From NCBI RefSeq assembly GCF_900129575.1, contig NZ_FQWE01000007.1:62001-126000 (forward strand): a DNA stretch of 64,000 nucleotides. Reading direction: 5' to 3'. A program made the translations under genes and the position numbers. Source of the stretch: Flavobacterium segetis. Its GTDB lineage: Bacteria; Bacteroidota; Bacteroidia; Flavobacteriales; Flavobacteriaceae. The notes beneath the pieces are model-generated. The model had not been told where the DNA came from and ran no database searches. It saw only the letters and a list, made by a program, of their open reading frames with translations. How positions within the stretch are numbered: the first letter of the stretch is position 1; each line of letters opens with the position of its first letter. Positions 1 to 64,000 of the stretch are shown piece after piece.

Positions 1-50
1 TTGTTAGAGAAACACAAATCGTAATTTCAGAATACTCAAAACAGAAAACC

Positions 51-126
51 CATAACCGATAACTCATAACCGATAACTCATAACCGATAACTCATAACCG
101 ATAACCGATAACTCATAACCGATAAC
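51..126. repeat. 14-bp tandem repeat downstream of wbpP
   Basis: About five tandem copies of a 14-base unit (cataaccgataact). Three copies are perfect and contiguous at 51-92, followed by a copy shortened by an internal slip and a final partial copy. On the minus strand it lies directly after the wbpP stop codon. There are no spacers, so it is not a CRISPR array, and the periodicity is not that of a coding repeat. Function is unknown; it may be a slippage-prone intergenic microsatellite. Confidence 0.9.
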
Positions 127-135
127 AGACAACTT

Positions 136-1119
136 CTACCTCAAATTATCCCAGTACCATTTTACTGCTTCTTCTAATCCTTCTTGCATTGAAAATCTTG
201 GATGGTAACCCAACAAATTTTTCGCCTTCTCTATACTTGCTAATGAATGCGGAATATCACCAGCTCTATTGGGTCCATATTCTATTTTTACGTTTGCTAT
301 ATTTGGATCATAAACTGCTAAATATTCCTTGAGATAGTCGAGTAAATTATTCAATGTATTTCTATCACCAAAAGCAGTGTTATAAACAGTATTAATGGCT
401 TCAAGATTAGATGTTGCCATTGCGAGCTCATTCATCTGGATTACATTATCGATGTAGGTAAAATCTCGAGAATAATTACCGTCACCATTTATTTTTGGAC
501 TTTCATGTTTCATTAATTGCATCACAAACTTCGGGATAACCGCAGCATAAGCACCATTAGGATCTTGTTTCCGACCAAAAACATTAAAGTATCGCAGTCC
601 AATAGTCTCTAAACCATAGGTTTTACTGAAAATTTCAGCGTAGAGTTCGTTTACATATTTAGTTATAGCATAAGGCGAAAGTGGCTTTCCTATAACTTCT
701 TCCACTTTTGGTAATAACTCAGAATCTCCGTAAGTAGAAGAACTTGCAGCATAAATAAAGCGTTTCACTTTCTCATCTCTTGCCGCTACTAACATATTTA
801 AAAATCCCGATACATTAACATCATTTGTAGTTACAGGATCCTTCAAGGATCTTGGTACGGATCCTAAAGCAGCTTGATGCAAAACATAATCGACACCTTT
901 TACAGCCGTTTCACAATCAGCAGCGCTTCGAATATCCCCTTCAATCAAAGTGAAATTAGGATTTTTTATGTATTCAGCAATATTGTGCCTATGACCCGTA
1001 GCAAAATTATCTAGGCACACTACTTTATTTCCTTTTGATAAAAAATATTCGCATAAGTTAGAACCTATAAATCCAGCTCCTCCAGTTATTAATATTACGT
1101 TTTGTTTCCCTAGTTCCAT
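136..1119 (-). CDS. wbpP: UDP-N-acetylglucosamine 4-epimerase, WbpP/TviC type
   Basis: Extended short-chain dehydrogenase/reductase of 327 residues that should interconvert UDP-GlcNAc (or its uronic acid) and the galacto epimer, supplying a precursor for surface polysaccharide. Visible motifs are the NAD-binding GGAGFIGS at 13-20, the serine stretch around 126-128 and the catalytic Tyr150-x3-Lys154 pair. The stretch YAASSSTYG followed by LSPYAITKYVNELYA is closely similar to WbpP of Pseudomonas and TviC of Salmonella, as recalled from the family. It is the last gene of a wza-wzc-wbpP run, 33 bases after wzc. Substrate preference among group 2/3 epimerases is inferred, not proven. Confidence 0.85.
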   Translation of the reverse strand: MELGKQNVILITGGAGFIGSNLCEYFLSKGNKVVCLDNFATGHRHNIAEYIKNPNFTLIEGDIRSAADCETAVKGVDYVLHQAALGSVPRSLKDPVTTNDVNVSGFLNMLVAARDEKVKRFIYAASSSTYGDSELLPKVEEVIGKPLSPYAITKYVNELYAEIFSKTYGLETIGLRYFNVFGRKQDPNGAYAAVIPKFVMQLMKHESPKINGDGNYSRDFTYIDNVIQMNELAMATSNLEAINTVYNTAFGDRNTLNNLLDYLKEYLAVYDPNIANVKIEYGPNRAGDIPHSLASIEKAKNLLGYHPRFSMQEGLEEAVKWYWDNLR

Positions 1120-1152
1120 CTGCTTTTTTTTAAAAAATCTATCAAAATAAAC

Positions 1153-3588
1153 TTACTTTTTTACTATTTTTTTTACGATCTTATGATATAAATTTTCTTT
1201 TTTATCCTCTTCATAATATCCATTTGCATAGGATCCGTAGCCATATCCTGTGCCGTATTTTGCCTTATTTTCTAAGCCATTCAAAATAATGCTGGTATTA
1301 TTTAACTCACCGCGCTTCACACGATTATTCAATAGCGTAATCATATCTTTTTTAGTGAAATTTTGTCTAACAATATAAAGTGTAACATCACTATATTGCA
1401 CAAGTTCAAGCGCATCAGATACTAATCCAACAGGAGGTGTGTCTAAAATTATATAATCATATTTTTTCTTTAATTCCTCGATTAGCTCTTTCATTCGCTC
1501 ACTGATAATCATTTCAGAAGGATTAGGCGGCACAGGACCTGATAAAATCACATCTAGAAAGGGAATGTGCGTTTTATTTATAATTTCATCAACTGTTTTT
1601 TGCTTAATTAAGTAATTCACTACTCCAACTTCTTTGGATAAATTAAATTCGGCAGCCAGTTTAGGCTTTCTTAAGTCAAGTCCTATAATTACTGTTTTTT
1701 TCTCGCTCAAGGCAAAAACGGTAGCGATGTTTATAGAACAAAATGTTTTTCCCTCACCACTTATAGAAGAAGTTATCATTAAAGTTTTAGCGCCATCAAC
1801 ATTTTGCTGTTTGTATAGAAATTGCAAAGAAGATCGAATTGCCCGAAATGATTCTGACAATGCTGATTTTGGTTTTTCAAAAACTGCTAAATCGGTACTT
1901 TCTTTATTCACACCAACAACTCCTATCAAAGGAATTTTTGTCATCTTGCTAATATCCTCAACATTTTGAACTGAATTATTAATAAAGAAAATAGCGAACA
2001 CAAATAGCAACGGAACCAGTATTCCTAAAAATAAAGCTAAGACATAATTAACTGATGTTTTTGGACCAATTAGTCCGCCACCTACATCTTTTGCAGGGTC
2101 GATAAAATGAACATCTGATAAGTTTGCCGCCTTTACAATATCTGCCTCGCTTCTTTTTTGAAGAAAAGTACTATAAATATTATCACTTAAATCATATTTC
2201 CTCTTAATCTTTATTAATTCCTGCTGATCCTCCGGAAGCTGCTTTATTGTACTTTCTGTTTCATTTATTTTGCTACTAACCAATGCTAAATCGTATTGCA
2301 GCGATGATTTTGCAGTAGCAATATTTTCTAGAAGCACATTTTTAATCGCTTCCATTTGGTTATCAAAATCTTTAAAAATCTTTTCGCTTTTTACCGCATA
2401 AGCCATTTCTGAACGCTCCGTTGAAAGCGCAATCAGTTTTGAAACATTTACAACAATATTTGGATCTTCTATTCCAGCAACAGAAGGTGCAGGAAGTTTT
2501 GTATAATTTACACTGTTTTTGAGATAGACTTTTAACGAATTATAATACGCCATTTTGCGATTTACTTCGTCTTTTTTAACATCAAATTCCAAAATTTGAT
2601 CAGAAAATTTAGCACCACCGTCCTCTACGTCGTAAATATTTTTTCCTTTTCTAAAAGTTTTTAACTCGTTCCCAGTTTCCTTTAATTGGGATTCCATCGC
2701 TATTAATGTACTGTCAATAAAAGCAATTGTATTTGTTGCAAATTGGTTTTTACTATCCAATTGTCGCTTAATAAGCATTTTCACCGTCGAGTTTAAGTAT
2801 TCGACCATGCGTGCTTTATTAGTTCCCTGCATTCCGAGCGTAATAATGGATCCGCCTTTATCATCTCCACGAACATTTATTCCCTTATAACTAGAGACCG
2901 TTCCGTCAAAATCACTAAAACTTACGAAATACTCATTTCCTTTATAGAATCCAGGATTATCATTGATTTGTAATTGCCAATTTAAAAAAGGAAGTGCTAC
3001 TTTTTCTCCTACTTTATATCTTTTTACAAATTCACCTATTGCAACAGCGGTATTATTGTAAGTATTGTTAGAATAAGTAACTGTGGAAACGCTAGGATTT
3101 TCAAACGGAATCCTGATTTCATACTCATTTTCGCTTAGGAATTTAATCCCTATAAGTGCACCTGCGAGTTGTGCTTTGGATTTATCGATAGTAACATAAA
3201 AAGGAACAGTTCCGTAACCATCTACTAAATTATATTCTCCTTGAACAAGATAATTGATATAATACTGTAATTTATCAACTACTAACTCGTTGTGTGAGCG
3301 CGATTGTAAAGTCGTAGAAATTGATTGAACTTGATCAGACGTTCCGCCCCAATTGAAAACTAAACTTGTATTTGAAGTAAAAAGCGGATTGCTTTCCTCT
3401 TTAACTGCAATCAAAGTTTCCATACCATAGATTTTTTCCTTGCGTATGTTAACTTGATACGCAATTGTAAAAGCAATTAATAAACTAAGTAAAAACCACT
3501 TCCAATAGCTGGCAATTTTAATTAAAAATCCTTTGAAGTCGAAGCTAACCTGATTTTCAAAAATAGAAAAATCTTTTATATCTAACAT
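1153..3588 (-). CDS. wzc: Wzc-type polysaccharide co-polymerase with BY-kinase domain
   Basis: Inner-membrane chain-length regulator fused to a cytoplasmic bacterial tyrosine kinase, 811 residues. Transmembrane helix 1 is near 31-46 and helix 2 near 514-536, enclosing a large periplasmic Wzz/GNVR region with helical segments around 285-480. The kinase part shows the ExxRxxR oligomerisation motif at 579-585, Walker A at about 605-615 (SSISGEGKT), Walker A' at 633-641 (VIIGLDLRK) and Walker B at 712-718 (YIILDTPP). A tail with seven tyrosines between 778 and 801 is the expected autophosphorylation cluster. It lies 15 bases after the export lipoprotein gene, so the two are probably one transcript and work as an export and assembly pair. 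Confidence 0.92.
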   Translation of the reverse strand: MLDIKDFSIFENQVSFDFKGFLIKIASYWKWFLLSLLIAFTIAYQVNIRKEKIYGMETLIAVKEESNPLFTSNTSLVFNWGGTSDQVQSISTTLQSRSHNELVVDKLQYYINYLVQGEYNLVDGYGTVPFYVTIDKSKAQLAGALIGIKFLSENEYEIRIPFENPSVSTVTYSNNTYNNTAVAIGEFVKRYKVGEKVALPFLNWQLQINDNPGFYKGNEYFVSFSDFDGTVSSYKGINVRGDDKGGSIITLGMQGTNKARMVEYLNSTVKMLIKRQLDSKNQFATNTIAFIDSTLIAMESQLKETGNELKTFRKGKNIYDVEDGGAKFSDQILEFDVKKDEVNRKMAYYNSLKVYLKNSVNYTKLPAPSVAGIEDPNIVVNVSKLIALSTERSEMAYAVKSEKIFKDFDNQMEAIKNVLLENIATAKSSLQYDLALVSSKINETESTIKQLPEDQQELIKIKRKYDLSDNIYSTFLQKRSEADIVKAANLSDVHFIDPAKDVGGGLIGPKTSVNYVLALFLGILVPLLFVFAIFFINNSVQNVEDISKMTKIPLIGVVGVNKESTDLAVFEKPKSALSESFRAIRSSLQFLYKQQNVDGAKTLMITSSISGEGKTFCSINIATVFALSEKKTVIIGLDLRKPKLAAEFNLSKEVGVVNYLIKQKTVDEIINKTHIPFLDVILSGPVPPNPSEMIISERMKELIEELKKKYDYIILDTPPVGLVSDALELVQYSDVTLYIVRQNFTKKDMITLLNNRVKRGELNNTSIILNGLENKAKYGTGYGYGSYANGYYEEDKKENLYHKIVKKIVKK

Positions 3589-3603
3589 TTTAATACTTCA
3601 GTT

Positions 3604-4392
3604 TTAATTTCTTAATAGTAAAAAAGTTGTAGTAGCTAGAGACAGTAAAGTAATAATTGTCCCAAGTGATTCAATACCTGTTTTTCCAGTTCCCCACGTT
3701 TTTTGTTTTAATGGTTTGATATAAATATAGTCATTAGGCTGCAAATAGAAATAAGGTGATTTCATTACATTTATATCCGTCAAATCAAGATCATGCATTT
3801 CAACTCCAGTTGGTGTTTTTCGCATTATTGTTACTGCTTTTCTATTTCCTGTGATTGTGATATCTCCCGCATTTGCTATAGCTTCCATAATAGTTACATG
3901 CTCTTGAAATAAACTTTTTGTACCAGCAGCACCTATTTCTCCATTGATTGTGTAGCGAAAACCAGCTAATTTAACCGTAACAAAAATATTCGCTTCCTTG
4001 TTGAAATATTCTGCTAGTAATTGCTTTTCAATACGCAATCGCACTTCATCAAGTGTGTATCCTATTACGTTTAATTCTCCTAAAACTGGAATTCGAATAG
4101 TACCATGATCATCAACTGTAAAACCATCAAAATACAATCCAGATTCCGACTTACCGCCAGTGGCATCGCTTGTAGTTGAAAAAATACTGACTAATTTTGG
4201 ATCAATTGCTTTAATGGTAATACTTAAAACATCATTAGTTTGCAATCGGTAAGGCTTTGCTCCAACTGCGGCAATAGCAGCATCAGGGAATGAACCTTCC
4301 TTTTTTTGAAGATAAATTAAGTCATTTGTGGAAATACAAGAAGTAGATAACGCACTCATCACCATCAACAAATAGAGTCCAAATCTGCTCAT
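3604..4392 (-). CDS. wza: Wza-like polysaccharide export lipoprotein
   Basis: Outer-membrane polysaccharide export protein. The reading frame is open from 4428, but I place the start at 4392 (262 residues). A TAnnTTTG promoter box at 4412-4419 lies inside the longer version, and the shorter protein begins with a proper lipoprotein signal ending in LSTSC (Cys19). A poly-export domain follows (YRLQTNDVLSITIKAIDP), then an SLBB-like segment (INGEIGAAGT to NAGDITITGNR), and a hydrophobic C-terminal helix over about the last 25 residues that matches the Wza barrel helix. It is the first gene of the wza-wzc-wbpP run. Confidence 0.88.
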   Translation of the reverse strand: MSRFGLYLLMVMSALSTSCISTNDLIYLQKKEGSFPDAAIAAVGAKPYRLQTNDVLSITIKAIDPKLVSIFSTTSDATGGKSESGLYFDGFTVDDHGTIRIPVLGELNVIGYTLDEVRLRIEKQLLAEYFNKEANIFVTVKLAGFRYTINGEIGAAGTKSLFQEHVTIMEAIANAGDITITGNRKAVTIMRKTPTGVEMHDLDLTDINVMKSPYFYLQPNDYIYIKPLKQKTWGTGKTGIESLGTIITLLSLATTTFLLLRN

Positions 4393-4411
4393 CTTTACTA
4401 TTTTATAATAA

Positions 4412-4419
4412 CAAATATA
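4412..4419 (-). promoter_or_regulatory. -7 promoter box of wza-wzc-wbpP
   Basis: TATATTTG on the minus strand fits the Bacteroidetes -7 consensus TAnnTTTG. It ends 19 bases before the chosen wza start codon. No clear -33 box is visible. Its position rules against the upstream ATG at 4428. Confidence 0.6.
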
Positions 4420-4464
4420 GCTTTTCAATTGTAAAATAAAAGCACCGTTATTCTTAATTTTTTT

Positions 4465-5085
4465 TTAATTGTTTTTGAATCCTTTTTCAAACGGAATTCT
4501 GTGTAAAATGCTTCTACCAAGCGTAACTTCATCCGCAAATTCTAACTCGTCTCCCACAGCAATTCCTCTTGCAATTGTAGAGATTATTATTTCACTATCA
4601 GTAATTTGTTTATAAATATAAAAATTAGTGGTGTCCCCTTCCATAGTTGAACTTAATGCAAAAATTATCTCACTTATATTCCCTGATTTTACTTTCTCTA
4701 CTAAGGATATTATGTTTAGTTGGCTTGGGCCAATGCCATCAATAGGAGAAATTTTACCACCTAACACATGATAAATCCCTCTAAACTGTCCAGTGTTTTC
4801 AATTGCCATTACATCGCGAATATCCTCTACAACGCATATTATCTGATGATTTCGATTTTTGTTTGCACAAATCTCACACATTACACTATCAGAAATATTA
4901 TGGCAGCTTGCACAGTACTTAATATCTTCACGCATTGCTACTAAGGCTTGCGCTAAAAAACCGGTTTGTTCCTTAGGTTGTTTTAATAAATGTAAAACCA
5001 ATCGCAATGCTGTACGCTTCCCTATTCCGGGCAATTGCGACATCTCATTCACTGCTTTCTCTATTAATTTTGAAGAAAATTCCAT
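4465..5085 (-). CDS. recR: Recombination mediator protein RecR
   Basis: RecR loads RecA at gaps together with RecF and RecO. With the start at 5085 it has 206 residues: an N-terminal helix-hairpin-helix ([15 protein letters not shown]), a four-cysteine zinc finger (Cys58, 61, 70, 73), and a Toprim domain beginning near residue 85 ([12 protein letters not shown]). An in-frame ATG at 5103 would add six residues, but the promoter box at 5091-5098 falls between the two ATGs and family members start with MEFSSKL. Transcription probably starts almost at the ATG. The polysaccharide operon lies downstream with its own promoter. Confidence 0.95.
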
Positions 5086-5090
5086 AACTG

Positions 5091-5098
5091 CAAAAGTA
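5091..5098 (-). promoter_or_regulatory. -7 promoter box of recR
   Basis: TACTTTTG on the minus strand fits TAnnTTTG. Only five bases separate the box from the recR ATG at 5085, so the mRNA is expected to have little or no leader. The box decides the start codon. Confidence 0.6.
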
Positions 5099-5103
5099 GT
5101 CAA

Positions 5104-5708
5104 TTTGGAAATTAGATATTTTTAAAAAAAGTAAAGATTTTAAAAATACTGTGGATATTTAAAAAAAGATTTAGAAGTTAGATTTTGAATTATAAATACA
5201 GGTTTTACTGATCAAGAACATAAAAAAATAATTCAAGAATGTATTTACTTGAACAAAAATTAATCAGAAAAAAAAGACTAGAAAAAAAAAAAACAGTTTG
5301 TTGATTCAAAAAATAAATAAAATCATATGATAGGATATTGCTTTCAAAAAAATAATGAAAAGCCTCGTTTTAAAATATGACTGTCACTATTTTTTACTTC
5401 AAATTCAAGACAAATTTTTTAGATAACTAAGTCGGTGCATAAAACAATAAAAATTTAATTGGAATAGTACGTATCGAAATTAGTACAGTTACACACTATT
5501 CAAAGTAATCTTACGTTTCATTACTAATAAAACATTAAAAAAAAAATTATCAGAAGTGATTAACAAACGGTTGCATTTCATGATACAAACAGCTCTTTAT
5601 CACAATCCAATCGTTATACCAAATCACCAATAATTTTCTCGTCTAGAGTTAAATAATTTTGTACAAACTATTAGATTATAAATAAAAAATCAATAAAACT
5701 CTTCTCTC
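5104..5708. other. AT-rich gap without recognisable gene
   Basis: About 600 bases between recR and the CoA-binding gene. Many A and T runs and frequent stops in all frames. The longest sensible-looking stretch is about 23 codons on the plus strand near 5193-5263 (INTGFTDQEHKKIIQE and a little more), which I cannot assign. It may be a decayed gene; no terminator or RNA structure stood out. Confidence 0.6.
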
Positions 5709-6077
5709 CTAATACTGATTTGTGCTTAATAAAACCAAAGTACAAGCAACTTCAACCTTAATATCATTTAGTTTCAATAACTGATAAAATTCTGGGTTTT
5801 CTGTACCAGGATTAAAAATAACTCGCTTCGGTTTAGTTTCTACTATATAGTTGTAATAATCGCGCTGGCGAGTAGGATTTAAATATAAAGTTACGGTATC
5901 TATGTTTTTTAGCGGAAACGCTTTTGTCTGGATTTTGATTCCAGCAACCTCACCAGCATTTTGACCTAATGCAAGTACCGAGTGTCCTTTATCAACTAAC
6001 ATATTGATTGCCTTAAAAGCATATCTTTCAGGTTTAGTTGTCGCGCCTAGGACTAATGTCTTTTTATTCTTTATCAT
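5709..6077 (-). CDS. CoA-binding domain protein (YccU-like)
   Basis: Small cytoplasmic protein of 122 residues with a Rossmann-like CoA-binding fold (CoA_binding_2 family). It begins with a beta strand and glycine turn (TLVLGATTKPERYAFKA) and contains the helix and strand pattern GHSVLALGQNAGEVAG that resembles the CoA-binding region of succinyl-CoA ligase alpha. The whole protein is a single domain of normal length. Its biological role is not known for the family. It has its own promoter box 20 bases upstream and is divergent from marC. Confidence 0.8.
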   Translation of the reverse strand: MIKNKKTLVLGATTKPERYAFKAINMLVDKGHSVLALGQNAGEVAGIKIQTKAFPLKNIDTVTLYLNPTRQRDYYNYIVETKPKRVIFNPGTENPEFYQLLKLNDIKVEVACTLVLLSTNQY

Positions 6078-6097
6078 TTTTTTTCAATTGTGTTTTA

Positions 6098-6105
6098 CAA
6101 AAGTA
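6098..6105 (-). promoter_or_regulatory. -7 promoter box of the CoA-binding gene
   Basis: TACTTTTG on the minus strand matches TAnnTTTG and ends 20 bases before the start codon at 6077. Confidence 0.55.
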
Positions 6106-6193
6106 AGCAAAAAGGATAATCTTTTCTTCATTTACGATGGTAGTTGTGGCAGTAATAAAAACAGTAGCGTAACACTCAAAATTAAAAAAAGAG

Positions 6194-6201
6194 TATTTTT
6201 G
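6194..6201 (+). promoter_or_regulatory. -7 promoter box of marC
   Basis: TATTTTTG on the plus strand matches TAnnTTTG. It ends 18 bases before the marC ATG at 6220. Another ATG at 6212 lies between but in a different frame. Confidence 0.6.
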
Positions 6202-6219
6202 CAGTATTAAAATGAAAAT

Positions 6220-6846
6220 ATGGATTTATTTATTTATTTATTTGTTGCTCTTTTTTCAGTTTTAAATCCTATTGGAACTGTGCCAATATTTGTTGGACTT
6301 ACTCAAAATGACACCAAGAAAGAGCGTTCTAGAATTTCATTGTGGACAGCAATTAATGTATTTATTATCCTAATTGTGTCCTTTTTTATAGGGCAATATG
6401 TTTTAATTTTCTTTGGAATTAGTATTGATGCGCTCAGAATTGCTGGAGGAATAATTATCGTAAACTCAGGATTTTCATTGCTTTCAGGTAAATTCACTAA
6501 AAAGCGTGGAATTAGTAAAAAAGCTGAAACTGATGCTCAAAAAAGAAATGACATTGCTCTAACTCCACTTGCAATTCCTATGCTTGCAGGACCTGGTTCC
6601 ATTTCTTTATTGATCGCTTTTTATCAAGAGCACAATGAAACTATGGAAATTATAATATCTTCATTTGCAATACTTGCCATTGCATTTACTATTTTCATCA
6701 TTCTTAGAAGTGCTCATTATTTAGCGAAAATTCTAGGTGCTTCCGGAATTGTTGCAATTTCTAGAATTGTAGGATTTATTGTAATCGCAATTGGAATACA
6801 GTATATTGTAAGTGCTATAATTAATATTATAAAAACTAATTTATAA
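6220..6846 (+). CDS. marC: MarC family integral membrane protein
   Basis: Inner-membrane protein of 208 residues with six predicted hydrophobic helices and the family signature NPIGTVPIF at residues 16-24. A second half-repeat starts around ALTPLAIPMLAGPGSISLL. MarC proteins were once linked to multiple antibiotic resistance, but this has been withdrawn and their substrate is unknown. Full length for the family. It is transcribed alone and converges on the citrulline hydrolase gene. Confidence 0.88.
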   Translation: MDLFIYLFVALFSVLNPIGTVPIFVGLTQNDTKKERSRISLWTAINVFIILIVSFFIGQYVLIFFGISIDALRIAGGIIIVNSGFSLLSGKFTKKRGISKKAETDAQKRNDIALTPLAIPMLAGPGSISLLIAFYQEHNETMEIIISSFAILAIAFTIFIILRSAHYLAKILGASGIVAISRIVGFIVIAIGIQYIVSAIINIIKTNL

Positions 6847-6850
6847 TAAA

Positions 6851-6890
6851 AAAAACTCTAATAAGAATTTAATTCCTGTCAGAGCTTTTT
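6851..6890. terminator. Weak bidirectional terminator between marC and ctlX
   Basis: AAAAACTCT at 6851-6859 can pair with AGAGCTTTTT at 6881-6890 with one bulged base and a long loop. A and T runs on both sides would serve either strand. The genes converge here, which fits, but the stem is weak. Confidence 0.4.
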
Positions 6891-6893
6891 AGT

Positions 6894-7829
6894 TTAGTTT
6901 TTTGGTAAGAAAATTTCAGCCATCATGCATCGAGCACTTCCGCCGCCGCAGGCCTCTACTGTGTCTAAGCTTGAACTTAATATTTCAGCATGTTTTTCTA
7001 ATTGTTCAATCTGTTTTGGCGTTAAGCTCTGATGGGCTGCAGCGCTCATAATTACATATCGTTTATCATTTGCCCCAAGTACTTCAAGCATATTTCCCGC
7101 AAAATTATTCATTTGAGCTTCAGTGATGATAATTATCTCTTTGCTATTTTCTTTTAAATTGTCAAGAACCATTTTACGTTCCTTCTTATCATCAATGCAA
7201 TCCGAACAAATTACAGCAAAGGTCTCACCCAAACACATCATCACATTTGTATGATAGATCAGTTTACGTTCACCATCAACTGTCTGAAAGGCTTCAAAAA
7301 TCACTGGCGCATAATCAAAATCCTCACAAAATTCAATAAATAATTCTTCATCAGCTCTTGGCGATAATGCACAATATGCTTTACTATTCCCACGATCTAA
7401 AAGCAGACTTCCGGTTCCTTCGAGAAAAAATCCGTCTTCTTCGGCTGAAGTATAATCAACAATATTTTGAATTACAAATCCTTTCTCTTCTAAAAGATCA
7501 AGAATTTCCTCACGTCGTTCCTGCCGACGGTTTTCAGCAAACATAGGATATAAAGCCACATCACCATTTTGATGGAATGAAATCCAGTTATTTGGAAAAA
7601 TGCTGTCTGGTGTGCTTGGTTCTAAAGTATCATCTACTACAGTTACATCGATCCCTACAGCTCTTAACTTTTGGACGAACGTGTCAAATTCTTGCTGCGC
7701 CTTTGCATTTACGGTTGCTGGTAAAAGTCCGTCCAATACTTTTTGATAATAATTATTAATGGCCGTTTGCTCATTCATTCTAAAAGCAACTGGCCGAATC
7801 ATTAAAATTGAATTTGTTGTTTGTTTCAT
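6894..7829 (-). CDS. ctlX: Citrulline ureidase-like hydrolase CtlX (amidinotransferase family)
   Basis: Cytoplasmic enzyme of 311 residues in the guanidino-group-modifying superfamily. Family knowledge suggests hydrolysis of citrulline or a related guanidino or ureido compound to ornithine. Visible active-site segments are SIFPNNWISFH for substrate binding, the histidine strand YHTNVMMCLGE, and the C-terminal GGGSARCMMAEIF with the catalytic Cys301. An upstream neighbour, 65 bases away, belongs to the same superfamily. Exact substrate is not decided by sequence alone; dimethylarginine or arginine hydrolase activity are alternatives. Confidence 0.78.
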   Translation of the reverse strand: MKQTTNSILMIRPVAFRMNEQTAINNYYQKVLDGLLPATVNAKAQQEFDTFVQKLRAVGIDVTVVDDTLEPSTPDSIFPNNWISFHQNGDVALYPMFAENRRQERREEILDLLEEKGFVIQNIVDYTSAEEDGFFLEGTGSLLLDRGNSKAYCALSPRADEELFIEFCEDFDYAPVIFEAFQTVDGERKLIYHTNVMMCLGETFAVICSDCIDDKKERKMVLDNLKENSKEIIIITEAQMNNFAGNMLEVLGANDKRYVIMSAAAHQSLTPKQIEQLEKHAEILSSSLDTVEACGGGSARCMMAEIFLPKN

Positions 7830-7894
7830 ATCTTTTACCCAAGTAAGGGAATTATTTATTGTTACTTTATTATTCTTTTATAACTGGATGTTGC

Positions 7895-8812
7895 TTAATC
7901 TTCTCTAATTAAAGGAAGAGTAGAGCATCTCAGCAAACCTTCCTGCTTAGCAATTTCCGAATATGGTATTTCTTCTACGAAAAAATCATTTTCACGTAGC
8001 CAAGAATTGAGTCTACTGAAATTCTTTTCGGAGACGACAACATTAGAATCGATTGAAAAAATATTTGAATTCATATTATACATCTCGTCTCTTGTAATCT
8101 CAAAAATGTTTTCCTTTCCAAAAAGATTAATTAAAAATAAATAATCTAATTCCTCCCGAAATCCACCTTTGTAAATTATGGCTTTATCTTTTCCCACTGG
8201 CTGAAAACAACAGTCTAAATGCAATGCATTATCACGAGCTTCTATTTTAGATTTCACAAGATCAAAATCTTTAACAATCTTATCCGGAAATAAATTTTTA
8301 ATATATTGAACTCCTTCCTTATTCGTTCTTGCCGTAATATAGTCTTTATAATCACTTCCTTTATAAGTTCCAATAAAAATATACTCATTCCACAACATTA
8401 CATCGCCGCCTTCAATATGCACCTCCACCGGCGGACGAACTACTTTTTTAGGATTTATCTGGTCAACCACATATTGAATTGCATCTAATTCTCGCTCACG
8501 ATCAGGTAAAATATTTGATTTCACAAAAATGTCACCAATCACGAAACCTATATCTCTGGCAAATATTTGATTGCACTTTACTATGTTTTTCGGTCGAAAA
8601 ACTTTTACATCATACTTTTCCAAAACTTTAATAAAAGCCTCCATTTCGTTTACCATGTCAATTTCTAGAGGATATGTACCTGCTAAGATATGTTCCAGAG
8701 ATTTTGGATCATAAGCTTCAGCTACTTTTGGAGTTGGCCCGCAATCAGTAGCTGAACCTAGGACGACAACTTTTAACTTGGATGTTTCATCACTCACATT
8801 TAACTCTAACAT
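7895..8812 (-). CDS. Dimethylargininase-like amidinohydrolase
   Basis: Guanidino-group-modifying enzyme, 305 residues from the start chosen at 8812. The frame is open to 8857, but the first 15 codons overlap both the promoter box at 8835-8842 and the gltA terminator, and the family-like sequence begins at MLELNVSDETSKLK. Active-site features are IEGGDVMLWNEYIFIG (substrate acid residues), NALHLDCCFQPVG (histidine) and LLRCSTLP with the catalytic Cys296. It resembles arginine deiminase-like and DDAH-like enzymes of Bacteroidetes. With ctlX it may form a pair that breaks down arginine derivatives; this is inferred from position. Confidence 0.75.
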   Translation of the reverse strand: MLELNVSDETSKLKVVVLGSATDCGPTPKVAEAYDPKSLEHILAGTYPLEIDMVNEMEAFIKVLEKYDVKVFRPKNIVKCNQIFARDIGFVIGDIFVKSNILPDRERELDAIQYVVDQINPKKVVRPPVEVHIEGGDVMLWNEYIFIGTYKGSDYKDYITARTNKEGVQYIKNLFPDKIVKDFDLVKSKIEARDNALHLDCCFQPVGKDKAIIYKGGFREELDYLFLINLFGKENIFEITRDEMYNMNSNIFSIDSNVVVSEKNFSRLNSWLRENDFFVEEIPYSEIAKQEGLLRCSTLPLIRED

Positions 8813-8834
8813 ACTTTTAGCTTTTTGCTTTAAA

Positions 8835-8842
8835 CAAATATA
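8835..8842 (-). promoter_or_regulatory. -7 promoter box of the DDAH-like gene
   Basis: TATATTTG on the minus strand, ending 22 bases before the ATG at 8812. It directly follows, and shares one base with, the U-tract of the gltA terminator. Confidence 0.6.
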
Positions 8843-8870
8843 AAAAAAGCTCCACAATTTTGTGAAGCTT
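8842..8870 (-). terminator. Intrinsic terminator of gltA
   Basis: On the minus strand AAGCTTCACAA (8870-8860) pairs with TTGTGGAGCTT (8857-8847): eleven pairs with one G-T and a two-base gap at the tip. Seven T residues follow (8848-8842). It starts 13 bases after the gltA stop codon. Confidence 0.85.
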
Positions 8871-8882
8871 TCAAATTTGAAT

Positions 8883-10166
8883 TTATCTATTCTCAGATAC
8901 TTTAAAATCTCTTAATGGATGTCCTGTGTAAATTTGTCTTGGTCTTCCAATTGGTTCTTTGTTTTCACGCATTTCTTTCCATTGTGCTATCCAACCTGGC
9001 AAACGACCAATAGCGAACATTACGGTAAACATATCAGTCGGAATTCCTAAAGCTCTATAAATTATTCCAGAATAGAAATCGACGTTTGGATATAATTTTC
9101 TTGAAACGAAGTACTCATCTACAAGAGCTGATTCTTCTAATTTCTTAGCAATAGCAAGAATGGGATCGTTAACTCCTAAAGTTGATAAAACTTCATCCGC
9201 AGCTTTTTTAATAATTTTTGCTCTTGGATCGAAATTTTTATAAACTCTATGACCAAAGCCCATTAGTCGGAATGGATCATTTTTATCTTTGGCTTTAGCC
9301 AAATATTTATCAGCATCACCACCCGTTTTATGAATTTCTTCTAACATTTCAAGAACTGCTTGATTTGCTCCTCCATGTAATGGTCCCCAAAGTGCAGAAA
9401 CGCCTGCTGAAATCGAAGCAAATAAACCCGCATGTGATGATCCTACCATTCTAACAGTAGATGTAGAACAATTTTGTTCGTGATCAGCATGAAGAATGAA
9501 CAATTTATCTATAGCGTCAATCACTATTGGATTTGGAGTATAAGGCTCTGTTGGCAATTCAAACATTAAGCGCATAAAATTTTCTACATATCCTTTCGTA
9601 TTATCGTAATAGTTCAAAGGATAACCCATACTTTTTCGATATGTCCAAGTAGCAATCACTAAAAACTTAGCCATTGTTTTGCAAACGGCATCGTACATTT
9701 CTTTCTCATTCTCAACATTTACTGATTTAGGATTAAATGCAGTTAATGCACTAGTTAATGCAGCTAAAACTCCCATTGGGTGTGCTGTTTTAGGAAAACC
9801 ATCAATGATGCTTTTCATTTCCTCATTAACTAAAGTGTGTCTTGTGATGTCTTTTTCGAATTGATTTAATTGAGTTGCAGTTGGTAGTTCACCAAAAATT
9901 ACTAAATAGGAAACTTCAAGGAAGTGACCCTTTTCAGCTAAATCTTCAATTGAATATCCTCTGTACCGTAAAATCCCTAATTCTCCATCTAAGAAAGTTA
10001 TTTCGCTAGTACATGAACCTGAATTTTTGTAACCTGGATCGAGAGTTATCATTCCTGATAAATCACGTAATTTGCTAATATCGATACCAACTTCTTTTTC
10101 ACTTCCTATAACTACAGGAAGTTCAAATTTCTGACTATCAACCTCTAATATTGCTGTTTTTGACAT
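8883..10166 (-). CDS. gltA: Citrate synthase
   Basis: Condenses acetyl-CoA and oxaloacetate to citrate in the TCA cycle. 427 residues, the normal length of the hexameric type II bacterial enzyme. The N-terminal beta domain (AILEVDSQKFELPVV) and the catalytic signatures HADHEQNCSTSTVR, GPLHGGANQAVLEML and the family motif GFGHRVYKNFDPRA are all present, followed by FYSGIIYRALGIP. It is a single-gene unit with its own promoter box and terminator, downstream of eno on the same strand. Confidence 0.97.
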   Translation of the reverse strand: MSKTAILEVDSQKFELPVVIGSEKEVGIDISKLRDLSGMITLDPGYKNSGSCTSEITFLDGELGILRYRGYSIEDLAEKGHFLEVSYLVIFGELPTATQLNQFEKDITRHTLVNEEMKSIIDGFPKTAHPMGVLAALTSALTAFNPKSVNVENEKEMYDAVCKTMAKFLVIATWTYRKSMGYPLNYYDNTKGYVENFMRLMFELPTEPYTPNPIVIDAIDKLFILHADHEQNCSTSTVRMVGSSHAGLFASISAGVSALWGPLHGGANQAVLEMLEEIHKTGGDADKYLAKAKDKNDPFRLMGFGHRVYKNFDPRAKIIKKAADEVLSTLGVNDPILAIAKKLEESALVDEYFVSRKLYPNVDFYSGIIYRALGIPTDMFTVMFAIGRLPGWIAQWKEMRENKEPIGRPRQIYTGHPLRDFKVSENR

Positions 10167-10203
10167 AGTATAATTGAAATAAACTTTAAAAATAATAATT
10201 TAA

Positions 10204-10211
10204 CAAATCTA
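10204..10211 (-). promoter_or_regulatory. -7 promoter box of gltA
   Basis: TAGATTTG on the minus strand fits TAnnTTTG and ends 37 bases before the gltA ATG. No convincing -33 element at the usual 19-base spacing. Confidence 0.5.
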
Positions 10212-10268
10212 AGGAATTAAAGAACAAATAAAAAGAGAATAGCGCAATGATTGTGTTAAATATAATAA

Positions 10269-10299
10269 AAAAAACCGTTCTTTTTGAGAACGGTTTTTT
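10269..10299 (-). terminator. Intrinsic terminator of eno
   Basis: AAAAAACCGTTCT at 10269-10281 pairs perfectly with AGAACGGTTTTTT at 10287-10299 around a five-base loop. The T-run on the minus strand follows the stem, 17 bases after the eno stop. Confidence 0.9.
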
Positions 10300-10316
10300 T
10301 ACTGTAATTCAAAAAC

Positions 10317-11621
<1,305 letters not shown>

Positions 11622-11635
11622 TTAAATTTAAAATA

Positions 11636-11643
11636 CAAATATA
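11636..11643 (-). promoter_or_regulatory. -7 promoter box of eno
   Basis: TATATTTG on the minus strand fits TAnnTTTG and ends 26 bases before the eno start codon. Confidence 0.6.
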
Positions 11644-11785
11644 TCCTATCTTTTTGAATCATTTTATGAAAACAATATATCTTATTAACGAAAACGTTGT
11701 AATTGTATTTAAAATTATTTTATAGATCGGAAAGATAAATTGAAATAAAAATCAATTAGCAACCGGTTTCTGTAAGTTACATAAT

Positions 11786-11817
11786 AAAAAGGGATGACTT
11801 TGAAAAAAAGTCATCCC
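11786..11817 (-). terminator. Intrinsic terminator of carA
   Basis: GGGATGACTTT at 11791-11801 and AAAGTCATCCC at 11807-11817 form a perfect 11-base stem with a five-base loop. On the minus strand it is followed by TTTTT, 30 bases after the carA stop. Confidence 0.88.
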
Positions 11818-11846
11818 AAAAATGATAAGATTAATAAATTAAAAAT

Positions 11847-12953
11847 CTAATTTATTGATTTTATATTCTCAATAAATTGATCGAATAAATAGGAAGAATC
11901 GTGAGGTCCAGGACTAGCTTCCGGATGGTATTGAACTGAAAAACAATTTTTATTTTTCATACGCATGCCGGCTACAGTACCATCATTAAGATGTAAATGC
12001 GTTATTTCTAACTCCGAATTTTTTTCAAGTTCTTCTTTGTTTACAGCAAATCCATGGTTTTGAGAAGTGATTTCGCCATTACCAGTAATAATATTTTTAA
12101 CGGGATGATTGATTCCTCGATGACCATTAAACATTTTGTAAGTCGAAATTCCATTTGCTAAACCGATAACTTGATGCCCAAGGCAAATTCCGAATAAAGG
12201 ATTGTTTTTTTCCAAAATGTCTTTAGCAACTTGAATTGCTCCAGCAAGTGGCTCAGGATCTCCCGGTCCATTAGATAAGAAATAACCATCTGGACTAAAG
12301 GATGCTAAATCTTGATAAGTCGAATTATAAGGAAACACTTTTATGTAACAATCTCTTTTAGCTAAATTCCGTAAAATATTCATTTTAATACCTAAATCAA
12401 GAGCAGAGATTTTATAAGCCGCATTTTCATCTCCGTAAAAATATGGGCTTTTTGTAGATACTTTTGAGGCAAGCTCTAAACCATTCATGTCTGGAACTTT
12501 AGCTAACGCTTCTTTCAACTGTTCAACTGAACTACCGTCAGTACAAATTACTGCATTCATCGCACCATTATCTCGAATATAACTCACTAACGCTCTAGTA
12601 TCAACATCAGAGATACAAATAAGATTCTGCTTTATGAAGTAATTCTCTAAGCTTCCTGAGGAATCTGTTCGTGAATCGTTAAAACTAAAATTTTTACATA
12701 TTAATCCTGAAATTTTAATACTGTCTGATTCGACTTCTGAATCATTAACGCCATAATTACCAATATGTGCATTAGTAGCAACCATAAGTTGACCATAATA
12801 AGAAGGGTCTGTAAAAATTTCTTGATACCCTGTCATTCCAGTATTGAAGCATACTTCACCAAAAGTAGTCCCACTTATTCCAATAGATTTACCATGAAAA
12901 ATTGTTCCATCACTCAGTAAGAGTATTGCACTTTGTCTTGTTGTGTATTTCAT
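11847..12953 (-). CDS. carA: Carbamoyl-phosphate synthase small subunit
   Basis: Glutaminase subunit that delivers ammonia to CarB for carbamoyl phosphate, used in pyrimidine and arginine synthesis. I start it at 12953 (368 residues) because the conserved family N-terminus is MKYTTRQSAILLLSDGT; an in-frame ATG at 12986 would add eleven unconserved residues. The N-terminal CPSase domain (FNTGMTGYQEIFTDPSY) is followed by a class I glutamine amidotransferase with catalytic Cys257 in GICLGHQ and His343/Glu345 in QYHPEASPG. carB is not in the window. The leader is about 65 bases if the box at 13026 is used. Confidence 0.96.
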   Translation of the reverse strand: MKYTTRQSAILLLSDGTIFHGKSIGISGTTFGEVCFNTGMTGYQEIFTDPSYYGQLMVATNAHIGNYGVNDSEVESDSIKISGLICKNFSFNDSRTDSSGSLENYFIKQNLICISDVDTRALVSYIRDNGAMNAVICTDGSSVEQLKEALAKVPDMNGLELASKVSTKSPYFYGDENAAYKISALDLGIKMNILRNLAKRDCYIKVFPYNSTYQDLASFSPDGYFLSNGPGDPEPLAGAIQVAKDILEKNNPLFGICLGHQVIGLANGISTYKMFNGHRGINHPVKNIITGNGEITSQNHGFAVNKEELEKNSELEITHLHLNDGTVAGMRMKNKNCFSVQYHPEASPGPHDSSYLFDQFIENIKSIN

Positions 12954-13025
12954 TTGTGTAGTTGTAAATGTTGAGGGATTTAACAAAACTCGACCTGCGA
13001 GCTTCAGTTGTAGTTAATTGTGATA

Positions 13026-13033
13026 CAAATTTA
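13026..13033 (-). promoter_or_regulatory. Probable -7 promoter box of carA
   Basis: TAAATTTG on the minus strand fits TAnnTTTG. It ends 72 bases before the chosen start, leaving a leader of roughly 65 bases that could carry regulation; none is recognised. Confidence 0.45.
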
Positions 13034-13170
13034 ATTGATAAAAATAGCGAAAGCAAAAAAAAAAAATATAATTGAATACAATAGTGCAATAAGATGAAGT
13101 ACAAATAAAGCGCATCTAACATCAGGAATGTTTTTCACCTGAAATAGCTACCTATACTCCTAAAAAAAAA

Positions 13171-13207
13171 TCAAAAAAAAAGGATAAACTATAAATAGCT
13201 TATCCTT
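13171..13207 (-). terminator. Intrinsic terminator of the ribosomal-protein operon after rplQ
   Basis: AAGGATAA (13180-13187) pairs with TTATCCTT (13200-13207). An inner CTAT/ATAG pair extends the stem after one mismatch. On the minus strand a long T-run (13172-13179 and beyond) follows. It sits 27 bases after the rplQ stop. Confidence 0.8.
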
Positions 13208-13234
13208 AAATTTATTGAATGATTATCTTCATAA

Positions 13235-13723
13235 CTATTCAGCTGTGTCCGTACTTGTTTCAGTTTCAGCAGCTGGAGCTTCAGTAGCTTCATCTGCCTT
13301 TTTAGATTTAGCACCACGACGGCTTTTCGCTTTCTTAACTTCTTTTTTTCCTCCATTATAAAGTTCATTGAAATCAACTAATTCGATCATTGCCATATCA
13401 GCATTATCTCCTAAACGATTTCCAACTTTAATGATACGTGTGTATCCACCTGGACGATCACCTACCTTAGCAGCTACATCTCTAAACAAGTCAGTTACAG
13501 CATACTTGCTACGTAAATAAGCAAAACAAATACGACGATTGTGTGTGGTATCTTGCTTTGATTTAGTTATTAACGGCTCAACAAATTGTTTAAGCGCTTT
13601 TGCTTTAGCAACAGTAGTGTTAATACGTTTGTGCTCAATTAGAGAACAAGCCATATTAGCTAACATAGCTTTCCTATGTGAAGTCTGTCTGCTTAAGTGA
13701 TTGAATTTTTTTCCGTGTCTCAT
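13235..13723 (-). CDS. rplQ: 50S ribosomal protein L17
   Basis: Core L17 fold near the exit tunnel of the large subunit. The first 115 or so residues match the family ([21 protein letters not shown], then [15 protein letters not shown] and [22 protein letters not shown]). The protein has 162 residues, longer than the usual 115-130. The extra C-terminal tail is first lysine-rich and then acidic ([11 protein letters not shown] followed by an Ala/Glu/Thr stretch), as is common in Bacteroidetes. Last gene of the rplC-rplQ run and followed by a terminator. Confidence 0.97.
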
Positions 13724-13786
13724 GACGTGTTTTTTAATACTTTCATCTTGATACTATCCATTCTGGAGATCAAAATATGAAGTAAT

Positions 13787-14779
13787 TTATTCTTTATCTA
13801 ATTTGTATTTTGCTAAATCCATACCGAAATTTAAATTTTTAACTGCTACAAGTTCATCAAGCTCAGTTAAAGATTTTTTACCAAAATTACGGAATTTCAT
13901 TAAGTCATTTTTATTGAACGATACTAAATCACCAAGTGTATCAACTTCAGCCGCTTTCAAGCAATTTAATGCTCTAACAGAAAGGTCCATATCAACAAGC
14001 TTAGTTTTAAGCAATTGTCTCATGTGCAATGATTCTTCATCATACGATTCTGTTTGTGCAATTTCGTCAGCCTCAAGTGTAATTCTTTCGTCAGAAAACA
14101 ACATGAAATGATGAATAAGAACTTTTGCAGCTTCTGTAAGGGCGTCTTTTGGATTGATAGAACCATCAGTTTTAATCTCAAAAACTAATTTCTCATAATC
14201 TGTTTTTTGCTCTACACGAAAGTTTTCAATCGTGTATTTTACATTTTTTACAGGAGTAAAAATTGAGTCTGTAAATATAGTTCCAATTGCAGCATTTTGT
14301 TTTTTATTCTCTTCAGCAGGAACGTAACCTCTACCTTTTTCAATTGTTAAATCGAAATTAAGTTTGATTTTACTATCTAAATTACAAATTACTAATTCTG
14401 GATTCAAAACTTGAAAACCTGAAATAAATTTTTGAAAATCACCAGCTGTTAATTGATCTTTACCTGAAACAGAAATAGTAACTGATTCATTGTCTATATC
14501 TTCAATTTGACGTTTGAAACGTACTTGTTTAAGATTAAGAATAATTTCGGTAACGTCTTCAACAACTCCTGCTATAGTAGAAAACTCATGATCTACACCT
14601 TCTATACGAACCGATGTAATTGCATAACCTTCTAGTGCTGAAAGCAAAACTCTTCTAAGTGCATTACCAACAGTCAATCCATAACCAGGTTCTAAAGGTC
14701 TAAACTCAAATTTACCTTCAAAATCGGTTGAATCGATCATGATAACTTTATCGGGCTTCTGAAAATTAAATATTGCCAT
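13787..14779 (-). CDS. rpoA: RNA polymerase subunit alpha
   Basis: 330 residues. The N-terminal dimerisation domain ([20 protein letters not shown]) nucleates RNA polymerase assembly. The C-terminal domain beginning near residue 255 ([18 protein letters not shown]-like helix, then [15 protein letters not shown]) is the part that contacts activators and UP elements. Lies between rpsD and rplQ as in the classical alpha operon. Sequence intact, no unusual features. Confidence 0.98.
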
Positions 14780-14800
14780 AAATTTCGACTAAGTCAATTA

Positions 14801-15406
14801 TTATTTGTTGTACAACTCTACGATTAACTGTTCTTTAATATTTTCTGGGATTTGAAGTCTAGCAGGTACAGTAACGAAAGTACCTTCTTTAACGTCGTTA
14901 TTCCAAGTAATCCACTCATAAACATGACTAGAATTAGATAAAGAACGCTCGATAGCATCTAAAGATTTAGATTTTTCACGAACAGCAACTTTATCACCTG
15001 GTTTCAAGTGATAAGAAGCGATATTAACTACATCACCGTTAACAGTAATGTGTCTGTGCGATACCAATTGTCTAGCACCTCTTCTAGAAGGAGCAATACC
15101 CATTCTAAAAACTACGTTGTCTAGTCTCGCTTCACATAATTGTAAAAGAACTTCACCAGTAACACCTTTAGTTGCAGATGCTTTTTTAAACAAACCTCTA
15201 AATTGCTTTTCCAATATTCCATAAGAATATTTAGCTTTTTGCTTCTCCATCAACTGGATAGCATATTCAGATTTTTTTCCTCTTTTTTTAGCCATCCCGT
15301 GTTGTCCAGGTGGATAACTTCTTCTTTCGAATGCTTTGTCATCTCCGAATATTGCTTCGCCAAATTTGCGAGCAATTCTAGTTTTTGGACCAGTATATCT
15401 TGCCAT
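14801..15406 (-). CDS. rpsD: 30S ribosomal protein S4
   Basis: Primary 16S rRNA binder that starts 30S assembly; 201 residues. The N-terminus ([21 protein letters not shown]) lacks the four-cysteine zinc motif, so this is the zinc-free form. The S4 RNA-binding domain follows ([26 protein letters not shown]). In E. coli S4 represses the alpha operon by binding its mRNA; here the 87-base gap just upstream (15407-15493) is structured and could be such a site. Confidence 0.98.
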
Positions 15407-15420
15407 TTCTAAAATTATTA

Positions 15421-15473
15421 AGGTAGAGATTATGAATTCAGGTCATATCCTTCGATAATCGTGTATTCTACCT
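15421..15473 (-). promoter_or_regulatory. Hairpin in the rpsK-rpsD intercistronic gap
   Basis: AGGTAGA at 15421-15427 pairs with TCTACCT at 15467-15473, and GATTAT at 15428-15433 pairs with ATAATC at 15455-15460. On the mRNA this gives two stacked helices separated by a six-base bulge on one side. It lies directly upstream of rpsD, with no run of U, so it is not a terminator. A role in S4 feedback control or in processing is inferred from position only. Confidence 0.5.
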
Positions 15474-15493
15474 AGTTATACTTAAATATATTA

Positions 15494-15877
15494 TTAAACT
15501 CTACGTCTCTTTGGAGGACGACATCCGTTGTGAGGCATTGGAGTAACATCGATAATCTCTGTAACTTCAATTCCACCGTTATGCAAAGAACGAATCGCAG
15601 ACTCACGTCCGTTTCCTGGTCCCTTAACATAAACCTTAACTTTTTTCAATCCAGCTTCAAGAGCTACTTTACTACAATCTTCTGCTGCCATTTGGGCTGC
15701 GTATGGAGTGTTCTTTTTAGAACCCCTAAAACCCATTTTTCCAGCTGAAGACCAAGAAATAACTTCGCCTTTTTTATTTGTCAAAGAAATAATGATATTG
15801 TTAAAAGTAGCAGAAATATGAGCTTCTCCCGTTGATTCAACGATAACTTTACGCTTTTTTGCAGTTGCTTTAGCCAT
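15494..15877 (-). CDS. rpsK: 30S ribosomal protein S11
   Basis: 127 residues, full length. Binds the platform of the small subunit near the mRNA exit. Typical segments are [40 protein letters not shown] and the basic C-terminus [13 protein letters not shown]. Eight bases downstream of rpsM, followed by the structured gap before rpsD. Confidence 0.98.
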
Positions 15878-15885
15878 ATTACTTA

Positions 15886-16260
15886 TTATTTAGTTGCTTT
15901 TTTCTTGTTAGCAACAGTTTTTCTTTTACCTTTTCTTGTTCTAGAGTTGTTTTTAGTTCTTTGTCCTCTTAACGGAAGACCAGATCTATGACGGATACCT
16001 CTGTAACATCCAATATCCATTAAACGTTTGATGTTTAAAGAAACTTCAGAACGCAATTCTCCTTCAATTTTGAAAACACCAACAGCTTCACGAATTGCTC
16101 CGATCTCGTCATCATTCCAATCTTGAACTTTTTTGTCTTGGCTAACTTGAGCTTTTTCTAAAATCTCAATAGCTCTACTTTTTCCTAATCCAAAGATGTA
16201 GGTAAGTGCTATAACACCTCTCTTATTTTTTGGGATATCTACCCCTGCTATTCTTGCCAT
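15886..16260 (-). CDS. rpsM: 30S ribosomal protein S13
   Basis: Head protein of the small subunit that contacts the P-site tRNA and forms bridges with L5. 124 residues. Begins [24 protein letters not shown] and shows the family signature [28 protein letters not shown] in overlapping parts near residues 85-112. Two bases upstream lies the rpmJ stop; together they open the alpha-operon part of the cluster. Confidence 0.98.
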
Positions 16261-16262
16261 AA

Positions 16263-16379
16263 TTATCCTTGTCTTTGTTTAAATCTAGGATTCTTTTTGT
16301 TTATTACGTACAATCTCCCTTTTCTTCGCACAATTTTGCACTCGGGACTTCTCTTTTTTACTGAAGCTCTAACTTTCAT
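16263..16379 (-). CDS. rpmJ: 50S ribosomal protein L36
   Basis: 38-codon gene that I translated from the gap between rpsM and infA. It begins [19 protein letters not shown] and ends NPRFKQRQG, the typical L36 ends. Of the usual Cys-Cys-Cys-His zinc ligands only Cys14 remains (Ser11, Asn27 and Phe33 occupy or neighbour the other sites), so this is the zinc-independent form. The stop codon is two bases from the rpsM start and the start is 12 bases after the infA stop. Confidence 0.95.
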
Positions 16380-16391
16380 TTTGAATATCCT

Positions 16392-16607
16392 TTAATATCT
16401 ATAAGTAATTCTTGCTTTTGACAAATCGTAAGGGCTCATTTCTAGTTTCACTTTATCACCAGGTAATAATTTGATGTAATCCATACGCATTTTTCCAGAT
16501 ATATGTGCTATTACAATATGTCCATTCTCTAATTCTACACGGAACATGGCATTTGATAATGCTTCAATGATCGATCCGTCTTGTTCTATTGCTGATTGTT
16601 TTGCCAT
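16392..16607 (-). CDS. infA: Translation initiation factor IF-1
   Basis: 71-residue S1-like OB-fold protein that blocks the A site during initiation. Contains the expected strands [19 protein letters not shown] and [21 protein letters not shown]. Located between secY and rpmJ, the usual place in Bacteroidetes and Gram-positive genomes. Four bases separate its ATG from the secY stop. Confidence 0.97.
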
Positions 16608-16611
16608 AAAG

Positions 16612-17958
16612 TTAAGCTACTGCCTTTCTATTTTTACCACTCTTCATTAAACCATCATAATGTCTATTTAACAGATATGAATTGATTTGCTGCATTGTAT
16701 CTATGGCAACACCAACCATAATTATTAGTGACGTACCTCCAAAAAACATTGCCCAAGACTGCTGAACATCCATAATACTTACAATGATCGCTGGAAATAC
16801 AGCAATTAAAGCTAGAAATAAAGATCCTGGAAAAGTTATCAAAGACATCACTTTGTCAAGATAATCAGACGTTTCAACCCCTGGTCTAATACCAGGAATA
16901 AAACCACCGCTTCTCTTTAAGTCATCTGACATTTTGTTTGTAGGAACAGTAATGGCTGTGTAAAAGAAAGTAAATACAACTATTAAAGTTGCGAAAACCA
17001 AATTATACCAAAAACCAAACATGTTACTAAAAGCACCCACGACAGACTGTGATGCATCTGATTTAGATAATCCTGCTAAAGCAGCCGGAATAAACATAAT
17101 TGCTTGCGCAAAAATAATTGGCATTACACCTGAAGCATTAAGCTTTAATGGAATCCATTGTCTATTTCCATTTAACATGTCTTGTTCAAAATCACCTGAT
17201 GTAGTGCGACGAGCATATTGAACAGGAATTTTCCTAACCGCCATAACTAATAAAACACAACAAATAATAACTAACAACCAAACAATTATTTCAATAACTA
17301 ATAACATTGGACCACCATTATTATTGGTAACTCTTGTTGTAAATTCTTGAATAAAAGCCTGTGGCAGTCTAGCCAATATCCCAACCATAATCAACAATGA
17401 TATACCATTACCAATTCCCTTATCAGTAATTTTCTCTCCTAACCACATGGCAAAAATCGTACCTGTCACTAAGATAATAACTGAAGAAAATAAGAATTCA
17501 AAAGAATTGAATCCCAATAAAAATGCATTACTAGGTAATGTTCTATATAAATTATAGATGTAAGTTGGACCTTGGACTAAAGTAATTCCTATTGTCAACC
17601 AACGAGTGATTTGATTAATCTTTTTTCTACCGCTTTCTCCATCACTTTGCAATTTTTGTAAATAAGGAACCGCAATTCCCATCAACTGAACCACAATCGA
17701 GGCAGAAATATATGGCATAATTCCAAGAGCGAAAACTGACGCTTGTGAAAATGCACCTCCAGTAAACATGTCAAGAATTGAACCAATTCCTTCTTTGGTT
17801 TGCCCAGCTAAATTACCTAACTGTGTAGCATCAATACCCGGAAGGGTTACTTGAGCACCAAAACGATAAACTAAAAGTAAACCTAATGTTATTAAGATTC
17901 TATTTTTTAATTCTTCAATTTTCCAAACATTACTTATTGATTCAATAAATTTCTTCAT
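16612..17958 (-). CDS. secY: Protein translocase subunit SecY
   Basis: Channel subunit of the Sec translocon in the inner membrane. 448 residues with ten hydrophobic helices. The plug/first-helix region ([17 protein letters not shown]), the signature [15 protein letters not shown] and the cytoplasmic loop [11 protein letters not shown] are present. Encoded between rplO and infA as in most bacteria, so its expression is tied to ribosomal protein synthesis. Confidence 0.98.
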
Positions 17959-17971
17959 ATTAATAGAAAAA

Positions 17972-18424
17972 TTACATTGTTACAGCTTCTCCACCAGCAG
18001 CTTCAATAGCGGCTTTTGCAGTAGCAGTAAATTTGTGAGCGGTTACTTTTAATTTTGCTTTCAGTTCACCTCTACCTAAAATCTTAACGATTTCATTTTT
18101 AGTAGCTAAACGATTAGCAACGTAAACTGTCATATCAACAGTATCTTTAATAACACCATTATCAACTAAAAGTTGAAGTGTATCAAGATTTACACCTTCG
18201 TAATCTTTACGATTGATGTTTGTAAAACCAAACTTCGGTACACGTCTTTGAAGTGGCATTTGCCCACCTTCAAAACCAATCTTTTTAGAATAACCAGAAC
18301 GAGATTTTGCTCCTTTGTGTCCTCTTGCAGAAGTACCACCTTTTCCAGAACCTTCTCCTCTACCTAACCTTTTATTTTGATTGTGTGTAGAACCTTCAGC
18401 AGGTTGTAAGTTACTTAAATTCAT
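17972..18424 (-). CDS. rplO: 50S ribosomal protein L15
   Basis: 150 residues. The glycine- and arginine-rich N-terminal half ([21 protein letters not shown]) threads into 23S rRNA, and the C-terminal globular part ends with [19 protein letters not shown]. Late-assembly protein. Eleven bases after rpmD and 13 bases before secY. Confidence 0.98.
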
Positions 18425-18435
18425 AACAGTATTTG

Positions 18436-18618
18436 TTATTTAGCTTCTTCAACAGAAACTAAGTGTTTAACTTTATTTATCATCCCAAGGATTGTAGGGT
18501 TTGAATCATGCTCTACAACTTGTCCCATTTTACGTAGACCTAAAGCTTCTAATCCTCTTTTTTGAGTAAGTGGACAATTGATTTTGCTTCTAACTTGTTT
18601 TACTAATAATTTAGCCAT
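18436..18618 (-). CDS. rpmD: 50S ribosomal protein L30
   Basis: 60 residues, bacterial short form. Shows the family pattern [33 protein letters not shown] and [11 protein letters not shown]-like C-terminus ([16 protein letters not shown]). Sits between rpsE and rplO as expected. Confidence 0.97.
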
Positions 18619-18630
18619 AATTTCCTTGAA

Positions 18631-19158
18631 TTAACCTTTAAAAACTTTTTCTAAAGAAATACCTCTTTGTTTTGCAACAGCATAAGCACTTCTCATTTGT
18701 AATAAAGCATCAAAAGTTGCTTTCACTACGTTGTGAGGATTTGAAGATCCTTGTGATTTAGATAATACATCATGAATTCCTACTGATTCAAGAACTGAAC
18801 GAACAGCTCCACCAGCAATAACTCCGGTACCATGAGAGGCAGGAATTAAGAATACACGTGCACCACCAAATTTACCTTTTTGTTCGTGAGGAACTGAAAG
18901 ACCATTTAAAGGAATTTTTACTAGATTTTTCTTAGCATCTTCTACTGCTTTCGCAATTGCTTCAGAAACATCTTTAGATTTACCTAAACCATGTCCAACC
19001 ACTCCATTTTCATCACCTACAACTACAATAGCAGAAAAACCAAAAGCTCTACCACCCTTTGTAACCTTAGTAACACGATTTACACTTACCAAACGATCTT
19101 TTAATTCAAGACCACTTGGCTTTACTAACTCTACATTCTTGTACTTACTATTAGACAT
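18631..19158 (-). CDS. rpsE: 30S ribosomal protein S5
   Basis: 175 residues. Double-stranded-RNA-binding-like N-terminal domain ([20 protein letters not shown], then [19 protein letters not shown]) and C-terminal beta-alpha domain ([19 protein letters not shown]). Important for decoding accuracy and for the mRNA helicase site of the ribosome. The loop residues in RVTKVTKGG are those usually linked to spectinomycin sensitivity and appear normal. Confidence 0.98.
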
Positions 19159-19164
19159 ACTATA

Positions 19165-19515
19165 TTAGAATTTAAGTCCAGCCGCTCTTGCGCCTTCCGC
19201 TAATGATTTAATACGACCGTGATATAAATAACCTCCTCTATCGAAAGTTACTACATCAATACCAGCTTTTAAAGCTTTCTCAGCAACTAGTTTTCCAACT
19301 GCTGTAGCCACTTCAATATTCGTACCGTTACCTATTTCTTTTTCTCTTGAAGAAGCTGCTAGTAAAGTAACACCGTTTACGTCATCAATAAGTTGAGCGT
19401 AAATTTCTTTGTTACTTCTAAATACAGATAGCCTTGGATTTGTAGCAGTACCACTAATCGTCTTTCTAATTCTGAATCTAATTCTTTGTCTTCTTTCAGG
19501 TTTTGTTAATGACAT
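19165..19515 (-). CDS. rplR: 50S ribosomal protein L18
   Basis: 116 residues. 5S rRNA-binding protein that works with L5 and L25. Basic N-terminus ([18 protein letters not shown]) and the conserved end [23 protein letters not shown], split across two motifs. Six bases upstream of rpsE. Confidence 0.98.
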
Positions 19516-19526
19516 AATCTTATTTT

Positions 19527-20069
19527 TTAAGCTGATTTACCTGCTTTTCTTCTTAATACTTCACCTACGAATTTAACACCTTTTCCTTTGTACGGCTCTG
19601 GCTTACGGAAACCTCTGATTTTCGCAGCTACTTGACCTAAAAGTTGTTTGTCAAATGATGTTAATTTAACTATAGGGTTCTTACCTTTTTCAGATATTGT
19701 TTCTAAAGTAACTTCAGGAGCAATTTCTAAAACAATATTGTGAGAGAATCCAAGTGCTAAATCTAATTTCTGTCCTTGATTTGAAGCTCTATAACCAACT
19801 CCTACCAATTCTAAAGACTTAGTAAAACCGTCTGTCACACCTATAATCATATTATTGATTAACGATCTGTATAATCCGTGTTTTGCTCTTTGGTCTTTGT
19901 GATCCGACGATCTTTCAACTTGAACTTGATCGCCTTCAACTGTAACAGTAACGTCCGAAAACTCCTGATTTAGTTGACCATTTTTTCCTTTTACTGTAAT
20001 AATACCATTAGCAACTTCAACAGTTACTCCAGCTGGTATTGTTACCGGGCTTTTACCTATTCTTGACAT
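19527..20069 (-). CDS. rplF: 50S ribosomal protein L6
   Basis: 180 residues made of two similar alpha/beta domains. Starts [15 protein letters not shown] and ends with the L6 signature region [16 protein letters not shown]. Located near the factor-binding site of the large subunit. Follows rpsH by 18 bases. Confidence 0.98.
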
Positions 20070-20087
20070 CTTTATATAGTCTTTAAA

Positions 20088-20486
20088 TTAGTATACGTAA
20101 CAAATTACTTCACCACCTACGTTTAATTGTTTTGCTTTCTTTCCAGTCATTAACCCTCTAGAGGTTGACACGATAGCAATACCTAATCCGTTAAGAATTC
20201 TTGGGATAGATGAAGAACTTGAATATTTACGTAAACCTGGTTTACTAATTCTTTGGATATCTTTAATTACTGACTCTTTAGTATCTTTATCATACTTTAA
20301 AGCGATCTTGATTGAACCCTGAACAGCGTTGTCTTCAAATTTGTAACTCAAGATATAACCTTGATCAAATAAGATCTTAGTTATTTCTTTTTTTAGATTA
20401 GATGCAGGAATTTCAACAACTTTGTGGTTTGCAGCCACAGCGTTACGAACTCTTGTCAAATAATCGGCAATAGGATCTGTATACAT
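20088..20486 (-). CDS. rpsH: 30S ribosomal protein S8
   Basis: 132 residues. Early 16S rRNA binder, with N-terminal [15 protein letters not shown] and C-terminal signature [18 protein letters not shown] (seen as [12 protein letters not shown]). In E. coli S8 represses the spc operon through a site in the mRNA near rplE. Here a 126-base gap with two hairpins lies directly in front of rpsH, the largest gap within the rplC-rplQ run. Confidence 0.98.
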
Positions 20487-20558
20487 TTGTATTAATTTGC
20501 GGTTTTGGTTTTCTTTAAGACGATCTTATTGAACCTTAAACCAATTTATAAATATTAA

Positions 20559-20611
20559 TGATACAGACAAAACGTGAGTTAAGTCTGTATCAGCACGTAA
20601 TAAAATTACGT
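20559..20611 (-). promoter_or_regulatory. Two hairpins in the rpsN-rpsH intercistronic gap
   Basis: TGATACAGAC (20559-20568) and GTCTGTATCA (20583-20592) form a perfect ten-base stem with a 14-base loop. ACGTAAT (20595-20601) and ATTACGT (20605-20611) form a second seven-base stem three bases away. Neither is followed by a U-run on the mRNA, so simple termination is unlikely. A ribosomal-protein binding site or a processing site is possible. Confidence 0.55.
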
Positions 20612-20612
20612 C

Positions 20613-20882
20613 TTACCAAGATGCCTTTTTAACACCTGGAATCAATCCGTTATTTGCCATCTCACGAAATGTAACACGTGAAAGACCGAACTGACGCATA
20701 TAACCTCTTGGTCTACCTGTTAATTTACAACGATTGTGCAAACGAACTGGTGAAGCATTTTTCGGTAACTTTTGCAAACCTACGAAATCTCCAGCTTCTA
20801 ACAAAGCTTTTCTTTTCTCAGCATACTTAGCTACTGTTTTTTCTCTCTTAACCTCGCGGGCTTTCATTGATTCTTTAGCCAT
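20613..20882 (-). CDS. rpsN: 30S ribosomal protein S14
   Basis: 89 residues. This is the long, zinc-free form: it has no CxxC pairs and a single cysteine in [22 protein letters not shown], the family signature. Located in the head of the small subunit. Four bases after rplE, and followed by the structured 126-base gap. Confidence 0.97.
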
Positions 20883-20885
20883 GTC

Positions 20886-21437
20886 TTAATTCTTTTTAAA
20901 AGGTAATCCTAATTCTGTTAATAGAGACTTTGCTTCTTTATCCGTTTTTGCAGATGTTACAAAAGTGATATCCATTCCTGATATTTTGTTTACTTTGTCA
21001 ATATCAATTTCTGGGAAAATGATTTGCTCCAAAACACCAAGATTATAATTACCTCTCCCATCAAAACCAGTAGCTTTAATACCACTGAAATCTCTAACAC
21101 GTGGTAGTGCAGAAGTAACAAGTCTATCTAAAAACTCATACATTCTTTCACCACGTAAAGTAACTTTTGCTCCAATCGGCATCCCTTTTCTCAATTTGAA
21201 CGACGCAACGTCTTTCTTAGAGATAGTAGATACTGCTTTCTGTCCAGTGATCTTCGTTAACTCATCAACTGCATAGTCAATTAGTTTTTTATCAGATACA
21301 GCTGCACCAACTCCTTTACTTAAAACGATTTTTTCCAATTTTGGAACTTGCATTACGTTTATGTATCCGAATTCCTCTTTAAGAGAAGCGATTACTCTGC
21401 TCTTATATTCTTCTTTTAGTCTAGGTATATACGCCAT
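20886..21437 (-). CDS. rplE: 50S ribosomal protein L5
   Basis: 183 residues. Binds 5S rRNA and forms the bridge to S13 at the P site. Typical segments are [20 protein letters not shown], the region [16 protein letters not shown] and [19 protein letters not shown]. Two bases separate it from rplX. Confidence 0.98.
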
Positions 21438-21439
21438 TA

Positions 21440-21754
21440 CTACAATACTTGATTAGATTTTTTTGAAAATCTTACTTTCTTATCTCCCTCTACTCTAATA
21501 CCAACTCTAGTTGTTTCCTTAGTTTTAGGATCAATTAAAGAGATATTAGATATTTGTATAGAAGCTTCTTTCTTTACAATACCACCTTGAGGGCTTTTCG
21601 CACTTGGTTTAGTATGTTTACTAACCATGTTTACACCTTCAACAATTGCTTTGTTTTTGTCTTTGTACACACGTAACACTTTACCTTCAGCACCTTTATG
21701 GTCTCCAGCAATTACTCTTACGATGTCACCTGATTTTATTTTTAGCTTTATCAT
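21440..21754 (-). CDS. rplX: 50S ribosomal protein L24
   Basis: 104 residues. KOW-domain protein ([21 protein letters not shown]) that helps start 50S assembly, followed by a [19 protein letters not shown] strand segment. Between rplN and rplE as in other bacteria. Confidence 0.97.
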
Positions 21755-21766
21755 CTTAAAAACGAA

Positions 21767-22135
21767 TTAAAGCACTTCTGGTGCTAATGATACAATTTTC
21801 ATGAATTGTTTTTCACGAAGTTCTCTTGCTACTGGCCCAAAAACACGAGTTCCTCTCATTTCCCCTGCAGCGTTCAAAAGAACACATGCATTGTCATCGA
21901 AACGAATATAAGAACCATCAGCTCTTCTCACCTCTTTTTTGGTACGTACAACAACTGCAGTTGAAACAGCTCCTTTTTTAACGCTTCCGTTAGGTGCCGT
22001 ATCTTTGATAGAAACTACAATTTTGTCACCAACAGAGGCATACCTTCTTTTGGTACCTCCTAAAACACGGATAGTTAAAACTTCTTTTGCTCCCGTATTA
22101 TCTGCTACTTTTAATCTTGACTCTTGTTGTACCAT
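21767..22135 (-). CDS. rplN: 50S ribosomal protein L14
   Basis: 122 residues. Begins [20 protein letters not shown] and contains the L14 signature [20 protein letters not shown]. Lies at the intersubunit face of the 50S near L19. Standard length, two bases after rpsQ. Confidence 0.98.
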
Positions 22136-22137
22136 AA

Positions 22138-22398
22138 TTATTTAGCTCTTTCTAAGATTTCAACTAACCTCCAACATTTAGTTTTACTTAAGGGACGCGT
22201 TTCGCTAATCCTTACGGTATCTCCAATGTTACAGTCGTTCATTTCGTCGTGTGCGTGATACTTTTTAGTTTTCAACACGAACTTACCGTATAATGGGTGT
22301 TTTACTTTACGTACTTCAGCAACAACAATAGACTTATCCATTTTGTCTGAAGTAACAACACCAATTCTCTCTTTTCTTAAATTTCTTTTTTCTTCCAT
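22138..22398 (-). CDS. rpsQ: 30S ribosomal protein S17
   Basis: 86 residues. OB-fold 16S rRNA binder. Typical pattern [19 protein letters not shown], then [20 protein letters not shown] and the end [18 protein letters not shown]. Between rpmC and rplN. Confidence 0.97.
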
Positions 22399-22415
22399 CT
22401 TTCAGCAGACTACAG

Positions 22416-22607
22416 TTATTGTAACTCTCTTTTAGTAAGTTCTGTAGCTAATCTTGCAACCACTCTTCTAGCACTTCTAATTTGAAGCGGATTTTCGATT
22501 GGTGAAATAGCGTGAGCCATTTTTAGATCAGCGTATGTTTTCTTAGACAAGCTAAGCTTTTCTTGCAACTCTGCTGCAGAAAGATCTTTTATTTCTGATT
22601 GTTTCAT
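22416..22607 (-). CDS. rpmC: 50S ribosomal protein L29
   Basis: Two-helix protein at the tunnel exit that helps dock signal recognition particle and trigger factor. I start it at 22607 (63 residues, MKQSEIKDLSAAELQEKL) because the open frame upstream to 22646 overlaps the end of rplP and is unlike the family. The rest, ISPIENPLQIRSARRVVARL, matches L29. Confidence 0.96.
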   Translation of the reverse strand: MKQSEIKDLSAAELQEKLSLSKKTYADLKMAHAISPIENPLQIRSARRVVARLATELTKRELQ

Positions 22608-22620
22608 AATATAATATAGA

Positions 22621-23046
22621 TTATGCTTCGAAATCTCTAGCAACAACGAACTTGGTTTTTACTGGAAGCTTTTGAGCCGCAAGACGTAACGCCTCTTTTG
22701 CAACTGACAAAGGTACTCCTCCAACTTCAAACATAATTCTTCCGGGTTTAACAACAGCAGCCCAATATTCAACGGCTCCTTTTCCTTTACCCATACGTAC
22801 CTCAAGAGGTTTCTTAGTAATTGGTTTGTCTGGAAATATTTTGATCCATAATTGTCCTTCTCTTTTCATAAAACGAGTTGCAGCGATACGCGCAGCCTCA
22901 ATTTGACGAGAGGTTAAGAACATTCCATCTTCATGTACAGATTTAATACCAAACATTCCATTAGAAAGTTCATGCCCTCTTTGAGAGTTTCCTTTCATTT
23001 TACCTTTTTGTACCTTACGGTATTTTGTTCTTTTAGGCTGTAACAT
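22621..23046 (-). CDS. rplP: 50S ribosomal protein L16
   Basis: 141 residues. Organises the A-site region of the 50S and contacts tRNA. N-terminus [19 protein letters not shown] and the signatures [24 protein letters not shown] (in two parts) and [19 protein letters not shown] are intact. Thirteen bases before rpmC. Confidence 0.98.
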
Positions 23047-23065
23047 TTTTCTTTAATTTAAAAAT

Positions 23066-23827
23066 TTACTTTCGTTTACGAGCATCTGGTTTACCACCTT
23101 TGTTAAAAGGTTTTCTATCTCCTCTAGGAGAATCGCCACCTTTACCACCACCAGTACCAGATTGTTTTTTGTCCATTCCAGCAAGTGGAGAAAGATCTCT
23201 CTTTCCATAAACTTCACCTTTCATGATCCATACTTTGATACCCATTCTACCGTAAGTAGTGTGAGCTTCAGCCAAAGCATAATCAATATCAGCTCTGAAA
23301 GTTGATAGAGGAACTCTTCCCTCTTTGAAACCCTCTGAACGAGCCATCTCTGCACCATTCAAACGACCAGAAATCAAAACTTTGATACCTTCAGCGTTCA
23401 TACGCATAGAAGCAGCAATAGCCATTTTGATCGCACGTCTGTAAGAAATACGGCTTTCGATTTGACGACAGATGCTTGTAGCAACTAGATACGCGTCAAG
23501 TTCAGGTCTTTTAATTTCAAAGATGTTAATTTGAACCTCTTTGTCAGTAATTTTTTTAAGTTCTTCTTTCAACTTGTCTACCTCTTGTCCACCTTTACCG
23601 ATAATGATACCAGGTCTAGCAGTAGTGATAGTAACGGTTACAAGTTTTAAAGTTCTCTCAATTATTACTTTTGATACACTAGCTTTTGATAAACGAGCAT
23701 GGATATACTTTCTGATTTTATAATCTTCGGCAAGTTTATCACCATAATCATTTCCACCATACCAGTTTGAGTCCCATCCTCTGATGATACCAAGTCTATT
23801 TCCAATTGGATTTGTCTTTTGTCCCAT
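23066..23827 (-). CDS. rpsC: 30S ribosomal protein S3
   Basis: 253 residues. KH domain near 45-110 ([17 protein letters not shown]) and C-terminal domain with [21 protein letters not shown]-like signature ([18 protein letters not shown]). The protein has a glycine/lysine-rich tail of about 35 residues ([19 protein letters not shown]), a usual extension in Bacteroidetes. Forms part of the mRNA entry helicase site. Confidence 0.98.
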
Positions 23828-23833
23828 CTTGTA

Positions 23834-24244
23834 TTAAATTGCTTGTGTGTTATTAATAGATCCAAGCACGATTGTTACGTGGTTAGAACGTTTTCTAATT
23901 CTGTGAGCACGACCTTGTGGAGCTGGACGAAGTCTTTTCAACATCATTCCACCATCAACTGTTATCGTTTTAACAAATAAACCAGCTTCTTCCATATTAG
24001 CTTCAGGGTTTTTAGCTTGCCAATTGGCAATTACAGATAAAACCAATTTTTCTAATTTTCTTGAAGCTTCTTTAGAACTAAATCTTAAGATGTTCAATGC
24101 TCTCTCTACCTTCTGACCTCTTACCAAGTCCGCTACTAAGCGCATTTTTCTAGGTGAAGTAGGGCAGTTATTCAATTTCGCGAAAGCAATAGACTTATTA
24201 GCCTCTTTTCTCGCATCTGCTGTTTCTCTTTTACGAACTCCCAT
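23834..24244 (-). CDS. rplV: 50S ribosomal protein L22
   Basis: 136 residues. Its long beta hairpin lines the nascent peptide tunnel ([21 protein letters not shown] and [17 protein letters not shown], the family signature). Core starts with [19 protein letters not shown]. Six bases before rpsC; no unusual insertion in the tunnel loop. Confidence 0.98.
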
Positions 24245-24250
24245 TGCTTC

Positions 24251-24529
24251 TTATTTTTTACCTTTATTTTTTGCTCCAGCATGACCTCTAAAAGATCTAG
24301 TTGGTGAAAATTCTCCTAATTTGTGACCTACCATATTTTCTGTTACGTAAACTGGTACAAATTGACGACCGTTATGAACTGCGATAGTCTGTCCAACAAA
24401 GTCTGGAGTAATCATAGAAGCTCTAGACCAAGTCTTTACCACTCCTTTATTTCCACCAGCTATGTTTTCTTGAACTTTCTTGTCTAACTTATAATGAACA
24501 AAAGGTCCTTTTTTTAATGAACGTGCCAT
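24251..24529 (-). CDS. rpsS: 30S ribosomal protein S19
   Basis: 92 residues. Head protein that pairs with S13. Begins [19 protein letters not shown] and carries the signature [17 protein letters not shown] near residues 66-82. Between rplB and rplV. Confidence 0.98.
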
Positions 24530-24535
24530 ATCTTA

Positions 24536-25360
24536 TTATTTCTTTCTACGTTCTACGATATACTTGTTACTCGGGTTTTTCTTAGAACGAGTTCTATAAC
24601 CTTTTGCTGGTATTCCATTTCTTGAACGTGGATGTCCACCAGAAGAACGTCCTTCACCACCACCCATTGGGTGATCGACAGGGTTCATTGCTACAGGTCT
24701 TGTTCTCGGTCTTCTTCCTAACCATCTAGATCTACCAGCTTTTCCTGATACAACTAATTGATGATCTGAATTAGATACTGCTCCAATTGTAGCCGAACAA
24801 GTCAACAAGATTAATCTTGTTTCACCAGAAGGCATTTTGATTGTAGCATATTTTCCATCTCTTGCCATTAATTGAGCAAATGTTCCAGCAGAACGAGCAA
24901 TTACTGCCCCTTGTCCTGGTCTCAATTCGATACAAGAAATTACAGTTCCTAATGGAACTTTGCTTAAAGGTAAAGTATTACCAATTTCAGGTTGAGATTC
25001 TGGACCAGAAACTAATTTCTGACCTACTTTCAATCCGTTTTGAGCAATAACATACGTTTTCTCACCATCAGCATATGCCAATAATGCGATAAATGCAGTA
25101 CGATTTGGATCATACTCAATAGATTTCACTGTAGCTGGAATTCCTTCTTTTGTACGTTTGAAATCAATGATACGATATCTCTGCTTGTGACCACCACCCG
25201 TATAACGCATGGTCATCTTTCCTTGACTATTTCTACCACCAGAGTTTTTTATCGGCGCTATCAAAGAGCGTTCCGGCTTATCAGTTGTAATGGCGTCATA
25301 ACCATTCACAACTCTAAATCGCTGACCTGGGGTAATAGGTTTTAATTTTCTTACTGACAT
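24536..25360 (-). CDS. rplB: 50S ribosomal protein L2
   Basis: 274 residues. Largest conserved 50S protein, needed for subunit joining and peptidyl transfer. Starts [20 protein letters not shown]; the C-terminal signature [17 protein letters not shown] contains the conserved His of the active-centre loop. Ends with a basic tail ([19 protein letters not shown]). Six bases before rpsS. Confidence 0.98.
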
Positions 25361-25369
25361 TTTTCTATC

Positions 25370-25660
25370 TTAGATATTGTTGTAAAAATCAATTGTTTCT
25401 CCTTCTTGTACTTGAACTATTGCTTTCTTAATTGCATTAGTCTTTCCACTGATTAGACCACTTTTAGTGTATTTTGTAGTTCTATCCGGTCTTACGTTCA
25501 TCGTGTTAACACTCAAAATCGTTACACCATAAGCAGCTTCAATAGCCTTCTTAATTTGTACTTTATTTGCTTTTTTGTCAACAACGAATCCGAAGCGGTT
25601 TAAAACTTCACTTTCTTTGGTTACTTTTTCCGTTACTATAGGCTTAATTATAATACTCAT
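25370..25660 (-). CDS. rplW: 50S ribosomal protein L23
   Basis: 96 residues. Tunnel-exit docking site for trigger factor and SRP. Pattern IIIKPIVTEKVTKESEVLNR, then VQIKKAIEAAYGVTILSVNT and a C-terminal strand. Between rplD and rplB. Confidence 0.97.
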   Translation of the reverse strand: MSIIIKPIVTEKVTKESEVLNRFGFVVDKKANKVQIKKAIEAAYGVTILSVNTMNVRPDRTTKYTKSGLISGKTNAIKKAIVQVQEGETIDFYNNI

Positions 25661-25666
25661 GTCCTA

Positions 25667-26296
25667 TTATTTACTTAAATTTTCTTCAATTATTTCTAAA
25701 GAACTCTCTAAAAGCACTAAATTATTAGCGTTTAATATAGCGTAAGTGCTTAATTCCAAGCTACTTACAACACTAGAGCCCTTTAAATTCCGTGAGGACA
25801 AATATACATTTTTATTGGTATCACCCAATACAAATAGAGACTTTTTATTTTCTAACTCTAAAGCTTTCAAAACGTTAATGAAATTTTTAGTGTTTGGCGC
25901 TTCAAAACTAAAATCTTCTAGTACAATTATGTTAGACTCTTTTGCTTTGATTGAGAAAGCAGATTTTCTAGCCAAACGTTTCAAGTTTTTATTCAATTTA
26001 AATGAATAACTTCTAGGTCTAGGTCCAAAAACAGTTCCACCACCTTTAAACAATGGGTTTTTAGCAGATCCTGCACGAGCAGTTCCCGTCCCTTTTTGTT
26101 TTTTAATCTTACGAGTAGATCCAGCAACTTCAGCTCTTTCTTTAGCCTTGTGCGTTCCTTGACGTTGATTAGCAAGATATTGCTTTACATCAAGATATAC
26201 TGCGTGATTGTTTGGCTCTATACCAAATACTGAGTCAGAAAGTTGAACTTTTCTTCCAGTATCTTTTCCGTTGAAATCTAATACTTTTGCTTCCAT
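25667..26296 (-). CDS. rplD: 50S ribosomal protein L4
   Basis: 209 residues. Contains the extended loop that reaches the exit tunnel (KKQKGTGTARAGSAKNPLFKGGGTVFGPRPR, around residues 68-98), followed by the globular domain. In E. coli L4 represses the S10 operon. Its start codon overlaps the last base of the rplC stop, so the two are translationally coupled. Confidence 0.97.
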   Translation of the reverse strand: MEAKVLDFNGKDTGRKVQLSDSVFGIEPNNHAVYLDVKQYLANQRQGTHKAKERAEVAGSTRKIKKQKGTGTARAGSAKNPLFKGGGTVFGPRPRSYSFKLNKNLKRLARKSAFSIKAKESNIIVLEDFSFEAPNTKNFINVLKALELENKKSLFVLGDTNKNVYLSSRNLKGSSVVSSLELSTYAILNANNLVLLESSLEIIEENLSK

Positions 26297-26913
26297 TACT
26301 TCTGAATGATTACATAAGAGTTGTTATGACCAGGAACACATCCTTTTATAACAAGTAGGTTCTTTTCAGCCACTACTTTTAAAACTCTAAGGTTTTGAAC
26401 TTTTACATTGTCTCCTCCCATTCTTCCAGCCATACGCATTCCTTTGAATACTCTAGATGGATAAGAAGAAGCTCCTACAGAACCTGGTGCTCTTAAACGG
26501 TTGTGCTGACCGTGAGTTGCTTGTCCAACACCACCAAAACCGTGACGCTTAACAACCCCTTGAAAACCTTTACCTTTAGATACACCTTGTACATCTACAA
26601 ACTCTCCTTCAGCAAAAATAGAAACATCAATAAGATCTCCTAATTTTTGTTCAGTTGCAAAATCTTGAAATTCAACGACTTTTTTCTTAGCTACAGTTCC
26701 AGCTTTTTTAAAGTGACCTAAGGCCGCTTTAGTGGAATGTTTCTCGTTTTTGTCATCGAAACCAAGTTGCAACGCTTCATACCCGTCAACACCTTTGGTT
26801 CTGACTTGGGTAACAACACATGGACCAGCTTCGATCACGGTACAAGGAATATTTTTCCCGTTCTCGTCGAAAATGCTAGTCATGCCGATTTTTCTACCAA
26901 TTAACCCAGACAT
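26296..26913 (-). CDS. rplC: 50S ribosomal protein L3
   Basis: 205 residues. Begins [19 protein letters not shown] and carries the family signature [19 protein letters not shown] in the loop that approaches the peptidyl transferase centre. First gene of the rplC-to-rplQ run. rpsJ, which starts this operon in many bacteria, is instead the last gene of the str operon just upstream, and a terminator plus a new promoter separate them. Confidence 0.98.
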
Positions 26914-26982
26914 AAATATTAATTAATGATTACTAAAATTCCCTTCAATTTAAAAACTACAGTTGTTTTCAAACAGGGAGTG

Positions 26983-26990
26983 CAAAAGTA
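26983..26990 (-). promoter_or_regulatory. -7 promoter box of the rplC-rplQ operon, with leader
   Basis: TACTTTTG on the minus strand fits TAnnTTTG and lies 69 bases before the rplC ATG. The leader can fold: TCCCT near its 5' end pairs with AGGGA (26975-26979 with 26940-26944), enclosing an imperfect AAAAAC/GTT-type helix. The rest of the gap (26991-27228) shows no gene. Confidence 0.55.
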
Positions 26991-27228
26991 GAGATTAAAA
27001 TTGGATATACCAAACAGTTACAAAAATTAAATAGTTCATTATCATAATTCAGCAGATTGAACATTAAATTAGTTTATAAAATTCTTTGTTAAAAGACACT
27101 GAACCGACAACTTTAGAAAAATATATTATTAAAATCCTAAGCTTAAAATAACTACCACAAGCGCAGCGCATAACGCAACTTATAAATTCCTCCCTTGATA
27201 TAATTGTGCTAAATATTGCATCACTACC

Positions 27229-27263
27229 AAAAAAAAAGCGAAACATTAATGTCTCGCTTTTTT
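27229..27263 (-). terminator. Intrinsic terminator of the str operon after rpsJ
   Basis: GCGAAACAT (27238-27246) pairs with ATGTCTCGC (27249-27257) with one mismatch, extended by flanking A and T runs. On the minus strand a run of nine or more T follows. It is 19 bases after the rpsJ stop, separating rpsJ from rplC. Confidence 0.88.
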
Positions 27264-27281
27264 AATTAAATTTATATTTAA

Positions 27282-27587
27282 TTATACTTTGATCTCTACT
27301 TCAACTCCGCTTGGCAATTCAAGCTTCATTAATGCATCAATAGTTTTTGATGAAGAGGAATAAATGTCGATCAATCTCTTGTATGACATTACTTCAAATT
27401 GCTCTCTCGCTTTCTTGTTAACGTGTGGAGAACGCAATACTGTGAAAAGTTTTTTGTGAGTTGGCAAAGGAATTGGTCCCGTTACTACTGCACCTGTACT
27501 TTTAACCGTTTTTACAATCTTCTCAGCAGACTTGTCTACCAACATGTGATCGTAAGATTTCAATTTTATTCTGATTTTTTGACTCAT
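27282..27587 (-). CDS. rpsJ: 30S ribosomal protein S10
   Basis: 101 residues. Head protein and, as NusE, a partner of NusB/NusG in antitermination. Pattern [20 protein letters not shown], then [21 protein letters not shown] (family signature split in two) and [11 protein letters not shown]. Last gene of rpsL-rpsG-fusA-rpsJ, 11 bases after fusA. Confidence 0.98.
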
Positions 27588-27598
27588 TTTCTTAAAGA

Positions 27599-29755
27599 TT
27601 AAGCGTTTCCTTTTGCTTTTTTGATTACTGCTTCTGAAATATTAGAAGGTGTTTCAGCGTAATGCGAAAATTCCATTGTAGAAGTAGCTCTTCCAGAAGA
27701 TAATGTTCTTAATGTTGTTACATATCCAAACATTTCTGATAAAGGCACATCTGCTTTTATAGTTTTTGCTCCATTTCTATCGCCCATGTCATTAACCTGA
27801 CCTCTACGACGGTTGATATCACCTACGATATCACCCATGTTTTCTTCTGGTGTAATAACTTCCATTTTCATGATTGGCTCAAGAATTACAGCTCCCGCAG
27901 CTTTAGCGACTTCTCTGTATCCCATTCTCGCTGCTAATTCAAATGACAACGCATCTGAATCGACAGGGTGGAACGATCCATCCGTCAAAGTTACTTTTAA
28001 ACTATCCACTTGATATCCTGCTAAAGGACCTGTTTTCATAGCTTCTCTGAAACCTTTTTCTACTGAAGGAATATACTCTTTAGGAACGTTACCACCTTTT
28101 ACAGCATTCACGAATTGTAACCCATTAGGTATCTTTCCATCAACTTCATCAGCCGGCTCTAGTTTAAATACGATATCACCGAATTTACCACGACCACCTG
28201 ATTGTTTTTTATATGTTTCTCTATGTACAGCAGATTTTGTAAAAGCTTCTTTGTATTCAACTTGAGGCTCACCTTGATTTACTTCAACTTTAAATTCGCG
28301 TCTCATTCTATCTACTAAGATATCCAAGTGAAGTTCACCCATACCAGAAATAATGGTTTGACCCGAAGCCTCATCTGTTCTAACTGTAAATGTAGGATCC
28401 TCTTCAGCTAACTTCGCTAAAGCCATACCCATTTTATCAACGTCAGCTTTAGTTTTAGGCTCAATTGCAATACCAATAACTGGTGCAGGGAATTTCATCG
28501 ACTCTAAAATAATTGGGTGTTTTTCATCACACAATGTATCTCCAGTTTTGATATCTTTAAATCCAACAGCAGCTCCAATATCCCCAGCTTCGATAAAATC
28601 GATAGGATTTTGCTTGTTAGCGTGCATTTGATAAATACGCGAAATTCTTTCTTTATTTCCTGAACGTGTGTTCAAAACGTAAGAACCTGCATCTAAACGT
28701 CCTGAATAGGCACGGAAAAAAGCTAAACGACCTACAAATGGGTCAGTTGCTATCTTAAATGCTAAAGCAGCAAAAGGTTCAGCAACAGATGGCTTGCGTA
28801 GAATTTTCGTTTGATCTTCTTCTAGCAATTCAGCATCATCAGGATGAATTCCTTCGATACCTTCTTTGTCCATAGGAGATGGTAAATATTTACATACTGC
28901 ATCCAACATGAATTGAACTCCTTTATTTTTGAAAGAAGAACCAGCAACCATAGGAATGATAGCCATATCCATAGTAGCAGCTCTTAAAGCAGTGTTGATT
29001 TCCTCTTCTGTAATAGAATCAGGATTCTCCATATACTTATCAAGCAAATTCTCATCATAATCAGCTACCGCTTCGATAAGGATATCTCTGTATTCTTTAA
29101 CTTCGTCAATCATATCAGCAGGGATCTCTACAACTTCATAAGTTGCTCCCATTCCTGCATCATCCCAAACGATAGCTTGGTTTTTAACTAAATCCACTAC
29201 TCCCTTGAAATCATTTTCCTCACCAATTGGCAAAGTGATCGCAACAGCATTAGATTTCAACATATCTCTTACTTGTTGACAAACGTTCAAAAAGTTAGCC
29301 CCTTGTCTGTCCATTTTATTAACGAAACCAATACGTGGCACTCTATACTGATCTGCAAGTCTCCAGTTCGTTTCTGATTGTGGTTCAACACCATCAACAG
29401 CACTAAATAAGAAAACTAAACCATCAAGAACACGTAAAGATCGATTTACTTCAACAGTAAAATCTACGTGACCTGGAGTATCAATAATATTAAAGTGATA
29501 CGGTATAGATTCAGGCAAAAGCTTTCCTTGTGTAGTTGGAAAATTCCATTCACAAGTAGTAGCAGCAGAAGTAATTGTAATACCTCTCTCCGCCTCTTGC
29601 TCCATCCAGTCCATTGTTGAAGCTCCATTATGTACTTCACCAATTTTATGTGTTTTTCCTGTATAGAAAAGTATACGCTCTGTTGTTGTTGTTTTACCAG
29701 CATCAATGTGCGCAGCGATTCCAATATTTCTTGTATATCTTAAGTCTCTAGCCAT
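27599..29755 (-). CDS. fusA: Elongation factor G
   Basis: Translocase GTPase of 718 residues. G domain with AHIDAGKT at 15-22, switch [10 protein letters not shown] and NKMDR; domains II to V follow, with domain IV beginning around the [16 protein letters not shown] segment. Length is standard for EF-G1 of Bacteroidetes. Ten bases after rpsG and 11 before rpsJ. No second EF-G copy in the window. Confidence 0.98.
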
Positions 29756-29765
29756 TTCTTAGAAA

Positions 29766-30242
29766 TTAAAATCTAAAGTGAGAGAAAGCTTTGTTAGCTT
29801 CTGCCATTTTGTGAGTATCCATTCTTTTCTTAACAGCAGCACCTTCTTCTTTAGCCGCAGCTAAACATTCTGAAGCTAATCTTTGAGCCATAGATTTTTC
29901 ATTTCTTCTTCTTGAATAAAGTATTAACCACTTCATTGCCATCGAAATTTTTCTATCTGGTCTAATTTGCATCGGAATTTGGAATGTAGCTCCACCCACT
30001 CTACGACTACGTACTTCTACGTGAGGCATAACGTTAGTTAAAGCATCTTTCCATATTTCTAATGACGGTTTTTCTGCATCTTGTTTTTTAGACTCAATGA
30101 TGTCAATAGCATCATAAAATACTTTAAACGCTGTCGATTTTTTTCCATCCCACATTAAGTTGTTCACAAAACGTGTTACCAGTTGATCATTAAATCTTGG
30201 ATCTGGTAAAAGTGGTCTTTTCTTTGCCGCTCTTTTTCTCAT
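29766..30242 (-). CDS. rpsG: 30S ribosomal protein S7
   Basis: 158 residues. Starts assembly of the 30S head. N-terminus MRKRAAKKRPLLPDPRFNDQ and signature DPRFNDQLVTRFVNNLMWDGKK region; C-terminal helix ends MAEANKAFSHFRF. Separated from rpsL by an unusual 102-base repeat-containing gap. Confidence 0.98.
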   Translation of the reverse strand: MRKRAAKKRPLLPDPRFNDQLVTRFVNNLMWDGKKSTAFKVFYDAIDIIESKKQDAEKPSLEIWKDALTNVMPHVEVRSRRVGGATFQIPMQIRPDRKISMAMKWLILYSRRRNEKSMAQRLASECLAAAKEEGAAVKKRMDTHKMAEANKAFSHFRF

Positions 30243-30258
30243 GTCTTTTTGTTTAAAA

Positions 30259-30339
30259 AAAGTCGAAATGCCATAACGTCCAAAAGTCTTAAAGCTTCAA
30301 TAAATGATCTTTTGACTTTCGACTTTTGACTTTTGACTA
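30259..30339 (-). repeat. GTCAAAA-type repeats and long hairpin between rpsL and rpsG
   Basis: At 30309-30339 the plus strand reads several copies of an eight-base unit related to TTTTGACT, one with a C for T change. AAAGTCGAAA at 30259-30268 is a perfect inverse of TTTCGACTTT at 30317-30326, so the mRNA can form a ten-base stem around a 48-base region, followed by a run of T just before rpsG. This looks like an attenuator-like or slippage-born element; function unknown. Confidence 0.6.
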
Positions 30340-30344
30340 ATTAA

Positions 30345-30728
30345 TTACTTCTTTGCTTCTTTTGGGCGTTTAGCTCCGTACTTAGATCTTCTTTGCGTTC
30401 TTCCTGCTACTCCTGATGTATCAAGCGCACCACGAACGATGTGATATCTAACTCCCGGTAAATCTTTTACCCTTCCACCCCTAACTAATACTATCGAGTG
30501 CTCTTGTAGATTGTGTCCTTCACCTGGGATGTAAGCATTCACTTCATTACCATTTGTCAAACGTACACGCGCTACTTTACGCATTGCAGAGTTTGGTTTT
30601 TTAGGTGTTGTAGTGTAAACACGCGTACAAACCCCTCTTCTTTGAGGACAAGAATCTAAAGCAACCGATTTACTCTTCTTAGTTATCTGAGTTCTTCCTG
30701 TTCTTACTAATTGTTGAATTGTTGGCAT
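30345..30728 (-). CDS. rpsL: 30S ribosomal protein S12
   Basis: 127 residues. Decoding-centre protein. The two loops that determine streptomycin response, [12 protein letters not shown] and [14 protein letters not shown], carry the normal lysines, so no classical resistance change is present. The aspartate of KDLPG is the usual methylthiolation site. First gene of the str operon, with a clear promoter upstream. Confidence 0.98.
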
Positions 30729-30781
30729 AATTAATACTAAAAATTTCTTATTATATTAAATTCCCGCTTTTTACGGGGTTG

Positions 30782-30812
30782 CAAATGTAGAAAATAATTT
30801 TTACTTGACAAA
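30782..30812 (-). promoter_or_regulatory. Promoter of the str operon
   Basis: The clearest promoter in the window. TACATTTG at 30782-30789 is the -7 box and TTTG at 30809-30812 is the -33 box, with the canonical 19-base spacing of Bacteroidetes promoters. The leader of about 50 bases to rpsL contains a short CCCG/CGGG hairpin. Confidence 0.75.
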
Positions 30813-30997
30813 CGTTACAACAGGAATTTTTTTTGAACTAATAATTTGTTTTACAATAGAATATTGAAAAATAACTAAAATTATTACAAATTTGACTTAA
30901 TACTTACATAATTTAGTGACTAATTAGCTTATTATGTAGTTTGATAATTGCATTAAACCACGGATATTTGCGTTAGAATTTAATATAAGTCACAAAT

Positions 30998-32689
30998 TTG
31001 AAAACAATTATTCTCCTCCTTTATTTTTTAATGTTCACCTGGAATATGTCCGCACAAGATTATCGATTGCAGATAAGTGGAAAAAGCACAGCAGAAACTA
31101 AAGTAATTGATGCTCTCTTCTACACGAAACGACACCTAGACATTAAGTCAATTAACACCGAAGTGACTAACTTATCGTTTAGACTTTCTAAGATGGGATA
31201 CATAGATGTAAAAATAAATCCTTTACAAAGAGCCACTGATTCACTTTTTGTGACCGCATTGTCTTTAGGACAAAAAATTGATTCTATCTCTATAAACGTT
31301 AGCGATGATCAGTTAAGTTTTTTAGGAATGAAAAAAAAAAATGATGTGCCATATTCCCTAGTAGATAATTTCCTAAAAGAAATAATTCAAAAATTAGAAT
31401 TCAAAGGATATGCTTTAGCAAGCATTAAATTAATTAATGTAGAGCGAATTAACAACAAATTACGTGCAGACCTAAAATTAGAAGTTGACAAAAAAAGAAT
31501 TCTTAACAATATCACAATTCGTTATCCCGAAAATAATTACAACTCGAAATTTCCCGTTGGTCATTTTAAACAAATAAAAAAAAAATACAATAATGCACTC
31601 TTTAATAAAAAGACACTTGCCACCATATATGATGATTTTGAAAAATTTAGTTTTGTTAATCAAATAAAATATCCTGAAATATTATTTACTAAGGACACTA
31701 CGACAGTATACGTTTATTTAGAAACAAAAAATTCGAATACATTTGACGGTTTTCTTGGATTTTCCAATAATGAAAATAAGAAAATAACTTTAACTGGATA
31801 TTTAGATGTCACTTTAGAAAATAGTATCGGAAATGGCGAACAAATTTCTATTTATTGGAAAAGCGACGGAAATAATCAAAAAACTTTTAAAGCAAGCCTC
31901 GAGCTCCCCTACCTATTTAAAAGTCCCATTGGTTTTAAAGGCGAAATTAATATTTTTCGACAAGATTCAACTTTTCAAAACACTAACACTGCAATTGACT
32001 TAAGTTATTACGTTAACTATTCATCTCGATTCTATTTGGGTTACCTGACCACTCAGTCAAGCGATATTCAAAATTCAGTAGATGTTTCAATAAGCGATTT
32101 TAATAATTCGTTTTTACGCACCACTTTCGAATTTACTAAGTTAGACAACGATCACACTCTGTTTCCAATAAAAACGAAATTTCATGGGCGCTTCGGCATT
32201 GGGAAAAGAAAAATCAATAATTCTTTACAAGATAATGAAAACACACAAATAGCAATCAACATTAATGCGATTCACAATTTTTATTTAAACAAAAGCAACT
32301 CTATATATATTAGCACCCAAAATAATTATTTGAAAAGTAATCGTTACATTTTTAATGAATTATTTAGATTTGGAGGTTTCAACAGCGTCCGTGGTTTCGC
32401 AGAAAACAGTTTACAAGGCTTCTTGTCATCAACTATACAAACAGAGTATCGCTATTTGATTGCACCAAGTCTATATGTTCATAGTATAGTAGATTATTGT
32501 GTGTTCCAAAATAAAACAGAATTCGAAAATACTAGAACGACAGAAAAATTATTAGGCTTAGGTTTAGGAATTGGAATTCAAACTAAGAATGGCTTACTTA
32601 AATTAGCAATAGCAAATGGCCGAGCTAAAAAGCAAGAATTTACACTTTTGAACGCAATTGTACATATAAGTTATCAGCTTAAATTTTAG
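30998..32689 (+). CDS. Omp85/ShlB-like outer-membrane protein
   Basis: 563 residues starting with TTG at 30998; from there a signal peptide is formed (KTIILLLYFLMFTWNMSAQ), so I prefer TTG over the later ATG. Residues about 20-240 have short alpha/beta units that could be POTRA-like, and the C-terminal part is a beta barrel. The motif FGGFNSVRGF with VRGF at 464-467 matches the conserved barrel-loop motif of the Omp85 family, and the final residue is Phe, as for barrel proteins. It is smaller than BamA and so more like a two-partner-secretion or TamA-type transporter. Cargo or partner unknown; divergent from the str operon. Confidence 0.65.
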   Translation: MKTIILLLYFLMFTWNMSAQDYRLQISGKSTAETKVIDALFYTKRHLDIKSINTEVTNLSFRLSKMGYIDVKINPLQRATDSLFVTALSLGQKIDSISINVSDDQLSFLGMKKKNDVPYSLVDNFLKEIIQKLEFKGYALASIKLINVERINNKLRADLKLEVDKKRILNNITIRYPENNYNSKFPVGHFKQIKKKYNNALFNKKTLATIYDDFEKFSFVNQIKYPEILFTKDTTTVYVYLETKNSNTFDGFLGFSNNENKKITLTGYLDVTLENSIGNGEQISIYWKSDGNNQKTFKASLELPYLFKSPIGFKGEINIFRQDSTFQNTNTAIDLSYYVNYSSRFYLGYLTTQSSDIQNSVDVSISDFNNSFLRTTFEFTKLDNDHTLFPIKTKFHGRFGIGKRKINNSLQDNENTQIAININAIHNFYLNKSNSIYISTQNNYLKSNRYIFNELFRFGGFNSVRGFAENSLQGFLSSTIQTEYRYLIAPSLYVHSIVDYCVFQNKTEFENTRTTEKLLGLGLGIGIQTKNGLLKLAIANGRAKKQEFTLLNAIVHISYQLKF

Positions 32690-32716
32690 AAATATATCAA
32701 AAATAGCTTTCGGTTA

Positions 32717-32749
32717 TTAGGAAAGTTAACAAATTATTAAGAAGTTTGT
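32717..32749 (+). promoter_or_regulatory. Shared upstream element of susC gene 1
   Basis: 33 bases that match the region at 37800-37832 with three differences. In both genes the element ends exactly 24 bases before the ATG. It contains GTTAACAAATTATTAA and ends in GAAGTTTGT, the last part resembling a degenerate -7 box. Likely the promoter and regulatory site of the operon. Confidence 0.6.
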
Positions 32750-32773
32750 AATATAAAATCAAAACATACTAAA

Positions 32774-35700
32774 ATGAAATTAAAATTAAATGGATTCTTA
32801 ATGCTTTTGTTAGCATTAGTAGCGCAAATTACATTTGCGCAGGAGAGAACCGTTTCAGGTGTTGTTTCTGATAACGCTGGTCTACCTCTTCCGGGGGTTA
32901 GTGTATTAGTAAAAGGAACGCAATCTGGAGCGCAAACAGATTTTGATGGAAAATTTTCCATTAAAGCTTCACCTAATCAGGTGTTAATATTTAGCTATAT
33001 TGGCATGAAAACACAAGAGTTAACTGCAACATCAACTAAAATTAATGTTAAATTACTCAATGAGTCAGTTGAACTTGAAGGTGTAGTAGTAACGGCATTA
33101 GGCATTAAAAAGCAAGAAAGAGCATTAGGTTATGCCACTTCTGTCGTTAATACTGATGAAATTATTAAAGGTGGAAATCAAAATTTCGTGAATGCACTTG
33201 GTGGAAAAGTAGCTGGTTTGCAAGTAATTGCATCTGGTGGAGCACCTGGTCAAGCAAGTAGACTAGTTATTAGGGGTGGTAATAAATCACTAACTAACTC
33301 AAATGAGCCACTTTACGTAATAGATGGTGTGCCAATTTCGAACTCAAATGACGGTAATGGAAACACAGTTACTGGTTTTGCAAGTCCAAACAGAGCTTCT
33401 GATATTAATCCTAATGACATTGAATCTGTAACAGTTTTAAAAGGTTCTGCAGGCGCTGTACTTTATGGAAATAGAGGTTCTAATGGAGTAATTTTAATAA
33501 CTACTAAATCAGGAAAGAACAATAGTGGAGAACCAGTTATCGAATTTACTAGCCAAGTTGCTGTAGATGAGGCTTTAGTTTTACCTGATTATCAAACAGA
33601 ATTTGCTCAAGGTAATAATGGTGTAACTTATGCTGAAGGCGGATCTCGTTCTTTTGGACCAAGAATAACTGGACAGACAGTTAATAGTGCAGGAGCAGGA
33701 GCGGCGAGAGGATTAGGTCCTCAGTCAATTCAGTTAAAAGCTTTCAATCCTAGAAAAGATTTTTTAAACACTGGGTTTACAAACAATAACAATATATCAT
33801 TGTCTAATTCGTCTGATAAATATAGTATGTTTGTTTCATTAGGAAACTCTAATCAAACATCCATCATACCTAATCAGGGCTTTAATAAAATTAACGCTCG
33901 TTTCAATGGTAATTATAAATTTAATGACAAATTTTCTGCAGGAATAAATGTCTCATATAATATTTCAAACGGAGATTTACCATTTACAGGTCAAGATGGA
34001 AACAATCCAATCTTTGCATTATTTCACACTCCAGTATCATGGAACTTGTCAGGATACGGGTATGAAAGACCAGATGGTAGACAAATCAATTCACGTGGTG
34101 GATCTTTTGACAACCCTTTTTGGACGGTAAATAAGAATTCTGCAGTTACAGATAGTAGAAGATACATAATGAGTGTTAACCTTGCCTATGACGTTGCAAG
34201 CTGGATGAAGATTAATTATCGCTTAGGTAATGATAACTTAATTGATAACAGAAAAATATTTAGAGATAAAAATAGTGGAAGTGCTCCTCAGGGTTTCTTA
34301 TCATTTGATGATGTAACAAGAAATGAAATTACATCAACATTGACTTCAACATTTAACAAAAAATTTGCTGATAAATTTGAGGCGACTTTGTTAGTTGGTC
34401 AAGACATTAATACAAGAACATTTAGACAAAGCATAATTACAGGATCTCAATTAGTTTTACCAGGTATTCAAAACACTAATAATATACAAACTTTCGATCC
34501 AGCTTTCAATCAAACAACTAAACGTAATTTAATTGGTGCATTTGGAAACTTAACGTTAAGTTACAACAATTATTTATTCTTGGATGTAGTTGGACGTAAT
34601 GAATGGAGTTCGACTTTACCTCAGGAAAATAGAAGTTTCTTTTATCCAGGAGCGAGTGCATCATTTATATTTTCTGACGCTTTAGACCTAAAAAGCGATT
34701 TATTAAACTATGGTAAAATAAGAGTTGGTGCATCCAAAACTGCAAGAGATGCTGGCGTTTATTTAACGCAACAAACATTTCAGTTAGGGCAATTTGCTGA
34801 TGGTTTTACAGATGGTATTACTTTTCCATTTAATGGACTACCTGGCTACACAGTTGATAACTTAATAGCAAATGCAAAACTTAAACCGGAATTCACAACA
34901 GAATATGAAGTAGGTATCGAATTAAAGATGTTTAAAAATAGACTTGGTTTAGACGCATCTTTTTTTAAAAATGTTAATACAGGTGGAATTATACCGCTTG
35001 ATATTTCACCAGCAACTGGTGCTCAAAACACAATAATCAATAGTGGAGAAACTAATTCTAGAGGTGTAGAATTATCTTTACGTGGAACCCCAATTGAAAT
35101 AAAAGATTTCAGATGGGACATCAATGTAAACTTTAGTAAAATTAAATCAAAAGTAGATCAAACATTCCCTGGAATTGATAAAATATTTTTAGGAGGATTT
35201 GCAGGAAATCCAGCAATATTTGCTGTGAAAGATGAAAGATACGGAAGTATTATTGGCTCAGGCTATGCAAGAAATACAAATGGTGCTATACTTACAGATG
35301 ATGATGGATATCCATTATTTGAAGATGGTAAAAATCTTGGTTATGTAGAACCAGATTGGACTGGAGGAGTTACTAATACTTTTACTTATAAAAATCTTTA
35401 TGTTTCAGCGCAGATTGACACACGCCAAGGTGGTTACATTTATAGCGGTACTGAGGAATTATTAGATTTCTATGGCGTAACTGCCAAAACAGCAAGCAGA
35501 CAAGAAGATTACACATTTCCTGGAGTAAATGAAACAACAGGAAGTGCCAATAACGTAGTTGTAAAGCGTGATGCTGTATGGTACGGTAGCGCATACCCTA
35601 ACGAAGAATATGTCTATGAAAACAATTGGGTAAAATTAAGAGAAGCTTCAATAGGTTACACATTTAAACTTAAAGACAAACGTATAAAAGCTTTAGACGT

Positions 35701-35854
35701 AAGTTTTTATGGACGTAATTTAGCTTTGTGGACAAAAATACCACACATAGATCCAGAATCTAGTTCTTTTGGAACTGGCAATGCTCAAGGTGTATCCCGA
35801 TTTGCTTTTCCAACAACAAGAACTATCGGTTTTAATCTAAGAGTTCAATTTTAA
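32774..35854 (+). CDS. SusC/RagA-like TonB-dependent receptor 1
   Basis: Outer-membrane barrel that imports oligomers with its SusD lipoprotein. 1026 residues: signal peptide 1-22, carboxypeptidase-regulatory-like domain about 24-100 (SGVVSDNAGLPLPGVSVLVKG), plug with LYVIDGVPISNSN and SAGAVLYGNRGSNGVILITT, then the barrel ending in NLRVQF. The repeat-typical GRNEWSSTLP motif is present. Followed 11 bases later by its SusD partner. Substrate unknown: no glycosidase, peptidase or sensor gene is adjacent. Its first 80 residues are almost identical to the second SusC. Confidence 0.93.
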   Translation: MKLKLNGFLMLLLALVAQITFAQERTVSGVVSDNAGLPLPGVSVLVKGTQSGAQTDFDGKFSIKASPNQVLIFSYIGMKTQELTATSTKINVKLLNESVELEGVVVTALGIKKQERALGYATSVVNTDEIIKGGNQNFVNALGGKVAGLQVIASGGAPGQASRLVIRGGNKSLTNSNEPLYVIDGVPISNSNDGNGNTVTGFASPNRASDINPNDIESVTVLKGSAGAVLYGNRGSNGVILITTKSGKNNSGEPVIEFTSQVAVDEALVLPDYQTEFAQGNNGVTYAEGGSRSFGPRITGQTVNSAGAGAARGLGPQSIQLKAFNPRKDFLNTGFTNNNNISLSNSSDKYSMFVSLGNSNQTSIIPNQGFNKINARFNGNYKFNDKFSAGINVSYNISNGDLPFTGQDGNNPIFALFHTPVSWNLSGYGYERPDGRQINSRGGSFDNPFWTVNKNSAVTDSRRYIMSVNLAYDVASWMKINYRLGNDNLIDNRKIFRDKNSGSAPQGFLSFDDVTRNEITSTLTSTFNKKFADKFEATLLVGQDINTRTFRQSIITGSQLVLPGIQNTNNIQTFDPAFNQTTKRNLIGAFGNLTLSYNNYLFLDVVGRNEWSSTLPQENRSFFYPGASASFIFSDALDLKSDLLNYGKIRVGASKTARDAGVYLTQQTFQLGQFADGFTDGITFPFNGLPGYTVDNLIANAKLKPEFTTEYEVGIELKMFKNRLGLDASFFKNVNTGGIIPLDISPATGAQNTIINSGETNSRGVELSLRGTPIEIKDFRWDINVNFSKIKSKVDQTFPGIDKIFLGGFAGNPAIFAVKDERYGSIIGSGYARNTNGAILTDDDGYPLFEDGKNLGYVEPDWTGGVTNTFTYKNLYVSAQIDTRQGGYIYSGTEELLDFYGVTAKTASRQEDYTFPGVNETTGSANNVVVKRDAVWYGSAYPNEEYVYENNWVKLREASIGYTFKLKDKRIKALDVSFYGRNLALWTKIPHIDPESSSFGTGNAQGVSRFAFPTTRTIGFNLRVQF

Positions 35855-35865
35855 AAATTAATACT

Positions 35866-37317
35866 ATGAAAAAAATAAAAATGTTTAATGAATTGATTCA
35901 AACAAAAAAAATCTTTGTTGGAATTCTTTCAGGAATGTTATTTCTATCCTCATGTACTAGTGAACTAGATATAAATAAGGATCCCAATAATCCAACTGAG
36001 GTACCAAATTCAACTTTACTAGCCTCAGCAGAAGTTAACTTAGGTTATATTATCGGGGGCGAGGCAACACGTATGCCATCAAATATTGTTCAATATTATG
36101 CTGGACATAGAGGCCAACCAAACGAATATGCACGTTATGATATTACTCCTTCGTCTACAGACGGTTTATGGACTAATATGTACAATGTATTAATTGACTT
36201 AAAAGCAATTGAAGATAATACAACCGTTACAAACGATAAGTTGTATTTAGGAATTTCACAATTACTTCAAGCATATTCATTTAGTGTGTTAACCGATGCT
36301 TTTGGTGATATTCCTTACTCAAATGCATTGAAATTATCATTAAATCTTACTCCGTCTTACGATAAGCAGGAGAATATTTATGATGGTTTATTATTAACTA
36401 TAGATAAAGGAATTGCTAACGTAACATCTAATTCTGGAGCTAATCCCGGAGCAGCCGATGTAATATATGGAGGCTCAGCAACAAAATGGATTGCATTTGG
36501 TAACTCTTTAAAATTAAGATTATTAAACCACCTCAGTTTAAGAAGACCAGCAGTTGCGCTAACATTTTTACAGACTAATCCAACTGTAATATCGTCATCT
36601 ACTAATGATGCTAAAGTTGTATTTGGAATAAGTGCATCAAACGCTAATCCTATTTACCAGTTTGATATCTTATCAGGAAGAAAAGATAATGCAGTTGCTA
36701 ACACAATTGTTAATAAAATGAAAGCTTTATCAGATCCAAGGATACCTGTCTATTTTAGACCATTAGGAGCTCTAAGTCCATTCGCGGGACAGTACCTAGG
36801 TAATACGCCAGGTGATGATACTGATGATGCTGGTGAAAATTTATTTTCAAGAACTGGGTCAGCGTATGCTTCAACAAATTCACCTGTTATATTAATTAGT
36901 GCAGCAGAGGTTAACTTTATTAAATCTGAGATATATTTTAGAGCAAGTGACGCCATTAACGCCGCAACAAATTATAACAGTGCTATTACGCAAGATTTAA
37001 CTTCATTAGGACTTGCAACAACCGCAACGACATATCTAGCTAACCCTTTAGTGACCTATAACAATACTTTGCAAAGGATCATGGAGCAAAAATGGATAAC
37101 AATGTTCCAAGGAGCATACGAGTCTTTTGTTGATTATAGAAGAACAGGATTTCCAGTTCTTACTCCTTCGATTAATAATAGAACTAGTAATGCAATTCCA
37201 GTAAGATTATCTTACCCACAAATAGAAATTAATGTCAATACAGCTTCACTTCAAGCGGGACCTGGCATACCATTACCGTATGTCTCATTAAGTAATAAAG
37301 TTTGGTGGGATCTTTAA
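35866..37317 (+). CDS. SusD-like surface lipoprotein 1
   Basis: 483 residues. Lipoprotein signal ends in LSSC with Cys30. The body has the alpha-helical TPR-like pattern of SusD/RagB (SusD_2 subgroup), with segments such as QLLQAYSFSVLTDAFGDIPYSNAL and MEQKWITMFQGAYESFVDYRRTGFP that recur in this family. It caps the SusC barrel and binds substrate at the surface. Ends with an intrinsic terminator, so susC1-susD1 form a two-gene operon. Confidence 0.92.
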   Translation: MKKIKMFNELIQTKKIFVGILSGMLFLSSCTSELDINKDPNNPTEVPNSTLLASAEVNLGYIIGGEATRMPSNIVQYYAGHRGQPNEYARYDITPSSTDGLWTNMYNVLIDLKAIEDNTTVTNDKLYLGISQLLQAYSFSVLTDAFGDIPYSNALKLSLNLTPSYDKQENIYDGLLLTIDKGIANVTSNSGANPGAADVIYGGSATKWIAFGNSLKLRLLNHLSLRRPAVALTFLQTNPTVISSSTNDAKVVFGISASNANPIYQFDILSGRKDNAVANTIVNKMKALSDPRIPVYFRPLGALSPFAGQYLGNTPGDDTDDAGENLFSRTGSAYASTNSPVILISAAEVNFIKSEIYFRASDAINAATNYNSAITQDLTSLGLATTATTYLANPLVTYNNTLQRIMEQKWITMFQGAYESFVDYRRTGFPVLTPSINNRTSNAIPVRLSYPQIEINVNTASLQAGPGIPLPYVSLSNKVWWDL

Positions 37318-37332
37318 TTAGCCATCAAATTC

Positions 37333-37366
37333 AAAAACCATCAGCAATGCTGATGGTTTTTTTTTT
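37333..37366 (+). terminator. Intrinsic terminator of susCD pair 1
   Basis: AAAACCATCAGC at 37334-37345 and GCTGATGGTTTT at 37349-37360 form a perfect stem with a three-base loop, then a run of ten T. The stem ACCATCAGC recurs at 42713. Confidence 0.92.
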
Positions 37367-37799
37367 AAATGATATTAACTCACTTTCATTAAAATTTTCG
37401 ATTTTTAATGACATCATTAAAGCGCACAAATCCTAATTATATTTTTCCATCCTAAAATATGTATTTATTCTGTTAATTTTGATTACCATGACTCTACATT
37501 TAGTTTAGAAATAGATAGATGTATAACCGTAAATGTAACAATTAAAACAAAATAGATTCTGATTATTGCCAAAGCAACTGAATTTCTTAAATTTCGATTA
37601 TGATGATATCAGCAAAAACCTTCTTCAAAAAAATCGTTGATAATACCTTTCTACTACATAACTTATAAATAATTATATATATAAAAAGCATAATTTTCTA
37701 TCATAAAATTGACTAATACACAAAAAAAGTAACAATTTGTGTAAATAAAAATGAGTAAAGCACTCAAATTTGCTAAAAAATGTTAAAACAACAATAAAA
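37367..37799. other. Gap between the two susCD pairs, no gene seen
   Basis: About 430 AT-rich bases with stops in all frames. No sensor or regulator gene, no recognisable RNA or mobile element. The open frame 37770-37856 upstream of susC2 is not coding: it lies across the shared upstream element. Confidence 0.7.
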
Positions 37800-37832
37800 T
37801 TAGGGAAATTAACAAATTATTATGAAGTTTGT
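37800..37832 (+). promoter_or_regulatory. Shared upstream element of susC gene 2
   Basis: Counterpart of 32717-32749: 30 of 33 positions are the same and the spacing to the ATG (24 bases) is identical, although the 24 bases themselves differ. Confidence 0.6.
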
Positions 37833-37856
37833 CAAACTAATTCAAAATATTATAAA

Positions 37857-40800
37857 ATGAAATTAAAATTAAATGGATTCTTAATGCTATTACTAGCATT
37901 AGTAGCGCAAATTACTTTTGCGCAGGAAAGAACCGTTTCAGGAACTGTTTCTGACAATGCAGGTTTACCTCTACCTGGGGTAAGTGTATTAGTAAAAGGA
38001 ACTCAATCTGGAGCACAAACTGATTTTGATGGAAAATTTTCCATCAAGGCATCGCCTAATCAAGTATTGATATTTAGCTATATCGGTATGAAAAGTAAAG
38101 AAGTAGCAGCAACGTCTTCGAATGTTAATGTTAAACTGCAAAACAACGCAATTGAACTAGAAGGAGTAGTAATAGTTGGAGCTTTAGGGATTAAAAGAAC
38201 TAAAAATTCATTAACGTCTTCTACACAAATAGTAGCTAGCGAAGAACTTACTCAAGCTGCTAACCCTAACGTGGTGCAGTCTTTAGTTGGTAAAGTATCT
38301 GGTCTTCAAATTAACAAATCATCAAGTGGCGTTAATGGAACAAATAGAATAGTATTAAGAGGTTCAAGATCTATTACCGGAAACAATGAAGCTTTAATAG
38401 TTATTGACAACGCAATATCTTCGTCAAATGTTTTGCAACAATTACCTCCTGAATTAATTGAAAGCGTCAACGTTATAAAAGGAATGCAAGGAGCTGCACT
38501 TTACGGTGAACAAGGAGTTAACGGAGTAATTATAGTTACTACCGTAAAAGGAAAAGAACAAGGGAAAATTACAGTGAATGTAAATTCAGCTATCGATTTT
38601 GAGACAATAGCTTTTATGCCAAAAACTCAAAGAAAATATGGTCAAGGATGGGACGGAGTTCACTATCCCGAAGAAAACGGATCTTGGGGACTGCCTTTTG
38701 ATGGCGTGTTGCGACCTACAGGTTTACCGCAAGCGGACGGACTTGAATTTCAAAGACCCTACTCTTTCGTAAAAGACAATGTTAAGAACTTCTACCAAAC
38801 AGGTACTACCTACCAAAATGGATTTTCTATAAACGCAGGAACTTCAGACTCCTACGCTTTATTTTCTGCAAACAAAGTAAAGACAGAATTTGTTGTAAAC
38901 GGAGATGTACTTGAAAGAAATAGTTTTTTATTCAAAGCAGGAAAAAAAATAGGAAAACTAAGCATTGATGGTAACGTTAACTATAATTATCAAAAATCTA
39001 GCGAAACTTCTTCAGATTTACTTGACGATTTAATTCAGACTGCTGGAAATGTTGATGTAAGTTTGTTTAAAAAATCTGGAAATGAAGGTAATTACACAAT
39101 ATACTTTAAAAATCCATATTGGACAACAGATAATAATCGTAATGACTCTAGAAGAACATTTATAAATACCATCGCTGCTTTAAAGTACGATATTAATAAT
39201 AACATAAATGTTACTTACACAGGAAATTTACAGTTCACCAATAGAGATACACAATCTCACATCAATCAGTATAGAGAAACTGCAGCTTTAACAGGAGCAG
39301 GAGCTAATAGAAATCAAACTTCTGAATATTTTGCTAGTCAATCCTCTTTAAGAACTTATTATGGAGATTTGTTAGTGAATTTTGACTATGACTTGACGGA
39401 TGATTTGAGTTTAAAAGCCAATATTGGAAGTAACATGCAAGATCGTAATTACAGAATTACTTCACAAGGAGGACAAAATTTAGATATACCAGGATGGTAT
39501 CACATTAATAATGTACTGAGTCCAGCAAATCCATCTAATTTAGATAATAGATCTCAAAAATCAAATCGTGCTTCTGTTTTAGCCAATGTTGATTTAGGAT
39601 ATAAAAACTACTTATTTTTAAATCTTACTGGCAGAAACGATTGGACTTCTGTTTTATCAAGTGCGAATAACAACTTTTTTTATCCAAGTGCTGGGGTATC
39701 TTTTATACCAACTTTAGCTTTTGAAGGATTAAAAAGCGAAACTTTTAATTATTTAAAGGTATCTGCTAACATTGTTAAAGTAGGAAATTCATCTTCTATT
39801 CAACCTTACGCAACCTCTGAAATTGGTGTATTCCCAACAGGATTTCCTTACGGACAATTAGGATCATACATCATCAACCAAAGACCGACTGATAAAAACA
39901 TCAAACCTGAATTTGTAACTACAAAAGAAGTTAATATCAGCATTGGATTATTCAACAATAGAATTACAATTGACGGATCAGCTTATTTATCAGATACGAA
40001 AGATTTGATCACAGCGGCTACTGCCTCTTCTGCATCAGGATTGGCTACTTCTCAAAGTAATATTGGAGATATGACTACAAAAGGTCTAGAAATTGACTTA
40101 GGTTTTGTACCTATAAAAACTGAGAATTTTAAATGGGACATGAGAACAAGTTATTCTACGAATAAATCAGTTATCAATTCACTTGCCGCTGGAGCAAATG
40201 AAATTAACCTATTATCTGACGCTGCAACAGGAACTGGAATTTTTGCTCAGGTAGGAGAAGAATTTCCTTTAATTAAAGGAACTACATTTTTAAGAGATGA
40301 CAATGGAAGTATTATTGTAAACCAGTTTGGACTTCCAACAAGATCATCTTCAAACTCAATTTTAGGGAAGTCAACTCCTGATTATATTTTAGGTTTATCA
40401 ACCTCATTTGAATTCAAGGGAATCAGATTATCCGCAGTTATGGATTATAGAACAGGTCACCAGATCATTTCTGGAACTAAATACGATTTAACTTGGCCAG
40501 GACGTTTAGTAGAGTCAGCTGATTTTGATAGAGAAGTTGGTTTTATTTTACCAAATTCTGTAGTTGAAACTGGATCAGGATCTGGAATATACACTCCTAA
40601 CACTTCTGTTTTTTCAGCAGCTGGTTATGATCCAAACGGAATTATTGATTATTATGGAACTTTGAGTAGAGCTGGAGAGCACAACGTTATTAACGCTACC
40701 GCTTTCAAAGTGAGAGAACTTGCTTTAAGTTATTCTATACCAACTACTGTAATTGAGAAAATTGGACTAACTTCACTAAGATTTGGTATAAATGCAAGAA

Positions 40801-40955
40801 ACCCATTTACTGTTTTAGCAAAAAGCAATAAGGGTTATACTGACCCAGAAGCATCTGATAGTACTGCCAACAATGGTAACGGTCTAGGATATTCAGGAAC
40901 AGGACAGTATCCAAATACAAGAACTTTTGGTGGAAGCATCAATTTAACATTCTAA
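37857..40955 (+). CDS. SusC/RagA-like TonB-dependent receptor 2
   Basis: 1032 residues from ATG 37857, chosen because MKLKLNGFLMLLLALVAQ matches the signal peptide of the first SusC and because the frame upstream overlaps the promoter element. Signal peptide 1-22, regulatory-like domain 24-100, plug with VIKGMQGAALYGEQGVNGVII, barrel with GRNDWTSVLSS and final SINLTF. The usual plug motif VIDGVP reads VIDNAI here. Residues 1-78 differ from SusC 1 at essentially one position, whereas the plug and barrel are clearly different, so the two transport different substrates. Confidence 0.93.
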   Translation: MKLKLNGFLMLLLALVAQITFAQERTVSGTVSDNAGLPLPGVSVLVKGTQSGAQTDFDGKFSIKASPNQVLIFSYIGMKSKEVAATSSNVNVKLQNNAIELEGVVIVGALGIKRTKNSLTSSTQIVASEELTQAANPNVVQSLVGKVSGLQINKSSSGVNGTNRIVLRGSRSITGNNEALIVIDNAISSSNVLQQLPPELIESVNVIKGMQGAALYGEQGVNGVIIVTTVKGKEQGKITVNVNSAIDFETIAFMPKTQRKYGQGWDGVHYPEENGSWGLPFDGVLRPTGLPQADGLEFQRPYSFVKDNVKNFYQTGTTYQNGFSINAGTSDSYALFSANKVKTEFVVNGDVLERNSFLFKAGKKIGKLSIDGNVNYNYQKSSETSSDLLDDLIQTAGNVDVSLFKKSGNEGNYTIYFKNPYWTTDNNRNDSRRTFINTIAALKYDINNNINVTYTGNLQFTNRDTQSHINQYRETAALTGAGANRNQTSEYFASQSSLRTYYGDLLVNFDYDLTDDLSLKANIGSNMQDRNYRITSQGGQNLDIPGWYHINNVLSPANPSNLDNRSQKSNRASVLANVDLGYKNYLFLNLTGRNDWTSVLSSANNNFFYPSAGVSFIPTLAFEGLKSETFNYLKVSANIVKVGNSSSIQPYATSEIGVFPTGFPYGQLGSYIINQRPTDKNIKPEFVTTKEVNISIGLFNNRITIDGSAYLSDTKDLITAATASSASGLATSQSNIGDMTTKGLEIDLGFVPIKTENFKWDMRTSYSTNKSVINSLAAGANEINLLSDAATGTGIFAQVGEEFPLIKGTTFLRDDNGSIIVNQFGLPTRSSSNSILGKSTPDYILGLSTSFEFKGIRLSAVMDYRTGHQIISGTKYDLTWPGRLVESADFDREVGFILPNSVVETGSGSGIYTPNTSVFSAAGYDPNGIIDYYGTLSRAGEHNVINATAFKVRELALSYSIPTTVIEKIGLTSLRFGINARNPFTVLAKSNKGYTDPEASDSTANNGNGLGYSGTGQYPNTRTFGGSINLTF

Positions 40956-40965
40956 ATTAAAAAGT

Positions 40966-42513
40966 ATGAAAAAAATATTTTTATTAATAGCAGTAGCAGC
41001 GGTATCACTTACATCATGTAGTGACTACTTAGCAGACAACACCAATGTAAATAGTCCATTAGAAGAAGCACTTCCGCCAAGACTTATTTTACCTGGTGCG
41101 CAATCACAAGCATTCAGAACACAAGCTATAAACATGAATCGTTTAGGTAGTGTAATGACAAATGCATGGGGAGGTAATATTTACCAATTTACAAATCCAT
41201 TACAAGTAGAATATTCTTACAACTTTGACAACAACACCTACGCAGCAGTATGGGATGGATTGTACAGAAGTGTAAATAACTTTCAAAAGATAATTGAAAC
41301 TCCATTAGAGAATCAAGGCAACTTTATCGCTATATCGAAGATCATGAAAGCACACTATATGCAATATATTGTCGATTTATATGGAGATTCACCTTACTTT
41401 GAAGCGTTCAAAGGACAAGCTAACCTAACACCAGCTTATACAGATGACGCAATAATTTACAAAGAATTAGTTAAAGAATTAGAAGAAGCACGCGCTCTTA
41501 TTCAAAACCCGTCTTCTACAGCAGAAGGTGTCGCTACTGATGTTGTTTTCAACGGAGATATGAGTAAATGGCTTAAACTTGCAAACACTATCGAGTTAAG
41601 AATTCTATTAAGACAAAGCAAATTAACTGACGCTACAACTACAAATTATTTAAATAGTAAATATGCAACTTTACAAGCTTTGAATAACTTTGTTGATGCT
41701 GATGTATTGATTAATCCTGGATATTCATCTAGTAATGATGCTAAGCAAAGTCCTTTCTTTAGCTCATTCGTTAGAGATGCAGCAGGTGCCACTACTAACA
41801 CTACATATACCCTATTTACTTCATCAAAACATTTTGCAGACGTATTAAATGGTGAAACTGGTGGTCCCACGGCTGGAATTGTTGACCCTAGAAGATCTAG
41901 ACTTTGGACTCTAGTGGCAGGAAAAGTAGTAGGTACAGACCAAGGCCAAAAACCAGTTCCTGGTCAAAATAACACATCAAATCCTACTTCTCGATTTGGA
42001 GTAGGTTTAACTAATTATGTCGGAGCAAATACCGCAGAGAGAACCGCAGCAGGATCAGCAAAAGCAGGGGTATTAATGTTACTTTCTGAAAGTAAATTTC
42101 TTCAAGCAGAAGCAGTTCAAAGAGGATTCTTAACGACTGGTATAGCTCAAATTTTATTCAACGAAGGAATTCAAGCTTCATTTACTTACTTGGGAGCTAA
42201 CATTGGAACTTATGCATTGCAAATAGAAGCAGCTCCTGGTTTTGGGTGGTCAGCATCGACAAATAAAATTCAAGCAATTTTAACACAAAAATGGATCGCA
42301 TTGAGCGGAATTCACGGCATCGAAAATTACATTAATTATACAAGAACTGGATTTCCAGTAATTCCTGGCTCAATTAATGGTTTCAACTTACAACCAACTA
42401 GACCAAAAAGACTGATTTATCCATTGTCAGAGTACAATGCAAATTCAGGTAATGTACCTGTCTTGACATCTGCTCAAATTACGACGCAAGGACCTTTCTG
42501 GTATGTCCCATAA
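40966..42513 (+). CDS. SusD-like surface lipoprotein 2
   Basis: 515 residues. Short lipoprotein signal ending LTSC with Cys18. SusD_2-type fold, with MKAHYMQYIVDLYGDSPYFEAF and ILTQKWIALSGIHGIENYINYTRTGFP as the family landmarks. Ten bases after susC2, followed by an intrinsic terminator. Partner of SusC 2; substrate unknown. Confidence 0.92.
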   Translation: MKKIFLLIAVAAVSLTSCSDYLADNTNVNSPLEEALPPRLILPGAQSQAFRTQAINMNRLGSVMTNAWGGNIYQFTNPLQVEYSYNFDNNTYAAVWDGLYRSVNNFQKIIETPLENQGNFIAISKIMKAHYMQYIVDLYGDSPYFEAFKGQANLTPAYTDDAIIYKELVKELEEARALIQNPSSTAEGVATDVVFNGDMSKWLKLANTIELRILLRQSKLTDATTTNYLNSKYATLQALNNFVDADVLINPGYSSSNDAKQSPFFSSFVRDAAGATTNTTYTLFTSSKHFADVLNGETGGPTAGIVDPRRSRLWTLVAGKVVGTDQGQKPVPGQNNTSNPTSRFGVGLTNYVGANTAERTAAGSAKAGVLMLLSESKFLQAEAVQRGFLTTGIAQILFNEGIQASFTYLGANIGTYALQIEAAPGFGWSASTNKIQAILTQKWIALSGIHGIENYINYTRTGFPVIPGSINGFNLQPTRPKRLIYPLSEYNANSGNVPVLTSAQITTQGPFWYVP

Positions 42514-42538
42514 TTAATGTGATAATTTAGTTACTAAG

Positions 42539-42568
42539 AAGCTGTTCCATTGTGGACAGCTTTTTTTT
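42539..42568 (+). terminator. Intrinsic terminator of susCD pair 2
   Basis: AAGCTG and TCC pair with GGA and CAGCTT around the loop attgt, with one bulged base, followed by eight T. It is 26 bases after the susD2 stop. Confidence 0.85.
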
Positions 42569-42712
42569 GAATAAACTTTATGTTAAAAAATAAAATATAA
42601 AGTATCATTTACAATCGTGAAACCTGAAAATCCGTATCGGTTAACATTAGAATTCCTCTACAAATAAAAATATGCAGACCTGGGCAGAGATATAGTAACA
42701 AATTAAATCTTT

Positions 42713-42745
42713 AAAACCATCAGCACTCGCTGATGGTTTTTTTTT
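42713..42745 (+). terminator. Orphan intrinsic terminator upstream of rlmB
   Basis: AAACCATCAGC and GCTGATGGTTT flank a four-base loop and are followed by nine T. The stem equals that of the susD1 terminator. The susCD2 transcript has already ended at 42568, so this terminator has no obvious gene. A short transcript from 42570-42712 or a duplicated terminator are the possibilities. Confidence 0.8.
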
Positions 42746-42746
42746 A

Positions 42747-42754
42747 TATATTTG
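42747..42754 (+). promoter_or_regulatory. -7 promoter box of rlmB
   Basis: TATATTTG matches TAnnTTTG and ends four bases before the ATG at 42759, so the mRNA should be nearly leaderless. It directly follows the T-run of the orphan terminator. Confidence 0.65.
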
Positions 42755-42758
42755 CAGC

Positions 42759-43493
42759 ATGGAAAAAGAACATCAAATATTTGGAATCAGGGCAATCATT
42801 GAAGCCATTCAAGCTGGCGCAACAGTAGACAAAGTTTACATTCAAAAGGAAGCGAGTAGTGAACTGATGAAAGACTTAATGAAAGTGATGAAAAGAGGAA
42901 ACATCAATTTTTCCTATGTTCCTATTGAAAAGTTAAATAGATTGACACCTAACAACCATCAAGGTGCAGTGGCGACTATATCACCGATCTCTTTTTTCGA
43001 TTTAGAATCACTTATAGAATCCGTTATTGAAAATGGTAAAAAACCATTGTTTCTGATATTAGATCAAATATCTGATGCTCGTAATTTTGGAGCTATAATA
43101 CGAACGGCAGAATGTACGGGAGTAAATGGTATAATTGTTCAAAAGGCAGGATCAGCACCAGTAAACGGAGATACAGTTAAAACTTCTGCAGGTGCAGTAT
43201 TCAATATACCTATTTGTAAAGTAGAACACATAAAAGATGCTATTTTTCTTTTACAAGCTAGCGGTATTAAAACCATAGCAGCAACTGAAAAAACAGACAA
43301 AAACATATATGATTTATCATTAAATGAACCTCTTGCAATCATCATGGGTTCAGAAGATCGCGGTGTAAATCCATCCGTTTTAAAAATTGTAGATGAGAAA
43401 GCTAAATTACCGATGTTTGGAACAATAGGGTCTCTTAATGTTTCTGTGGCTTGTGGTGCTTTTTTATATGAAGCTGTGAGACAAAGAAATTAA
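42759..43493 (+). CDS. rlmB: 23S rRNA 2'-O-ribose methyltransferase RlmB (TrmH/SpoU family)
   Basis: 244 residues. N-terminal substrate-binding domain (EKEHQIFGIRAIIEAIQAG) and C-terminal SPOUT knot with the three family motifs: LDQISDARNFGAIIRTAE, then IIMGSEDRGVNPSVLK and GSLNVSVACGAFLYE. RlmB methylates G2251 of 23S rRNA in E. coli. The TrmH family has several near relatives, so tRNA specificity is possible but the domain order favours RlmB. Confidence 0.88.
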   Translation: MEKEHQIFGIRAIIEAIQAGATVDKVYIQKEASSELMKDLMKVMKRGNINFSYVPIEKLNRLTPNNHQGAVATISPISFFDLESLIESVIENGKKPLFLILDQISDARNFGAIIRTAECTGVNGIIVQKAGSAPVNGDTVKTSAGAVFNIPICKVEHIKDAIFLLQASGIKTIAATEKTDKNIYDLSLNEPLAIIMGSEDRGVNPSVLKIVDEKAKLPMFGTIGSLNVSVACGAFLYEAVRQRN

Positions 43494-43544
43494 GATTTAA
43501 GATCGCTGATTAGCATCCCAACGTTTCGGGATTGATTTCATATT

Positions 43545-43581
43545 AAAAAACGAATTAAGACTCTGGCTTTGATTCGTTTTT
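43545..43581 (+). terminator. Probable terminator of rlmB, overlapping the rhomboid gene end
   Basis: AAAAACGAAT at 43546-43555 pairs with ATTCGTTTTT at 43572-43581 with a 16-base loop. It covers the last codons of the rhomboid gene on the other strand. A separate small stem, ATCCC/GGGAT, lies at 43515-43532. Confidence 0.5.
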
Positions 43582-44334
43582 CTCATTTGGTATAACTATA
43601 TAATTTACAGTAACATCTGATGTAAAATATTTAATAATAGACTCTTCCTCTATTACGACAGGTATATTGACAAAATTACCACAATCATCAAAACGCTGCA
43701 TAAATTTATCATCTATAGGATTGTAATTTGGTTGTTCCCATTCATATTTCGGCAATTTTTTATACTCTTTCGTTTCTAGAAAAAAAGTTAAAATTAACCC
43801 CGTTAACAACCCTGATAAATGACCTTCCCACGATATAGAATTTCTCCCTAATATATCTGGAGTTGGAAAAATATACCAGACAAGTCCCCCATAAACTATA
43901 ATAACAGCTAGCGATAACGCAACAAGACGATTATGTTTTGTTTGAATTCCCTTAAAAAACACAAAACTAAATAAAACGTAAATAAGACTACTTGCGCCAA
44001 TATGATAACTATCTCTCCCTATTATCCAAGTTAAAGAACCAGAAAGCAACACTCCAATGAAAATAACATAAATCGATTGCTTAGGATAAAAAAATTGTAG
44101 CGCTGCTAATAACGCAAATAATGGAACTGAATTATTATATAAGTGTTCAAAATCGCCATGAATAAATGGACTGAATACTATTCCTTGCAAACCAGAAAGC
44201 GTACGCGGATAAATACCGTTTTGTGTAAAGTCGAAATGAAATCTAATGTCCAACCAAAAAACAAACCATAATAAAATTACAGAAAACAGCGGTAATAAAA
44301 CTACGGCATTAGTAAACTTAAAATTTTTGTCCAT
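43555..44334 (-). CDS. Rhomboid family intramembrane serine protease
   Basis: 259 residues with about seven hydrophobic helices, the first being an extra N-terminal one (VVLLPLFSVILLWFVFWL). The catalytic serine is Ser115 in HIGASSLIY and the histidine His172 in SWEGHLSG; the oxyanion region His64/Asn68 is in FEHLYNNS. A cytoplasmic tail of some 70 residues follows. Targets cannot be predicted. Single-gene unit with a promoter box 38 bases upstream. Confidence 0.9.
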   Translation of the reverse strand: MDKNFKFTNAVVLLPLFSVILLWFVFWLDIRFHFDFTQNGIYPRTLSGLQGIVFSPFIHGDFEHLYNNSVPLFALLAALQFFYPKQSIYVIFIGVLLSGSLTWIIGRDSYHIGASSLIYVLFSFVFFKGIQTKHNRLVALSLAVIIVYGGLVWYIFPTPDILGRNSISWEGHLSGLLTGLILTFFLETKEYKKLPKYEWEQPNYNPIDDKFMQRFDDCGNFVNIPVVIEEESIIKYFTSDVTVNYIVIPNEKNESKPES

Positions 44335-44372
44335 TAGTAAAAGATAATATAAGTGTTATTCAAAAACTAACC

Positions 44373-44380
44373 CAAATATA
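44373..44380 (-). promoter_or_regulatory. -7 promoter box of the rhomboid gene
   Basis: TATATTTG on the minus strand fits TAnnTTTG. The remaining part of the divergent region up to rarA (44381-44593) shows no other recognisable signal. Confidence 0.5.
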
Positions 44381-44593
44381 AGAATTTGCTAAATTGTCAT
44401 ATTCCTTAAGGTAATTAAAAAAATTAGTTCCTTTGAAACAATCGTAATGTGTTAACTTAGCTTTATCACAGCGATTTACTTGCTATTACTAGTGACTGAA
44501 ATATTAGCTTATAACGTTCATTAATACTCATCCAGATATTCCTCTCTAATTTCGTTTAAAACAAGAGAAAACTAATAAAAAAATAAAAAACAA

Positions 44594-45871
44594 ATGGAAG
44601 CACCACTTGCCGAGCGTATACGTCCACAAAAACTGGAGCAATACATTAGTCAATCTCATTTAGTTGGGCCAAATGGTTCATTAACAAACCAAATAGGAAA
44701 AGGCATCATACCTTCACTCATTTTTTGGGGGCCTCCCGGAACTGGAAAAACGACTTTAGCACAAATAATTGCCCAAGAATCTAAACGTCCCTTTTTTATA
44801 TTAAGTGCTATTAATTCAGGTGTTAAAGATATTCGTGAGGTAATCGAGAAAGCGAAGCAAAGTGGAGGGTTATTTACTGCAAAAAATCCAATTTTGTTTA
44901 TTGATGAAATTCATCGTTTTAGTAAATCGCAACAAGACTCTCTTCTTGCAGCTGTGGAGAAAGGATGGATCACGCTCATTGGTGCCACGACTGAAAATCC
45001 GAGTTTTGAGGTCATACCTGCATTGCTATCTCGCTGCCAAGTTTATGTATTAAATCCTTTTACAAAAAGTGACTTGGAATCTTTATTGCAACGAGCAATG
45101 ACTACCGACACCCTACTATCTACAAAAAATATAAAATTAAGCGAAACAGAGGCTTTACTGAGGCTTTCAGGTGGTGATGGACGTAAGCTACTAAATATTT
45201 TTGAATTAGTGATAAACGCTTCTGATGAAGACGAAATTACTATAACAAATGATCTTGTATTTAAATTAGTACAGCAGAATACTGTTCTTTATGACAAAAC
45301 AGGAGAGCAACATTATGACATTGTTTCTGCTTTTATAAAATCAATTCGTGGAAGCGATCCAAATGGCGCTGTTTATTGGCTCGCCAGAATGATTGAGGGA
45401 GGCGAAGACGTCAAATTTATTGCCAGAAGGATGTTAATTTTAAGTAGTGAAGATATAGGAAACGCAAATCCAACAGCTTTCATAATGGCCAACAATACTT
45501 TTCAAGCTGTGAGTACCATAGGTTATCCAGAAAGTAGAATTATTTTAAGTCAATGTGCTGTATACTTAGCGACATCTGCTAAAAGTAATGCTTCCTACTT
45601 AGCTATAGGAACGGCACAGCAACTCGTAAAACAAACTGGTGACCTAGCTGTTCCCATCCATTTACGTAACGCACCAACCAAGTTGATGAAAGAATTAGGT
45701 TATGGTGAAGAATATAAATATTCCCACGATTACACTAATAATTTTGCCGAGCAGGAATTTTTACCCGAAGCAATTAGTAAAAAACCGATTTACATACCCG
45801 GCAATAATTCAAGAGAAAATAGCATTCGTGAATTTCTAAAAAATCGATGGAAAGACAAATACGGATACTAG
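44594..45871 (+). CDS. rarA: Replication-associated recombination protein A (AAA+ ATPase)
   Basis: 425 residues. RarA (MgsA, relative of eukaryotic WRNIP1) acts at stalled replication forks. N-terminal [17 protein letters not shown], Walker A GPPGTGKT at 46-53, Walker B with Asp104/Glu105 in FIDEIHRF, sensor [11 protein letters not shown], then the C-terminal tetramer domain ([27 protein letters not shown] in two parts). Length and order are normal. It converges on the broken amidohydrolase gene. Confidence 0.95.
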
Positions 45872-45964
45872 GCAATCAAAATAGTTTATTTGCTGATAAA
45901 GTTGTTAAGATACCATGCGTCTTATATTATTATCTAAAATATGGCATGCTAAAGAGCAACATCC

Positions 45965-47277
45965 TCAATTTTGAGCATCTCGTAATAATACCTCCCTCAT
46001 TTTATGTAAAGTATTGTCATCCAAAAAATGATTATTATAAAACAAACCTTTTATTTCTTTTAAAGCACTTAAATCCTCTAACGGATTTTTATCTAAAATA
46101 ATAAAATCAGCAGCCTTTCCAACTTCAACTGTTCCAAAGTCTTCGTTAAAAAACTTTGGGAAATTAGAGTTGCCATTTTCAAAATACTATAATTACTAAT
46201 GTTTGCATTTTTTACTAATTCCATTTCACCCAAAACATTAAAACCAGTAATCATATACTTTGATGAAGCATCAGGACTTAGAATCATATTAACGCCAGCT
46301 TGATCTAATTGCTTGATGATTTTATATTTATCCTCGGCTCTTTTCATCTCCCGAATAACTTCACTTTTATAGGCTTCGTCTCCTATTTTATCTCTGTACT
46401 CGATTGTAGACGCAATCCAATCATTCATTTTAGTTTTCGAAACAAATTCCATTCCGCGCAAATCTTTCAATTCTGAAATAGAGTTTCTACCCGAACCTAT
46501 ATCATACCAAGAAAGCGTTGGACAAATCGTGATATTATTTCTTTTTAGCAATTCGATTCTGTCAGTAATCATTTCTACAGATTCACCAGCAAGTCCCCCT
46601 AAATATTCAAACGCTCTATAATTTGAATTGAATATCGTTTTATCTGATACTTTATCTCCTGCGGTAACAACTGGAAAGTGTCCTCCAATTACCATTTTAT
46701 ATTTTTTGCAAGCAACATCTAAATTCGTAAAAGTAGCCGCACTTTTAAGACTTAATATTTTAATAAAATCAAATTTATTCTCTTTAGCTTTCTTTACAAA
46801 TGATTCTATTTGCTCCTTCGTTAAATCGTCATTTCTAGTAATGGTTGGCGGAGATAGATATAACTTTGGGTAAAATCCATCAGGTGTATTAAACTTTTTT
46901 CGCCATTCTGTGTGTTGCCACTCTCCCCGCATCGAGCGTAATTTCGTTACACCATTAATCAAATTAAGCTTTAATACTTGCTCCATTTCCAACTCAGATG
47001 CAGGAAAGTGTACATGGGCATCAGCAAGCGAAGGCATTATATACTTTCCAGATCCGTCAAAAAATAGAAAATCTTTTTCTTTTAATTTTTTAGATTTCTT
47101 AATTGAAATAATCTTCCCGTTTTGAATTTTCACATCTTGATTTTCTAAAATCTTATTATTTTTCATTGAAATAACGGAGATGTTTGATAGTAATAATTTG
47201 TTAACTACACCTTCTTTACTTTGAGCAACTGAAATAACAGCTTGAATAATAAATACTACAAGAAAGAATTGTTTCAT
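45965..47277 (-). pseudogene. Amidohydrolase, broken by a frameshift near its 3' end
   Basis: Secreted metal-dependent amidohydrolase with signal peptide (FFLVVFIIQAVISVAQ) and metal ligands His88/His90 in DAHVHF, a GGHFPV histidine and SPDASS aspartate. The frame ends at 46093 after an unconserved tail. From about 46165 the next frame continues the family sequence to a TGA at 45965: NFPKFFNEDFGTVEVGKAA, then DFIILDKNPLEDL. One missing base near 46165-46170 explains this. The lost part includes the C-terminal strand region (GKxADxxxLDxNPL) needed to close the composite beta domain. It could still be a sequencing error. Confidence 0.85.
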
Positions 47278-47335
47278 AAAAAGTTAATTGACTAAGTAAT
47301 TAATAAACGAAGTATAAATTAGTTAAACACTTGCT

Positions 47336-48079
47336 TTAAAATTTGATTGCTACTTTTTCAGAAATCATTTTATCATTTTGATAAAATTCAAAATACCACT
47401 GATTTTCTTTTAAAATAAGAGAGCCTTGTATGGCATCTTTTATTGCAATGAAAGAATTTGGCTGTGATGTTTTCATTAATTTCATTATTACTTTTGGAGT
47501 ACTATCAATTAACTGAAATCCAGTTGGCGTTGCCTGAGCATATAGCAAATTAGGGTCTTTGACATCCACAGCAATTATGGGAAGTGTCGTTGACACATTT
47601 ACAGAAGGACTAGCCGCTATTTGAGTCATCACTTTTGATTCTGTTTTTAAAATGGCACCAGTAAATTTATATTGTAGCTCATAAATTGATTTGAAAGCGT
47701 CATTCAAAGCTTCCATGTATGCAAGGGAATAATCCTTTTGTTTACTCTTACCGACCCTTGTTTTAAAGATCAACTTATCATTACAATCCTTTAATGTCAC
47801 ATATAACTTAGTTACTAAGAAACCACTTTCTTTTTCTACATCTGCATAAAGTAGGGAACAACGATCATTATATTCAACCGGAAAATTTTCATTTTTATAA
47901 AAAGTGACAAAACCTGCCTTGTTGAGATTAAATTTGGTTATCGTATTTAATCGATATTGATTTTCACTTTTTAAAAAGTTGTATTGTAAGGGAACAATAA
48001 CAGCTTTATAATCATTAATGGACTGAGCATACGTGAGACTAGTTAGTAAAGTGACTAATAATAAAAATAATTTTTTCAT
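47336..48079 (-). CDS. Secreted hypothetical protein
   Basis: 247 residues with a signal peptide (KKLFLLLVTLLTSLTYAQ). I do not recognise a named domain. The middle part (IFKTRVGKSKQKDYSLAYMEALNDAF) and the C-terminal region with YAQATPTGFQLIDSTPKVIMKL and LKENQWYFEFYQND suggest two small beta-rich units, and similar uncharacterised proteins are frequent in Flavobacteria as far as I recall. Three bases after yjjG, so it is the last gene of the mpl-radC-yjjG run. Confidence 0.7.
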   Translation of the reverse strand: MKKLFLLLVTLLTSLTYAQSINDYKAVIVPLQYNFLKSENQYRLNTITKFNLNKAGFVTFYKNENFPVEYNDRCSLLYADVEKESGFLVTKLYVTLKDCNDKLIFKTRVGKSKQKDYSLAYMEALNDAFKSIYELQYKFTGAILKTESKVMTQIAASPSVNVSTTLPIIAVDVKDPNLLYAQATPTGFQLIDSTPKVIMKLMKTSQPNSFIAIKDAIQGSLILKENQWYFEFYQNDKMISEKVAIKF

Positions 48080-48082
48080 AAT

Positions 48083-48772
48083 CTATAAATATTTTTTAAG
48101 TTCCAATAAATGATTTATTTGTTTAATGTGCGGTTCCACTTCTACACTTGTTTCATTAAAAAAGAAAGCCTCTAATCCTGCATCGAGTGCCCCTTGTACG
48201 TCAGCATCTAAACTATCTCCAATCATAATACTGCTTACTTTATTAGCTTTAGCCAAATCTATAGCAAAATCAAATATGATCGGATTTGGCTTTTTTACAC
48301 CTGCCATCTCAGAATTAGTGATAGTTTTAAAATATGCGCCTATTTCGGAATTGTTAATTTTCTTACGTTGTACATCCGCAAATCCGTTTGTTATAATATG
48401 CAAATTATAATTTGGTTTCAAATATTCTAACAATTCAATCGTACCTTCAAATAGATGATTGTTTTCTGGTAAAAGGTGAATATACTCATTAGCAATTTGC
48501 TCTATTTCATGATCAGAAATAGGATAATTGATTGCATCAAATGAATCTTTTAGTCTATTATATCTTAGTTCGTCATGAGTTATCTCGTCATATTGAAATA
48601 ATTTCCAACAAGCCTGATTAATTGGAACGTATTTTTCGATAAAATCCACTATCTTAATTTCGGGATGTTTTTTATCAAAAATACGTTCGAACGTTAGGCC
48701 CGAGTTTTTATCAAAATCCCATAAGGTGTGATCTAAATCAAAAAAAACATCTTTTATATGTGTATACTTCAT
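48083..48772 (-). CDS. yjjG: YjjG-family HAD nucleotidase
   Basis: 229 residues. HAD phosphatase with nucleophile motif FFDLDHTLWDF (Asp12, Asp14), motif II ITNGF, motif III lysine in AGVKKPNP and the final IGDSLDADVQGA. YjjG removes phosphate from noncanonical pyrimidine nucleotides and thus acts as a house-cleaning enzyme. Substrate assignment rests on family resemblance. Nine bases after radC. Confidence 0.85.
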   Translation of the reverse strand: MKYTHIKDVFFDLDHTLWDFDKNSGLTFERIFDKKHPEIKIVDFIEKYVPINQACWKLFQYDEITHDELRYNRLKDSFDAINYPISDHEIEQIANEYIHLLPENNHLFEGTIELLEYLKPNYNLHIITNGFADVQRKKINNSEIGAYFKTITNSEMAGVKKPNPIIFDFAIDLAKANKVSSIMIGDSLDADVQGALDAGLEAFFFNETSVEVEPHIKQINHLLELKKYL

Positions 48773-48781
48773 TTTTATATT

Positions 48782-49477
48782 TTAAAAAATTCCCTCGTCT
48801 ACAAAACTGTAATAACTAGTTTCAGTGATTATAACATGATCTAACACTTTTATTTCTAAACTGTCTCCTGCTATTTTTAATTTTCTTGTAATTTGTTTGT
48901 CGGCATCGCTTGGAACTAAAGTTCCCGAAGGATGATTATGGCACAAAATTAACCCTGTAGCTCCCATTTCAAGCGCTGTTTTAAAAACTAATCTAACATC
49001 TACTAAAGTTCCAGTCATTCCACCCTTGCTTAACTGAGATTTTGAAATTACTTTATTTGAATTATTTAAATAGATAATCCAAAATTCTTCATGCGGCAAC
49101 TCGCCAATAATAGGTTGCATGATCTCAAAAATAATTTTGCTCGACGTGACTTTTTTTAACTCGACAACATCCTCAGTTCTTCTGCGCCTTCCTAATTCTA
49201 ACGCTGCAATAATCGAAATTGCTTTGGCTTCTCCTATCCCTTTAAACTGCATAAGTTGCGACAAAGAAACTTTGCCTAATGCATTTAGATTATGATCTAC
49301 ACTGGCTAAAATTCGTTTACTCAAATCAACTGCTGATTCATTTCTACTACCTGATCCTATCAATATCGCAATCAATTCTCCATCACTTAAAATACTTTTG
49401 CCTTTTAGCATTAACTTTTCTCGTGGTTTATCCTCTTCAGACCAATTGGTAATAGGGAAAAAGGAATTTTCAGCCAT
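48782..49477 (-). CDS. radC: RadC family JAB1/MPN domain protein
   Basis: 231 residues. N-terminal helix-hairpin-helix (LMQFKGIGEAKAISIIAALEL, near 75-95) and C-terminal JAMM metalloprotease-like domain with His180, His182 and Asp193 in HNHPSG...SDAD. The name comes from a supposed role in DNA repair that was later not confirmed; true function open. It lies between the Mur ligase and yjjG on one probable transcript. Confidence 0.92.
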   Translation of the reverse strand: MAENSFFPITNWSEEDKPREKLMLKGKSILSDGELIAILIGSGSRNESAVDLSKRILASVDHNLNALGKVSLSQLMQFKGIGEAKAISIIAALELGRRRRTEDVVELKKVTSSKIIFEIMQPIIGELPHEEFWIIYLNNSNKVISKSQLSKGGMTGTLVDVRLVFKTALEMGATGLILCHNHPSGTLVPSDADKQITRKLKIAGDSLEIKVLDHVIITETSYYSFVDEGIF

Positions 49478-49511
49478 AACATTGATTTTAAACTAATTTA
49501 TGAAAATAATT

Positions 49512-50924
49512 TTAGTTTACAATTAAATTCTTCACCTCGTCAAAATTTAAACCTCCATAATTACCAGAACTCATTAATAACAAAGCTGAATTCTCAAAGT
49601 TTTGTTCAAATAAAAAATCTTTAAATTCTTTAGGGTTCGTATAAATTATTAGGTCTTTACGATTAAAAGCAGTAGCAATCTGGTTAAAAGTCACTTCTTC
49701 TAATTGTTTAATTTTTACAGCATCTGGCGAATAAAACACAACTGCTTTATCTGCATATTGCAATGCACCTTCATATTCCTTTAAAAATTCAGCATTGAGA
49801 CTACTATAGGTATGAAGTTCTAAACAAGCAATTAAAGTACGATTAGGATATTGTTCTTTTACAGCCTTAGTAGTCGCCGCTACTTTACTTGGCGAGTGCG
49901 CAAAATCTTTATAAGCGACTTTATTATTGCCTTCAGCTATTTTTTCTAAACGTTTTGATGCTCCTTTAAAACTGGAAATTGCTTCATAAAAATCAGCTTC
50001 ATCAACACCCATGTTTTGACAAATCCATTTGGCTCCAGCCAAATTATTTAAGTTATGTGCTCCAAACACTTCAATTGGCATATCGCCCTCAGGTGTTGCA
50101 AGTAATGTAATTCCATCCTGCACTGAATATTGTGGAGTGTGATAAGCCATCTTTCGAATAGGATTTGTCGCCGCTTCAGCAACACGTTTTACCTCAGGAT
50201 CCTCTTCATTGTAAACTAAAATACCACCATTTGTAATTTTGCCAATAAAAATTTCAAATTGCTCTAAATAATTTTCATACGTTGGGAATACATTAATATG
50301 ATCCCAAGCGATACCAGAGATTAATGCAATATTAGGTTGGTATAAATGAAATTTAGGTCTCCTATCAATTGGAGAAGACAAATATTCATCTCCTTCTAAA
50401 ACTATAAAATCATTTTCTTCAGTGAGGTGAACCATAGTATCAAAACCTTCGAGTTGAGCGCCTACCATATAATCTACAGTAATATCGTGATATTGCATCA
50501 CGTGTAAAATCATCGATGTTATCGTAGTTTTTCCGTGAGAACCACCTATTACAACACGAGTTTTATTTTTAGATTGTTCATATAAATATTCAGGATAAGA
50601 ATAAATTTTAAGTCCTAATTCCTGCGCTTTTATCAATTCAGGATTATCCGCTTTGGCATGCATTCCTAGGATAATTGCTTCAATATTCTTTGTTATTTTT
50701 TCAGGAAACCATCCTAGTTCTTCTGGTAGAATTCCCTTATTAGATAACCTTGTTTTCGAAGGTTCAAAAATTGCATCGTCACTACCTGTAACTTGATAAC
50801 CTTTATTGTGTAATGCTAAAGCGAGATTGTGCATTGCACTACCGCCTATTGCTATAAAATGTAGCCGTAGCTCCTCAAACCCAGATGAGGGAACAACTCC
50901 ATTAATGTTGATATTACTATTCAT
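49512..50924 (-). CDS. mpl: Mpl-type Mur ligase (UDP-N-acetylmuramate tripeptide ligase)
   Basis: 470 residues. Recycles murein tripeptide by joining it to UDP-MurNAc. The N-terminal motif FIAIGGSAMHNLALAL, ATP loop GGSHGKTTITSM near 127-138, central EGDEYLSSPIDRRPKF and C-terminal DFAHSPSKVAAT are characteristic of Mpl rather than MurC. About 20 residues precede the usual start (RLHFIAIGG); no ATG occurs nearer, so the start at 50924 is kept. Downstream of the TPR gene by 61 bases. Confidence 0.88.
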   Translation of the reverse strand: MNSNININGVVPSSGFEELRLHFIAIGGSAMHNLALALHNKGYQVTGSDDAIFEPSKTRLSNKGILPEELGWFPEKITKNIEAIILGMHAKADNPELIKAQELGLKIYSYPEYLYEQSKNKTRVVIGGSHGKTTITSMILHVMQYHDITVDYMVGAQLEGFDTMVHLTEENDFIVLEGDEYLSSPIDRRPKFHLYQPNIALISGIAWDHINVFPTYENYLEQFEIFIGKITNGGILVYNEEDPEVKRVAEAATNPIRKMAYHTPQYSVQDGITLLATPEGDMPIEVFGAHNLNNLAGAKWICQNMGVDEADFYEAISSFKGASKRLEKIAEGNNKVAYKDFAHSPSKVAATTKAVKEQYPNRTLIACLELHTYSSLNAEFLKEYEGALQYADKAVVFYSPDAVKIKQLEEVTFNQIATAFNRKDLIIYTNPKEFKDFLFEQNFENSALLLMSSGNYGGLNFDEVKNLIVN

Positions 50925-50985
50925 AATTTAATTTATGATTATTGGGATTTAGTGATCTTTTTAGTCTAATGTTTCTTTTAAAAAA

Positions 50986-51663
50986 TTATGAAGATTTTAA
51001 TTGCTTTGCCTTCTCCGCATTTTTCATCTTGTAAACATATAGGTTATATAATTTCTGATAAGCTGTTTTTGACTTTGTAAGTGCGAATGCTTTTTTATAT
51101 TGCTTTTCAGCACTATCGTATCTCTTAAAGTATTCATCTATATGTCCTCTTGACAAAAAACCGTCCACTGGAGATAATTGGGCGAGCTCATTAGAATATT
51201 TAATGGCTTTAGATTCACTGCCACCTATAATTCCGGGAAGTTGTAGATACAATTCAATCAAAGCCCATCGCGCTTCAATATGTTTTGGATTTAAAGTCAC
51301 TGCTTTTAAGAAAGACTCTTTGACTTCATCAATCATGCCTAGCGCTTTAAATTTATTAGATTCTTTGGCTTTCATTCCTAGTGCACCTCCATATTTATAA
51401 AAATAATCAGCTTCAGAAGGCTTGATATCTTTCAGCCTTTTGTAATACATAATTGCTTTGTCCCAAGATTTATCTTTTCCAGCAATATCTCCTAAATACT
51501 CAATTGTTTTTAAATCAGAAGGATTGGCTTTTAACAAAGTCTCAAAAGAAGTTTTTGCTTGCTCATATTTTCCTAATTCAAATAATTTTTCTGCATTTTC
51601 AAAATTAGTTTGAGACCAGATTACCATTGGAAGAAATATTAAAAAATAAAATAATTTTTTCAT
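50986..51663 (-). CDS. Secreted tetratricopeptide-repeat protein
   Basis: 225 residues with a signal peptide ending near FLPMVIWSQ. Then at least four TPR-like helix pairs: FENAEKLFELGKYEQAKTSF, DKAIMYYKRLKDIKPSEAD, FLKAVTLNPKHIEARWAL and YDSAEKQYKKAFAL. Probably periplasmic and a protein-protein scaffold, partner unknown. The promoter box is four bases before the ATG. Confidence 0.88.
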   Translation of the reverse strand: MKKLFYFLIFLPMVIWSQTNFENAEKLFELGKYEQAKTSFETLLKANPSDLKTIEYLGDIAGKDKSWDKAIMYYKRLKDIKPSEADYFYKYGGALGMKAKESNKFKALGMIDEVKESFLKAVTLNPKHIEARWALIELYLQLPGIIGGSESKAIKYSNELAQLSPVDGFLSRGHIDEYFKRYDSAEKQYKKAFALTKSKTAYQKLYNLYVYKMKNAEKAKQLKSS

Positions 51664-51667
51664 GTTT

Positions 51668-51675
51668 CAAAAATA
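51668..51675 (-). promoter_or_regulatory. -7 promoter box of the TPR gene
   Basis: TATTTTTG on the minus strand fits TAnnTTTG and ends four bases before the ATG at 51663, predicting a nearly leaderless mRNA for the TPR-mpl-radC-yjjG run. Confidence 0.55.
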
Positions 51676-51720
51676 ACGAAATTAATTAGTGAATTCTAAT
51701 TTCGTTTTAAAAGCTTTAAC

Positions 51721-51767
51721 TAAAAAAAGCCCCTTATCTTGCTTTAATTTCAAGATAAGAGGCTTTT
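51721..51767 (-). terminator. Intrinsic terminator of the S46 peptidase gene
   Basis: AAAAGCCCCTTATCTTG (51725-51741) pairs with CAAGATAAGAGGCTTTT (51751-51767) with a single G-T pair: a 17-base stem with a nine-base loop. On the minus strand it is followed by TTTTTTTA. It starts 18 bases after the stop. Confidence 0.92.
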
Positions 51768-51785
51768 AATTGTTAATAGAGAAGT

Positions 51786-53930
51786 TTATCTCATAATTGT
51801 CATTTCATCAATAATGTTTTTAGCACCAGCATATTTGTCAATTATCCAAAGTACATAACGAATATCTATATTAATGGTTCTTTGTAGTTTCTTATCAAAG
51901 ATCACATCTCCAGCCATCGCTTCAATATTTCCGTCAAATGCTATTCCCGTAAGTTCTCCTTTTCCATTTAGTACTGGCGAACCTGAATTTCCTCCAGTAA
52001 TATCATTATCAGTTAAGAAATTTACTGGCATATAACCATCCTTATCTGCATAATCTCCAAAATCTTTCGCTTTATTAAGTTCTAATAAACGAGCTGGTAA
52101 ATCAAATTCAGCATCTCCTGCTTTATACTTTTTAACCATACCTGTCATTGTGGTATAATTATTTACAGTGGCATCATTTCGTTTATCTGCTGGCAAAGCA
52201 CGTACTTTTCCATAAGTTAATCGCAATGTTGAATTAGCATCAGGATATTGAATAGAATTCATTTTAGATTCGCGTAATCCTGCAACAAGATTGCGAAATG
52301 CAATTGCAAAATCGTCATCTGCTTTGGTTTGTTCTGGAGTTCTAGCTCTCATTTTGGTCATTAATTCATTTGAAATAACGTATAAAGGATCGCTTGTGAT
52401 ACTTTCTGGTTTTGGCTCTTTCATAAATGCCAAAACACTCTGTTTAGTAGCAAAAATACTTTTGGTGACAGCCATGTCTACATAAGAAGTGAAATTACCT
52501 TTATTTTCCTCTTTTATTTTAGCAACAGCTTCAGGTAGTCCATACCCATTTCCTTTTGAAGTGTATAAATTTAATTGAGCTGCAAAAACATCTTTTTCTA
52601 AGGGCGCATAAAATTTTCCATAAACATTATCAATTAATTGATTCAATCTAGGAAGCATTTCTTGTCTTTTTTCTTCATTTTCTTTATAAAATGAAATTAG
52701 CGCATTTCCTAAATTAGCTGGAGCAGCGCCGTAAGAGGCTGTTCTCATTAATTGAGATAAATAATTATCATGGCGCATTTTCAAATTTGTTTGAGCGTAA
52801 TAATCGTTTATGGTAGTAATTACAGAACCATATTTAGCTTTATTTTCTTTCTTGTTTGCCCAAACATTGAATTTAGCTTCTTCTTTTGCTTTAGTTTTCG
52901 CCGTTCCCGCTTTTGTCAAAGCATCAATCATTCCTTGACGGTTTTTCCAGTAATTAGCTGTTGAAGCATACTTTGAAGCATATTCTAACTTTACTGTTTC
53001 ATCTTTATTCATGAACTTCTTCATGACATCCATACCCGTTTTTGCACCTTCAACCCAAGCAGGATAAGCATACTGAACATTTTGCTCAATTCCACCTGCA
53101 GGCATCCATCGATTGGTACGACCTGGATAACCTAAAATCATTGCAAAATCATTTTCTTCAACACCTTTTAAACTTATTGGTAAATAATGTTTTGGTTTTA
53201 AAGGCACGTTACTTGTAGCATATTCTGCTGGATTTCCATTAGCATCAGCATAAACTCTAAACATAGAGAAATCAGCTGTGTGTCTTGGCCACTCCCAGTT
53301 ATCAGTATCACCACCAAATTTCCCCAAGCTCTCTGGAGGTGTTCCTACTAAACGTACATCTCTATAGTCTTGATAAACAAAATAGTAATATTCATTACCT
53401 TGAAAGAAAGGTCGAACAGAAACGGTATATTTCCCACCTTCGCTATTTTCTTTTTCAATCAACGACATTTCTTGCTGAATCGCTTTATTGCGTTCTGTTT
53501 CGGTCATTTTATCATTTACTTTTGATAAAATTCTTTTAGAAACATCGTCCATACGAACGAAAAAACGAACGAATAATGATCTTGGTTTCATCTCAGCGGC
53601 TTTATCTTTTGCCCAAAAACCATTTTTAAGATAATTTTGCTCCTCTGACGAAAGTTCAGCAATTGCATCATAACCACAATGATGATTAGTGAGTAGCAAT
53701 CCTTCCTTAGAAACCATTTCAGCAGTACAACCTCCATTGAACTGGACAACAGCATCTTTTAAACTATGGTTGTTGATACTATAAATCTCTTCAGCTGTAA
53801 GTTGCAGACCCATTTTCTCCATATCTCTATGGTTTAATCTTTCAATAAACATCAAGAACCACATTCCCTCATCTGCTTTAGCTGGAAAAGCTATTAGGCA
53901 CATGGTTAAGAATAAAATTATTTTTTTCAT
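51786..53930 (-). CDS. S46 family dipeptidyl peptidase, DPP7-like
   Basis: 714 residues with a signal peptide (KKIILFLTMCLIAFPAKA); acts in the periplasm, releasing dipeptides for use as carbon and energy source. The chymotrypsin-type triad is visible: His84 in TNHHCGYDAI, an aspartate in GGDTDNWEWPRHTADFS, and Ser649 in TGGNSGSPV. The residue 18 positions after the serine is Gly667; in the family this site is Gly in DPP7 (hydrophobic P1) and Arg in DPP11 (acidic P1), so DPP7-type specificity is expected. Transcribed alone. Confidence 0.92.
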   Translation of the reverse strand: MKKIILFLTMCLIAFPAKADEGMWFLMFIERLNHRDMEKMGLQLTAEEIYSINNHSLKDAVVQFNGGCTAEMVSKEGLLLTNHHCGYDAIAELSSEEQNYLKNGFWAKDKAAEMKPRSLFVRFFVRMDDVSKRILSKVNDKMTETERNKAIQQEMSLIEKENSEGGKYTVSVRPFFQGNEYYYFVYQDYRDVRLVGTPPESLGKFGGDTDNWEWPRHTADFSMFRVYADANGNPAEYATSNVPLKPKHYLPISLKGVEENDFAMILGYPGRTNRWMPAGGIEQNVQYAYPAWVEGAKTGMDVMKKFMNKDETVKLEYASKYASTANYWKNRQGMIDALTKAGTAKTKAKEEAKFNVWANKKENKAKYGSVITTINDYYAQTNLKMRHDNYLSQLMRTASYGAAPANLGNALISFYKENEEKRQEMLPRLNQLIDNVYGKFYAPLEKDVFAAQLNLYTSKGNGYGLPEAVAKIKEENKGNFTSYVDMAVTKSIFATKQSVLAFMKEPKPESITSDPLYVISNELMTKMRARTPEQTKADDDFAIAFRNLVAGLRESKMNSIQYPDANSTLRLTYGKVRALPADKRNDATVNNYTTMTGMVKKYKAGDAEFDLPARLLELNKAKDFGDYADKDGYMPVNFLTDNDITGGNSGSPVLNGKGELTGIAFDGNIEAMAGDVIFDKKLQRTINIDIRYVLWIIDKYAGAKNIIDEMTIMR

Positions 53931-54057
53931 AATGAAATTATTTTTTAGTTGTGCGAATATAAATCATTTTCGGAATTTCAACATCTTTTTGATACCTAAA
54001 CAGCAGTGAAACTCTTTTTTTTAATATAAAATTATGAATTTAATAAATATGCATAAA

Positions 54058-54086
54058 AAAGGCGCTCCATTTCTACAGCACCTTTG
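54058..54086 (-). terminator. Intrinsic terminator of obgE
   Basis: AAAGGCGCT (54058-54066) pairs with AGCACCTTT (54078-54086) with one G-T pair, and on the minus strand the stem continues into a T-run. It starts 17 bases after the obgE stop. Confidence 0.75.
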
Positions 54087-54103
54087 AGTTAAATTTTTAG
54101 ATA

Positions 54104-55105
54104 TTACTCATTCAACATTTTCCACAACTTGTCTTTCAATTCTGTTAATCCTTGCTGTGCAATAGAGGATATAAACATGTAGGGAACACCCTTAAATGAC
54201 ACATCTAATTCGGCTTTGAGTTCTGCTTTCAATTCATCATCAAGCATATCACATTTAGAAATTACAACCATACGCTCTTTATCTAGCATTTCAGGATTGT
54301 ATTTAGTGAGCTCATTTACTAAAATATCGTACTCTCCTTTAATATCTGGTGTATCAACAGGAACTAAAAATAGTAAAGTAGAATTGCGCTCAATGTGACG
54401 AAGGAAATAATGACCTAATCCTTTGCCTTCAGCAGCGCCTTCGATAATACCTGGAATGTCAGCAATTACAAAAGATTGAAAATCTCTATAGGCTACAATG
54501 CCAAGATTTGGTTTTAACGTGGTAAAAGGATAGTCTGCAATTTTTGGTTTAGCAGAGGTCAACACTGACAACAGCGTTGATTTTCCAGCATTAGGAAAAC
54601 CTACTAAACCAACGTCAGCAAGGACTTTTAATTCTAAAATCACATCCATTTCTGCACCTGGTAAACCGGGTTGAGAATATCTTGGAGTTTGATTTGTAGA
54701 ACTCCTAAAATGCCAGTTTCCTAAACCACCTTTACCGCCTCGTGAAAGAATTTGTTTCTCTCCTTCTTCGGTAATTTCGAATAGGATTTCACCGGTTTCT
54801 TTATCTTTTACAACAGTTCCCAGAGGAACTTCAATATATTTATCATCTCCATCAGCACCTGTGCTTCGGTCGCCACTTCCGTCTCCACCATTTCCAGCTT
54901 TAATGTGCCTTGCAAATTTCAGGTGAAATAAGGTCCACAGACCTTTATTTCCAACTAAATAAACGTGACCACCACGACCACCATCTCCTCCATCAGGCCC
55001 ACCTTTTTCAATAAATTTTTCTCTATGCAAATGCGTAGATCCTTTTCCTCCTTTTCCGGATGAAACATATATCTTAACATAATCTACAAAATTTCCTTCT
55101 GTCAT
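54104..55105 (-). CDS. obgE: GTPase Obg
   Basis: 333 residues. Glycine-rich Obg fold at 1-160 ([35 protein letters not shown]), then a GTPase domain with G1 GFPNAGKS at 169-176, [16 protein letters not shown] and SKCDML (reads [10 protein letters not shown]). Works in 50S assembly and stress response. The C-terminal OCT domain of E. coli ObgE is absent, as is usual in Bacteroidetes. 84 bases upstream lies the CorC-like gene. Confidence 0.96.
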
Positions 55106-55188
55106 AATTCTTGTTTTGGTGATTAGAATTTAATTTATTTAGTTTCAATAAACTTTTCGAAACTTCCTATATCAAAAACCTTCCACTA

Positions 55189-56460
55189 TTATTGTATTGC
55201 TTTAACCAATACTTTATCAATCTTCACGCCGTCCATATCGATTACTTCCAACACAAATTTTTGCCACACTAACTTTTCTCCTTGTTTTGGAATACGAGAG
55301 AGTTCAGTCATTATTAAACCACTAACCGTGGTTACTTCATAATCATTTATCAATTCATCTAGTTCAAAATACGTTAAGAAATCGTGCAATGAATAATGAC
55401 CATCAACCAGCCATGTTCCATCTTCACGTTCTACCAATTGAAAATCATCTTTATAAAAATCAGACGCATCTCCAACTAAGGCTTCTAGAATATCATTTAA
55501 AGTTATCACTCCCTGAAAAACTCCGTATTCATCAGACACAAAGGCGTAATGAATTCCCGATTTCTTAAAATTTTCAAGTGCCACATAAGCAGTTGTTTGC
55601 TCCATCATAAAAGGAGCTTCGGTCATTATATCAGCTAAATTGAAATTATCATTGTCAAAATTAGCAAAAATATTCTTCAAGTTTACAACACCTACAATAT
55701 CATCATAATTGCCATTATATACAGGATATATCGAATGTAATTCCTCCAGCATAAACTTTTTTACCTCCTCTTTGTTCGCATAAAGAGGTAAAAATATAAC
55801 CGACTTTCTATGGGTCATTAAAGAATTTATTTTTCGATCTCCAATATGAAAAACGCGCTCTACAATATCTTGTTCGATTTCCTGAACTTCACCGCCTTCT
55901 GTTCCTTCCTTAATGATTGCTTTTATTTCCTCTTCAGTAACACGGCCATCAGCGGTGGGTTTTATCCGTAAAATATCCAATAGAAATTCAGTTGATTGAG
56001 TTAGCAACCAAATAAAAGGTGCTGTTACTATGGAAACTATTTTCATAGGCATTGCAACTGCTTTAGCAATAGCTTCAGGATGATTTAATCCTATCCTTTT
56101 AGGTAATAATTCTCCTAGAACTAGTGAGAAAAAAGTCAATATAACCACTACTAAACCAACAGCAACAGCTGGAGCGTAAGGTTTTAAAATGTCAAAACCT
56201 TGTATAAACGTCTGCACATCCGTGGTTATCTTGTCACCACTATAAATACCTGTAAGAATCCCTATTAAAGTAATTCCTATTTGTACGGTTGACAAAAATT
56301 TATTAGGCGAGTTTGCCAAATCCAATGCGATTTTCGCACTTTTATTTCCTTTTTTAGCCGCTGTTTCTAATCTATTTTTTCGTGCTGAAATTAAGGCAAT
56401 TTCGGACATGGAGAAAACCCCATTTAGCAGTATCAGAAAAAATATTATTGCTATTTCCAA
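55189..56460 (-). CDS. CNNM/CorC-HlyC family membrane protein
   Basis: 423 residues. N-terminal DUF21 transmembrane region with about four helices (IAIIFFLILLNGVFSMSEIAL onwards), two CBS domains around 205-330 (MTHRKSVIFLPL, DIMTEAPFMMEQTTAYVAL) and a C-terminal CorC_HlyC domain (DGTWLVDGHYSLHDFLTYF). Members are annotated as hemolysins, but magnesium or cobalt transport is the better supported function for relatives. Between obgE and the structured intergenic element. Confidence 0.88.
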   Translation of the reverse strand: MEIAIIFFLILLNGVFSMSEIALISARKNRLETAAKKGNKSAKIALDLANSPNKFLSTVQIGITLIGILTGIYSGDKITTDVQTFIQGFDILKPYAPAVAVGLVVVILTFFSLVLGELLPKRIGLNHPEAIAKAVAMPMKIVSIVTAPFIWLLTQSTEFLLDILRIKPTADGRVTEEEIKAIIKEGTEGGEVQEIEQDIVERVFHIGDRKINSLMTHRKSVIFLPLYANKEEVKKFMLEELHSIYPVYNGNYDDIVGVVNLKNIFANFDNDNFNLADIMTEAPFMMEQTTAYVALENFKKSGIHYAFVSDEYGVFQGVITLNDILEALVGDASDFYKDDFQLVEREDGTWLVDGHYSLHDFLTYFELDELINDYEVTTVSGLIMTELSRIPKQGEKLVWQKFVLEVIDMDGVKIDKVLVKAIQ

Positions 56461-56539
56461 GTTGTTATGTTCATTTGTTTAGGTATTCTAGTTCGATTTT
56501 TCATTTTTTAAAACCGAATATTCTAATTAATTATTATTT

Positions 56540-56685
56540 TAGCCCAGATGATAGTGGAAAGCCCAGAACTTATAAAACATCATTTTCTTGACAGAAAAGA
56601 GCGACCAGTGGAAGCTCCTTTTATGGCTTAGAAAATAAGTTTTATAAGTGAGGACTTGCAACGAACAGCTGGAAATAGCTGCTAT
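56540..56685 (+). ncRNA. Structured intergenic element, Flavo-1 RNA candidate
   Basis: Between the corC-like start and the adk stop lies a compact set of inverted repeats: TAGC (56540) with GCTA (56681); ACTTATAAAAC (56568-56578) with GTTTTATAAGT (56639-56649); AAAAGAGC with GCTCCTTTT (56595-56621); CAGCT with AGCTG (56666-56681) around GGAAAT. The 5' side (TAGCCCAGATGATAGTGG) and 3' side with AGCTGGAAATAGCTGCTA resemble, from memory, elements common in Flavobacteria and described as Flavo-1 RNA. Orientation is set by that resemblance. The structure is real on paper; the family assignment is uncertain. The 3' end overlaps the adk stop codon. Confidence 0.5.
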
Positions 56686-57254
56686 AAATTATCAATAACT
56701 GCACTCACTCTATCCGTAATTTCTGCAATGGAACCTATTCCGTTTACTGCGTGAAATTTTCCTTGCGCTTGGTAATAATTCATGAGTGGCGCGGTTTTTT
56801 CATTATATTCTTGATAACGATTTCTAATTTTTTCTTCATCTTGATCGTCTATTCTCCCGCTTGTTTTCCCTCTTTCTAATAAACGCTGAATTAAAATTTC
56901 ATCATCGGCTTCAAGTGCAATAGTCGCAGCAACTTTTGAATTTATAGAGGTTAAAAAATTATCTAACGCCTCTGATTGCGACAATGTTCTAGGATAACCG
57001 TCAAACAAAATTCCATTCGTATCTGGATGTTTGTTCACCTCATCAATTAGCATTTTAGTGGTCAATTCATCTGGCACTAAATCTCCTGCATCCATATAAA
57101 CTCTAGCTTGTTTGCCAAGTTGAGTATCGTTTTTTAGATTAAAACGAAATACATCTCCTGTTGAAATATGTGTTAATTTGTATTTTTCTTTAAGAAACTC
57201 GGCTTGTGTACCTTTGCCAGCTCCTGGTTTTCCAAATAAAACAATGTTAGTCAT
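56682..57254 (-). CDS. adk: Adenylate kinase
   Basis: 190 residues, the short-LID form. P-loop FGKPGAGKGT at 7-16, AMP-binding ISTGDVFR and GILFDGYPRTLSQSEAL, and a short LID ERGKTSGRIDDQ without zinc cysteines. Balances AMP, ADP and ATP. Twelve bases after hpt, so both are probably transcribed together from the box at 57821. Confidence 0.97.
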   Translation of the reverse strand: MTNIVLFGKPGAGKGTQAEFLKEKYKLTHISTGDVFRFNLKNDTQLGKQARVYMDAGDLVPDELTTKMLIDEVNKHPDTNGILFDGYPRTLSQSEALDNFLTSINSKVAATIALEADDEILIQRLLERGKTSGRIDDQDEEKIRNRYQEYNEKTAPLMNYYQAQGKFHAVNGIGSIAEITDRVSAVIDNL

Positions 57255-57266
57255 GTTGTTGTGTAG

Positions 57267-57797
57267 TTATTCTTTTAATTTATGAATTTCTGATAAATTT
57301 CGACCTAAACCATCATAATCTAAACCGTACCCCACAATAAACTTATTAGGAATTCGGATTCCGATATAATCAATTTTTATATCTTTTGTATAAGCCTCTG
57401 GTTTAAAGAACAGAGTTGCGATTTTAAAATGTTTTACATTTTGTTTTTTAAATAACTCTTTTAATTCCACTAAAGTGTTTCCAGTATCGACAATATCTTC
57501 AATAATTATAACGGAACGCCCAGTTAAATCTTGGTTAAGACCTATTAGCTGCTTTACATCATTAGTGGATGATGTTCCTTCATAGGAAGCCATTTTTATA
57601 AAAGACACCTCACATGGTTTTTTATACAATTTCATAAAGTCAGAAACGACCATAAAAGCACCATTTAAAACACCTACAAAAACCGGTATTTCATCCGCAA
57701 AATCGTCTTCTATTTGGGCAACCATCTTTGTTAAGGCAAACTCAATTTCTTTAGCAGAAATGAATGGAACAAATTGTTTATCGTGAAGTTGTATCAT
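57267..57797 (-). CDS. hpt: Hypoxanthine phosphoribosyltransferase
   Basis: 176 residues. Salvages hypoxanthine and guanine using PRPP. PRPP-binding motif VIIIEDIVDTGNTL at 96-109, an N-terminal PVFVGVLNGAFMVVSDF region and the flexible loop SFIKMASYEGTSS. Normal length. A promoter box lies 23 bases upstream. The next gene upstream is a series of decayed genes on the other strand, including a fragment of purK, another purine gene. Confidence 0.95.
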   Translation of the reverse strand: MIQLHDKQFVPFISAKEIEFALTKMVAQIEDDFADEIPVFVGVLNGAFMVVSDFMKLYKKPCEVSFIKMASYEGTSSTNDVKQLIGLNQDLTGRSVIIIEDIVDTGNTLVELKELFKKQNVKHFKIATLFFKPEAYTKDIKIDYIGIRIPNKFIVGYGLDYDGLGRNLSEIHKLKE

Positions 57798-57820
57798 TAT
57801 TTAATGTTTAAAATAATCGT

Positions 57821-57828
57821 CAAAGATA
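57821..57828 (-). promoter_or_regulatory. -7 promoter box of hpt-adk
   Basis: TATCTTTG on the minus strand fits TAnnTTTG, ending 23 bases before the hpt ATG. Confidence 0.55.
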
Positions 57829-57985
57829 GCAATTTCTGAATTTAGAATTTAGATTTAAAAGCATAAGAATAATGTACATTTTAAAATTATATGTTTTTTA
57901 GCCTTTTATGAACAGCAACCTGTATCTAAAAATAAATAATAGTAACGCTAATGGTAACAGTAAATAGTCAATTGCTTAGCTAATT

Positions 57986-58433
57986 TTATCTCTTGAAAAC
58001 TTATTTCCAGAATTATTTGATCTAGCTCTAAATACAGATAATAAAATCATCATCAAGCGTGCTGCTAGTAGAATTAGTTCTGAATGTAAAGCTCTATCTC
58101 ATATCATAACAAATGATCTAGATGTTTTTTGTAATAGTCTTTTAAAAATTAAGAATAAAAGTACTTAATGCTCTATTTCTAAAATTTGCCTTTTTTTAAG
58201 TAACAATCAAATCTTGACGAATCCACAAGAAGCGGTAGTTGCCGAAAGTTGTCTTGATTGGCTAATTACTGAAAAGATAAAAGTGGCTACGCAAGCGTAT
58301 TCTATTCGAGTAGTTTATGAAATTAGCAAAAGACACGAATCGCTTTATGCTGACTTACAACGGATGATTATCATAAACATTCGTCATCTTGTAAAGCTGT
58401 CGTTAGCGAAGTTTTGAAGAAAATTATGGGCTA
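57986..58433 (+). pseudogene. Decayed HEAT-like hypothetical protein
   Basis: Three consecutive pieces in different frames that together read like one protein of about 150 or more residues. Frame 1 (57986-58168): LENLFPELFDLALNTDNKI and DLDVFCNSLLKIKNKST. Frame 2 from about 58180: ICLFLSNNQILTNPQEAVV, SCLDWLITEKIKVATQAYS. Frame 3 to TAA 58433: DYHKHSSSCKAVVSEVLKKI. Helical, HEAT-like composition; similar intact proteins are, as I recall, present in Flavobacterium. At least two frameshifts; no start codon identified. Confidence 0.75.
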
Positions 58434-58451
58434 AAAATAAAGTTTACGTAC

Positions 58452-58706
58452 ATTAAAACTAAACTCACCTTATCGTTAGAAATAGAAGTTATTGAAAAAG
58501 CTAAAATTTATGCTAAAGAAAGATTTACACATTTATCTGAAATAGTTGAGCGTTATTATAAAAATTTGACCTCGAAAAGACATTCGGATTATTAAGATAT
58601 TAATCCAAAAATTAAAAAAAATTTGATTGTTATCGTAAAATTATCACCCGATTTTGATGTGGAAAAAGCAAAAGAAGAATATCACAAAGAAAAATATCGA
58701 ATATAA
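58452..58706 (+). pseudogene. Decayed antitoxin, DUF6364-like
   Basis: 85 codons, stop included: KTKLTLSLEIEVIEKAKIYA, then KERFTHLSEIVERYYKNL and NPKIKKNLIVIVKLS with a final KAKEEYHKEKYRI. The start codon position reads ATT rather than ATG, and an in-frame TAA at 58593-58595 divides the protein. The pattern (short N-terminal strand, helix-helix, NPK turn, LPxxFD-type end) is that of the DUF6364 antitoxins that pair with PIN toxins in Bacteroidetes. It overlaps the toxin frame at 58703, typical for such pairs. Confidence 0.75.
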
Positions 58707-59114
58707 AAACCGTTTTTAGTGACATAAATATTTTACTGGATATTTTGAATAACGTATTCCATTTATAGAAAATGTACTAAAAAATCTATATTTTAGATAC
58801 TGAAAATAAAATTATATCCCTCTTTGAATACTATTACAACTTTACATTATTTACAAAGAAAAATAATTTTAGAGCAAAAAACACGTCTATTAGTAGCTAA
58901 TATTGTTGGTAATGTTTCAATTATTGCAGTTGACATAAATATAATAAGAGAAAGTCTACGGTCCAATCGTAAGGACTTTGAAGATGCTATTCAAATAATT
59001 TCTGCTCTAGCTATTAGTGATATGGATTGTATTGTAACCAGAAATTTAAGAGATTGTAGAAATGCTGCGGTAGAGATATTTATATCTACTGAATTTTTAA
59101 ATGTCTTAAACTAA
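58703..59114 (+). pseudogene. Decayed PIN-domain (VapC-like) toxin
   Basis: The N-terminal strand VFSDINILLDIL (first catalytic Asp in FSDIN, normally FLDTN) is followed by stops, and the start codon reads ATA. The C-terminal half resumes in another frame at about 58824: DFEDAIQIISALAISDMDC then IVTRNLRDCRNA, with the conserved DFEDA and TRN acids. These are hallmarks of PIN ribonucleases paired with DUF6364 antitoxins. Frameshift plus probable internal deletion; not functional as it stands. Confidence 0.78.
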
Positions 59115-59125
59115 AAAACTACAAT

Positions 59126-59274
59126 ATGAATTATTTTTCTTTTGATTTTAAACTCGTTATTTTAGGCGGCAGTCAACTCGGCAAAATGATGCGTTTGATA
59201 TTCGAAAATTCGACACACAAACTTACGTTTTAGATCCAAGTGAAGAAACTTCATATAAAATCGTCTGTTATTAG
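59126..59274 (+). pseudogene. purK: purK fragment (N-terminal part only)
   Basis: Starts MNYFSFDFKLVILGGSQLGKMM, close to the ATP-grasp N-terminus of N5-carboxyaminoimidazole ribonucleotide synthase. A shift at about 59194 moves the reading to FDIRKFDTQTYVLDPSEE, then a TAG at 59272. The remaining 300 or so residues are missing. The ATP-grasp and dimer domains are absent, so the fragment is dead. A complete purK must exist elsewhere if the strain makes purines by this route. Confidence 0.8.
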
Positions 59275-59739
59275 CGCAATCATTTTATTTAATTCAACCT
59301 TACTGTCTTTAATAAAAATAAACGGAAACAATTTACATCTCGAAACTCTGTGTAGAATAGTGTACAAAAAACCAAAATTTAAATTAACAATTATTAATAA
59401 GCACTAATGCTTTTTTCTGCTTTAGATTTAAAACGTTTTGTAAAATATTCAACTGATACATTTAAAAATTGTCTCTCCATTTATGTAAATTCTTGCTTCT
59501 TATTCAATTCAAACAAAATGAGCCCGATTCATTATCGGGCTCATTAGTATCAAAATTAATTATAAATTTGTCTAACTTTTTGGGGCATATTAAAAAAGAT
59601 AACCTTTTTTATATCTTCTATTCCAGATACTCTATTACTAATTTACTTTAAATTTTGAGTAATGATGAAGTTCTTTAATATTCTTGATTTTGAAAATTCC
59701 TTATTTAGCCCTTCGTGTTTTAATTAGAAATGGAGTAGT
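59275..59739. other. AT-rich gap without gene, one strong hairpin
   Basis: About 465 bases with no recognisable gene. AATGAGCCCGAT (59517-59528) and ATCGGGCTCATT (59534-59545) form a perfect 12-base stem with a five-base loop. A minor hairpin AAGCA/TGCTT near 59400 with six T is seen on the plus strand. The short frame at 59328-59397 (NGNNLHLETLCRIVYKKPKF) is not recognisable. Confidence 0.7.
59517..59545 (-). terminator. Probable terminator for the minus-strand barrel/HYR genes
   Basis: Perfect 12-base stem. On the minus strand it ends in CATTTTG, so the U-run is short, but the position downstream of two minus-strand genes fits termination. It lies about 195 bases after the barrel gene stop. 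Confidence 0.55.
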
Positions 59740-60573
59740 CTAATGGAAGTTAAATCCCAAAGATAAACCGAAAGCAACTGGTTTAATATTTGCGTTTTTG
59801 TCAGTACTATACAATCCATTAGATTTTCGATCAGTTGATGACGTTGGATTATAGCCAACGTAAGACTCATTTTTGTCTTGATCAAGAATTGATTTCAATC
59901 CACTATCTAAAAACATTGCTGCGTACAAATCATTTTTTTTATTTAATTCAAAAGTAAATCCTAACTCAAAAGTACTCATTAAAATACCTTTTGTTTCGTA
60001 GTTCCCTGATGCGGAATAATTCGTTTGACTACCAAAACCATATTCAGGTAAATTATCAATAGACAAATTTACATCAGGATAGTACGCGATTCCTTTAACA
60101 AAAGATGAACTAGATTCAATCTTGTAATTAGTTGGTAGAAAATATTTAATTCCTGCTCTAAAATTAAAATCGATCCCTTTGTTGATATTCTTCTTATACT
60201 GTAAAAAAATTGGGATTTGAATAGCCTGTAATTTTTGATCTTCTTTGTAATTCCCTGTAGTTATATTGTAGATAAATGCAGAGCCAGTAGCATCGACTTC
60301 AAAATTTGTCAATGTTGATGATCCCTGGTTTAAAAAAACTTTTTGTTGGTACTGAGAAAACTCTAATCCGGCACCAACTCCAAAATGATCCGTTAAAGAC
60401 TTGATATAACCTATTTTTACAGCTCCTCCAATCATAGTTGATGACCTCGCTGCTTTTACATCACTTTTAATATTAGCAACTCCTGCTTGCATACCTGCGT
60501 AGAACTGCGCGTTCAATCCGTTACAGAATAGAATTACTGCTATTCCTACTATAAATTTAACATTAAATTTCAT
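59740..60573 (-). CDS. Outer-membrane beta-barrel protein (PorT/OmpA-barrel type)
   Basis: 277 residues. Signal peptide ends near NGLNAQFYAG. Alternating strands are evident: GVGAGLEFSQYQQKV, FRAGIKYFLPTNY, MSTFELGFTFELN and a C-terminal barrel strand ending FGLSLGFNFH. Belongs to the small Bacteroidetes barrel families (outer membrane beta-barrel domain, PF13568-like). PorP/SprF partner proteins are often next to surface proteins of T9SS; this one has that position but not that sequence, so a link is only suggested. 83 bases after the HYR gene. Confidence 0.75.
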   Translation of the reverse strand: MKFNVKFIVGIAVILFCNGLNAQFYAGMQAGVANIKSDVKAARSSTMIGGAVKIGYIKSLTDHFGVGAGLEFSQYQQKVFLNQGSSTLTNFEVDATGSAFIYNITTGNYKEDQKLQAIQIPIFLQYKKNINKGIDFNFRAGIKYFLPTNYKIESSSSFVKGIAYYPDVNLSIDNLPEYGFGSQTNYSASGNYETKGILMSTFELGFTFELNKKNDLYAAMFLDSGLKSILDQDKNESYVGYNPTSSTDRKSNGLYSTDKNANIKPVAFGLSLGFNFH

Positions 60574-60656
60574 ATTTAATTATATTTTTAGTGTTAGAAC
60601 ATTTCATCCTCATTTTTACTAATGAGGATAAAATATTCTTGATAATTATATTTTTT

Positions 60657-63600
60657 TTAATTTTTAACTAAAAGATTTTTCGTGAAAATTTTTCCATTTG
60701 ACAAAGTCATTTTTACGATATAAATACCTTCCACGCTTGGCGCAAGCATTTCAAGTGTGGTTGCACCAACCGCAGTATCAGTTATTAACTTTCCAAGAAT
60801 GTTATAAACTGTTACGCGTGCGCTTTTCAAATTAGCAGCTCCAACATTAGTAATGATTTGATATACTGAATTACTTTTGACAGGATTAGGTGCAATCTTT
60901 AAAAATTCTACTTCCACTGAAGGGGAAAAAGTTAAAGAGCAAGTGGTATAAAAGGAACCATCTAGTTTTGCCCCTATTGCGAAATAGGTACCGTTTAAAG
61001 GTCCGCTCTCTTTAAAATACTGAGCCGTTTGTCCTAAAACTAAAACACCATTTTTATACCAGGTATAGGCTTTGAAGCTTTTAGAACTATTATCGAAGAA
61101 AATAACGTCATCAAAATGTTTCCTGATCAAATTGGGTTGGCTATTTATAACAGTTACCGTAGCCGTTCCATAGGAAACATTGCCATTTTTATCAGTAACT
61201 TTTAAAGTCACGGTATTTACTCCCACGTCAACACAACTAAATAAGGATCTATCCAATTCTATTAGTGCAATTCCGCAAGCATCTGTAGAGCCATCATTTA
61301 CTGATGCAGCAGCCACCGATATATTTGAAGAGGGGTCTAGTTGCACTGTAATATTTTTAGTAAACACTATAGGAGCAATTTTGTCTTCAACCGTTACAAT
61401 TGCCGTTTGAGTAGCAACGTTTCCATTTTTATCTGTAACAGTTAATGTAACTGTATTAGCGCCAACATTAGCACAACTAAAAGTTGTTTTATCTAATGTC
61501 AAAGTAGTAATTCCGCAAGCATCTGATGAACCATTGTTTATGTTAGCTACCGTTATAGATGCGTTTCCTGAGGCATTTAGTTGAATTGTACTGTTTTTAG
61601 TAAGAACTACTGGCGCTACCTTATCTTCAACAGTTACAGTCGCTGTTTTAAAAGAAACGTTTTCGCTATTATCGGTAACTTTTAGAGTAACGGTGTTATC
61701 TCCAACATTAGCGCAAGTAAACGCTGTTTTGTCAAGTTCAATTCGGTTGATTCCACAATTATCCGTTGAACCATTATTAATATCTGCTGCGGCAATCGTC
61801 ACTTTTCCTGTAGCATCTAAACCCACAGTAATATTCTTTACCAATACTGTAGGAAGAGTTATATCATCGATAACAACATTTTGTGTTTGTGAACTTGTAT
61901 TACCATTGCCATCATCATAAGTCCAAGTTACAATCGTTGTTCCTTGCAATGTGATAGGCAGAACTGCATTGTGTGACACCATAACATTACTAGAGCAGTT
62001 ATCAGATGCTGTTGGAGCAACTAAACTTACAACACTGCATTCTGCGGTAACATCTGCTAAAATTGTAACATCCGCAACCGGAGCAGTAACATCATTAATA
62101 ACGACATTTTGAACTTGTGTACTTGTATTTCCGTTTCCGTCATCGTAAGTCCAAGTTACAACCGTTGTACCTTGCAATGTAATAGGCAGAACCGCATTAT
62201 GCGATATCGATACAGTGCCAGAGCAGTTATCAGTTGCTGTTGGAGCAACTAAGCTTATAACACTACATTCTGCTGTAACATCTGCTAAAATTGTAACATC
62301 CGCAACTGGAGCAGTAACATCATTAATAACGACATTTTGAACTTGTGTACTTGTATTTCCGTTTCCGTCATCATAAGTCCAAGTTACAGTCGTTGATCCC
62401 TGCGATGTAATAGGCAGAACTGCATTGTGTGACACCAAAACAATGCCAGAGCAGTTATCAGTTGCTGTTGGAGCAACTAAGCTTGTCACACTGCATTCTG
62501 AGGTAACATCTGCTAATATCGTAACATCCGCAACTGGAGCAGTAACATCATTGATAACAACCTTTTGAACTTGTGTACTTGTATTTCCGTTTCCGTCATC
62601 ATAAGTCCAAGTTACAGCAGTCGTTCCGTGTGCCGTAATTGGAAAAACAGCATTATTCGTAACTATTACAGCCGAAGTACAATTATCTGTAGGTATTGGA
62701 GCTACTAAACTTACGACACTACATTCTGATAATATTGTAGGTAATTGACTATCACTATAGCGAATCGTTATTGTTCCACTTAACCAATCTGCTCTCCAGC
62801 CTCCATAACCATCAAAGTACATTTCTAAAGAATTTGCCCCTCCATAATTATACGCACTAACGGAACCCGAATAACTTAAATTGAAACTTTTAGCGGTATG
62901 TAAAAGTTGTCCGCTACCAATATATTGTCTAGCAACATACAATTTGCTGTCCGCTCCAGTACCTCCCCACCCTTGGTCTACCGCAGTATAGTCAATATCT
63001 ATTCCTACAACTACTGCCCCAACAGGCAATGGATCCACAAAACTCCAAACATATGGTGACCAACCAGATGTTGATCCAGGAGCGGGTGTAAGTGTTACAC
63101 TTCCAGAAAGCAAAATTGGAGCTGGAGCTGTAATATCATCAATAATAACATTTTGAGTTTGTGTGCTTCTATTACCGTTTCCATCATCGTAAGTCCATTT
63201 TACAACTGTAGTTGTTCCTTGTCCTGTAATTGGGAAAACAGCGTCGTTTGTTACTAATATGGTAGCTGTTGAACAGTTATCTGTGGCTGTTGGTGGAACT
63301 AAACTTGTTACACTACATTCTGCTTTTATGTCTCCTAATGAAGCTGAATTTGGCACTGGAGCAGATATATCACCAACAACAACATTAAAAATACTAGATG
63401 ATCTATGACCAAGATTATCTTCAGCCGTTACTGTAACAGGAGTTATTCCCAATGGAAATATCGAACTTGAAGGTATGTCGTATGTTATAATTGGACTTCC
63501 ATCACAAGCGTCAACCGCAGTTGCCGTATAGACCGCGCTGGCAGGGATACAACTATCCACTATTACATCTGGACTAGTTATCACTGGAGGAAGAACATCA

Positions 63601-64000
63601 ACAAAAGTTTTACTGAAAGAAACTGGATACAAATTAGCACATGCTTCTTCTAAAGTCTGACTAAGTCCATAATTTAATGTTATGGTAATTTGCACTCCAC
63701 AAACAGCTGGAGCAAAATCGTAATAAACCCAATCGCTATAATTATTTGCGTAACCTGCGCAAGAACTTAATACGGTAAGCGCAGTACCCGTGCCTGGTAA
63801 ACTAGCAAAAGGCGTGTTATTAGCAACACCTGAAGGAGCAACATCTGCGGTACTTGAAGTAGATCCATACATTGTGGTAATATTCATACCATCGGCAGCA
63901 CTTAACATACTAAAATTCAAATCCCCATGCCAATGTTCGATGTAAAGTCGAACATACCCATTGCTTAATTCGCGATAAACCACTTGTACTCCGTGAGCAT
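60657..64000 (-). CDS. Large HYR-repeat adhesin, T9SS type A cargo (5' end outside window)
   Basis: The frame is open through the window edge, so the start and signal peptide are not visible; at least 1113 residues. It contains six HYR-like modules with TDNC and WTYDDGNGNTSTQ, a distinct domain of about 120 residues between modules (near 62750-63110, VGIDIDYTAVDQGWGGTGAD), three further modules of 80 residues (DKVAPVVLTKN type) and a C-terminal type A sorting domain (FLKIAPNPVKSNSVYQI to FTKNLLVKN). The end domain directs secretion by the type IX system and cell attachment. Probably an adhesin or gliding-related surface protein; ligand unknown. Confidence 0.85.
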   Translation of the reverse strand, partial: AHGVQVVYRELSNGYVRLYIEHWHGDLNFSMLSAADGMNITTMYGSTSSTADVAPSGVANNTPFASLPGTGTALTVLSSCAGYANNYSDWVYYDFAPAVCGVQITITLNYGLSQTLEEACANLYPVSFSKTFVDVLPPVITSPDVIVDSCIPASAVYTATAVDACDGSPIITYDIPSSSIFPLGITPVTVTAEDNLGHRSSSIFNVVVGDISAPVPNSASLGDIKAECSVTSLVPPTATDNCSTATILVTNDAVFPITGQGTTTVVKWTYDDGNGNRSTQTQNVIIDDITAPAPILLSGSVTLTPAPGSTSGWSPYVWSFVDPLPVGAVVVGIDIDYTAVDQGWGGTGADSKLYVARQYIGSGQLLHTAKSFNLSYSGSVSAYNYGGANSLEMYFDGYGGWRADWLSGTITIRYSDSQLPTILSECSVVSLVAPIPTDNCTSAVIVTNNAVFPITAHGTTAVTWTYDDGNGNTSTQVQKVVINDVTAPVADVTILADVTSECSVTSLVAPTATDNCSGIVLVSHNAVLPITSQGSTTVTWTYDDGNGNTSTQVQNVVINDVTAPVADVTILADVTAECSVISLVAPTATDNCSGTVSISHNAVLPITLQGTTVVTWTYDDGNGNTSTQVQNVVINDVTAPVADVTILADVTAECSVVSLVAPTASDNCSSNVMVSHNAVLPITLQGTTIVTWTYDDGNGNTSSQTQNVVIDDITLPTVLVKNITVGLDATGKVTIAAADINNGSTDNCGINRIELDKTAFTCANVGDNTVTLKVTDNSENVSFKTATVTVEDKVAPVVLTKNSTIQLNASGNASITVANINNGSSDACGITTLTLDKTTFSCANVGANTVTLTVTDKNGNVATQTAIVTVEDKIAPIVFTKNITVQLDPSSNISVAAASVNDGSTDACGIALIELDRSLFSCVDVGVNTVTLKVTDKNGNVSYGTATVTVINSQPNLIRKHFDDVIFFDNSSKSFKAYTWYKNGVLVLGQTAQYFKESGPLNGTYFAIGAKLDGSFYTTCSLTFSPSVEVEFLKIAPNPVKSNSVYQIITNVGAANLKSARVTVYNILGKLITDTAVGATTLEMLAPSVEGIYIVKMTLSNGKIFTKNLLVKN
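61380..61857. repeat. 240-bp coding repeats in the HYR gene (type B)
   Basis: Modules of 80 codons beginning DKVAPVVLTKN or DKIAPIVFTKN recur at 240-base spacing, with a related first unit (TVLVKNITVGL). The units differ at many positions, so they are older than the type A units. Confidence 0.8.
61858..62752. repeat. 228-bp coding tandem repeats in the HYR gene (type A)
   Basis: Four near-identical units of exactly 228 bases (76 codons) start at 61858, 62086, 62314 and 62542. Anchors such as the 14-base stretch tctgctaaaattgt repeat at 62053 and 62281. The first three share most bases; the fourth is truncated and more divergent. Further diverged copies lie beyond 63110. Confidence 0.9.

Follow-up and report, generated by a model that had tools for sequence, protein, structure and literature searches.

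Introduction

A palindromic stretch lies behind the adenylate kinase gene adk in Flavobacterium segetis. The question is what this element is, on which strand its fold is maintained, and whether it serves the gene that it abuts. The window analysed here is a stretch of 64,000 nucleotides of this genome (the source genome; contig NZ_FQWE01000007.1, positions 62,001 to 126,000 of the forward strand), to which all coordinates without a contig or locus label refer. The adk open reading frame lies at 56682-57254 on the minus strand, with its stop codon TAG at 56684-56682. The next gene, an open reading frame at 55189-56460 on the minus strand, encodes a CNNM/CBS-type membrane protein, which we take to be GldE-like; the palindromic stretch lies between the two. 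A preliminary description of the sequence read it as a Flavo-1-like structured RNA and allowed for an antisense or 3' UTR role at adk. Flavo-1 was found as an RNA candidate (PMC2864571) and has been one of unknown function since 2010; three papers in the literature searched mention the name, the passages of them available to us do not treat it as DNA, and Rfam files the family (RF01705) under the type Gene; sRNA.

Fold of the Element in the Window

The whole element spans 56540-56683 on the plus strand, where it fills positions 1-144 of the 144 positions of a covariance model, R1, with 142.1 bits, the copy itself being among the 16 long copies of the source genome from which R1 was built. Its 5' outer arm (56540-56564; plus strand, as for all parts below) starts with TAGCCC and, according to alignments A2 and A3 and the sequence, is made of short helices with loops between them. 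The loop bases on this side are GGA at 56556-56558 and ATA at 56551-56553, the latter in place of the family's G-N-A. The 3' outer arm (56650-56684; same alignments and sequence) carries the loops GCA (56658-56660) and GAA (56663-56665), and its end forms the stop codon of adk. A perfect 11-base stem has its 5' half, ACTTATAAAAC, at 56568-56578 and its 3' half, GTTTTATAAGT, at 56639-56649. The inner module (56583-56635), i.e., the stem 56583-56588/56630-56635 and everything inside it, is what the long form has beyond ordinary Flavo-1. The apical hairpin (56595-56622) bears a conserved tip, GACC-NNN-GGAA, at 56603-56613, with NNN being AGT in the window copy. The perfect stem, the nested helices and their coordinates, as first described, all proved correct when checked against the sequence, as did the overlap with the adk stop codon, which amounts to 2-3 bases.

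The folding energy of the plus strand is -38.5 kcal/mol (z -3.5; 1 of 200 dinucleotide shuffles as good) and that of the minus strand is -45.3 kcal/mol (z -6.2; 0 of 200). By plain energy the adk strand beats the plus strand, though evolution favours the latter. The strong fold of the mRNA strand (z -6.2) would suit a regulator of the abutting gene, here adk, that acts as a 3' UTR or in antisense, either by stabilising the end of the mRNA or by preventing read-through to the following gene. The position of the element fits the same idea: wherever the adk locus is occupied, the element touches or overlaps the stop codon, and it has long been retained there. Nevertheless, we regard such a regulator as improbable in view of the strand and context results given below.

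Relation to Flavo-1

On the plus strand, 56537-56679 matches the Rfam Flavo-1 model at 38.2 bits (E 7.6e-7, for 341 bases searched). The alignment runs through the entire model, 1-76 of 76 positions, and its displayed part shows no flagged non-standard pairs. The match is significant, though it is below the gathering score of 42 bits; therefore a standard scan misses the element, and at the gathering threshold no Flavo-1 is reported in the window. Elsewhere in the window, at 15428-15460 on the minus strand, lies an S4-Flavobacteria ribosomal leader (RF03141, 50.7 bits).

The source genome gives at least 77 Flavo-1 matches at E<=1, at least 54 of them above the cut-off, with the best 150 of 922 candidates scored; the count is thus incomplete, and the window copy is absent among the matches listed. 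Five of 14 control genomes also match at E<=1, none above the cut-off, so the tail of such a list includes chance matches. A BLAST search of the source genome with the window copy returned 41 matches at E<=10, of which 15, besides the window copy itself, were taken as long copies for a 16-copy alignment. The preliminary description had named the joint lack of a model match and of similar genome copies as an outcome against Flavo-1; a match was found and copies are abundant. The proposed identity stands as a family resemblance, the element being a long form with a poor score under the Rfam model.

The long copies combine the Flavo-1 arms with an added inner stem and the conserved apical hairpin. 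In the 16 dispersed copies, 91.2% of the cells in 37 pairs do pair, vs. 72.3% in shuffled alignments, and the value drops to 41-54% when the partners are slid. Both sides have changed in 29 of the 37 pairs (16.2 in shuffles), and cells with a double-sided change number 109 vs. 29.9, none of 500 shuffles reaching as high. Since pairing lies far above both controls, the fold is more than chance. R1, the 144-position model derived from these copies, matches 127 of 149 Flavobacterium genomes, with up to at least 21 matches per genome, and gives 25 matches in the source genome. In other genera of the family, 21 of 118 genomes have R1 matches, mostly 1-6 weak ones, with one rich exception.

Among the matches listed, no member of the 16-copy alignment is above the Flavo-1 cut-off. 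One long copy (C24:48175-48316) passes both the Flavo-1 cut-off (55.1 bits) and R1 (106.7 bits), and R1 also catches matches of short length at lower scores, which makes the long and short forms continuous. The window element shares with RF01705 the outer arms, the short helices with purine-rich loops between them and the many copies in Flavobacterium; it differs in length (144 vs. 76 model positions), in the extra inner stem and in the conserved apical hairpin. The long forms make up a large class below the Rfam cut-off.

The Selected Strand

A folded single strand tolerates a G-T (G-U) pair and not A-C, and on the complement the roles are swapped. Read from fixed ends, with no alignment involved, the arms of 100 type-I short copies hold 43 G-T and 13 A-C pairs (p 7e-5; related rows inflate this and the following p-value), 20 of the 43 in one pair. 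The 61 long copies hold 62 G-T and 12 A-C pairs (p 3e-9), or 43 and 7 minus the 24 adk loci. Their alignment was built with a model that prefers G-U, which leaves the short arms as the cleaner test. By gene context, the ratio in short arms is 12:1 for copies sense to tandem neighbours, 12:4 for antisense copies (p 0.08), 8:4 in divergent gaps and 2:2 in convergent gaps, the asymmetry of the last three classes being weak at these small counts. Long copies outside adk show 26:2 antisense to tandem neighbours, 4:0 sense, 8:1 divergent and 4:1 convergent. A transcription-linked mutation bias should flip with orientation; no flip is seen. In these copies, the wobble pairs indicate selection on the Flavo-1 strand, largely regardless of the direction of the neighbouring genes. 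The apical hairpins of the short copies reveal no wobble asymmetry (35:26). For a 3' UTR regulator, this selection lies on the wrong strand, that opposite to the mRNA, and it does so in antisense copies too (26:2).

The loops of the Flavo-1 strand place G-N-A opposite G-N-A, with the middle base variable. At the four loop sides, G-N-A is found in 55, 58, 61 and 59 of the 61 long copies, and a 2-by-2 loop GA/AA is conserved, its single columns in 59 to 61 of 61. G-N-A also forms the apical triloop in 28 of 61. The window copy deviates with ATA at one loop side and AGT in the triloop. By alignment, the Flavo-1 strand keeps a rod of short helices separated by G-N-A/G-N-A loops. Loops of the G-N-A type are very stable in both DNA and RNA; a literature search found no paper on the G-N-A motif in DNA.

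Covariation that is strand-specific and includes G-U pairs speaks for the main rival, an independently transcribed structured RNA. Here the Flavo-1 strand would be transcribed from unrecognised or distant promoters, and its G-A-rich rod would bind a protein or a small molecule. Discovery and filing as an RNA candidate (PMC2864571; Rfam Gene; sRNA) agree with it. We hold this reading to be unlikely, though deserving of serious weight, given the transcription data that follow.

Gene Context and Transcription

Flavo-1 copies are dispersed, mostly intergenic and present in both orientations. Gene context was taken from simple ORF calling, with copies overlapping an ORF by >30 bases set aside (9 of 76 in the source genome and 9 of 89 in a sister genome, G039; one lies wholly within a 355-residue ORF). 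By this measure, 57 copies of the source genome fall into 39 tandem, 12 divergent and 6 convergent gaps, and 80 copies of G039 into 49, 24 and 7, respectively. The occurrence in all three kinds of gaps alike does not suit a 3' UTR function. The numbers and distribution of copies could suggest a site in duplex DNA, bound by a protein of the nucleoid or of DNA topology, with an incidental palindromic shape. This is very improbable, as the helix sequences change in pairs and the wobble asymmetry requires a folded single strand.

The 120 bases upstream were searched for the flavobacterial promoter consensus, TTG-N17-23-TANNTTTG. On the Flavo-1 strand it precedes 0 of 59 long copies and 4 of 163 short ones, vs. 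2, 2 and 9 of 163 for the three remaining directions. Without enrichment upstream of the folded strand, a promoter of its own for a small RNA is not supported. The 3' flank of the Flavo-1 strand is A-rich, unlike a terminator, and no T-run directly follows the window fold in either direction, which also counts against a 3' UTR regulator. A terminator was rejected as a candidate, and the promoter and terminator expected on the folded strand of a small-RNA gene were not found in these copies. The lack of promoter enrichment and of a T-run likewise weighs against the independently transcribed RNA. So does the placement of the copies, mostly antisense to their tandem neighbours: the antisense:sense ratio is 22:17 for short copies of the source genome, 34:15 for those of G039 and 17:4 for long copies outside adk. 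Finally, in the portions of the F. psychrophilum transcriptome report available to us, Flavo-1 matches are sense or antisense without distinction, showing no consistent strand, and many lie outside transcribed regions (PMC9723704).

The antisense or 3' UTR role for adk that had been allowed for at the outset is not supported. The fold is apparently selected on the strand antisense to adk, copies with other gene surroundings favour that strand too, and neither a promoter nor a terminator pattern was found with it. A preference for one replication strand was also rejected: the copies in G039 split 40 vs. 49 (p 0.40, with the origin set at dnaA and the terminus assumed opposite). By chromosome strand they split 58 vs. 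31 (p 0.006), with no switch at the origin or at the opposite point.

The adk Site Across Species

A search for adk matched 391 of 398 genomes, and the best 29 loci were inspected by eye. The adjacency of adk and the next gene is preserved in the relatives inspected, and a recognisable element sits at the same place in 28 of the 29, some with altered tips or inserts; one is degenerate. In 20 further chosen loci (8 with full-length matches and 12 broken, judged by eye, with model matches for 5), the element is present in 7 (one a short form, one shortened), leaves remnants in 3 and is lacking in 10. The tip varies at this single site: L314 and L328 have it shortened, L336 carries a short form, and L337, L338, L345, L347 and L348 show a different tip.

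A separate collection of 80 named adk loci, overlapping partly in species and titled Flavobacterium with a few Flavobacteriaceae or [Flexibacter], has a model match (E<=0.01, a few of them weak) at the end of adk in 62 and none in 18. In all 62 occupied loci the best match is antisense to adk. Of the 62 occupied loci, 59 end adk with TAG, vs. 4 of the 18 empty ones (Fisher p 1.2e-9, relatedness ignored); hence the element apparently provides the last base of the stop codon. Comparison of these sites has the element present in some species and absent from others, with its border at the stop codon. Mapped on an adk tree with 42 rows, presence requires 5 label changes, and well-supported branches force at least 2. 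A recent insertion was rejected, the element being old at this place. Many adk copies have TA at both borders, together with the TAA/TAG difference; no near-identical pair of an empty and a filled site and no clean target duplication were seen among the loci compared.

At the adk site of several species (L354-L357, L359 and L370), the palindrome ATCCCGATAGCTATCGGGA or a related sequence takes the place of part of one arm.

Arms Stay, Tips Change

G039 is 84% identical to the source genome at the adk locus. For 41 of 76 source sites, G039 has Flavo-1 at the matching place (33 established via both flanks and 8 via one); the comparison covered about one tenth of G039, so the remaining 35 cannot count as empty. 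Over 38 site pairs, median arm identity is 0.84 vs. 0.64 for random pairs. The hairpins of these pairs are <0.5 identical in 14 cases, intermediate in 9 and >=0.7 in 15, with arms and middles cut at fixed lengths so that type II middles contain a few arm bases. A tip of the CACGC-TTTT type occurs in 13 of 87 copies in G039 vs. 1 of 72 in the source genome. One tip at many old sites points to copying between sites and hardly to independent mutation. Site by site, the arms are inherited at fixed places, and the apical hairpins are often replaced.

The gap between the rplQ-like and carA-like genes (named by eye; about 13070-13160 in the window; L150) holds a short Flavo-1 copy in G039 and no Flavo-1 copy in the window. 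As a clean example of an unoccupied short-copy site it was rejected, the alignment being too poor to fix the borders.

A Proposed Folded Strand of DNA and Its Possible Partner

The window contains a long form of Flavo-1. We favour the view, with a probability of roughly 0.45, that the Flavo-1 family is an interspersed DNA element acting as a folded single strand, not a small-RNA gene. The Flavo-1 strand would fold while the DNA is transiently single-stranded. A hypothetical structure-reading nuclease, transposase or recombinase may once have spread the copies and may still exchange their tips. At adk, the element would have inserted long ago into the stop codon, turning TA|A into TAG plus the element, and would then have been tolerated and inherited. 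This reading is weakened in that G-U wobble, G-A loops and covariation suit RNA equally well, and in that long persistence at one place also fits a local function. In addition, the antisense lean of the long copies outside adk (17:4) is not predicted by simple insertion. A bolder and doubtful extension would make Flavo-1 the first known of the strand-specific single-strand-folding DNA elements in Bacteroidetes, with arms inherited vertically at fixed sites, tip cassettes that move between sites, and a putative structure-reading enzyme outside both Y1/RAYT and the integron integrases.

No partner enzyme was found, with Y1 (RAYT) genes as the candidate examined. Flavo-1 could in principle comprise the REP elements of a Y1 (RAYT/TnpA-REP) transposase, perhaps of subclass 2.6 of Bacteroidetes: the available part of one study describes atypical repeats or structures alongside subclass 2.6 genes (PMC6006769), and folded, dispersed, strand-specific elements would follow the same logic. 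Y1 is absent in 6 of 10 genomes without Flavo-1 vs. 31 of 139 with it, a weak association that ignores relatedness. Against this, different hairpins adjoin both Y1 genes of the source genome, and no Rfam match at E<=1 lies within 1.5 kb of either. Flavo-1 is present in 18 of 20 listed genomes without Y1, eleven of which have at least 28 copies, and 4 of the 10 genomes without a Flavo-1 match do carry Y1. Nor is there a GT[AG]G foot as a rule: the foot is mostly TAGCC, and the preceding base is G in 10 of 159 copies. Y1/RAYT as the present-day partner was therefore rejected in its simple form and appears quite improbable overall, the weak association remaining.

A Y1 gene with the look of subclass 2.6 (HLH, YIHDNP) is situated at L062 700-2100 (C19 near 470 kb) between arrays of a different repeat, of the GATAGCGCGGATTTGCAATCCGTGCCC type. 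Another, with the look of subclass 1.2 (YIQNQEEHH), is found at L061 1400-2030 (C14 near 442 kb), flanked by hairpins of the GCTCC-TATGGAGC type; in the part of the literature available, subclass 1.2 is reported to lack typical terminal structures in general (PMC6006769).

Relation to Known Systems

REPINs and REP elements with TnpA-REP (RAYT) are likewise dispersed folded repeats with paired arms and a variable middle. Flavo-1 differs in having no regular GT[AG]G foot and no adjoining Y1 gene in the source genome, and several Flavo-1-rich genomes have no Y1 genes. Integron attC sites are recognised as a folded single strand of DNA, and their terminal structure varies; by their general description, Flavo-1 would share this one-strand logic and the variable end. 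BOX, ERIC and similar repeats are modular, multi-copy and intergenic, with conserved ends; by description, Flavo-1 resembles them in its modular middle between conserved ends, its copy number and its intergenic location. We know of no report of strand-specific selection for these repeats. Among the matches listed in a search of the literature on Flavobacterium MITEs, no paper concerned Flavo-1. The evidence covers strand selection largely regardless of transcription direction, the separate evolution of arms and tips, and the large long-form class below the Rfam cut-off. As far as sequence comparison goes, the evolution of the family suggests that Flavo-1 evolves as DNA folding on one strand with swappable tips rather than as a small RNA gene. 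The findings turn the open Flavo-1 question into a testable one and would change how Flavo-1 "sRNA" annotations are read.

Additional Observations

Two Flavo-1 copies, at the end of L072 (C19:492693-492776) and at the end of L084 (C7:156784-156867), are interrupted by the same sequence at an identical point of the 3' arm, directly at contig ends. The body of this sequence was not found in the assembly, and the one further match to it in the source genome lies inside an unrelated gene. It may be an insertion sequence with Flavo-1 as its target, as REPs are for some insertion sequences according to the portion available of one report (PMC1525189).

A second type of Flavo-1 end, TTGCGTGAGGGAT...AGCCCGACC, leaves the inner architecture unchanged and accounts, by pattern, for 46 of 159 short copies in the source genome and G039. 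In L088, L089, L235 and L240, a Flavo-1 arm or end is swapped for a sequence with AGTTCAGTGAA(C)T or a near form, apparently another repeat grafted onto Flavo-1 copies.
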